Source: Merismopedia glauca CCAP 1448/3 (lineage in GTDB: Bacteria > Cyanobacteriota > Cyanobacteriia > Cyanobacteriales > CCAP-1448). Taken from it: a stretch of DNA of 33,426 nucleotides. The position numbers and the translations under genes were made by a program. Positions within the stretch are counted from its first letter, which is position 1. The number at the start of each line of letters is the position of its first letter. Below are positions 1 through 33,426 of the stretch, one piece after another. The notes beneath the pieces are model-generated. The model worked only from the letters and a program-made list of their open reading frames with translations, did not search any database and was not told where the DNA came from. The DNA is taken from contig NZ_PVWJ01000054.1 in assembly GCF_003003775.1 (NCBI RefSeq), positions 1-33,426 of the forward strand, written 5' to 3'.

Positions 1-183
1 TTACCCTGCCTCCATCTTAGAGATTTATTGTCTTAATCTCTACATTCTAGTTCTCGGAGAGTGACAGAAGAGGGTTATATTAAAGCAAGGTTTGATATAA
101 TTATTTTCTCATTAAAACTTCACGAAAAAAGCGATTGTGGCGTTTTAATTGTGAGCTAATAAAACTCAAGAATTGTGATTTGC
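1..183. other. AT-rich leader upstream of the IS630 transposase
   Basis: No open frame or RNA gene is visible. This stretch should contain the left end of the insertion sequence, but I could not find an inverted repeat that pairs convincingly with the sequence just downstream of the transposase, so the element boundary is unresolved. Confidence 0.4.
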
Positions 184-1173
184 ATGAGATATATTAAAGG
201 CTTAACTCAAGAAACATTAAAACTTTTAGAGAGAATTTACCCAGAAAGCAAATATGCTCAAGTCAGACAGAGAGCACATTGTCTCAGATTAAGTTATGAA
301 GGTTATCAAATATCCGAACTGATGCGAATATTTAAAGTAAGTCGTAACACAATTTATCACTGGTTCAATAATTGGGAAGCATCCAGTTTGGTGGGACTCT
401 ATAATAATCCCGGTCGTGGTCGGAAAAAGATTTTTAATGTGGCTCAAGAAATGATCGTGAAATATTGGGTTAAATCCACACCCAAAAATCTGAGAAAAGT
501 TCAAAACAGAATCGAAGAAGAATGGGGAATAACAGTTAGTAAAGATACCATCAAAAGAGTCTTAAAATTAGCTCAAATGGGATGGCATCGAATTCAAAGG
601 ACTATGGGAGGAACTCCTATTCCTGAACTTTATGCCCAAAAAATCCAGGAATTAGAGCAATTGAAAGCACAAGAGTCTCGGGGAGAAATAGAAATTAGAT
701 ATGTCGATGAAAGTGGATTTTGTTTAACTCCATATATTCCTTATGCTTGGCAAGAAAGTCAACAGAAAATAGTGGTGACTTTTCACCACAGTAAAAGATT
801 AAATGTCTTGGGGTTTTTAATTCGAAAAAATGAACTAGAAGCCTATAGGTTCGAGTGCAGTATTAATAGCGACATAGTGATAGCCTGCATCGATAAATTT
901 AGCGAACAAATCACTCAAAAAACTGTTTTAATTTTGGACAATTCTTCGATCCATCAAAATAGTTTTTTATGGGATCGAAAAGAGGAGTGGTCAAAAAAAG
1001 GACTAGATATCTTCTTTCTGCCAACTTATTCTCCTCAAGTGAATATCATCGAAATATTATGGCGATTCATGAAATACCAATGGTTAGAAATAGATGCTTA
1101 TGAAAGTTATTCAACTTTAGTAGAAGCCGCCTTTAAAAATCCTCAAAAACTTTGGAACGGAATATACAATTAA
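184..1173 (+). CDS. IS630-family transposase, frameshifted at its 3' end
   Basis: This is a DDE transposase that would cut and paste its own element, normally into TA dinucleotides. An N-terminal helix-turn-helix region (about residues 20-65, containing VSRNTIYHWF) is followed by an RNase H-like core. The catalytic triad is visible as D175 (YVDESGF), D252 (LILDNSSIH) and E290 (in NIIEILWRF), numbered from the ATG at 184. A GTG at 175 is in frame, but ATG at 184 gives the usual family start MRYIKGL. The frame closes at 1173 with a non-family tail (QKLWNGIYN). Reading the +1 frame from about 1148 gives KNFGTEYTINFA and a stop at 1181-1183, which is the normal family ending. A small indel near 1140-1150 has therefore changed the last residues. 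All three catalytic residues lie upstream of it, so activity is uncertain. Confidence 0.9.
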   Translation: MRYIKGLTQETLKLLERIYPESKYAQVRQRAHCLRLSYEGYQISELMRIFKVSRNTIYHWFNNWEASSLVGLYNNPGRGRKKIFNVAQEMIVKYWVKSTPKNLRKVQNRIEEEWGITVSKDTIKRVLKLAQMGWHRIQRTMGGTPIPELYAQKIQELEQLKAQESRGEIEIRYVDESGFCLTPYIPYAWQESQQKIVVTFHHSKRLNVLGFLIRKNELEAYRFECSINSDIVIACIDKFSEQITQKTVLILDNSSIHQNSFLWDRKEEWSKKGLDIFFLPTYSPQVNIIEILWRFMKYQWLEIDAYESYSTLVEAAFKNPQKLWNGIYN

Positions 1174-1181
1174 TTTTGCCT

Positions 1182-1472
1182 AAGTACTTAGTGCAGGATA
1201 ACGGTTCAATACATCGATGCCAAGAGGTGCAGCAGTTATGGTCAAATTGGGAACAGATGGGTTTGTACATCTTCTTTTTGCCCAAATATTGCTCGGAAAT
1301 GAACCCCATTGAATTGGAATGGCAACACCTGAAAAAAGATGAACTGGCGGGAAAAATGTTTGACGACGAGTTAGAACTTGCCTATGCCGTAATTGATGGT
1401 GTTCAAGCTAGAGGGGAAAAAGGAAACCATAGTACACAACGCGTCAAATTTAACTCCAATCGCTCTGCTTAA
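1182..1472 (+). pseudogene. C-terminal remnant of a second IS630-family transposase
   Basis: The frame encodes only the last third of a DDE transposase. It carries the second catalytic Asp (LVQDNGSIHRC) and the final Glu (SEMNPIELEWQHLK), but the N-terminal helix-turn-helix and first Asp are absent. It belongs to a different IS630 subgroup from the upstream copy, because the sequence around both motifs differs. Homology begins within a few bases of the stop of the upstream transposase, so the two elements are fused end to end. No start codon with a ribosome binding site is visible. It is a fossil and should not give an active enzyme. Confidence 0.8.
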
Positions 1473-1717
1473 CTTGTCTTTACATACTGATAAATTTCCC
1501 CGCCGACTTACTTACAGAGAATAATTCATACCCTTGATGATTGTCTACTAGATATTAGTTCTGGATCTGAGCAGGAGGAGGAGGAAGAACCACAAGATTG
1601 AGTTCTCCATATTATTCGCGATGGATAATTGCGAATAATGTTTCTTTCTTTATTCTTGCACATTTGGGATGCTCCCCGCTTTATTTATCTAAATTACACC
1701 AATTTTAATTTCTAGTA

Positions 1718-1776
1718 AGATGCGTTGGCGATTAAAATCGCGACTATACAAACAAAGTCCGCCTACGCGGACTTTA
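1718..1776 (+). repeat. Dispersed repeat, copy 1 (agtccgc hairpin)
   Basis: The sequence gatgcgttggcgattaaaat is followed by ctatacaaacaaagtccgcc and gcggact. It contains two small hairpins: gcgatt/aatcgc and agtccgc-ctac-gcggact. Near-identical copies lie at 7199-7253 (same strand) and about 5219-5256 (opposite strand). Loop bases vary (ctac, ctgc, gcag) while the stem is constant. Confidence 0.75.
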
Positions 1777-1798
1777 AGATCGAACCAACTATTGTGGA

Positions 1799-1823
1799 GT
1801 AGGGTAGGCAATGCCTACCCTAC
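1799..1823. terminator. 12-bp inverted repeat at the 3' end of ppx
   Basis: Arms gtagggtaggca and tgcctaccctac are separated by one base, 14 bases past the ppx stop codon on the minus strand. The GTAG...CTAC outline matches other hairpins in this window (5170, 12090, 12191, 15007, 27852, 31230). It may end the ppx transcript, but there is no clear U-tract, so terminator activity is inferred. Confidence 0.45.
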
Positions 1824-1837
1824 CTATGGTGTCTGGT

Positions 1838-3478
1838 TTATCGACATAAAGTGGCGATCGCTTTCACTCCATATTCTGCTTCAAATACAGGTTTTTTATA
1901 TTCTAAACTCCACAATTCTAAACCACAATCATCATCTGGATCGGTTGGTTTTAACCACAAATGTAAGTCTCTAGAGTGTTCGTCATATTCGCAATAAATT
2001 TCCGAGATACCTCCAATTTGTCTTCGATCTAAAGCCACTGCTAACCTCAACAAAGCACTTAATTGAGAAACTATTTGACGGTGAATTTTACTGGGTAAAT
2101 TCTGATAGTTGGGATGCTTTTTCTTAGGCGAACTTTTACGATGATAACGAGCAATATTAGCAATAGTATCTATTTCCGCATCGGTAAAACCTAATAGTTC
2201 TCCATAGCGAATTAGGTAATAGGAATGTTTGTGGTGATTTCCATGACTGACAAAATGACCGCAATTATGTAATATAGCCGCAGATCGCAATAATTCTCTT
2301 TCTTCTGCACCCCAAAAATGCAACTTTCCTTGAGTCTGATCGAATAAACTTAGGGCAAATTCCGCTACTCGTTGGCTGTAATCTAGGTTAACGCCGTATT
2401 TCTTGGCTATTTTTAAGGTACTGCGCTGTCTAATTGAACTTTGATAGCGCAATCTATCTTCAATTAACCCGTGAGTCAGCATCCAATCTACGATTACCCC
2501 TTCTCGCAAACTGCGTTCGCACACAGTTAGGGTATGCACTCCCAGCATCACCATCGCTTCTTGTAAAATTAAGGCTCCAGCTAGGATAATTTCGGCGCGA
2601 CGTTCAGAAATTCCAGGAATCGTAGCTCTTTCTGAGTAGGACATCCGCCGCAGGCGTTGGACTAGTTCTCGCAAGTCTTGTAAAGTAAATTGATAGCCGG
2701 TTAGGGGTGAGGGGACTGTACCTAACTTTTCACGAGCATGAATGATGGCAATAGTTTCAATCGTGCCAGAAGTACCGACTAAACGGGGAATTTCACTGGC
2801 TTTTAACTGACTGCGTAACTCATCAACCGCCCTTTCTAATTGTCCTTTAATAAAGGCTTGAAGATAGAAAAATTCGCCCTGACTGATGGGATCTGTGGTT
2901 ACAAATTCTGAGGTTAAGCGCACCGCACCAACTTTGGTACTGCTCAATGTTCGGGGTTCTTGACTATCAGCTAAAATTAATTCTGTAGAACCGCCACCAA
3001 TATCAATAATGATATGGGGTTGGTTTTGAAAATCCATTACCGACAAGACACCAAGATAAATTCTCCGCGCTTCCTCTTGACCTGAAATTAGGTTAACCTC
3101 TAAATTGAGTTCTGCATAAATCTGTTTGATAAAATCTCCCCCATTTGGTGCTTCTCTGACGGCGCTAGTGGCTACAGCAACTACCTGTTCGGCGCTAAGG
3201 TATTTTGCTACCTCTTGAAACCGCCGCAAAGCGTTAATTCCCCTCGACATGGCTTCTAGAGTCAGATAACCAGTTTCCAAATCGCGATCGCCCAACCGCA
3301 CTGTTTCTTTGTCTTGAGCCACAATAGTAAAAGCTGGGATACTCGGTTGTACTTTGACAACTACCATATGAAACGAGTTCGTACCGATATCTATAGCTGC
3401 TATGATGCGATCGCCTTCTGTACTATTCGCCATAAACGCTTGGATATTTTCTTGAGGCTTAGCTGTTGAATTAACCAT
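1838..3478 (-). CDS. ppx: Exopolyphosphatase, Ppx/GppA family
   Basis: The enzyme releases phosphate from the ends of inorganic polyphosphate; GppA relatives also hydrolyse pppGpp. The ASKHA nucleotide-binding fold is clear: phosphate-1 motif AAIDIGTNSFHM (residues 27-38), the SGQEEARRIYLGV segment (about 132-144) and phosphate-2 motif IIDIGGGSTELI (about 157-168). A C-terminal HD-like helical domain follows, with ILHNCGHFVSHGNHHKHSYY near residue 405. The length of 546 aa fits the two-domain cyanobacterial form. An internal ATG at residue 16 (MANSTEG) is an alternative start, leaving a short variable N-terminus. As I recall, ppx sits next to the plastoquinone prenyltransferase gene in several cyanobacteria. 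Here the two are divergent and separated by about 4 kb of accessory genes. Confidence 0.93.
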   Translation of the reverse strand: MVNSTAKPQENIQAFMANSTEGDRIIAAIDIGTNSFHMVVVKVQPSIPAFTIVAQDKETVRLGDRDLETGYLTLEAMSRGINALRRFQEVAKYLSAEQVVAVATSAVREAPNGGDFIKQIYAELNLEVNLISGQEEARRIYLGVLSVMDFQNQPHIIIDIGGGSTELILADSQEPRTLSSTKVGAVRLTSEFVTTDPISQGEFFYLQAFIKGQLERAVDELRSQLKASEIPRLVGTSGTIETIAIIHAREKLGTVPSPLTGYQFTLQDLRELVQRLRRMSYSERATIPGISERRAEIILAGALILQEAMVMLGVHTLTVCERSLREGVIVDWMLTHGLIEDRLRYQSSIRQRSTLKIAKKYGVNLDYSQRVAEFALSLFDQTQGKLHFWGAEERELLRSAAILHNCGHFVSHGNHHKHSYYLIRYGELLGFTDAEIDTIANIARYHRKSSPKKKHPNYQNLPSKIHRQIVSQLSALLRLAVALDRRQIGGISEIYCEYDEHSRDLHLWLKPTDPDDDCGLELWSLEYKKPVFEAEYGVKAIATLCR

Positions 3479-3617
3479 CCCAACTCGTTTATTACTTGGT
3501 GTTACTGCTAAAAATCACGATATCCTTAAAAGCGATCGCTATGCGTTGAGAAAAGTTACAAAAATTCAATTCCTTCACTCATATTGGTTCAGCCTTTTTC
3601 AAGTAAAGAGGACGTTG

Positions 3618-4184
3618 ATGATGGTACAAGTATCGCAGAAAGCGATCGCTCTAGAGGAGTTTCTGAAATTACCAGAAACAAAGCCAGCCAGTGAATATAT
3701 CAATGGACAGGCGATTCAAAAGCCAATGCCACAGGGAAAACATAGCAAATTACAGGGAAAATTAGTCACTGCTATCAATCAGGCGGTTGAAGAGCCAAAA
3801 ATTGGACTAGCGTTTCCAGAACTGAGGTGTACGTTTGGCGGTAGATCGATTGTCCCTGATATTTCTGTATTCGCCTGGAATCGAATTCCCGTAGATGCTA
3901 CCGGAGATATTGCCAATGTCTTCCCCATTTATCCAGACTGGACTATCGAAATCCTCTCACCCGAGCAAAGTCCGACCAAAGTGACAGGCAATATTTTGCA
4001 CTGTTTGAAGCAGGGATGTCAAATGGGTTGGCTCATCGATCCAAGCGATCGCTCTATCCTCATCTTCCCACCAAAACAGCAACCAGAATTGATGCAAGAA
4101 TCAGAAGATATTTTGCCTATCCCCCATTTTATTACCAATTTGCATCTAACAGTCGGCGATCTATTTAGTTGGTTGAAGTTGTGA
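3618..4184 (+). CDS. Uma2-family (PD-(D/E)XK) putative endonuclease
   Basis: This belongs to the Uma2/DUF820 family, which is greatly expanded in cyanobacteria and has a restriction-endonuclease-like fold; its biological substrates are unknown. The core is recognisable: LEEFLKLPE near the start, SEYINGQAIQKPMPQGKHS, then the active-site signature with Asp in SIVPDISVF and Glu in DWTIEILSPEQSPTKV, followed by GWLIDP and a C-terminal LTVGDLFSWL. I chose the ATG pair at 3618/3621 because aaagagga lies 5-6 bases upstream; a TTG at 3546 would add 24 residues unlike the family. It stands alone between ppx and an FHA fragment, with no partner gene. Such genes move often and may be mobile baggage. 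Confidence 0.85.
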   Translation: MMVQVSQKAIALEEFLKLPETKPASEYINGQAIQKPMPQGKHSKLQGKLVTAINQAVEEPKIGLAFPELRCTFGGRSIVPDISVFAWNRIPVDATGDIANVFPIYPDWTIEILSPEQSPTKVTGNILHCLKQGCQMGWLIDPSDRSILIFPPKQQPELMQESEDILPIPHFITNLHLTVGDLFSWLKL

Positions 4185-4202
4185 ATAAATTTTAATTAAG
4201 GC

Positions 4203-4385
4203 TCAAATTGCACTTAACAAAGCTTGCTGAATTGATAATATTTTAGCTTGTTGTTTCATCAAATCTAGTAATTGTAGGTTACAATCATCACCACGTCCGA
4301 TCGAACAGGTTGTGCGTTCAGTGAAAATTATTTCTTGTCCTTTAAATCGACCTTCAGTAACAGTTAAAGTGACTTGAGATGGCAT
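4203..4385 (-). pseudogene. Truncated FHA-domain protein
   Basis: The first 40 residues are the beginning of a forkhead-associated domain, the module that binds phosphothreonine. VTLTVTEGRFKGQEIIFTER forms the first strands and CSIGRGDDCNLQL carries the conserved Gly-Arg. The frame then leaves the family (DLMKQQAKILSIQQ...) and stops at 60 aa. The SxxH and NG motifs that complete the binding site are missing, so phosphopeptide binding is not expected. There is no convincing ribosome binding site. FHA proteins work with Ser/Thr kinases, and a kinase-FGE gene lies about 1 kb away on the same strand, but whether the two were once linked is only a guess. Confidence 0.6.
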
Positions 4386-4452
4386 AAATTAAGGAAGAGA
4401 GTGTAGTTGAGCTTGCGAAACCCAACTATAGGCATATAGAAAAATAAGGCAA

Positions 4453-4668
4453 TTATGTGAGAGCATCAAGTTTAGCAAGTATTCTCAAGCCTTCTTCGGG
4501 ATTGCCAGTTATTGCCATTGCCTTGAATCTGGTATAGGCATCAAATTCCGTCAGCGCGATGGTAGAAAGTTCTTCCATTAGCTTATTAACACTTACACCT
4601 TTAGATTGAGCCAGTTGTTTTAATTTGGTGTGTTTTTCGTCAGGTAAACGAATAGTTAAAGTCCCCAT
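4453..4668 (-). CDS. Ribbon-helix-helix antitoxin (partner of PIN toxin)
   Basis: This 71-residue protein has the Arc/CopG-type ribbon-helix-helix pattern: a beta strand (LTIRLPDE), helix 1 (KHTKLKQLAQSKG) and helix 2 (SVNKLMEELSTIALTEFD). The C-terminal tail (TRFKAMAITGNPEEGLRILAKLDAL) probably binds and blocks the toxin. It begins 6 bases after the PIN-domain gene on the same strand, so the two form an operon in which the toxin comes first. Antitoxins of this type usually repress their own operon; the palindrome at 5109-5120 just upstream of the toxin start is a candidate site. Confidence 0.8.
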   Translation of the reverse strand: MGTLTIRLPDEKHTKLKQLAQSKGVSVNKLMEELSTIALTEFDAYTRFKAMAITGNPEEGLRILAKLDALT

Positions 4669-4674
4669 TTGTAT

Positions 4675-5097
4675 TTAGCTCCTAATAATTTCTTCTGGTT
4701 TTAAAATAGATAAGTTTGGAAATAGTAATTGAGTATTACGGAAATCTTTAAGGTTTTTAGTGGCAATAATTTGAGCATTACCAGCAACAGCTAATTCTAT
4801 TAAGTGATTGTCAGCTTCATCTTTTAAGTTAGGTCGCCACAAGTAGTAAATAAAAACCCATTGACTGACACTCATAAATGAAGTTAGCAAAGCTGAAATT
4901 TCTGCCGAACTTAAAGAGCATTTACTAATTATCTCTTCTCGCGACATGACTGACTCATACTCGCAAAACAAAGCGTTTCCCATTAAAGGTTGATATTCTC
5001 GTTGCAAACATCGCCGGATAAGCTCTCTGCTTGCTCCTTTCGAGCCAATTAGGGCACTGATAAAAACGCTGGTATCAACCACAATATTGACAGTCAT
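4675..5097 (-). CDS. PIN-domain toxin of a type II toxin-antitoxin pair
   Basis: PIN domains are metal-dependent ribonucleases. The pattern fits the COG1569-type family (putative toxin component, PIN family): VVDTSVFISALIGSKGASREL at the N-terminus with the first acidic residue, an internal CEYESVMSREEI helix, then DEADNHLIELAVAGNAQIIATKNLKDF with the later acidic residues. I chose the ATG at 5097 (MTVNIVVDTS), the normal family start; a longer frame to 5181 runs into a dispersed repeat and adds 28 unrelated residues. The predicted target is RNA, but its identity cannot be read from sequence. The antitoxin gene follows 6 bases downstream. Confidence 0.82.
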   Translation of the reverse strand: MTVNIVVDTSVFISALIGSKGASRELIRRCLQREYQPLMGNALFCEYESVMSREEIISKCSLSSAEISALLTSFMSVSQWVFIYYLWRPNLKDEADNHLIELAVAGNAQIIATKNLKDFRNTQLLFPNLSILKPEEIIRS

Positions 5098-5108
5098 GAA
5101 CTTATGAT

Positions 5109-5120
5109 AGCATATATGCT
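5109..5120. promoter_or_regulatory. Palindrome upstream of the PIN toxin, candidate operator
   Basis: The perfect 12-bp palindrome agcatatatgct ends 12 bases before the chosen toxin start codon, where a ribbon-helix-helix repressor would be expected to bind. This is based on position and symmetry only. Confidence 0.35.
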
Positions 5121-5127
5121 GCCACAA

Positions 5128-5197
5128 GTAATACCAAATCACTAAATTTCTGCTACGTATGAATTCTCTGTAGGGGCGCAAGGCGTTGCGCCCCTAC
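5128..5197 (+). repeat. Arm-plus-hairpin repeat, copy A
   Basis: A conserved arm (ataccaaatcactaaat, then tgctac and ctctgtag) runs into a hairpin at 5170-5197 with arms gtaggggcgcaa and ttgcgcccctac around ggcg. Related copies are at 7254-7309, 27852-27929 (reverse) and 31189-31258. The arm is conserved between copies while the hairpin stem sequence differs. Confidence 0.75.
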
Positions 5198-5411
5198 CCA
5201 GAATTGTCGCTTAGCATTAGTCCGCGCAGGCGGACTTCGTTTGTATAGCCGCAGGTTTCAACCTGACGGTCAAGGGCTGTCCTACCAAGGTTTGCCAATC
5301 TCATCATATCCCAGGATTGGTTGCGTTGAAGAAGGAAACCCAACCTACGAAACTAAAGCGTCCAGCATGGTATTACCACAAGTTTCAACCTGAAAGCAAA
5401 AGGGCAGGGTG
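5198..5411. other. Repeat-rich intergenic stretch next to the kinase-FGE gene
   Basis: A reverse-strand copy of the agtccgc-hairpin repeat (about 5219-5256) is followed by small self-complementary pieces such as aggtttcaacct. This stretch lies directly 3' of the putative variable region of the kinase-FGE gene. I looked here for a template repeat or a reverse transcriptase and found neither. Confidence 0.55.
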
Positions 5412-7139
5412 TTAGACAGTTCTGTTGCTAAAACACGCGACGCGAAAACCACATATGTGGTTAACACCAGCACGCGTAAGGAAGTCACGGCAGGCAGAAC
5501 GACAAGGATAGGGACCCCAGAGCCAAGAACCGCCCCGTAGACAGTAATTCTCTTTGTCTCCACCTACATCCCAGACTCTGCTACTACTTGGTGCACCCTC
5601 ATAATTTTCATGCCAAGGATCGGCACACCATTCAAATACGTTCCCATGCAGATCGTATAATCCAAAGGCATTAGCTGGAAAACTACCTACATCAGTTGTT
5701 TGTTCTCGATAAATTCCTTTTGGTGTAGAACCGTATGTATATGTACCGTTGTAATTAGCTAAATCTGTGGTAATTGTTTCACCAAAATGAAAGGGCGTAG
5801 TGGTTCCCGCACGACACGCGTATTCCCATTCTGCTTCAGTGGGTAGGCGATATATTCTACCTGTATGGTGAGATAACCTAGCACAAAATTCTATGGCATG
5901 GTACCAATTAACTCGCTCTACAGGTCTATTAGCTCCTTTAAAATGAGATGGTTCTAGTTTGAGATCGCAGTTAATCTTCGGAAACTTGGCTACTAACGAC
6001 CACTGTGCTTGAGTTACCACAAATTTACCAATAAAAAAAGGGGAAACGGCGATTAGATGTTGCGGCTTTTCACGATCGTAGACTTTATCTCGCGTTTTGT
6101 CACGATCAGATCTTTCCCCTATTGGCGAACCCATCATAAATGTACCGCCAGGTATCGATACAATGTCTAGGGTTACCCCTCCACCCAAATCTTCAGTCAA
6201 GTATTCTGCTTGTTTAGTGGTTTTAGACTCTACTAAAACAGTCTTTTTACTGAATAACCCTCTTTCTTCCGATTTTAAAGTCACTACCTCAAATTTAAAT
6301 GTCTTTAAAACAGGTAGCTTTACACTAGGTTTACCCAGCAAATCCAGCCACTCCTTGACTGACTGAGGGCGATTTTGGGGTAGTAATTCCATCCCCTTCA
6401 TAATGGCTTGATTCACCCTGTCGCTAATTTTGGGGTTGTGCTGCTTGGGGTCTTTTAAAGACTCTTCATGCCGATAAATCGAGGCTAAAAGCCTTTCTTG
6501 AGTCAATAAAACATATAGGGTAGCTGCTAGAGCGTAAACATCCGTATAAGCCCCAAATTTACCGTGTTTCTCATATTGCTCTGGGGGTGCATACCCATGA
6601 GTTTTATAATTTGTCAAACTGAGAGACTGACCCAAGTTAAATTCACGAGCTAGTCCAAAATCGATTAAAACTGGTAATTTGGTATCTTGGCGCAAGATAA
6701 TGTTGTTGGGCTTGATATCTCGATGCAATAAACCAATATTGTGGATAAATTGTAGCGCATCTCCCACTTTCTCAATAATAGATATGGCTTCGGCTTCGGA
6801 AAATACGCCACGATCTGCGATATAACTGGCTAAATCTTCTCCAGCTACATATTCCATCACCATGCCCCACATTCCCTCTTCTTGAATCAGGTCATAAATG
6901 GGTACAATATGCCGATGAGGACATCTGGCTAACCGTTGGGCTTCGGTGACAAATTTCTGGTGTTCTGTGGCAAAAGTCGCTTCTAGTTCTCGCTGGGGGT
7001 TGAGGGTTTTGATGGCGACTAATCTATCTAAATAGGTATCTCTGGCTTTGTAAGTAATCCCAAATCCGCCACTGGCAATATGTTTTTCAATGATGTATTT
7101 ACCGTTTTGAATTGGTTGGTTGGGTTTCCAAAATTGCAT
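5412..7139 (-). CDS. Ser/Thr protein kinase fused to an FGE-sulfatase (CLec-like) domain, probable DGR target
   Basis: The N-terminus is a complete eukaryotic-type kinase: glycine loop GGFGIT (24-29), catalytic Lys in VAIK (44), HRDIKPNN (139-146), DFG (160-162) and APPEQYE (184-190). A linker of about 45 residues leads to an FGE-sulfatase/SUMF1-type domain (about 320-575) with IPGGTFMMGS, PTEAEWEYACRAG, GLYDLHGNVFEWCAD and LRGGSW...CRSACR...GFRVA. No transmembrane helix is visible. FGE itself oxidises a sulfatase Cys; in many bacterial relatives this fold only serves as a binding scaffold. In cyanobacteria, kinase or other effector domains fused to this fold are known targets of diversity-generating retroelements. 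Residues 540-563 look diversified (see the separate entry). A reasonable inference is a sensor in which the variable C-terminus binds a ligand and the kinase signals. The ATG at 7139 gives a normal kinase start. Confidence 0.9.
   Translation of the reverse strand: MQFWKPNQPIQNGKYIIEKHIASGGFGITYKARDTYLDRLVAIKTLNPQRELEATFATEHQKFVTEAQRLARCPHRHIVPIYDLIQEEGMWGMVMEYVAGEDLASYIADRGVFSEAEAISIIEKVGDALQFIHNIGLLHRDIKPNNIILRQDTKLPVLIDFGLAREFNLGQSLSLTNYKTHGYAPPEQYEKHGKFGAYTDVYALAATLYVLLTQERLLASIYRHEESLKDPKQHNPKISDRVNQAIMKGMELLPQNRPQSVKEWLDLLGKPSVKLPVLKTFKFEVVTLKSEERGLFSKKTVLVESKTTKQAEYLTEDLGGGVTLDIVSIPGGTFMMGSPIGERSDRDKTRDKVYDREKPQHLIAVSPFFIGKFVVTQAQWSLVAKFPKINCDLKLEPSHFKGANRPVERVNWYHAIEFCARLSHHTGRIYRLPTEAEWEYACRAGTTTPFHFGETITTDLANYNGTYTYGSTPKGIYREQTTDVGSFPANAFGLYDLHGNVFEWCADPWHENYEGAPSSSRVWDVGGDKENYCLRGGSWLWGPYPCRSACRDFLTRAGVNHICGFRVACFSNRTV
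5447..5462. repeat. 16-bp perfect palindrome inside the variable region
   Basis: aaccacatatgtggtt is its own reverse complement and lies across the codons for residues 560-565 of the kinase-FGE protein, where variability ends and the constant GFRV motif begins. It could be chance, or a hairpin or cruciform near the 3' end of the region. Confidence 0.5.
5451..5522 (-). other. Putative variable region (VR) of a diversity-generating retroelement target
   Basis: DGRs copy a template repeat into a target gene while randomising adenines, so Asn (AAC/AAT) codons become NNC/NNT codons. The sense codons here include ctc (L540), ccc (P543), tat, cct, tgc (C550), gac, ttc, ctt (D552-L554), gtt (V559), cac (H561) and tgt (C563), at positions usually Asn in this family. 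They alternate with constant CRSA, TRA and GFRV. The sense strand opposite 5441-5540 has 9 A and 34 T in 100 nt; opposite 5641-5740 it has 34 A and 28 T. The exceptions tgg (W541) and ata (I562) do not end in a pyrimidine. The template and reverse transcriptase are not in the window. Confidence 0.65.
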
Positions 7140-7198
7140 GGTGATGGATGAGAGATAACCTGTTTCTATTTTGTCGCAAATCTAGCCAGGAAATCAAT

Positions 7199-7253
7199 GA
7201 TGCGTTGGCGATTGAAATCGCGGCTATACAAACAAAGTCCGCCTGCGCGGACT
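7199..7253 (+). repeat. Dispersed repeat, copy 3 (agtccgc hairpin)
   Basis: It begins gatgcgttggcgattgaaat, then ctatacaaacaaagtccgcc and gcggact, nearly identical to 1718-1776. It is followed at once by arm-plus-hairpin copy B. The two families are also neighbours at 5128-5256, there with the agtccgc unit inverted. Confidence 0.75.
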
Positions 7254-7309
7254 TGTAATACCAAATCACTAAATATTTGCTACATATAAATTATCTGTAG
7301 GGGCGCAAA
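7254..7309 (+). repeat. Arm-plus-hairpin repeat, copy B (hairpin broken)
   Basis: The arm ataccaaatcactaaat, then tgctacatata and ctgtaggggcgcaa, matches copy A. The second half of the hairpin is missing: after gcgcaaagc the sequence diverges, so this copy is truncated. Confidence 0.7.
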
Positions 7310-7350
7310 GCATTCATTGATGTTAATTTAACGGTAAAAGCCTTGCTCCG

Positions 7351-7399
7351 CCGTGAACTCAAGTTCACGGCTCATAGCTCAAGTCCACTGAAGTGGACT
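7351..7399 (+). repeat. Double-hairpin element, copy 1
   Basis: Hairpin one is ccgtgaactcaagttcacgg (7351-7370), the linker is ctcatagctca, and hairpin two is agtccactgaagtggact (7382-7399). Each stem is perfect with a 2-nt centre. The same layout with different stem sequences occurs at 7415-7463, 12027-12076 and 13802-13848. Confidence 0.7.
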
Positions 7400-7414
7400 G
7401 AAAACAGTTCTTAG

Positions 7415-7463
7415 AGTCCTCTTTAGAGGACTTTCGCTATGAGACAGGGGTTTTCAACCCCTG
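7415..7463 (-). repeat. Double-hairpin element, copy 2 (inverted)
   Basis: Read on the minus strand, hairpin one is caggggttgaaaacccctg, the linker is tctcatagcgaa, and hairpin two is agtcctctaaagaggact. It lies 15 bases from copy 1 in the opposite orientation, upstream of the prenyltransferase gene. Both stems are perfect but differ in sequence from copy 1. Confidence 0.7.
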
Positions 7464-7566
7464 GCGGTTGTGGCTCAAAACCAGGGTGCAGCAATTATTT
7501 GAGCCTTAAGGTGATACCGAGACGGCTATCCCACAATTAATTGAAAAAAGTTATAAAATCGGACTC
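7464..7566 (+). other. Upstream region of the prenyltransferase gene
   Basis: No gene is present. An A/T-rich tataaaat at 7552-7559 resembles a -10 box, but it ends only 7 bases before the ATG, which would give a nearly leaderless transcript. No clear Shine-Dalgarno sequence is present. Confidence 0.3.
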
Positions 7567-8454
7567 ATGTTGACTCAGCCTACTTCAGCTTCAGAACCAA
7601 CTTGGTATACAGTCTTTCGCCTGCTTAGGTGGCATAAACCCGAAGGCAGGTTAATTTTAATGATTCCTGCCCTCTGGGCATTGTTTTTAGCGGCTCAAGC
7701 TCATCCACCTTTGCCTTTATTGGGTACAATTGTGGTAGGGACTTTGGCGACTAGTGCGGCTGGTTGTGTTATTAATGATTTGTGGGATCGAGATATCGAT
7801 CCGCAAGTAGCAAGAACTAGCGATCGCCCTCTAGCTTCCCGTGCTTTGTCTGTGAAAACGGGAATTGTTGTCTTTTTTATCTCTCTGATTTGTGCCGGAA
7901 TCCTGTCTTTATATCTCAATCAACTCACATTTTGGCTTTGTGTCGCCGCAGTTCCGGTAATTATTCTTTATCCTTTGGCTAAACGGGTTTTTCCGATTCC
8001 GCAACTGGTGCTTTCCATCGCTTGGGGGTTTGCCGTTTTAATTAGTTGGACGGCAGTTACTGGTAAGCTGGAATCTGCGACTTGGCTTTTGTGGGGCGCT
8101 ACGGTATTGTGGACTTTAGGATTTGATACCGTCTATGCAATGGCAGATCGGGAAGACGATAGCCTAGTTGGGATTAATTCTAGTGCTTTGTTTTTTGGGA
8201 AATATGTAGCCGAAGCGATCGCTCTATTTTATCTAGGTACGGCGGTATTATTAGGGTATCTAGCCGTACAGTTGCAACTAAGTTGGGCTTTTTGGCTGTC
8301 TTTAGCTGTCGCTGTCGGTTTTTGGGGTTGGGGATATCTCCGCTTGCGTCAAACCAACCTACCTGCGGCTAGTTACGGACAAATGTTTCGCGAAAACGTC
8401 TGGATTGGCTTTATTTTACTGGCTGGGATGATTTTGGGTCTTTTGGTCAAATGA
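7567..8454 (+). CDS. plqA: 4-hydroxybenzoate solanesyltransferase-type UbiA prenyltransferase (plastoquinone synthesis)
   Basis: This integral membrane enzyme should attach the long prenyl tail to 4-hydroxybenzoate, an early step of cyanobacterial plastoquinone-9 synthesis. Both Asp-rich motifs that bind magnesium and prenyl diphosphate are present: NDLWDRDID (residues 70-78) and ADREDD (193-198). RPLASR (88-92) follows the first motif as in UbiA proteins. About eight hydrophobic segments cover most of the 295 residues. UbiA relatives also make menaquinone, tocopherol, chlorophyll tails and haem O; the DREDD motif and the N-terminal RWHKPEG segment favour the hydroxybenzoate branch. The stop codon overlaps the next start (ATGA at 8451-8454), so the next gene is translationally coupled. 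Confidence 0.9.
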   Translation: MLTQPTSASEPTWYTVFRLLRWHKPEGRLILMIPALWALFLAAQAHPPLPLLGTIVVGTLATSAAGCVINDLWDRDIDPQVARTSDRPLASRALSVKTGIVVFFISLICAGILSLYLNQLTFWLCVAAVPVIILYPLAKRVFPIPQLVLSIAWGFAVLISWTAVTGKLESATWLLWGATVLWTLGFDTVYAMADREDDSLVGINSSALFFGKYVAEAIALFYLGTAVLLGYLAVQLQLSWAFWLSLAVAVGFWGWGYLRLRQTNLPAASYGQMFRENVWIGFILLAGMILGLLVK

Positions 8455-8951
8455 GTCAAAAAGTTATAATTGGGGTGATGGGACCTGGTACAAGTGCCAC
8501 TCAGAGAGATTTAGAACTGGCATCGGAACTGGGTCAATTAATCGCTGAATCTGGCTGGGTACTCCTGACTGGAGGGAGAAACCAAGGAGTGATGGAAGCG
8601 GCTAGTCGAGGTGCAAAGGCTGCTGGTGGTTTGACTATCGGGATTTTACCAGGGAGCGATCGCTCTGGAGTATCTGAGTTTGTGGATGTGGCGATCGTGA
8701 CGGATTTAGGTCATGCTCGAAATAATGTTAACGTGCTATCTAGCGATGCGATCGTTGTTTGCGGGATGGGTTTGGGTACGGCTTCAGAAGTAGCTTTGGC
8801 TTTGAAGCAAGGTAAAAGAGTCATTTTGCTAGGGTGCGATTTAGAAACTCAAAAGTTTTGGCAAAAGTTATCTTCTTTGGTGTTAATCGCTGAGACACCA
8901 CCAGAAGCTATGCAAAAGATGCAAAATCTCTTGTCGAGGTTACTTAACTAG
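8451..8951 (+). CDS. TIGR00725-type SLOG-fold protein (LOG-like)
   Basis: This 166-residue Rossmann-like protein belongs to the group around cytokinin-activating LOG and DprA (SLOG fold). It shows IGVMGPGTS at the N-terminus, the nucleotide-binding loop WVLLTGGRNQGVMEAASRGA (about residues 36-55), GLTIGILPG and GMGLGTASEVALALKQGKRVI. The strict LOG signature PGGxGTxxE appears here only as GMGLGTASE, so the usual phosphoribohydrolase reaction is uncertain. The start codon overlaps the stop of the prenyltransferase gene by 4 bases, so the two are co-expressed. What a nucleotide-binding SLOG protein does alongside plastoquinone synthesis is not known to me. Confidence 0.8.
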   Translation: MSQKVIIGVMGPGTSATQRDLELASELGQLIAESGWVLLTGGRNQGVMEAASRGAKAAGGLTIGILPGSDRSGVSEFVDVAIVTDLGHARNNVNVLSSDAIVVCGMGLGTASEVALALKQGKRVILLGCDLETQKFWQKLSSLVLIAETPPEAMQKMQNLLSRLLN

Positions 8952-8982
8952 TAGAAAAGGGAAAACTGGGAAAAGAATCTGA

Positions 8983-9302
8983 AAAAAACTTTTATTTTTA
9001 CCCGCTCATAATGAGGGTGATTTTACGTCAGTTGAGTTAGTAGATGGTCGCAAAGGCTATATCCTATCGAGCGAGTTACTAGATTATCAACAACGAGATC
9101 CCAGCAAAGTATCAAGAGCGAAAATTTTGAAAACTGCACAACAGTTGTTAGAGCAACCTATAAGCGTGGTGCTTCTCACATTTATGTAGGCGATCGCCGC
9201 TTTATTAATGCGATCGGCTCTAAGGGTGTGAGTTATGACTCTTTAGATAACCCTTATTTTGCAAAGCGTTTCTTAGGTGCAAAAAGGATTATCCCTAATT
9301 AG
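8983..9302 (+). pseudogene. Decayed NlpC/P60-family cell-wall hydrolase
   Basis: Frame one (8983 to about 9155) encodes what looks like the end of an SH3-like domain (VELVDGRKGYI) and the first helix of an NlpC/P60 domain (RAKILKTAQQLLEQP). After a shift to the next frame, the sequence reads YKRGASHIYVGDRRFINA and SKGVSYDSLDNPYFAKRF to a stop at 9300-9302. This resembles the family's C-terminal part with the catalytic His (SHIYVGD...FINA). The middle, including the catalytic DCSG cysteine, has been deleted, and no start codon is present. Intact relatives cleave peptidoglycan stem peptides. The assignment rests on remembered family motifs. Confidence 0.55.
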
Positions 9303-9320
9303 TCTAAAAATTAGGGATAA
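9289..9320. terminator. 12-bp inverted repeat between two convergent pseudogenes
   Basis: ttatccctaatt (9289-9300) pairs with aattagggataa (9309-9320) around an 8-nt loop. The left arm overlaps the end of the NlpC/P60 remnant and the repeat lies 15 bases from the end of the RskA remnant, so it may have been a bidirectional terminator. The stem is AT-rich, so it would be weak. Confidence 0.45.
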
Positions 9321-9334
9321 GTCAGGCTAAATCT

Positions 9335-9624
9335 TCAGATTGATAAACTGCTCTGCATCACAGTTGCACCTGTGGGTTCTGGAAGAGACTTTAACGGCTC
9401 AATCGTAATTTTAGCTGCTGATATTGCTGGCATAGAGCTATCCATTGGTAATTGCACTAAAACCTTCCCTTTAGAGTCAGGTTGAAAATCTCCACAGTTA
9501 ATCTTTTTATCCCCACTCATAGCCCATAACCTGTAAACTTGTCCTTAACCAATTAGGACACTAGCGGCGATAGTGCCGCCCAAACCGAGCCAAGTACTTG
9601 AGTGACAAAATTCTGACACGATAA
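9335..9624 (-). pseudogene. Remnant of an RskA-like anti-sigma factor
   Basis: Read on the minus strand, one frame gives a hydrophobic piece WLGLGGTIAASVLIG (a membrane-segment remnant), an in-frame TAA at 9545-9547, then GQVYRLWAMSGDKKINCGDF and QPDSKGKVLVQLP to IEPLKSLPEPTG. The last part is the typical extracytoplasmic RskA domain (YxLWA...G.F.PD..G...V.LP...VT.EP..G.P.PTG). An internal deletion appears to have joined the membrane segment directly to the domain, and the N-terminal zinc-finger region is gone. An ATG at 9520 gives a 61-residue open frame, but it is only the 3' piece. No sigma factor gene is nearby. Confidence 0.6.
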
Positions 9625-9664
9625 AATTGGAGTTTTTCACGGTTCCTTTTAATGTTTCTTGACC

Positions 9665-10285
9665 TTAACTGGTGACACGCCCTAGTTCGCGGATAGTTTC
9701 TAGAATTCCTTCATCGGTAGGTTTTTGGTTTGGAGTAACTTTTTGAGTAGACTGATGGCGATCGACAGACTTCCGCATAAATTGAAGATAGTTACTCAAT
9801 AAATCTAAACTTATAACTGCTTGAGTTCCCGATCCGGTAAACTCGTTTCGTAAGTAATTCAATCCGGCTTCAGTAATCCAAACTTCGCACTTTTGTCTTT
9901 TCATCCCCGATTCCATCGCCACAAGTCCCCGTTCAGCTAAACTTTGAACTAGGCGATCGCGTTCTGCAACTTTGACATTTTTCATGCCCTTAATTTGACT
10001 GGGAATCAACTTTCCACCAGCTTTCAATAAGACTTGTAAAAGTTTATATTCCACTGGCGATATGGGTAACTTAGTCATATCCATCTTCAGCACGTTTTTA
10101 CCTGCTGAAGTAATCCGCAAGTTGGTGATTTCGCGCTCAAAATCGATTAAACCGCGATCGCTCAAAGCACGGCAAATTTTAGTCTTATCTTGCTTAAAAC
10201 TGTCGAAAATAGAAGCTGATACTAGCGAACGGTATTCAGTGCAACCCAATAACTTTAAAACAAACTTTAATTCCTTAGATTCCAT
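9665..10285 (-). CDS. Protein of unknown function with two winged-helix-like repeats
   Basis: I do not recognise a named family for this 206-residue protein. Its two halves look alike. The first has TKICRALSDRGLIDFERE then LRITSAGKNVLK (about residues 34-67); the second has RDRLVQSLAERGLVAMESG then VWITEAGLNYLR (about 108-147). Each has the shape of a recognition helix, beta wing and final helix of a winged-helix DNA-binding domain. The start is well supported: agga lies 6 bases before the ATG. The last 35 residues are polar and end in ETIRELGRV. There is no membrane segment. A role in transcription is plausible but unproven. Its immediate downstream neighbour is the dead anti-sigma factor on the same strand. 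Confidence 0.65.
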   Translation of the reverse strand: MESKELKFVLKLLGCTEYRSLVSASIFDSFKQDKTKICRALSDRGLIDFEREITNLRITSAGKNVLKMDMTKLPISPVEYKLLQVLLKAGGKLIPSQIKGMKNVKVAERDRLVQSLAERGLVAMESGMKRQKCEVWITEAGLNYLRNEFTGSGTQAVISLDLLSNYLQFMRKSVDRHQSTQKVTPNQKPTDEGILETIRELGRVTS

Positions 10286-10665
10286 AATTAATCCTGATTA
10301 AGTCGATAAATCTCCTAGATTAGGATGCCCTATCCAGAGATTTAAATAACATTTGTGCAGATTAATCAGGAAATTTGAGAATTTAGTGGCGGTTGCGATA
10401 AAACGATGTTATAACAGTGCTGAAAGCTACTCAAGCTCTTCTCAAGCTGGTTTAACAACTTTTTGACTTACTTAATACTGGGGAATGAACGCCTCAGCTT
10501 ATATAGACGCGATGCACAATCTCAACGTACTTCGTGAGGGATGCGCTATTGCTGGCAATAAATCATCACTATTCGTGAGTAAGTAACTATGCGCCTCTAT
10601 ATTCAGAAGTTTATTTGTTTAAAACAGGAATAAACCAGTTCATTAGCCTTAATTTAGGACAATTA
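10286..10665. other. Intergenic region between the winged-helix gene and the haloperoxidase gene
   Basis: No open frame of note. taatcctgatta at about 10289 and taatcagga at about 10364 are partly complementary and flank an AT-rich stretch, possibly regulatory for the divergent genes. The rest shows no repeat family seen elsewhere in the window. Confidence 0.4.
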
Positions 10666-12012
10666 ATGATGGATGCAATTCTTTACTGGAACAATATCGC
10701 CTTAGAAGCTGTAGCAATAGATCATACAAATACTCCAGCCAAAGGCGAACAAAAGGCAATACCTGCCAAAGGTGAACAAGGAGGACCAACTCGCACCGCC
10801 AGGGCTTTAGCGATCGTCCATTTGGCGATGTATGATGCCTTCAACAGCATTGCTGGAGGTTCTACTCCTTACCTGCCAAATTTACCTGTAGCACCACCAG
10901 GAGCCTCACCAGAAGCGGCTATCAACGAAGCTGCGGCTATAACCCTGATCGCACTTTATTCTAGTCAACGCGATCGCATTTGGCAAGCCAGTCAAAAGTT
11001 CCTCTCCGATTTACCTGGAACTACTTCCAATATTGAAGCAGGTATCGATCAAGGTCGTCTAGTTGCGGCGGCAATTCTCGAAAATCGCAGTCAAGATGGT
11101 TCGGGAAAAGAGCAAGATTTACCTTACGTACCCAGTCAAGAACCTGGAAAACATCGCCCCGATCCTCAAAATCCCAATCAAGGATTCCTCACCCCAAATT
11201 GGGGAAAAGTCGCAACTTTTGCCATTGATATTGATAACTATTTAGCCTCTCCACCACCACCATCAAATAGTCCTAAATATACAGAAGATTTTCAAGATGT
11301 TAAACAAAAAGGTGTAATTAGTGGCGGAACGCGCACTTCCGAAGAAACCGCAATTGGTCTTTATTGGGCTTATGATGGGGCACAAAAACTTGGTACTCCT
11401 CCTAGATTATACAATCAAGTTGTCCGACAAATTGCCCTGAAAAAAGGGAATAATTTGGGACAAAATGCCCGTCTATTTGCCTTAATAAATATGGCAATGG
11501 GCGATGCTGGAATTCAATGCTGGCTCTCTAAATATTACTACAACGTTTGGCGACCAGTAGTTGGCATTCGCGAAGCTAGTCCTACTTTGGGACCTACTGG
11601 TAAAGGAGATAATAATCCTAATACTAAAGCCGATCCATTTTGGCTACCTTTAGGTGCGCCTAGAACCAATCAAGTTGGAGAAAAAAACTTTACGCCAGGT
11701 TTCCCCGCTTATCCTTCTGGACACGCTACATTTGGAGCAGCTTGTTTTGATATGGTAAGTTTATTTTATGGTACTGATGACCTGCCATTCGATTTTGTTT
11801 CTGAAGAATTAAATGGTGAGAGCCTTGATGTTAATGGCTCAGTTAGAACGAAACATAAAAGGCATTTTAATAAGCTATCTGATGCCATTATCGAAAATGC
11901 CCGCAGTCGTGTTTATTTAGGAGTACATTGGCAATTTGATGCTGATAGTGGAGTGGAATCAGGTAAACAAATTGCAGGCGATATTTTCAATAATTTCCTA
12001 ACACCTTGTTAG
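10666..12012 (+). CDS. Vanadium-dependent haloperoxidase (PAP2 superfamily)
   Basis: The enzyme oxidises halides with hydrogen peroxide at a bound vanadate; acid phosphatases share the fold. The vanadate-site residues are recognisable: Arg in YYNVWRPVVGI, the PSGH loop in FPAYPSGHATFGAA, and RSRVYLGVHWQFDADSG, which carries the second Arg and the vanadate-ligating His. The N-terminal ILYWNNIALEA and RALAIVHLAMYDAFN helices are typical of the chloroperoxidase-like group. I prefer the ATG at 10666, with agga 6-7 bases upstream; a TTG at 10615 would add 17 residues. No signal peptide follows the ATG, so export would need another route. Halide preference (Cl, Br or I) cannot be told from sequence. 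It stands alone, followed by hairpin repeats. Confidence 0.88.
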   Translation: MMDAILYWNNIALEAVAIDHTNTPAKGEQKAIPAKGEQGGPTRTARALAIVHLAMYDAFNSIAGGSTPYLPNLPVAPPGASPEAAINEAAAITLIALYSSQRDRIWQASQKFLSDLPGTTSNIEAGIDQGRLVAAAILENRSQDGSGKEQDLPYVPSQEPGKHRPDPQNPNQGFLTPNWGKVATFAIDIDNYLASPPPPSNSPKYTEDFQDVKQKGVISGGTRTSEETAIGLYWAYDGAQKLGTPPRLYNQVVRQIALKKGNNLGQNARLFALINMAMGDAGIQCWLSKYYYNVWRPVVGIREASPTLGPTGKGDNNPNTKADPFWLPLGAPRTNQVGEKNFTPGFPAYPSGHATFGAACFDMVSLFYGTDDLPFDFVSEELNGESLDVNGSVRTKHKRHFNKLSDAIIENARSRVYLGVHWQFDADSGVESGKQIAGDIFNNFLTPC

Positions 12013-12026
12013 TATAATCACAACTT

Positions 12027-12076
12027 CCAGGGGTTCAAAACCTCTGGCTCATAGCGAAAGTTATCTCAAGATGACT
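12027..12076 (+). repeat. Double-hairpin element, copy 3
   Basis: Hairpin one contains caggggttcaaaacctctg (12028-12046), the linker is gctcatagcgaa, and hairpin two is agttatctcaagatgact (12059-12076). Relative to copy 2, changes on the two sides of hairpin two still allow pairing through a G-T pair. It lies just after the haloperoxidase stop codon. Confidence 0.65.
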
Positions 12077-12089
12077 AGTGGAGATTTCA

Positions 12090-12118
12090 GTAGAGACGTT
12101 GCATTACAACGTCTCTAC
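12090..12118. terminator. GTAGAGACG hairpin after the haloperoxidase gene
   Basis: Arms gtagagacgttg and caacgtctctac enclose a 5-nt loop. The same outline occurs at 15007-15035 and 31230-31258. It lies between convergent genes and may act as a terminator, though it is probably a dispersed repeat first of all. Confidence 0.5.
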
Positions 12119-12177
12119 ACCCCAATGTTTAGCCCAAGAAAATGAAAATGGTATAAGCACTGTGCAGAAAGCTCATT

Positions 12178-12230
12178 ACTTCTGACTTCTGTACGGGCGC
12201 AACGCGTTGCGCCCGTACTTCTGACTTCTG
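12178..12230. repeat. 28-bp perfect palindrome flanked by 14-bp direct repeats
   Basis: gtacgggcgcaacg and its exact complement cgttgcgcccgtac form a perfect palindrome (12191-12218). acttctgacttctg occurs on both sides (12178-12191 and 12217-12230), overlapping the outer bases of the palindrome. The arrangement suggests insertion of a mobile hairpin into, or within, a heptamer tandem repeat. It sits 3' of both the haloperoxidase and pdxA genes and could end both transcripts. Confidence 0.65.
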
Positions 12231-12233
12231 ACT

Positions 12234-13316
12234 TTATTTCCTTCTTACCCAAACGATTTCTGCTGCTAATCTAATCGCTGCTTGCATACTATTTGCTCTC
12301 GCAATTCCTAACCCAGCAATATCAAAAGCCGTACCGTGATCTGGAGAGGTTCTAATAAAGGGTAACCCAATTGAAGTATTAATCGCCTGGTCAAATCCCA
12401 TCAATTTGACAGGAATTAAACCTTGGTCGTGATATAGTGCCAAATATGCATCTGCTAAACCCGTTACAGATTCCCCAGATGTGCCATACCAAGCTTGACC
12501 TGGTTTGACCCACATGGTATCTGGTGGAATAGGACCAACTAATTTGATGTTAGGTAGCCGTTTTTGCTGCTGTTGCATCCAAGGAATCAACCAATCAATT
12601 TCTTCTGTTCCTAGCTGTCCTTGTTCTCCACTGTGAGGATTTAAGCCAGCGATCGCAATTTGCGGATTTTCTACCCCAAAGTCTTGCTGTAAGCATTCTA
12701 CTAACAACTCTATCTTTTCCGTCATCAAACTAGCTGTAAGCGTTTCGGAAACTTGACGTAAAGGAATATGAGTCGTCGCCAATAAAGTCCGCAGCATCCA
12801 ACCAGTATGAGGCGATCGCGCTACAAATAACATCCCATATCGGCTAGTTCCTGATTTTTCCGCTAATAGTTCCGTTTGACCTGGATAATGATGTCCAGCC
12901 GCCAACCAAGCTGATTTAGCAATTGGTGCTGTCACAATCCCCTCAAATTCTCCCGCTAGAGTCCGAGCGATCGCTGTTTCTAAATAGGCAAAACTCGCCT
13001 CCCCACTAGCTGCATTCCCTTCACCCAACCGAATGCGATCGCAGATGGCTACAGGTAGAGGTACATCTAGTAATGAAATCTCTGCTAAAGGAACAAAAGA
13101 AAGATTGCCTACTTTTGCCTGTAACTGCTCGTATGCAGCCTCTAAAAGCTGTCGATTTCCGATTAAGGTAATTTGACCCAATTGACGAATTTCTGGGCTT
13201 GCCAAGGCTTTTAAGACAACCTCTGTGCCAATTCCGGCTGGATCTCCTAATGCGATCGCTATTTTGGGCAATGTATTTCCATCAGCAACAAGAGAAAGGG
13301 TGTTTTGGCGATCCAT
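12234..13316 (-). CDS. pdxA: 4-hydroxythreonine-4-phosphate dehydrogenase
   Basis: PdxA oxidises 4-phosphohydroxy-L-threonine with NAD in the DXP-dependent pathway to pyridoxal phosphate. Family signatures run through the protein: [20 protein letters not shown] near the N-terminus, [12 protein letters not shown], the metal-binding His in [46 protein letters not shown] and the C-terminal [16 protein letters not shown]. Length is about 360 aa, as usual. I prefer the ATG at 13316; a TTG at 13340 would add eight residues. The catalytic domain starts 17 residues after the ATG. It is convergent with the haloperoxidase and divergent from petM. Confidence 0.93.
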
Positions 13317-13526
13317 GCTGTAAGAGGTTTTGACGAGCAACTATAGCGATGGTAAGCGATCGCTTAATGTCCTGCACGATCTTCTCTAAAATCCCTGTAA
13401 CCAGCTATTTTGCTGCTTTCTCAAGAACTTCATCTAATTGGCAAATACTTTAAAAGGGCACTCAGGACAGCTTATGATTAGCGTTAGCTAAAGAATTGTA
13501 CTTGTTTGTCCAGGAGTATTGCACTA

Positions 13527-13631
13527 ATGAGCGCAGAATTAACCAATGCGATGTTTTTATCTTCTAGTTTGATTTTAGTGGGCATAGGAGTAGGTTTCCT
13601 CCTGCTCAAAATCCAAGGTGGCGAAGAATAA
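13527..13631 (+). CDS. petM: Cytochrome b6-f complex subunit PetM (subunit VII)
   Basis: This 34-residue gene encodes a single membrane helix between a short polar head (MSAELTNAMF) and the diagnostic tail LLLKIQGGEE. PetM is a small accessory subunit of the thylakoid cytochrome b6f complex, which passes electrons from plastoquinol to plastocyanin or cytochrome c6. aggag (13512-13516) lies 10 bases before the ATG, and the preceding spacer of about 200 bases contains no other gene, so it likely has its own promoter. The downstream gene, ycf39, also serves the photosynthetic membrane; I recall the same neighbourhood in other cyanobacteria. Confidence 0.93.
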   Translation: MSAELTNAMFLSSSLILVGIGVGFLLLKIQGGEE

Positions 13632-14012
13632 ATCTCAGAAACGCAATATATTCTGAGAAAAGTCTGCCATAAAGTTAATTATCTGTTTCATAAGCTAAAA
13701 CACATCTAAGAAAGCATATTTAACTTTAACAAAACTCTTGTGGGACGGGCATCTTGACCGCCGTAAGTATGCAATTTCAATGTGGAACAGCTTACCTCAA
13801 ATCCACTTAAGTGGACTTCAGCTATCAGCCTGGAACTCAAGTTCCAGGCGAGGCTTGAGCAAAGCCAGAGTCTCTGTTTCTAGATTATTTACCCTCAACT
13901 AACCCTCTTCTCGATCCACCTTTGAGCAAACTTTGTTAACTTTCTTGTAGATTTGTGAGAAATTTCTGATAAAATCAAAAACAAAGGTTAATATTACTTA
14001 GTAAAATAATTA
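13632..14012. other. Intergenic region between petM and ycf39
   Basis: The middle holds an inverted copy of the double-hairpin element (13802-13848). The last 90 bases are AT-rich, with tgataaaat at about 13968 as a possible -10 box for ycf39. I see no small gene. Confidence 0.45.
13802..13848 (-). repeat. Double-hairpin element, copy 4
   Basis: Read on the minus strand, hairpin one is cctggaacttgagttccagg, the linker is ctgatagctgaag, and hairpin two is tccacttaagtgga. The layout and linker match copies 1-3, and both stems pair perfectly with their own sequence. Confidence 0.7.
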
Positions 14013-14990
14013 ATGAATTTATTAATCGTTGGTGCTACTGGCACATTGGGAAGGCAGATAGCGCGTCGCGCTCTCGATGAAGGTCATCAAGTCCGTTGCT
14101 TAGTCCGCAGTTACAAAAAAGCAGCATTCTTGAGAGAGTGGGGTGCAGAACTAGTAGGTGGTAATATTTGCCGACCAGAAACTCTACCTGGGGCATTAGA
14201 AGGAATTGATGTTGTAATTGACGCAGCAACCGCCAGAGCCACCGATTCTTTCAGTATCAAACAAATAGACTGGGATGGTAAAGTAGCCCTAATTCAAGCT
14301 GCCGTCGCCGCTAAAGTAAATCGATATATATTTTTCTCAATTTTAGATGCTGAAAAGTATCCTCAAGTCCCCTTAATGGAAATTAAGCGGTGTACTGAAC
14401 TTTTCCTCAAAGAATCAGGGCTAAACTACACAATTTTACGTCCTTGTGGGTTCATGCAGAACTTAATCGGAGACTTTGCGATTCCTGTATTAGAGGGACA
14501 ACCAGTTTGGGTAACGGGAGCCGCATCTCCTATAGCCTATATGGATACCCAAGATATTGCTAAATTTGCGATTAGAGCGCTTTCAGTACCCGAAACCGAA
14601 AACCAAACATTTCCGATCGTCGGTTCCAAGGCTTGGAGTGCTGATGAAATAGTTAAATTATGCGAGCGTCTATCGGGCAAAGATGCTAAAGTGACGCGAG
14701 TTTCCTGGGTAATATTGCGCGCTGCCCGCAATTTTGCCAGATTTTTTGAATGGACGTGGAATATCGCAGATCGCATGGATTTTGCTGAAGTGATTGCCAC
14801 AGGGAAACCCCTCAATGCTTCTATGACAGAAGTGTATCAAACCTTTGGCATTGCTCCTGAAGAAACCACTACCCTGGAAACATATTTACAAGATTATTTC
14901 GGTCGTATTTTGAAGAAACTCAAAGAATTAGACTACGAAAAAGCCAAGACTCAATCGAAAAAAATATCTCCCAAAAAACTAACCTTTTAG
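14013..14990 (+). CDS. ycf39: Ycf39-type NAD(P)-binding photosystem II assembly factor
   Basis: This is an atypical short-chain dehydrogenase of the NmrA/Ycf39 group. The N-terminal dinucleotide loop is clear (LLIVGATGTLGRQIARRAL, residues 3-21), followed by VRCLVRS, GIDVVIDAA and the ILRPCGFMQNL segment typical of Ycf39. Cyanobacterial Ycf39 associates with high-light-inducible proteins and helps deliver chlorophyll to newly made D1 during photosystem II assembly; here that role is taken from the family. The length of 325 aa is normal, and the C-terminal 25 residues are Lys-rich. The ATG is preceded by an AT-rich leader without a strong Shine-Dalgarno sequence. It follows petM on the same strand, with a hairpin element between. 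Confidence 0.9.
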   Translation: MNLLIVGATGTLGRQIARRALDEGHQVRCLVRSYKKAAFLREWGAELVGGNICRPETLPGALEGIDVVIDAATARATDSFSIKQIDWDGKVALIQAAVAAKVNRYIFFSILDAEKYPQVPLMEIKRCTELFLKESGLNYTILRPCGFMQNLIGDFAIPVLEGQPVWVTGAASPIAYMDTQDIAKFAIRALSVPETENQTFPIVGSKAWSADEIVKLCERLSGKDAKVTRVSWVILRAARNFARFFEWTWNIADRMDFAEVIATGKPLNASMTEVYQTFGIAPEETTTLETYLQDYFGRILKKLKELDYEKAKTQSKKISPKKLTF

Positions 14991-15006
14991 AAGTCAGAAG
15001 TCATTC

Positions 15007-15035
15007 GTAGAGACGTAGCACTGCTACGTCTCTAC
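15007..15035. terminator. GTAGAGACG hairpin after ycf39
   Basis: Arms gtagagacgtagca and tgctacgtctctac pair around one base, 17 bases after the ycf39 stop. agaagtcagaagtc, the complement of the heptamer repeats near 12178-12230, lies just before it. It probably ends the ycf39 transcript. Confidence 0.5.
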
Positions 15036-15133
15036 AAAAGTTAGGAGAATTAAGTGGTTTTGAAATATAGCCTTCTCCTTGAGGCAACCTTAGCCTAAGA
15101 TAGCTAATTAAAACATTCAAGCGGACTGAAAAA

Positions 15134-16051
15134 GTGCCCAAAGCAGGCATCATCTACAATGACATTAAACCCATAGCTTGTCGTGCAGCCATAGAATTGC
15201 AGGACAGGTTGCTCTGTAGTGGGTGGCAAGTTGCCGTAGCTACAGGAGGTCAGGGCATTCTGGGCTATTCAGAACCCGACCGTCCAGTTTGTCACACTTC
15301 GATTGAATCGCTAGTCCCTCCAGGATTCGACGACTCAATGAGTTTTGCCGTGGTTTTAGGAGGTGATGGCACAGTTTTAGCTGCTTTTCGCCAAGTAGCT
15401 CCCTGGGGTATTCCCTTGTTGACGGTAAATACTGGTCATCTGGGCTTTCTTACCGAAATATACCTCAAACAGCTTCCTCAAGCCCTAGAACAGATCATGG
15501 CTGATGAGTATGAAGTCGAAGAAAGAGCTATGCTGTCGGTGCGGCTACTTCGAGAAGAACAGGTACTATGGGAAGCTCTATGTTTAAACGAAATGGTCAT
15601 CCATAGAGAACCTCTAACTAGTATGTGCCATTTTGAAGTAGTCATCGGCGGTCATTCTCCCGTAGATGTAGCGGCTGATGGCTTGATTATTTCCACTCCT
15701 ACGGGTTCGACAGCTTATTCCTTGAGTGCAGGTGGTCCAGTTGTCGCACCTGGAATTCCCGCCCTCCAGTTAGTACCAATTTGCCCTCATTCCTTGGCTT
15801 CTAGGGCTTTAGTATTTAACGATTCTGAGCCTGTCGCCATCTATCCAGCTACCCCAAACCGTTTGGTGATGGTAGTAGACGGTAATGCTGGATGCTATGT
15901 ATTACCCGAAGATAGAGTAGAATTAGCCCGTTCTCCTTATTCTGCTCGGTTTATTCGCTTGCAATCGCCAGAATTCTTCAAAATATTGCGCGAGAAGCTC
16001 GGTTGGGGATTGCCGCATATTGCTAAACCCAATTCTGTTGAATTACCGTGA
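15134..16051 (+). CDS. nadK: NAD kinase
   Basis: NadK phosphorylates NAD to NADP, a major need of photosynthetic cells. The catalytic GGDGT is at residues 76-80, followed by [22 protein letters not shown], and [20 protein letters not shown], the NAD-binding segment. The length of 305 aa is normal. The gene starts with GTG at 15134 and has no clear Shine-Dalgarno sequence. Cyanobacteria usually carry two NAD kinases; I cannot tell from sequence alone which paralogue this is. The next 80 bases are a purine-rich GGAG-repeat stretch, then a convergent Hsp70-like gene. Confidence 0.92.
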
Positions 16052-16132
16052 AGGAGCGGAGGGGCTGAGGAGCGGAGGAGCAGAGAAGCACAGGGGAATC
16101 AAAGATGATATTACCTGAGTTATTAATCGAAA
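16052..16132. repeat. Purine-rich GGAG-type stretch between nadK and the Hsp70-like gene
   Basis: The sequence aaggagcggaggggctgagg and following bases repeat a ggagc/ggagg motif several times. Similar gggga runs occur in the last 20 bases of the window. It carries no open frame and no hairpin that I can see. Confidence 0.4.
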
Positions 16133-17734
16133 TTAGCTTAGTTGGGCTACTATTTGATTTTCTAGCAACGTTTGGTTGGCTAATAAGTCATCTACAGTAA
16201 TCCTTAAGGAACGGTCTGCATCGACCCAAAATTGGACTTTAATGCGATCGCTCCCTGGATAACCTAGTGGTGTCAGTTGAGCGATAGATCTAGCCCCAGA
16301 ACGGTCATTTAAGGGTACTACAGCCGCTTTTCCAGTACTAATAGAGCGGGTAATCAGGCGATCACCATCGAAGTATACTTCTGTTCCCTGGTTTCCCTGC
16401 CCTAATTCCCCGATAATTAATTCAATGCTGGGCTGATTTTCTACAGAAGCGCCCAAAGTGAGATTAATTGGTTCGCTCATAGGGTAAGGTTGTCCAGTTT
16501 TAATAATTTCGTGCCAGTTGTGTGCATTTTTCTGACGATCCCAGAATCTAATGCCGTAGCTGTGATAGAGAAAGTCCTTCAGTTCGACTCCTTGAGATAA
16601 CTGTAAGGCACCGTGAGCGATCGCTTCAAAAGGTTGGGAACGGCGGATTTTGGTAACATCGAAGTATTGTTCTACCCAAGCTTGAACGGCGGGAATTTGC
16701 ACTGTTCCCCCAACTAATAAAACTGCATCAATATCGCCAACTTCGATTCCCTGTCTTCTTCCCTGTTGCAAAACTTGCGTCATCGCTTCATCTAGGTTGG
16801 CTAGGAATTTGTGCTGTTTGAGGATAGACTCAAAGCGATCGCGATTTAATTCTAGTTCGTAGGTTTCTAGCGTCTCATCGTCAAAATAAACTTCTTTTGC
16901 ACTAGTATGAGTCGATAGTTGAATCTTTAGCTTTTCCGCTAGGCGAATCGTCAACGGACTAACTGGAATCTTGGCTGTAGTCGCGAAATAATCGGCTATC
17001 CAGTTATCGATATCCGTTCCTCCTATGTTTTGCCCTGCTTTTGCCAAAACCCTCGCTGTTTTGGGGCGCTGAGTGGTACTTTCAGCCAAAGATCTTTCTC
17101 CCCACTTCAAGATAAATCCTAGCGGTTTCCTTCCAGCTTTCAACTCTTGGGGTAACTGCACCAAAGACAAATCTAGAGTTCCTCCCCCAAAATCGATCGC
17201 CAAAATCGTTTCTGCACCACTCATCTGATAACCCAAAGCCGCAGCAGTAGGTTCGTCTAGCATTCGCACCTGTTCCACGGGAAGAGATTGACAGACATCA
17301 CCCAACCAGTGACGGTAGGATTCAAAACTATCTACAGGGACGGTTAAAGTGAGAGATTTACCAACATCAGGATACTTAGTTTGCAATTGCTCCACGATAC
17401 TGGTTAAAAACCACTTTCCCACCCGTTCAAAAGAGAGAGTTTCCCCATCTATTTCTGGGAGATAACCTTGGATAGGCGAACCAATCCCCCGTTTAAAGCT
17501 GCGGAAAAACCGAGGATCGCTCTTCAAGTCTAAACCGCGATCGCGCACTTGTTGACCAATGACTACTTCCCCAATGGTTGCATCTTCTACATATGCCAAA
17601 GAAGGAATCAAGGGAGGTGAATTGAGAGCTACTGCCGATAACCCAGGCAGAGTCAGAGTTTCTGCTTGTTGCGTAACAGGGTTCCACCGTGCGATTACCG
17701 TGTTACTCGTTCCAAAATCAATAGCGATGCTCAT
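16133..17734 (-). CDS. Hsp70-family protein, DnaK-like with a short C-terminal region
   Basis: The nucleotide-binding domain is complete: phosphate-1 motif IAIDFGTSNTVIARW at the N-terminus, LDEPTAAALGY, phosphate-2 motif ILAIDFGGGTLDLSL and VLLVGGTVQIPAVQ. The C-terminal part is shorter and more divergent than the DnaK substrate-binding domain (533 aa here versus about 640), and no lid or EEVD-like tail is visible. It may be a specialised chaperone or regulatory ATPase. I chose the ATG at 17734; a TTG two codons upstream is possible. It stands alone and is not beside dnaJ or grpE, so it is not the housekeeping dnaK. Confidence 0.85.
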   Translation of the reverse strand: MSIAIDFGTSNTVIARWNPVTQQAETLTLPGLSAVALNSPPLIPSLAYVEDATIGEVVIGQQVRDRGLDLKSDPRFFRSFKRGIGSPIQGYLPEIDGETLSFERVGKWFLTSIVEQLQTKYPDVGKSLTLTVPVDSFESYRHWLGDVCQSLPVEQVRMLDEPTAAALGYQMSGAETILAIDFGGGTLDLSLVQLPQELKAGRKPLGFILKWGERSLAESTTQRPKTARVLAKAGQNIGGTDIDNWIADYFATTAKIPVSPLTIRLAEKLKIQLSTHTSAKEVYFDDETLETYELELNRDRFESILKQHKFLANLDEAMTQVLQQGRRQGIEVGDIDAVLLVGGTVQIPAVQAWVEQYFDVTKIRRSQPFEAIAHGALQLSQGVELKDFLYHSYGIRFWDRQKNAHNWHEIIKTGQPYPMSEPINLTLGASVENQPSIELIIGELGQGNQGTEVYFDGDRLITRSISTGKAAVVPLNDRSGARSIAQLTPLGYPGSDRIKVQFWVDADRSLRITVDDLLANQTLLENQIVAQLS

Positions 17735-17906
17735 AACCAATAAGCTGTTTCTATTTCCCTTCCCCAGAGCATCATAGCAGGTTCAAAAAACTTAACTCAA
17801 ACAACTAACTTTTTCTAACTGACTTCTCAAAAAATATTAATTACTGTATGTATTAGCTCAAAACTAAACAACCAAATAACCAGCAAAGCAAGGGTATAGA
17901 TATTTA

Positions 17907-18215
17907 ATGTTGGAAACAATTTTTACATCTCTCGCAACCGCACTAATAACAGGTTTAGTTACCTTTTCAGTTCAAGAAAGAAAGCTTAAGTCAGAGTTGC
18001 GTACAGAGTTTATGGCGGAACAAGTTGCTAAAACTCTTCTTGAAAACGAGAAATGGAAAAAGAGAAGTTTTGCAGAGATTCAGAAAAGGTTAGGTGGATT
18101 TCCAGAAGATGAACTTAGAAGAATTTTGGTACGGGCTGGAGCAGTTCGATTTGTAGTTGAAGATGGGAAAGAAATGTGGGGATTGTTGTCTAGAAATCAA
18201 AATAGCATTGAGTAA
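17907..18215 (+). CDS. Small membrane-anchored protein with a winged-helix-like tail
   Basis: I do not recognise a named family. The first 22 residues (LETIFTSLATALITGLVTFSV) form one hydrophobic segment, followed by a charged stretch (QERKLKSELRTEF...) likely to be helical. The last 50 residues (RSFAEIQKRLGGFPEDELRRILVRAGAVRFVV...MWGLLSRN) look like a compact helix-turn-helix with a beta wing. A possible -10 box is present upstream but no strong Shine-Dalgarno. The gene is divergent from the Hsp70-like gene, with about 170 bases between them. Function is unknown. Confidence 0.6.
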   Translation: MLETIFTSLATALITGLVTFSVQERKLKSELRTEFMAEQVAKTLLENEKWKKRSFAEIQKRLGGFPEDELRRILVRAGAVRFVVEDGKEMWGLLSRNQNSIE

Positions 18216-18384
18216 TGAACTATGAGATTGCGATTGCCTTTTTCCTTGATGTAATTGAGAGCGATCGCTCCTTTTACAATCCCATTAATCGAGCTTCAAA
18301 TTGTGAAAGTGATCGCTTTTGTAAGGATGGAATGGTGATGCGATCGCTCTTATCAGTCAATTAACGAGTAGAGCGATCGCACCC
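18216..18384. repeat. Cluster of HIP1 octamers
   Basis: gcgatcgc occurs at 18261, 18340 and 18373, with degenerate forms at about 18310 (gtgatcgc) and 18391 (agatcgct). HIP1 is the abundant palindrome of many cyanobacterial genomes. Three copies in 120 non-coding bases is dense compared with the rest of the window. No gene is present. Confidence 0.6.
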
Positions 18385-18699
18385 TCAAAGATCGCTAAAA
18401 TTATTTACTTTAACTTCTCCATCGGGAAAACGAGCAATAATATCCAACTCACCTCCCATTGCCTCTATTACTTTTCTTAAATGACTGACATACATATCAG
18501 TACGTTTTTCTAACCGAGAAACTGCTGGCTGCTTAATCTGAAGTTTAGCTGCTAGTTCAGTCTGAGATAGTTGAAGTGCTTGTCGCAACTCAGAAAGAGC
18601 CATTTCTGCTTTTAATTGTGCTGTTTTTTGAGCAATTTCAACTTGCCGTTCTTCAGAGATCTGCTCGATAAGTTGAGAAAATTTATGATGTCCGCTCAT
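18385..18699 (-). CDS. HigA-type XRE-family antitoxin
   Basis: The protein has 104 residues. A helical N-terminus (QLIEQISEERQVEIAQKTAQL) is followed by a Cro/C1-type helix-turn-helix, with ALQLSQTELAAKLQIKQPAVSRLE as its core (about residues 40-65), then YVSHLRKVIEAMGGELDIIARF, the typical end of this antitoxin group. Its start overlaps the stop of the toxin gene by 4 bases (18696-18699), so the pair is translationally coupled with the toxin first, as in higBA modules. It is expected to bind the toxin and repress the operon, probably through the palindrome at 19065-19084. Confidence 0.87.
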   Translation of the reverse strand: MSGHHKFSQLIEQISEERQVEIAQKTAQLKAEMALSELRQALQLSQTELAAKLQIKQPAVSRLEKRTDMYVSHLRKVIEAMGGELDIIARFPDGEVKVNNFSDL

Positions 18700-19055
18700 A
18701 TTAAACCCTCATTTTTTATCTCTTCTAAATAAATGTCGTACAACCGATCTGCAATGGGGATATACGTGTCGTAAAATCGGTCATCTCCTGTTTTATCTCC
18801 ACCAATTAGTAAAATAGCCGTGCGTCTGGGATCGAAAGCATAGAAAATTCTGAGAGGTTTTCCACCACTTTGAACTCGCAATTCTCGCATCTGAGAATGC
18901 TTAGAACCCATAATCCCTGAAGAATAAGGGAAAGAAAGATTCGTCCCTTTTTCTGTTAGAAGATTGACAACGGCTACAATATCGTTCTGCTGTTTTTCAG
19001 TAACTGTATCCCACCAGCTTTTAAATTCATCGGTATATTCAATTTCCCAAGTCAT
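18696..19055 (-). CDS. HigB-type RelE/ParE-superfamily toxin
   Basis: The 119-residue protein matches the phage Gp49-like/HigB group: IEYTDEFKSWWDTVTEKQQNDI at the start, LSFPYSSGIMGSKHSQMRELRVQ in the middle, then LRIFYAFDPRRTAILLIGGDKTGDDRFYDTYI. Toxins of this group cut mRNA at the ribosome. The fold, catalytic basic residues (K and R in GSKHSQMRELR, LRIFYAFDPRR) and length all fit an intact toxin. The start codon is 10 bases downstream of a perfect inverted repeat, and the antitoxin gene overlaps its 3' end. Confidence 0.88.
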   Translation of the reverse strand: MTWEIEYTDEFKSWWDTVTEKQQNDIVAVVNLLTEKGTNLSFPYSSGIMGSKHSQMRELRVQSGGKPLRIFYAFDPRRTAILLIGGDKTGDDRFYDTYIPIADRLYDIYLEEIKNEGLI

Positions 19056-19064
19056 TCTTATATT

Positions 19065-19084
19065 ATATTACATCAATGTAATAT
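19065..19084. promoter_or_regulatory. Inverted repeat at the higBA promoter, candidate HigA operator
   Basis: atattacatcaatgtaatat has perfect 9-bp arms around two bases and begins 10 bases upstream of the toxin start. Its position across the likely -10 region (tataat-like sequence nearby) suits autorepression by the XRE antitoxin. Confidence 0.55.
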
Positions 19085-19168
19085 GTTAATCGATCGGTAT
19101 AAAAAAAGGCGATCGCCCTAAATTCACCAACCAAGAAAGCGATCGCTCTGAGTGCGATTGCCGATCTT

Positions 19169-19199
19169 GTAGGTTGGGTTGACGTTAAGGAAACCCAAC
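19169..19199. repeat. gttgggtt/aacccaac hairpin
   Basis: gttgggtt at about 19173 pairs with aacccaac at 19192 around a 10-11 base loop. A related piece (gaaacccaacctacg) is at about 5336-5350. Short repeats of this form are common between cyanobacterial genes. Confidence 0.45.
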
Positions 19200-19312
19200 A
19201 TCTATTTCTCATAATGATGCTGCGATCGCCTCTTTTTTAATTCCAGCATATGTGTTGCTGATTAATCTCAGACTAAATGTTAACAATCTGATGTTTTTTT
19301 GAATTTAAATAT

Positions 19313-19744
19313 ATGTCCAGATTTTTGCTTTCAACAACTTTATCTACGGCAATTTTTATCCTGCCAACATTGTCTTTAGCTGGAGGAGCTAATGCACAGT
19401 TTCCACAACCAAACGGACGCGGTGATTATTACTCAATTCAGACTCCAGGTACAACATCTTCTCACTTAGTTTGGCAAGTTGTTAGTAGCGAACTAAATTG
19501 CCGTAGTAGACCTGGCTCGAACTCTCGTGTTGTGCGAAAGTTATTTAAAGGCGATGTCATTAATTTAGTTAGTCGTCCTAAAATTAGGCGGGATGCTAAA
19601 GGATTACCTTGGTTATTTGTTGCTAAAGAGGGCAGTCTAGAGGATATAAAGACCAGATGCTTTGTCAGAGGGAATGCTCAATTTATTAAACCTATTCCCT
19701 ATTCCTTCTCAGATCTAAAATTGGGTTCTGTTCTTAATACTTAG
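19313..19744 (+). CDS. Exported SH3b-like protein
   Basis: The first 29 residues form a signal peptide (MSRFLLSTTLSTAIFILPTL, then a short-residue cleavage site near GGANAQ). The mature part holds one bacterial SH3-like domain: WQVVSSELNCRSRPGSNSRVV begins it and a basic loop precedes GLPWLFV. Such domains bind cell-wall peptides or act as extracellular binding modules; the Cys pair (C in LNCRS and in TRCFV) could form a disulfide. No enzymatic domain is attached. The next gene, 58 bases downstream on the same strand, also encodes an exported protein. Confidence 0.75.
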   Translation: MSRFLLSTTLSTAIFILPTLSLAGGANAQFPQPNGRGDYYSIQTPGTTSSHLVWQVVSSELNCRSRPGSNSRVVRKLFKGDVINLVSRPKIRRDAKGLPWLFVAKEGSLEDIKTRCFVRGNAQFIKPIPYSFSDLKLGSVLNT

Positions 19745-19802
19745 GCAAATAGTAGTAATCAGCGATCGCTATTTATAACTACTTAATAAACACCAACGAA
19801 TC

Positions 19803-21188
19803 ATGAAAACACCATCGGCAATTCTACTATCGCTAATCCTGGGTTTCTTGCCTTTTCAGACAGTTTTAGTCCCACCTGCCACAGCCCAAAATTCTATTCT
19901 CAACCTTTTAGAATTTAAGATTCGCCCTCAACTACAGCAGGCGATGCAATCGAAAAAATGGCAAAAAGCCATTGAATCAGTCGATAAGTTAATATCTATT
20001 ACCTCAGATTCTCAAAAGTTGAGCGATTTACGATCGTATAGAGCCAACCTGTCACGCAAATTAGCCAACGCCACCCAAGTTCAAAACTCGTCATCAGAGG
20101 AGCCGAAAACTACACCAGAAACGCTCGGACAACCACCCATTCCTAAACCCAAAATCGATCCCAATGCGCCCCCTTCTCCTTGGGCAAATATTAAGTTGCA
20201 AAAGATTTTAAAAGCTCGAACTCCAGTTTTAGCTGCGGCGATCGGTCCATCAGGAAAAATCTTAGTGACGGGTGGTAAAAGCACGTTAGAAATTTGGGAC
20301 TTATCAACCGATAAATCTCGGTTGATTACAGATTGGATTTCCGAAGCATTTGGAATTAGTTATGAAGCGATCGCCTTTCATCCTGACGGGCGATATTTTG
20401 CTACCAATAGCAATGGTATTGCCCAAAAGACCAGTCATTCTGATAATGATGGTTCTTCAGAAACAGTTTCACTTTCGTTTGAAGGTAGCGCCAGTCAAGT
20501 TTGGAATGTCGAGACAGGGAATCAGGTACTTACCTTCAAAGATTTTACCCAGGGATATATAGCGAGTTTCGATAAAAATGGAGGAGTGTTATTAGTAGGG
20601 GAATATATTTGGGATGTCAATAGCCAACAACAGCTATTTAGGTTGCCGAAATTCACTCCTCAGAGTATGACTGTGCGGCAATATGAACAAGCGCAAGAAG
20701 ACCGATTAAGTAGATTTAAATCCAAGTGTCGTAATGCAACTCCTTTAAGCCCTGATGGAAAATCAGTATCTGTTTTTGGTAGCAATTCTGTCGATATATA
20801 TAGCGTGCAAACTGGAAACAAAATAACTTCACTATCAGCAAAAGATCCAGCTTTGAGGACAGGCTGCATAGGTTTTTCCGCAGATGGTCAAACACTTGCT
20901 TTAGCTAGCGGTAGCCGAGTTATAGTCTGGTGGTTATCTACAGGTGAAGTCTTGCATGACATCGATACTTCTACAAAAACAGACGATGTATATGCTCAAG
21001 CGGCAATTTTTAGCCCTGATTCTCAAGTTTTAGCAGTAGGCAACACTAAGCAAGCTATAGCTTTATACGATATGCGCTCTGGCAAGAAGATTACTACGCT
21101 CTCAGGCTCTTTTGTTGGCTTCCACCCCAATAGCACTTCTTTAATTACTACTGAAGGCGCGAACGTGAAAATTTGGAGCGTACCATGA
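19803..21188 (+). CDS. Exported WD40-repeat protein
   Basis: A signal peptide (MKTPSAILLSLILGFLPFQT, cleavage near ATAQ at residue 29) leads to an amphipathic segment with KWQKAIESVDKLI, then a Pro-rich linker (about 100-128), and finally a beta-propeller of WD40-like blades. Repeats are visible as GKSTLEIWDLST, SASQVWNVETGNQ, SVDIYSVQTGNK, SRVIVWWLSTGEV, AIALYDMRSGKK and ANVKIWSVP. The blade sequences are degenerate, as is common for cyanobacterial propellers. It probably is a periplasmic or extracellular scaffold; no binding partner can be named. It may be co-transcribed with the SH3b gene upstream. Confidence 0.8.
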   Translation: MKTPSAILLSLILGFLPFQTVLVPPATAQNSILNLLEFKIRPQLQQAMQSKKWQKAIESVDKLISITSDSQKLSDLRSYRANLSRKLANATQVQNSSSEEPKTTPETLGQPPIPKPKIDPNAPPSPWANIKLQKILKARTPVLAAAIGPSGKILVTGGKSTLEIWDLSTDKSRLITDWISEAFGISYEAIAFHPDGRYFATNSNGIAQKTSHSDNDGSSETVSLSFEGSASQVWNVETGNQVLTFKDFTQGYIASFDKNGGVLLVGEYIWDVNSQQQLFRLPKFTPQSMTVRQYEQAQEDRLSRFKSKCRNATPLSPDGKSVSVFGSNSVDIYSVQTGNKITSLSAKDPALRTGCIGFSADGQTLALASGSRVIVWWLSTGEVLHDIDTSTKTDDVYAQAAIFSPDSQVLAVGNTKQAIALYDMRSGKKITTLSGSFVGFHPNSTSLITTEGANVKIWSVP

Positions 21189-21294
21189 GGAGCAATGCAA
21201 CTGGCGATCGCCCTTGTCAGTCAATCAACAAATAGTTACGGAAGTTCTGTTGAATTAGGGCAAACAAAAGTTGCTAACGGAACTTATCAAATTT
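21189..21294. other. Short intergenic stretch with a possible 36-codon frame
   Basis: An ATG at 21195 (+) after gaggagca opens 36 codons ending IFSD at 21305. It has no recognised relatives and overlaps the toxin remnant on the other strand. I do not call it a gene. Confidence 0.25.
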
Positions 21295-21375
21295 TTAGCG
21301 ATTAATAGTAGAGCTACGGAACTGCCGTTCAAACTCAGGAGTAAACCCAATCTCGATTACCCGATCGATCTTCAT
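21295..21375 (-). pseudogene. Truncated RelE/ParE-like toxin
   Basis: The frame starts with an ATG that overlaps the antitoxin stop (ATGA at 21372-21375) and reads MKIDRVIEIGFTPEFERQFR before ending after 26 residues. This is the typical N-terminus of a RelE/ParE-superfamily toxin of cyanobacteria, which normally continues for about 70 more residues including the catalytic strand. The rest is gone, so the toxin should be inactive. Confidence 0.6.
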
Positions 21376-21635
21376 TCTCCATCAAGACTATCCCACAGTT
21401 GAGAAATCGGCTTAATCTGGCTGGTTTCTACTTCATGGATTGCTCTTGCCAAGCTAGCAGCAATTTCTTGGGGGCTGGTATCTTGCACTTCTTCAATAAG
21501 ACCCGGTAACTCATTCGATTCTTCAACCAAAAGAATTATTCTCACGTTTGACTTACCAGTTAAATCTTGTAGATGTTTTGGTAGTTCTACCCTGCCCTCA
21601 GCATCAATGGTAGTGGAAAATTCGTAGGCTTTCAT
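21372..21635 (-). CDS. Orphaned antitoxin-like protein (AbrB/MazE-like)
   Basis: The 87-residue protein starts with a swapped-hairpin-like motif (FSTTIDAEGRVELPKHLQDL), then an acidic linker and a helix ending ISQLWDSLDGE. This architecture is common in cyanobacterial antitoxins. It overlaps by 4 bases with the toxin fragment that follows on the same strand, so it once formed a toxin-antitoxin operon with antitoxin first. With the toxin truncated, it may survive as a DNA-binding protein or be on the way to loss. The family name is a best guess from pattern. Confidence 0.65.
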   Translation of the reverse strand: MKAYEFSTTIDAEGRVELPKHLQDLTGKSNVRIILLVEESNELPGLIEEVQDTSPQEIAASLARAIHEVETSQIKPISQLWDSLDGE

Positions 21636-21778
21636 AGTTACAATGCATATAATAGTCTCAGATTAGCAAAAAACTCTCAGCGCGATCGCCCTAACTTTAC
21701 CAAGTAATGAGAGCGATCTCTGAGCTTATGGTGTGCGTTAATGCGCTGTAATAGACTTCACGTTTAGGTTTATGAAAG

Positions 21779-22741
21779 TTATAATCTATTTTTAAGGCGA
21801 TCTATTTCTTTTTGTAAGTCTTCGATTTCTTGCTTCAAACTATCAACTTCTTGAGTGCGATCGCTACTTGTTTGAGTTACAGATACTTCTTTTTGCTCTC
21901 GTGTATAATGCCCTTGGCGGATTTGTTGATACTCTAAAGATTTTGCCCATTCCTGTAAATATTGACACCGATCTATGGGAAAAGGATGGCTCAGCATCAT
22001 TCCTTGAAAACCGTTATAAACTAACAGTTTGTAGATTTGGTTTAATCCGTCTTCATCTAAATTTTGATAATCAACTCCTTGCTGCTTAAACTCAGATAAA
22101 TTGCATTCATGCAAATATTTACTACTACCACCAGACAGTTTCATCATAGTTTGCATGACTAAATTAACATCATCCATAACTAATAAAGCGGCTCTATCTG
22201 AAGAAAGTTCGGCTTTACGCCGCCATTCATAGAAAGCTAACATTAAGCCACTACTGATAATATTACCCAACCCAAATGTTAATTCTCCAATGACAGAAGC
22301 CGCATTCATCGTCCAAATTGCCATCTGAATTAAGAGAGTATGACCGCATTTTATATGACCTAATTCATGAGCAATAACACAGCGAATCTCATCTTCATTT
22401 AATAAATCTAATAAGGCTGTATTAATAACTATATAAGGCTGTTCGTTTCCTAAAGAATAGCTATTAACTTGTGGATCTTGAGACACAAAAACTTTTGGTT
22501 CTGGATATACATCCAAATCTCGCACGCACTCTCTTAATATGCGGTAAAGTGTTGAGTATTGACGCGGCCCAACTTGAATGCTATTCCCCATCAGGTAAAC
22601 TAGTTGAGGGCGTTCGTAAATAAATTCAACAAACTTACGAGCGATCAGATCGAAGCCAGGAACACTACGTAAAGCTTGTTCTGCTTGCTTATCAAGGGGA
22701 TGTCGAAAAGCTTCCGCAGAAATTCCAGAATAAGTCGCCAT
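21779..22741 (-). CDS. M48-family metallopeptidase with a C-terminal coiled coil
   Basis: The zinc-binding motif VIAHELGHIKCGH gives both His ligands and the catalytic Glu (HELGH at about residues 125-129 from the chosen ATG); the third ligand is probably the Glu in KAELSSDRAALL. Hydrophobic stretches after the motif (LIQMAIWTMNAASVIGELTF, GNIISSGLMLAF) suggest membrane association, as in HtpX and Ste24 relatives. The last 30 residues (EVDSLKQEIEDLQKEIDRLKN) form a clear leucine-rich coiled coil. I prefer the ATG at 22741 (MATYSGISAEAFRHPLDKQA), which matches cyanobacterial homologues; a longer frame to 22783 adds 14 residues. It likely takes part in membrane-protein quality control. Confidence 0.87.
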   Translation of the reverse strand: MATYSGISAEAFRHPLDKQAEQALRSVPGFDLIARKFVEFIYERPQLVYLMGNSIQVGPRQYSTLYRILRECVRDLDVYPEPKVFVSQDPQVNSYSLGNEQPYIVINTALLDLLNEDEIRCVIAHELGHIKCGHTLLIQMAIWTMNAASVIGELTFGLGNIISSGLMLAFYEWRRKAELSSDRAALLVMDDVNLVMQTMMKLSGGSSKYLHECNLSEFKQQGVDYQNLDEDGLNQIYKLLVYNGFQGMMLSHPFPIDRCQYLQEWAKSLEYQQIRQGHYTREQKEVSVTQTSSDRTQEVDSLKQEIEDLQKEIDRLKNRL

Positions 22742-22927
22742 AATCTCTATTGATTCACGAAGAGAGAAAAAGGAAGAGGTCACTGACTCCTAGGTTAACA
22801 CTCCAGATTTTGAAGTGACATTACTGAGAAGTTACCAAAAAGATTAGATAACTTTTATACAAACAGGCTCAATAAATATACAGATATATGAGGTAAAATT
22901 TAGGCAGGTAAATGCCAAAGCAATCTT

Positions 22928-23398
22928 GTGAACGAATCATCTGTAGAGCAACTGGTGCAAGCTTTAAAAAACCCCGATCCGCAAATACGCGATCGCGCTA
23001 CCATCCAATTATGGCAGATTTGGTTTTCAGAAAAGGGTAAGATTGGATTAGAGGGAATTCAGCGCAGCCAGCAAATGGTAGAAGCAGGTAGCTTGCAACA
23101 GGCTGAAGAGTTACTAACTCAACTAATTGCAGCTTTTCCCGATTTCGCAGAAGCTTGGAACCGAAGGGCAGTGGTATATTATATCACCCACCAATACAAA
23201 AAGGCTTTGGCAGATTGCGAAACGGTTCTCAGACTCAATCAAGTCCATTTTGGCGCTCTACACGGCTTGGGCTTATGCTACGCTGCTTTAGGCGATCATG
23301 TTGAAGCCATTCACGCTTTTTGGCGTGCTTTAGCAATTCAGCCTTATGCGATTGAAAATCAACGGCTGATTTTGGAGTGTACAGCCAAATTAAGTTAA
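22928..23398 (+). CDS. TPR-repeat protein
   Basis: This 156-residue protein starts with GTG. The N-terminal 40 residues (SVEQLVQALKNPDPQIRDRA) resemble one HEAT-type helical pair. About three tetratricopeptide repeats follow: GSLQQAEELLTQLIAAFPDF, AEAWNRRAVVYYITHQYKKALADCETVLRLN (two-helix unit) and GALHGLGLCYAALGDHVEAIHAFWRALAIQP. TPRs mediate protein-protein binding; the partner is unknown. There is no signal peptide. It is divergent from the M48 peptidase, with about 190 bases between them, and a fossil antiporter fragment lies directly downstream. Confidence 0.82.
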   Translation: MNESSVEQLVQALKNPDPQIRDRATIQLWQIWFSEKGKIGLEGIQRSQQMVEAGSLQQAEELLTQLIAAFPDFAEAWNRRAVVYYITHQYKKALADCETVLRLNQVHFGALHGLGLCYAALGDHVEAIHAFWRALAIQPYAIENQRLILECTAKLS

Positions 23399-23404
23399 GG
23401 AAGC

Positions 23405-23482
23405 CAAATGAGACTTCCAGCCTTCAAGAACTGGTAATGTTAGGGATTTTAGTAGTTCAGGATTTAGCCCTAATTGCAATTA
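23405..23482 (+). pseudogene. Fossil fragment of a CPA2 (KefB-like) antiporter
   Basis: About 25 codons read NETSSLQELV then MLGILVVQDLALIAIM, which aligns with NETSTPQGQIMLGILVVQDL of the intact antiporter at 25354-27705. By my own count, DNA over about 65 bases (around 25780-25848 in that gene) differs at about 11 positions. It is too diverged for a recent duplication, so it is a remnant of a paralogous antiporter gene. Nothing else of the gene is recognisable on either side. Confidence 0.65.
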
Positions 23483-23592
23483 TGGGCGATCAACTGGATT
23501 TGGTATTATCGGTAAAAAGCATCACAAAAAAGCTATTAATAGTCTGAATAACCAGATAATAGAGCTTCAGGAAAAAATTAACCTAGAATATT

Positions 23593-25077
23593 CTACTTCA
23601 ATGCACAATTAAGGTATTCCTTGATATCTGCTCGCTCAGCTTGGTATAACTCACGCAGGTTTTTATGACAAGATTGACTGTTATTATTTGAATCAATGAT
23701 TAATTTAGATGAATCTAAAAAATTCAAAACAGATACTATATCAGAATTACCATTACTAGGTTGAGGTAAAAAGGGTAGCCAGGTTACTTGAGGTGCTATT
23801 TGAGTATTATAAAAGCTTTCCACAGATGCTGTTTCTAAAGTTTCTAAAGTTTCAATAGTATTTATTGTTAAGACTCTAGCTAATATCCTACTTTGTCCTG
23901 GCTGAGATAAATCTTTATTTTTCATCAATTCTATCATATTTTTCAGGTAATTTTCTACCACTTTATCTTGCTTGTTTGCAACTACATTTAAGTGCTGATC
24001 TTGCCCAAAATACAATCCTGCAAATCCTGAGATAGGTATCACAACAAGACCTAATATTAACCAGATCATTCTCCAAAAATTGAATCTAAATTCACGATCT
24101 GAGAAATTAGAAAAATCTTTTTTCTCTTTGAGATCTGGAATTGAAAGTTTTTTGGCAATTTCTCTTCCTTTATACGCAATAGTACAAAGGTCTGCTATTT
24201 TGACTTTGGGATAATCTTGTATATCTTTTATATTTACAGGATTTCTAATGGAAGAGTTTATTAAAATGTAAGGAGAACAACATGACTTGCTAAGGCTTGT
24301 CAGACATTTGTGTAGTTGAACCTCATCTACAATATGAATAAATTCATGTTTATTTTGATATAAAATGGTTAAAAAATATATGGCAAATTCATCAACAAAT
24401 TGACGGTCATAGGTAAATTCATTATGTAATTGATCGATTATTTTTTGCCTATCTGCTACTTTTTGATAAAAACTTCCTGCCCAATCTTTTAATACTTCAT
24501 CTATCGCATTCCAAGCATCTTTCATGCCCTGTTTTTGACGAATCTCTTTTATATATGGGTAAAACCATTTCCAGGTATTAAAAAGGACGTATTTTGCAGA
24601 ATTAAAAGCAATTTCTTCATCAACTATTCCTTGCTGAATCGCTATACACATATAATCTAAATAATTTAGAAGAGTTCTCATTAATATTTTGTCTTCTCCA
24701 TCTGGCTTCAGCTTACCCAACGCAACAGCTTGCTCGTAAAAAATAAGTTCTTTCGTATCTATTTTATCTTTCAGTTGTTCTCTAATTTCAGTAACCTTGC
24801 CCAAAATACTATTGATGAAAAACTCATGAGCAGCTTTTTGGCGATTTAATTTAACTTCTTGAGCAGCAACAATAAATCCAACAATAACTGTAAATGTAGT
24901 GAGTATTTTCGATCCATCGTCATACATTTTCATTTTGTCGTCTCGCGGACTTCCTGATGCTTCAACAGCAACGATCCACCCAACAGCAAATGATAATAAA
25001 ATACTTACAAGCCAACGACTTAATTCAAACCGTTTTTTCTTAGTAAACCACTTCATAATCCACTTCAATTGACCCAT
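23593..25077 (-). CDS. DUF4760-like membrane protein of unknown function
   Basis: The 494-residue protein has two N-terminal membrane helices (WLVSILLSFAVGWIVAVEA and ILTTFTVIVGFIVAAQ), a long soluble helical domain, and a third helix near residue 340 (MIWLILGLVVIPISGFAGLY). The soluble part has the pattern LLNYLDYMCIAIQQGIVDEE ... WFYPYIKEIRQ, resembling DUF4760 proteins. An ATG six codons in (MKWFTKKKRF) is an alternative start. Base composition is more AT-rich than neighbouring genes, and it interrupts the space between the fossil and intact antiporter genes, which hints at acquisition by transfer. No function can be assigned. Confidence 0.65.
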   Translation of the reverse strand: MGQLKWIMKWFTKKKRFELSRWLVSILLSFAVGWIVAVEASGSPRDDKMKMYDDGSKILTTFTVIVGFIVAAQEVKLNRQKAAHEFFINSILGKVTEIREQLKDKIDTKELIFYEQAVALGKLKPDGEDKILMRTLLNYLDYMCIAIQQGIVDEEIAFNSAKYVLFNTWKWFYPYIKEIRQKQGMKDAWNAIDEVLKDWAGSFYQKVADRQKIIDQLHNEFTYDRQFVDEFAIYFLTILYQNKHEFIHIVDEVQLHKCLTSLSKSCCSPYILINSSIRNPVNIKDIQDYPKVKIADLCTIAYKGREIAKKLSIPDLKEKKDFSNFSDREFRFNFWRMIWLILGLVVIPISGFAGLYFGQDQHLNVVANKQDKVVENYLKNMIELMKNKDLSQPGQSRILARVLTINTIETLETLETASVESFYNTQIAPQVTWLPFLPQPSNGNSDIVSVLNFLDSSKLIIDSNNNSQSCHKNLRELYQAERADIKEYLNCALK

Positions 25078-25353
25078 ATTATTGCTAGTAATAAATAATA
25101 AAAATCAAATTAGTTAGTTTCTCTCGCTTCCTCTTTTGAAAGAAAAGCGATCGCTCTCACCTGTTAGAACTATCTTAATTACACTCGCCTAAATGACTAA
25201 TTAAAGTTGATAAAGTTTAATAATCCGGCTAATTACCGATTTAGCACCAACCAAATCGGACAACTCCGATCGCACAGACCGCATAGTTATACCCAAGCAA
25301 CCTGTATCCTATAAGTTAATACAGCTTAACGATTTGACTCATAAAAAACGCCG

Positions 25354-27705
25354 GTGCTAGAAGATTTTCGATTAATCGTTGACTTAGTGTCAGTCCTTGC
25401 GGCTGCGGCTGTTGGGGGTGTTTTAGCCGGACTTTGCCGTCAACCAGCCTTACTGGGGTATATCTTAGGGGGAATGGTTGTAGGTCCTGCGGGTTTGGGA
25501 TTACTGAAAGAATTGTTACAGATTGAGACATTAGCTCAATTTGGGGCGGCTTTCTTGTTATTTGCTTTGGGAGTAGAGTTTTCCTTTGCCGAAATTAAGA
25601 AGGTGCAGGGAGTCGCCTTGGGTGGTGCGGCGCTACAAATTGTTTTAACCATCGCCGTTACCGTAGTTTTATGCGGCACAATCGGCGCTTGGGATGATTT
25701 ACCAGCTAAAGGGGTATTTTTAGGCGCAATTCTGTCTTTATCTTCCACAGCAGTCGTATTAAAGTGCTTGATGGAACGGAATGAGACTTCTACCCCTCAA
25801 GGACAGATCATGTTGGGGATTTTGGTAGTCCAAGATTTAGCCCTAGGGTTAATGTTAGCGGTTCTACCAGCTTTAAATCAGCCTCCAGAAGCGATTGGAA
25901 TGGCTATAGGGCAAGCTTTAGTCAAAATAGGTTTGTTTGCGGCTGGGGCGATTGTCGTGGGGATTTGGGTGATTCCCCGATTGCTGCGGTTATTGGCGAA
26001 AACGGAAAGTCGAGAGTTGTTTTTACTTGGGGTAGTGACTCTCTGTTTGAGTATTGCCTTACTGACAGAACATTTGGGACTTTCCATTGAAATGGGGGCG
26101 TTTGTGGCTGGGTTGATGATTTCGGAAGTGGAATATGCCGATCAAACCCTGACTTATGTAGAACCATTGCGAGATATCTTCGCAGCTTTGTTCTTTGCCA
26201 CTGTTGGTATTCTCATCGATCCAGTGTTTTTATGGCAGAATTTGGAGTTAATTTTAGGTTTAGTCGCTTTAGTTTTCTTGGGTAAGTTTTTAATCGTTAC
26301 TCCAATCGTGATGCTATTCCGCTACCCGTTGAAAACAGCGATAACTGTAGGGTTGGGATTGGCTCAAATTGGGGAATTTTCTTTTGTTTTAGCCAGTGAA
26401 GGGCGGTCTTTAGGATTGGTTTCTCGGCGGATTTACTTACTAATTTTAGGAACTACTGCCGTTACCCTGATTCTGACTCCCTTTATTTTGCAACTAGCAC
26501 CACAACTATTTAAATGGGCTGAAGGTGTACCTCTACTCAAACCCTATTTTGCTCCAGGTGAGTTACCCAAGGAAGTTGCTACAGGCGATGTGGTAGAAAA
26601 TCATGTGGTAGTCTGCGGCTATGGGAGAGTGGGAAGAAATTTAGTCCAGCTATTGCAAGAACACAAGTATCCAGTGGTAGTCATAGATCAATCAGAAGCT
26701 GCCATTCAGAAGTTAAGAGAAGCTAAAGTCGGCTATGTTTATGGTAATGCCGCCAGTTTATATGTTTTAGAAAAAGCTGGGGTTAATAAAGCTAAATCTT
26801 TGGTAATTACGTTACCCGATCCGGTTGGTAGTCGGTTGGCTTTAAAAAGAGCCTTGGAAATTCAACCCAGTCTAGATGTCGTGGTACGAGCTTATCAGAA
26901 TCGGGACATTGAGTTATTTTATCAGTTGGGCGCTAGAGAAGTAGTTCAGCCAGAATTTGAGGCAAGTTTAGAACTAACTAGTCACGTTCTCAAACGTTAT
27001 GGTATGCCCGTGTCGGCTGTGGCTGGAGAAATGCAGCAAATTCGGAATTCCCACTATCTCGATTTGCGTCCAGAGCGATCGCCCGCCGAAATTACTCGCG
27101 ATCTCAAGCTAGCAATTGAAGGACTAAATGGCAAATGGTACACTCTCCCAGGTGATTCTCCTTTGGTGGGGATGAGTATTGAAGAAGCCAATATTCGCTG
27201 GTTGACGGGGGTAAGTTTAGTCGCAATTCAACGAGAAACAGGAGAACAGATTGATTATCCCACAGCCGAAACTAAATTAGATGCAGGCGATCGCTGTTTA
27301 GTCGTCGGTGCGGTTCCCGAACAATCCGCCTTCAACCAACTAGTCAAAGGAGAAGTAGCGGTTCCTGCTAGTACTACTCCCTGTCAGTGGCTACAAATTA
27401 CCGCAGGTAGTCCAGCGATCGGGAAAACATTGTCAGAATTACATTTAAGACGTGAATATGGGGTACAAGTCCAAGCTATTCGTCGAGATGGTCGATTTAT
27501 TCGCTTTCCTGATGGTACTGCGGACTTACAAGCTGGCGATCAACTCCTGTGGTGTGGAGGTAGCTATACCCTCAATCAATTACGGGAGTGGATTTCCCCA
27601 ACCCCTCCACTGGCTAAACTAGATGTTCCCGTGATTAAAGTTGCAGTCAGTGAAGCTTTAGAAGAGTTTCTTCCTCTAGATAGTCAAAGAGAAAATAGAT
27701 TGTGA
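25354..27705 (+). CDS. CPA2-family cation:proton antiporter with RCK domains (KefB-like)
   Basis: A membrane domain of about 390 residues with a dozen hydrophobic segments begins near the N-terminus. The ion-path region contains LFALGVEFSF, GILVVQDLALG and GLGLAQIGEFSFVL, typical of KefB/CPA2 exchangers of K+ or Na+ for H+. A TrkA-N/RCK nucleotide-binding domain follows (VVVCGYGRVGRNLVQLL, about 419-434; GYGRVG binds NAD(H)). Two TrkA-C-like domains come after it (about 575-650 and 670-745, the second with GDQLLWCGGS). Ligand binding to these presumably gates transport. The start is GTG at 25354. It would help pH and ion homeostasis in the plasma or thylakoid membrane; ion specificity cannot be read from sequence. 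Confidence 0.9.
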   Translation: MLEDFRLIVDLVSVLAAAAVGGVLAGLCRQPALLGYILGGMVVGPAGLGLLKELLQIETLAQFGAAFLLFALGVEFSFAEIKKVQGVALGGAALQIVLTIAVTVVLCGTIGAWDDLPAKGVFLGAILSLSSTAVVLKCLMERNETSTPQGQIMLGILVVQDLALGLMLAVLPALNQPPEAIGMAIGQALVKIGLFAAGAIVVGIWVIPRLLRLLAKTESRELFLLGVVTLCLSIALLTEHLGLSIEMGAFVAGLMISEVEYADQTLTYVEPLRDIFAALFFATVGILIDPVFLWQNLELILGLVALVFLGKFLIVTPIVMLFRYPLKTAITVGLGLAQIGEFSFVLASEGRSLGLVSRRIYLLILGTTAVTLILTPFILQLAPQLFKWAEGVPLLKPYFAPGELPKEVATGDVVENHVVVCGYGRVGRNLVQLLQEHKYPVVVIDQSEAAIQKLREAKVGYVYGNAASLYVLEKAGVNKAKSLVITLPDPVGSRLALKRALEIQPSLDVVVRAYQNRDIELFYQLGAREVVQPEFEASLELTSHVLKRYGMPVSAVAGEMQQIRNSHYLDLRPERSPAEITRDLKLAIEGLNGKWYTLPGDSPLVGMSIEEANIRWLTGVSLVAIQRETGEQIDYPTAETKLDAGDRCLVVGAVPEQSAFNQLVKGEVAVPASTTPCQWLQITAGSPAIGKTLSELHLRREYGVQVQAIRRDGRFIRFPDGTADLQAGDQLLWCGGSYTLNQLREWISPTPPLAKLDVPVIKVAVSEALEEFLPLDSQRENRL

Positions 27706-27851
27706 TCCAAACTCAAGTTAGTTTCGTAGTACTAATAGAAAGAGGCTGGAAACTTCACTGACTAACGTGATAGACCTTCGGGAAAAGTCGGCTTCAACCT
27801 GACTTAAATATGTTTTCATCCCAATTCACCTGAAAAATGCGACAAATCCTG

Positions 27852-27929
27852 GTAGGGGCGCACTTAGCGCAGCCGAAGTGCGCTCCTACAGAGGTTTAAT
27901 CTGTAGCAAGTATTGAGTGAATTGGTATC
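27852..27929 (-). repeat. Arm-plus-hairpin repeat, copy C (inverted)
   Basis: On the minus strand it reads gataccaattcact, then acttgctacagatt and ctctgtag, into a hairpin at 27852-27889 whose 14-bp arms have one mismatch (gtaggggcgcactt and aagtgcgctcctac on the plus strand). It lies between the antiporter and the next gene and may end the antiporter transcript. Confidence 0.7.
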
Positions 27930-27996
27930 AGATTGCCCAAACTAGTGATTTTTGGCACTAGTTCTACTCTGGCTGTTATTAACCTAAATCTAGCCG

Positions 27997-28725
27997 ATGA
28001 TGAATCATGGGAGATATCTTGGATTAATGATGATGATGCTGCACTTAAGCAGCGCTGAAATTGCTTTATCGCAGGTTGCTCAACCAGTCGATCGGACCTT
28101 ACAACCTGTAGCATCTGTGGTTATTCCTGAAGCATCTGCGATCGCAGTTATCTTTAAAACACCCATGACTTATGTTCCCAAAGGACAAAAGCAGAATTAC
28201 CCAGTCACAGGATTTCTGGCTGAACCACTAAAAGATGATCGTGGAAATGTGGTTGTTCCAGTTAATGCTTTGGTCACACTTTATCTCAAGCCTACTGATG
28301 AAGGAGCTTTGATTTCAGGAAATGGTATAGTCATCGGTGGTCGTCTCATGTCAATTACAACATCAAGTATTCTAGTTCCTGCCCAAACAGAGACTGTTTT
28401 CTTCGGTTCTGAGTATGTTCCTACTCCAGGGATCGTCAATCGAGTTTCCACTAGTTTTCTCAGTATTGTGACTGATTCTGATGCCCTCAAGCCAGAACTC
28501 AGATTCTCTTTAGGACTTGGATTAGCAATTGCTTCAGGACTTAGTACCCCAAAAGCGAAATCTCCGCCTGCTGTGGTGACTATTGGAGAGAATAGCGTTT
28601 ATGTTTTGACCTTAACTGCCCCTGTTACTTTACCATCTCATTTAATTCCAGTTACCGAACCAACTCCAAATCAACAGATGCCAACAGCAGATACAACTTC
28701 AATCAAATCCCTTGTGTCCCATTAG
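27997..28725 (+). CDS. Exported protein of unknown function (VirB10-like beta-rich pattern)
   Basis: This 242-residue protein has an N-terminal hydrophobic segment (YLGLMMMMLHLSSAEIALSQ) that may be a signal peptide. The body is beta-strand rich: VVIPEASAIAVIFKTPMTYV, GFLAEPLKDDRGNVVVPVNA, then a Gly-rich hydrophobic segment (FSLGLGLAIASGL) and a Thr/Pro-rich end. The order (IPxxSAIAV, then DRxGNVVVP, then a scaffold strand) recalls the VirB10/TrbI fold, but cyanobacteria have a conserved family with this form whose role I do not know. There is no signal of a secretion operon nearby. The start is not certain: two adjacent ATGs at 27997/28000, weak ribosome binding. Confidence 0.6.
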   Translation: MMNHGRYLGLMMMMLHLSSAEIALSQVAQPVDRTLQPVASVVIPEASAIAVIFKTPMTYVPKGQKQNYPVTGFLAEPLKDDRGNVVVPVNALVTLYLKPTDEGALISGNGIVIGGRLMSITTSSILVPAQTETVFFGSEYVPTPGIVNRVSTSFLSIVTDSDALKPELRFSLGLGLAIASGLSTPKAKSPPAVVTIGENSVYVLTLTAPVTLPSHLIPVTEPTPNQQMPTADTTSIKSLVSH

Positions 28726-28836
28726 CCTAGAAAGTCCACATCCTACCTACTGATAAACTGCCAGTGAATTTGTACACCAACGGTCTTCTGCCTTTTTTGA
28801 TAGAATTGGTCTGCTCTCCATCGGTACACAGCAGAT

Positions 28837-31176
28837 ATGTCAGCCGTCTCTCCAGCACCATTCTCTCCCGCAGAAATTGCTAGTGAAGGTATCAAGCCAG
28901 AAGAGTACCAGGAAATAGTTAGCCGTCTAGATCGCCATCCAAATCGCGCTGAACTAGGTATGTTTGGCGTTATGTGGTCGGAACACTGCTGTTATAAGAA
29001 TTCTCGCCCTTTACTCAAACAATTCCCCACCACCGGAGAGAGGATATTAGTTGGTCCTGGTGAAAATGCTGGTGTAGTAGATTTAGGAGCAGGAATCAGG
29101 TTAGCCTTCAAAATTGAATCTCACAATCACCCTTCAGCCATAGAACCATTCCAAGGTGCAGCTACGGGTGTAGGAGGCATTTTACGAGATATCTTTACTA
29201 TGGGTGCGCGTCCTATAGCCTTACTCAACTCTTTGCGCTTCGGTTCCTTAGAAGATGCTCGCACGAAAAGAATCTTTAACGGAGTAGTCGCGGGCATCAG
29301 TCATTATGGTAATTGCGTTGGGGTTCCCACAGTGGGCGGAGAAGTATATTTTGACCCCGCTTATTCTGGTAACCCTTTAGTTAATGTCATGGCGCTGGGA
29401 TTGATGGAAACTCCAGAAATTGTCAAATCGGGGGCTTCAGGAATAGGTAACCCAGTCCTTTATGTGGGTTCCACTACCGGAAGAGATGGCATGGGTGGGG
29501 CGAGTTTTGCTAGTGCAGAACTAACGGAAGAATCAGACAAAGACCGTCCGGCGGTGCAAGTTGGCGATCCATTTTTGGAAAAGTCGTTAATTGAAGCTTG
29601 TTTGGAAGCCTTTAAAACAGGGGCTGTAGTTGCAGCCCAAGATATGGGTGCGGCGGGGATTACTTGCTCGACTTCAGAGATGGCGGCGAAGGGAGATGTG
29701 GGTATTGAGCTAGATTTAGACCTAATCCCCGTCAGGGAAACTGGCATGGTTCCTTATGAATATTTGCTGTCAGAATCTCAAGAAAGGATGCTATTTGTTG
29801 CCCACAAAGGTAGAGAACAGGAATTAATCGATATTTTCCACCGTTGGGGTTTGCAAGCGGTAGTTGCTGGAAAGGTAATTGCTGAGCCGATTGTCAGGAT
29901 TTTGTATCAAGGTGGAGTTGCAGCAGAAGTTCCTTCTACAGCCTTGGCAGATAATACCCCGATTTATCATCATCAATTAATGGCCCAAGCCCCAGAATAT
30001 GCTCAAAAAGCTTGGGAGTGGTCGGAAGATAAATTACCAGCTTGTAGTATTGATGGGATAGAAGAGCATTCTTGGTCAGAAATCTTACTACAATTATTAG
30101 ATAGCCCGACGATCGCTTCTAAAAGTTGGGTATATCGTCAATACGACCATCAAGTTCAAAATAATACGGTTATTTTACCTGGTGGTGCTGATGCTAGCGT
30201 GATTAGGCTGCGTCCCCAAATTAGATCTGGCGAACCAACTGTGGCTAATAGGGGTGTTGCAGCGACAGTAGATTGTAACTCCCGCTATGTCTATCTTGAC
30301 CCCTATGAAGGGGCTAAGGCAGTGGTAGCTGAAGCTGCACGGAATTTGAGTTGTGTGGGCGCTGAACCTATTGCAGTCACAGATAACCTTAATTTTGGTA
30401 GTCCTGAAAAACCTGTCGGGTACTGGCAATTAGCTGAGGCTTGTCGCGGAATTTCCGAAGCTTGCAGTGAATTTGCGACTCCTGTGACTGGAGGGAATGT
30501 GTCTCTCTACAATGAGACGGTGGATAGCGACGGTCATCCCCAGCCGATTTACCCAACTCCAGTGATTGGGATGGTAGGGTTAGTGGCTGATTTGAGCAAG
30601 GTATGTTCTCAGGGTTGGAAGTCAAGTGGAGATGTAATTTACTTATTAGGTAAAAGTTTAAAAGAAGATAGCGATCGCTTTACTCTGGGTGCTTCGGAAT
30701 ATTTGGCAGTAATTCATCAAACGGTAGCTGGAAAGCCACCTAAAGTTGATTTTGAGCTAGAAAAACGAGTTCAAGCTGCTTGTCGCTACGGTATTGCCCA
30801 AGGCTGGATACATTCGGCTCACGACTCTGCTGAGGGTGGTTTGGCTGTAGCTATAGCGGAATCTTGTGTCAGTGGTAAGTTGGGGGCGCAAATTAATTTG
30901 GGGTTAAGTTCAGAATCCTCTGTTCGTTGGGATAAGTTGCTCTTTGGCGAAGGTGGGGCGAGAATTGTCGTCTCTGTGTCTAAAAAGGTCACTTCCGACT
31001 GGGAATTTTACTTAAAAGAGAATTTAGCCGATGATTGGCAGAATTTAGGGGCTGTAACTGAAGCACAGGGAAATCTGCAAATTAAGACTAGCGAGGATTT
31101 AACTGTGGTAGACGTTAGCATAGAAGAAATGAGCGATCGCTTTTTCCAGGCTATCCCCAGAAGATTGGATGCATAA
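28837..31176 (+). CDS. purL: Phosphoribosylformylglycinamidine synthase subunit PurL
   Basis: PurL is the large synthetase of the fourth purine step, converting FGAR to FGAM with ATP and with ammonia from PurQ. The 779-residue length fits the small PurL that needs separate PurS and PurQ. Signatures include [19 protein letters not shown] near the N-terminus, [58 protein letters not shown], and in the second half [23 protein letters not shown] and [15 protein letters not shown]. The ATG at 28837 starts at [19 protein letters not shown]. It is followed on the same strand by purF 177 bases downstream, a common cyanobacterial arrangement. Confidence 0.95.
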
Positions 31177-31188
31177 CCAAGTCACAAG

Positions 31189-31258
31189 TCATACCAATTC
31201 ACTAAATACTTGCTACATATTAACCCTCTGTAGAGACGTAGCAGTGCTACGTCTCTAC
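31189..31258 (+). repeat. Arm-plus-hairpin repeat, copy D
   Basis: The arm ataccaattcactaaat, then acttgctacatatt and ctctg, leads into a hairpin at 31230-31258 (arms gtagagacgtagca and tgctacgtctctac). It fills most of the purL-purF spacer and could modulate read-through from purL to purF. Confidence 0.75.
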
Positions 31259-31353
31259 TAAAATTGTTAATAAAGGTTAAGCTAAGTTAAAGGTTGCCCG
31301 ACCTAACTTTGTCATTTTGTTTCTTCAAAACCCACTAGGAGCAAGTCCCCAGA

Positions 31354-32856
31354 ATGATTCCCAACGACTCTTTATCCGTTGCTCAAGATTGTGCCCAAAC
31401 AGTTATTGAAGATAGACCGGATAAACCAGAAGAAGCTTGTGGAGTATTTGGTATTTACGCCCCTACAGAAAACGTTGCTAAACTGACCTATTTCGGTTTG
31501 TATGCTTTACAGCATCGAGGTCAAGAATCGGCTGGGATTGCGACTTTTGATGGCGATCGCGTCCACGTTCATAAGGATATGGGGTTAGTCTCCCAAGTTT
31601 TTAATGAGAATATTCTGAATACTTTACCAGGAGCGATCGCAGTTGGTCATACTCGCTATTCAACAACTGGTTCGAGTCGGAAGGTTAATGCTCAGCCAGC
31701 AATAGTAGAAACTCGCCTGGGAACCTTAGCTTTAGCCCATAATGGCAATCTGGTCAATACTGCCCAATTAAGGGAAGAATTAGTGCAGCAACGCTGTAAC
31801 TTAGTGACCACAACTGACTCCGAGGCGATCGCTATCTGCATGGGTAAAGCTGTCGATGACGGATTAGACTGGTTAGAAGCAGCCAAAACCGCATTTCGCC
31901 AAAGTGAGGGAGCATTTAGTTTAGCTATAGCCACTCCAGTGGGTTTAATCGGTGCGCGCGATCCTGTGGGTATTCGTCCTTTAGTCATTGGAACTTTGGA
32001 AACCACCGATGATACTCAGCCAATTCGCTACGTTTTAGCTTCGGAAACCTGCGGTTTAGATATCATTGGCGCAGATTATCTGCGAGATGTGGAACCAGGA
32101 GAAGTAGTTTTTATTACTGAATCCGGCTTAATTTCAGAGCGTTGGAGCGATTACTCGCAAAGAAAGCTATGTATATTTGAAATGATCTACTTTGCTAGAC
32201 CAGATAGCGTCATGCACGATGAGAGTTTGTATACCTATCGGATGCGTTTGGGTCATCAATTGGCAAAAGAAGAAAAGGGTGTAGAAGCTGATATCGTCTT
32301 TGGAGTTCCAGATTCAGGGATTCCAGCAGCGATTGGTTACTCTCAAGCCTCTGGCGTGACATATGCTGAAGGATTAATCAAAAATCGCTACGTTGGTCGT
32401 ACCTTCATTCAACCTACCCAACATATGCGGGAATCTGGGATTAAGATGAAGCTAAACCCGCTTAAAGATGTGTTAGCTGGCAAAAAAATCATTATCGTTG
32501 ATGATTCCATCGTCAGAGGGACTACTAGCCGCAAACTTGTCAAAGCCTTGCGAGATGCAGGTGCAACTGAAGTGCATATGCGGGTATCTTCCCCACCAGT
32601 GACTCATCCCTGTTTTTATGGAATTGATACCGATTCCCAGGATCAACTAATTGCAGCTACGAAATCTGTAGCCGAAATCTGCGAAATTATTGGGGTTGAT
32701 TCCCTAGCTTACCTAAGTTGGGAAGGAATGCTTAAATCTACTGGTCAAGATCCAAAAAGCTTCTGTTCAGCTTGTTTTACAGGAGATTATCCCATTGGGG
32801 TTCCTGATGATGTGAAGCGTTCTAAGTTGATGTTAGAAAAGGTCGGTGCTATGTAA
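31354..32856 (+). CDS. purF: Amidophosphoribosyltransferase
   Basis: PurF makes phosphoribosylamine from PRPP and glutamine, the first committed purine step. The catalytic Cys is residue 29 in EEACGVFGIYAP; a propeptide of 28 residues would be removed, as in the B. subtilis type. The glutaminase domain continues through QHRGQESAGIATF and HTRYSTTGSS, and the phosphoribosyltransferase domain has IIIVDDSIVRGTTSRK. Cys residues in KLCIFEMIYF, HPCFYGID and FCSACFTGD match the ligands of the 4Fe-4S cluster of this type. The length of 500 aa fits. It lies downstream of purL with a hairpin repeat between. Confidence 0.95.
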   Translation: MIPNDSLSVAQDCAQTVIEDRPDKPEEACGVFGIYAPTENVAKLTYFGLYALQHRGQESAGIATFDGDRVHVHKDMGLVSQVFNENILNTLPGAIAVGHTRYSTTGSSRKVNAQPAIVETRLGTLALAHNGNLVNTAQLREELVQQRCNLVTTTDSEAIAICMGKAVDDGLDWLEAAKTAFRQSEGAFSLAIATPVGLIGARDPVGIRPLVIGTLETTDDTQPIRYVLASETCGLDIIGADYLRDVEPGEVVFITESGLISERWSDYSQRKLCIFEMIYFARPDSVMHDESLYTYRMRLGHQLAKEEKGVEADIVFGVPDSGIPAAIGYSQASGVTYAEGLIKNRYVGRTFIQPTQHMRESGIKMKLNPLKDVLAGKKIIIVDDSIVRGTTSRKLVKALRDAGATEVHMRVSSPPVTHPCFYGIDTDSQDQLIAATKSVAEICEIIGVDSLAYLSWEGMLKSTGQDPKSFCSACFTGDYPIGVPDDVKRSKLMLEKVGAM

Positions 32857-32869
32857 CAAATGCATTTAA

Positions 32870-32887
32870 GATCGGAAAAAACCGATC
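32870..32887. terminator. Weak hairpin after purF
   Basis: gatcgg and ccgatc pair around six A residues, followed by ggtatttaatttt. It could be a weak terminator or just an attenuating hairpin before the next gene, which starts 14 bases downstream. Confidence 0.3.
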
Positions 32888-32900
32888 GGTATTTAATTTT

Positions 32901-33386
32901 ATGCCTGAACCATCCCCAGTTTTGCTACCAGTGAATCGGTTGCAACGGTTGCGATCGCTCTCGCACTTGCTAGATAATGCCATTGCAGTTCCAGGAACTC
33001 GTTATCGGGTGGGTTTAGACCCGATTTTAGGTTTGTTACCAGGAGCAGGTGACATCATTGGCACCGGCTTTTCGGCATATATTATCCTAGAAGCAGCGCT
33101 GATGGGTTTACCGAAAGTTACCTTAACCCGTATGGCATTTAATATTTTGCTGGAAACTGTGGTTGGTTCTGTGCCCTTTTTTGGAGATATTTTCGATTTT
33201 GCCTGGAAGGCTAATGTCAAAAACTTAGAACTGCTGGAATCTCATGTCGCTACTCCTAGAAGTAGTAAAAGAGGTGATTGGTGGTTTGCAGTTTTATTAA
33301 TTATAGGTTTATTTGCAGTTGTTTTGGGAATAGCCGCCCTAACTATCAATTTATTTGGTTATTTGTGGAGCGTTATCTTTAGATAA
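32901..33386 (+). CDS. DUF4112-family membrane protein
   Basis: The 161-residue protein contains the DUF4112 core: RLRSLSHLLDNAIAVPGTRY, RVGLDPILGLLPGAGDIIG, then SAYIILEAALMGLPKVTLTRM, MAFNILLETVVGSVPFFGD and FDFAWKANVKNLELLE. A strong C-terminal membrane helix follows (FAVLLIIGLFAVVLGIAAL). The conserved Gly/Pro-rich LLPGAGD motif probably lies at the membrane surface. Function is unknown. It starts 44 bases after purF on the same strand and may be read through from it, although nothing ties it to purine synthesis. Confidence 0.82.
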   Translation: MPEPSPVLLPVNRLQRLRSLSHLLDNAIAVPGTRYRVGLDPILGLLPGAGDIIGTGFSAYIILEAALMGLPKVTLTRMAFNILLETVVGSVPFFGDIFDFAWKANVKNLELLESHVATPRSSKRGDWWFAVLLIIGLFAVVLGIAALTINLFGYLWSVIFR

Positions 33387-33426
33387 AAGCGAAATATTAT
33401 ATGGGCGTTAGGGGAGACGGGGAGAC
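33387..33426. other. Window end, purine-rich
   Basis: Only 40 bases remain; the last ones (ttaggggagacggggagac) resemble the GGAG-type stretch at 16052-16132. No gene is present. Confidence 0.3.

Follow-up and report, generated by a model that had tools for sequence, protein, structure and literature searches.

The draft genome of Merismopedia glauca CCAP 1448/3 contains a family of dispersed modules, each made of two hairpins joined by a conserved linker. In many bacteria such repeats adjoin the genes of one little-studied group of IS200-like transposases and are therefore probably the DNA substrate of those enzymes. On the reading we favor, with a probability of roughly 0.7 on the sequence evidence presented here, the module would be a twin-hairpin, REP-like single-stranded DNA substrate, its cognate enzyme would be a Y1/HUH TnpA of subclass 1.2, and module and gene together would form a REPtron-like locus. 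The module has a constant architecture and covarying stems, accompanies the TnpA genes in a clade-specific manner, and is absent near the ordinary IS200/IS605 loci that were tested.

The two-hairpin module in the window and the genome

The window, i.e., the whole 33,426-nucleotide stretch of DNA analyzed, is part of a 5.2-Mb draft genome and contains four copies of the module (A to D), each with the order hairpin 1, linker CTSATAGC, a few bases, and hairpin 2. Copy A (7351-7399, forward strand), the best-scoring window copy with 85.8 bits in the covariance model, consists of hairpin 1 at 7351..7370 (CCGTGAACT-CA-AGTTCACGG), the linker at 7371..7378 (CTCATAGC), and hairpin 2 at 7382..7399 (AGTCCACT-GA-AGTGGACT). 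Its inverted partner, copy B (7413..7463, reverse strand, 54.9 bits), has a hairpin 1 starting with CAGGGGTT, the linker CTCATAGC, and a hairpin 2 starting with AGTCCTCT. A and B form one inverted pair with a gap of 13 bases, an arrangement frequent in the family, and the pair is placed between two divergent ORF starts. Copies C (12027..12076, forward strand, 35.3 bits, stems imperfect) and D (13799..13848, reverse strand, 67.3 bits) are single modules.

Allowing up to three mismatches, the linker pattern matched the window four times against 0.86 expected, a number reached in 1 of 100 shuffles. Genome-wide, the exact pattern CTCATAGCTNAAGT, which is blind to the stems, matched 18 times and its reversed control not once, and both hairpins were present with at most one mismatch per stem at 16 of the 18 sites; the other two (L010 and L013) are interrupted or decayed. 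The sequence-only reading had described four copies with a conserved order of parts and had regarded a linker confined to them as the outcome that would count against it. The window positions and the exact-linker matches bear out the description, and the linker recurs far beyond the four copies.

The covariance-model search of this genome and its relatives that the same reading had proposed as a check recovered about 80 modules here and further ones in relatives. For the first model, we used the 11 of 18 aligned modules whose palindromes are even, because a MAFFT alignment of mixed copies displaced one arm by one base; this model may be biased towards even palindromes, and other modules were still found. 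It returned at least 79 rows at ≥27 bits in this genome (150 of 2,242 candidates scored), all four window copies included, and a second model returned at least 80 modules at E ≤1e-5 (91 candidates scored). The modules are dispersed, often as inverted pairs, with 25 distinct inward doublets identified by script in this genome.

When the whole window was scanned generically for twin hairpins, seven rows resulted, corresponding to A, B, D, the inner hairpins of A and B taken as one twin, and three modules that belong to a second type, here called beta; copy C was missed because its stems are imperfect. The beta-type modules lie at 1728..1775 (forward strand; a GCGATT hairpin, the linker GACTATACAAAC, and an AGTCCGC hairpin) and, as delimited by the generic scan, at 5219..5265 (reverse strand) and 7208..7254 (forward strand). 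They are present in the window although PF01797 gave no beta-group TnpA in this draft genome. Elsewhere in the window, the ORF at 175-1173 encodes a DDE_3 (IS630-like) transposase and an overlapping ORF at 1152-1472 looks transposase-like by eye.

Association of the modules with subclass 1.2 TnpA genes

Five Y1 transposase genes were identified in this genome with PF01797, which we label as one alpha, two IS200-like, and two RAYT-like. The alpha gene (C181:6535-6978) has one module 75 bp away and a second just beyond. Its product (P0001, 148 aa) scores 102.6 bits with PF01797 and carries the motifs DHVH and YVQNQKTHH of a Y1 HUH protein with its catalytic tyrosine; the solved structures nearest to its predicted fold are the ISDra2 and IS608 TnpAs. 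The IS200/IS605 model NF033573 gives 89.9 bits (cutoff, 55) and the RAYT model NF047646 24.1 bits (cutoff, 80). YVQNQKTHH fits Y---Q--HH, the signature of TnpA subclass 1.2. The 2018 survey that defined this subclass characterizes it by this signature, a length of about 148 aa, and a low copy number, places it for the most part in Cyanobacteria and Bacteroidetes, and describes it as generally devoid of typical terminal IS200 structures, its entry listing no REP (PMC6006769). P0001 has the length of 148 aa, and the genomes hold one to four copies of the gene; the signature itself occurs in 25 of 26 alpha proteins, all 10 beta proteins, and 74 of 80 further loci.

A homologue of the alpha protein was found in 22 of 60 genomes, its own included (E ≤1e-10), and in 25 of 292 genomes of the phylum (E 1e-20). 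The beta proteins form a sister group with 36 to 43% identity to the query. In the tree, alpha lies to one side of a modestly supported branch (84/95), and beta does not separate as labeled, with the signature-bearing L069 placed among its members. Signature-bearing relatives also occur in Chloroflexi, Planctomycetes, Acidobacteria, Verrucomicrobia, and other phyla, many of them MAGs. The subclass 1.2 signature, as carried by part of the loci L163-L235, with many MAGs among the records, appears to span a wider range of phyla than the 2018 survey emphasized.

At 28 of 29 alpha loci, the gene has a module at most 500 bp away, the sole exception being L126; within this distance a module is found upstream in 23 loci, downstream in 26, and on both sides in 21. 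Not part of this count are two further matches and three fragments of the gene, of which L079 and L080 are accompanied by a module and L083 is not. The arrangements differ, from module-gene-module to pairs at each side. At L059:2275-2904, seven modules stand in tandem beside a TnpA gene with a 95-bp spacing.

The beta genes are flanked by a distinct two-hairpin module with the linker CTAYACAR. In a strict scan of whole loci, 24 of the 31 alpha loci had alpha modules and none had beta modules, and 9 of the 12 beta loci had beta modules and none had alpha modules; the three remaining beta loci have divergent modules by eye, and nine more distant loci gave neither type in the strict scan. Among the four other Y1 loci of this genome, the gene of the IS200 locus L020 is separated by about 1.2 kb from a beta module, and no module was found at the RAYT-like loci L022 and L023.

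The same association emerged with a generic detector blind to both linkers. It found twin hairpins within 500 bp of the gene at 35 of 39 subclass 1.2 loci (29 alpha and 10 beta; L128 and L130 were excluded for the position of their genes elsewhere in the locus), the linker being repeated at 29 of the 39, and at none of 34 loci of subclass 1.1, the ordinary IS200/IS605 type. The latter set comprised 28 loci plus six known beforehand, and L020 and L259 are one gene, giving 33 distinct loci.

A scan of named genomes confirmed at least 573 relatives, the best 80 of which were kept. Among these 80, twin hairpins lay close to the gene at 19 of the 23 cyanobacterial loci and at 24 of the 57 others, compared with 1/23 and 2/57 at a distance of 800 to 1500 bp and 0 and 0.2 per set in approximate shuffles; by the strict detector, 4 of the 23 and 33 of the 57 showed no twin hairpin. 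Repeated linkers accompanied 10/23 and 8/57 of the genes, with 0 and 1 at the far distance and none in the shuffles. The noncyanobacterial examples, several of which are MAGs, include Armatimonadetes (L195), Prosthecobacter (L193), Acidobacteria (L217 and L218), Planctomycetota (L221), and Tannerellaceae (L210).

Gene and module also co-occur at the genome level. An alpha gene was found in 13 of 60 genomes (a fragment only in G012), all of which hold at least 14 modules; of the 47 genomes with no alpha gene detected, nine hold 12 to 91 modules, 14 hold 1 to 8, and 24 none, at most 91 candidates having been scored per genome. With a cutoff of ≥10 modules, the comparison is 13/13 against 9/47 (Fisher p about 1e-7, with the cutoff set after the counts had been seen and kinship ignored in the p value). 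The nine module-rich genomes could have lost the gene, have an assembly gap at its position, or rely on another enzyme.

These loci resemble REP/BIME/REPIN sequences and their TnpA_REP (RAYT) in that many short palindromes, often in inverted pairs, accompany a low-copy Y1 transposase gene. A further possible likeness is a GTAG-like motif at the foot of a hairpin. Read on the reverse strand, the alpha unit runs hairpin 2, linker, TNAG (mostly TGAG or TTAG), hairpin 1, and the beta unit has GTAG or ATAG before hairpin 1, GTAG in most modules. In the noncyanobacterial set, a TAG within the linker at most five bases from a hairpin foot was found at 13 of 24 loci against 4.3 expected from shuffled linkers, the motif having been picked after the linkers were seen. 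TnpA_REP is described as requiring GTAG (PMC8266576), and the TAG-type motif of the twin-hairpin modules may by its resemblance act as a comparable guide.

That the modules are ordinary GTAG-tagged REPs of the kind already described, with a second hairpin that arose by chance or was added secondarily, is unlikely in our estimation. The GTAG at the hairpin 1 foot of most beta modules, the REPIN-like inverted pairs, and the existence of known cyanobacterial GTAG families would all fit. However, two TnpA groups and several phyla share a second hairpin and a linker of comparable length, alpha modules do not have GTAG as their guide, and the NF033573 and NF047646 scores place the partner with the IS200/IS605 TnpAs and not the RAYTs. 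Unlike REP/TnpA_REP, the unit comprises two hairpins with a fixed linker, and its associated enzyme belongs to subclass 1.2, close to IS200/IS605 TnpA, rather than to the class 2 of TnpA_REP. With IS200/IS605 elements such as IS608 and ISDra2 it shares the HUH-Y1 fold and the hairpins beside the gene; in contrast to these, the gene, instead of being copied along with the element, is present in one to four copies per genome and the modules in tens or more, and the gene is flanked by twin hairpins, frequently arranged as inverted pairs, instead of a single subterminal hairpin per end.

A carrier MITE and differences between copies

Seventeen distinct inverted pairs of this genome, that of the window included, lie inside a 186- to 230-bp element (mostly 205 to 208 bp) whose terminal repeats are imperfect and measure about 17 bp; in 12 of the 17, direct repeats of 8 to 12 bases are present at the ends. 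With terminal inverted repeats and target duplications (12/17 distinct copies), this carrier has the attributes of a DDE MITE. In the window it spans 7315..7522 (208 bp; ends CATTGATGTTAATTTAA / TTAAGGTGATACCGAGA), and no target duplication was detected at this copy. Since these 17 copies are carried by a DDE-like MITE, the number of copies here does not speak for mobility by TnpA. A search by positions alone revealed no longer element that could be an autonomous partner of the MITE, the terminal-repeat pattern having 38 sites with ≤1 mismatch versus 18 for the control. By eye, MITE flanks are present at 18 of the 25 doublets and absent at seven (L009, L011, L016, L045, L048, L053, and L139).

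The modules could be conceived as mere cargo of ordinary MITEs that a DDE transposase mobilizes, with no enzyme of their own, a reading to which the 17 carrier copies, the 8- to 12-nt direct repeats at 12 of them, and the flanks at most doublets lend substance. It nevertheless appears improbable to us: seven doublets have no such flanks, the single copies C and D exist, modules directly flank TnpA genes in relatives, and a MITE leaves the stem covariation between genomes unexplained.

G037 and G059, which belong to one genus, differ in the presence of a module at two sites chosen for scores unmatched in the sister genome. No clean empty site was found at either; both lie in repeat-rich stretches that yield no exact insertion point. 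In this genome, the hairpin 1 and hairpin 2 stems differ between the two ends in all 25 inward doublets (0/25 identical, against about 7.8 expected for each upon re-pairing). We considered an avoidance of long palindromes and dropped this idea, as the flanks of a single MITE recur, by eye, at 18 of the 25 doublets and the ends can match in other genomes (L113 and L121).

Two further observations concern the carrier. The MITE (7315-7522 and in L008, L017, L032, L035, L036, L043, L136, and L148) is inserted at the center of other palindromic repeats (GGCGCAAAGCTTTGCGCC and similar). In L008 and L015, the segment between the linkers looks inverted relative to the other copies, which would fit recombination at the linkers and does not prove it.

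Stem covariation and a possible mechanism

The sequence-only reading had noted that base changes on one arm of a stem are matched on the other, and had named arms varying with no compensation across the genome as the finding that would speak against it. The compensation holds across the aligned copies. In an alignment of 122 hits (112 distinct modules) drawn from 30 loci in this genome and, in relatives, 13 tnpA loci, 98.6% of the 1,546 stem cells of the distinct modules are paired, a figure favored by the fitting of the alignment to the structure, a bias from which the linker-only retrieval is free. Both sides have changed at 13 of 14 pairs, with 397 cells showing two-sided changes versus a mean of 116 in shuffled and 8 to 71 in slid alignments. 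All four Watson-Crick forms were seen at four pairs, while the outer four pairs of hairpin 2 are nearly invariant. A local series illustrates the pattern, with CCGTGAACT/AGTTCACGG in the common copies, one arm changed in L001 and L014, and both arms changed in L030. Compensatory stem changes have been reported for REPINs (PMC3116915).

Non-Watson-Crick cells comprise 6 G-T and 10 A-C. An RNA stem would favor G-U; because G-T is not commoner than A-C, hairpins formed by DNA fit better. A structured RNA element or terminator conserved through transcript folding, which two strong stems with compensatory changes might suggest, was accordingly rejected on the absence of any Rfam match at gathering scores and of a wobble excess, and is made very improbable also by the position of the A/B pair between divergent ORF starts, the frequent inverted pairs, and the adjacency of the modules to one transposase group and not another. 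Of the earlier proposal of a "mobile or RNA-level" element, the second half finds no support on these grounds; the first is supported by association, through the dispersal of the modules, the differences in their presence, the MITE with end duplications, and the flanking HUH transposase.

For the preferred reading, a single-stranded DNA substrate of subclass 1.2 TnpA, we infer from the sequence patterns a sequence of events in which binding, cutting, the strand used, the role of the guide, and transposition by TnpA are all putative. The substrate strand would be the one opposite to that given by the sequence-only reading, running hairpin 2, linker, guide, hairpin 1. Where the DNA becomes single stranded, for example at a replication fork, both hairpins would fold, and TnpA would bind the folded hairpins together with the guide and linker; its tyrosine would then cut and rejoin the strand, spreading modules and inverted pairs. 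Recognition would depend on the guide and linker together with the outer hairpin 2 pairs and the hairpin shape, so that inner stem pairs could drift as long as the arms match; indifference of the recognition to the inner stem sequence is the proposed cause of the covariation. As a second route in this genome, the MITE with its 8- to 12-base end duplications carries the pair as a passenger and accounts for much of the copy number.

Should this apply, the striking covariation would be explained with no recourse to RNA, a widespread class of cyanobacterial repeats would gain a likely enzyme, and subclass 1.2, entered with no REP in the survey's listing (PMC6006769), would gain a candidate substrate. 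More tentatively, and with the odds somewhat against so broad a claim, subclass 1.2 TnpA and its twin-hairpin modules might, in addition to IS200/IS605 and REP/TnpA_REP, represent a third type of Y1 system, present in several phyla, with clade-specific linkers recognized between the hairpins and stems free to covary. This pairing of subclass 1.2 TnpA and modules was not found in the literature searched, with most subscription journals lying outside the search. The small dispersed repeats (SDR) of Elhai et al. (2008) are reportedly short mobile repeats of cyanobacteria, and the modules are likened to them by description only.

In several modules (L004, L005, L007, L051, L150, and L151), the loop of hairpin 2 holds a small hairpin element, TTCGCGTAGCGTCACGCAGTGATA. 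This recalls the PATEs of Haloquadratum, portrayed in PMC3119063 as elements that lack a transposase and whose palindromes, related to IS605-type ends, are attacked internally by other small elements. According to the same account, PATEs differ in having near-terminal palindromes, no terminal inverted repeats, and archaeal hosts.
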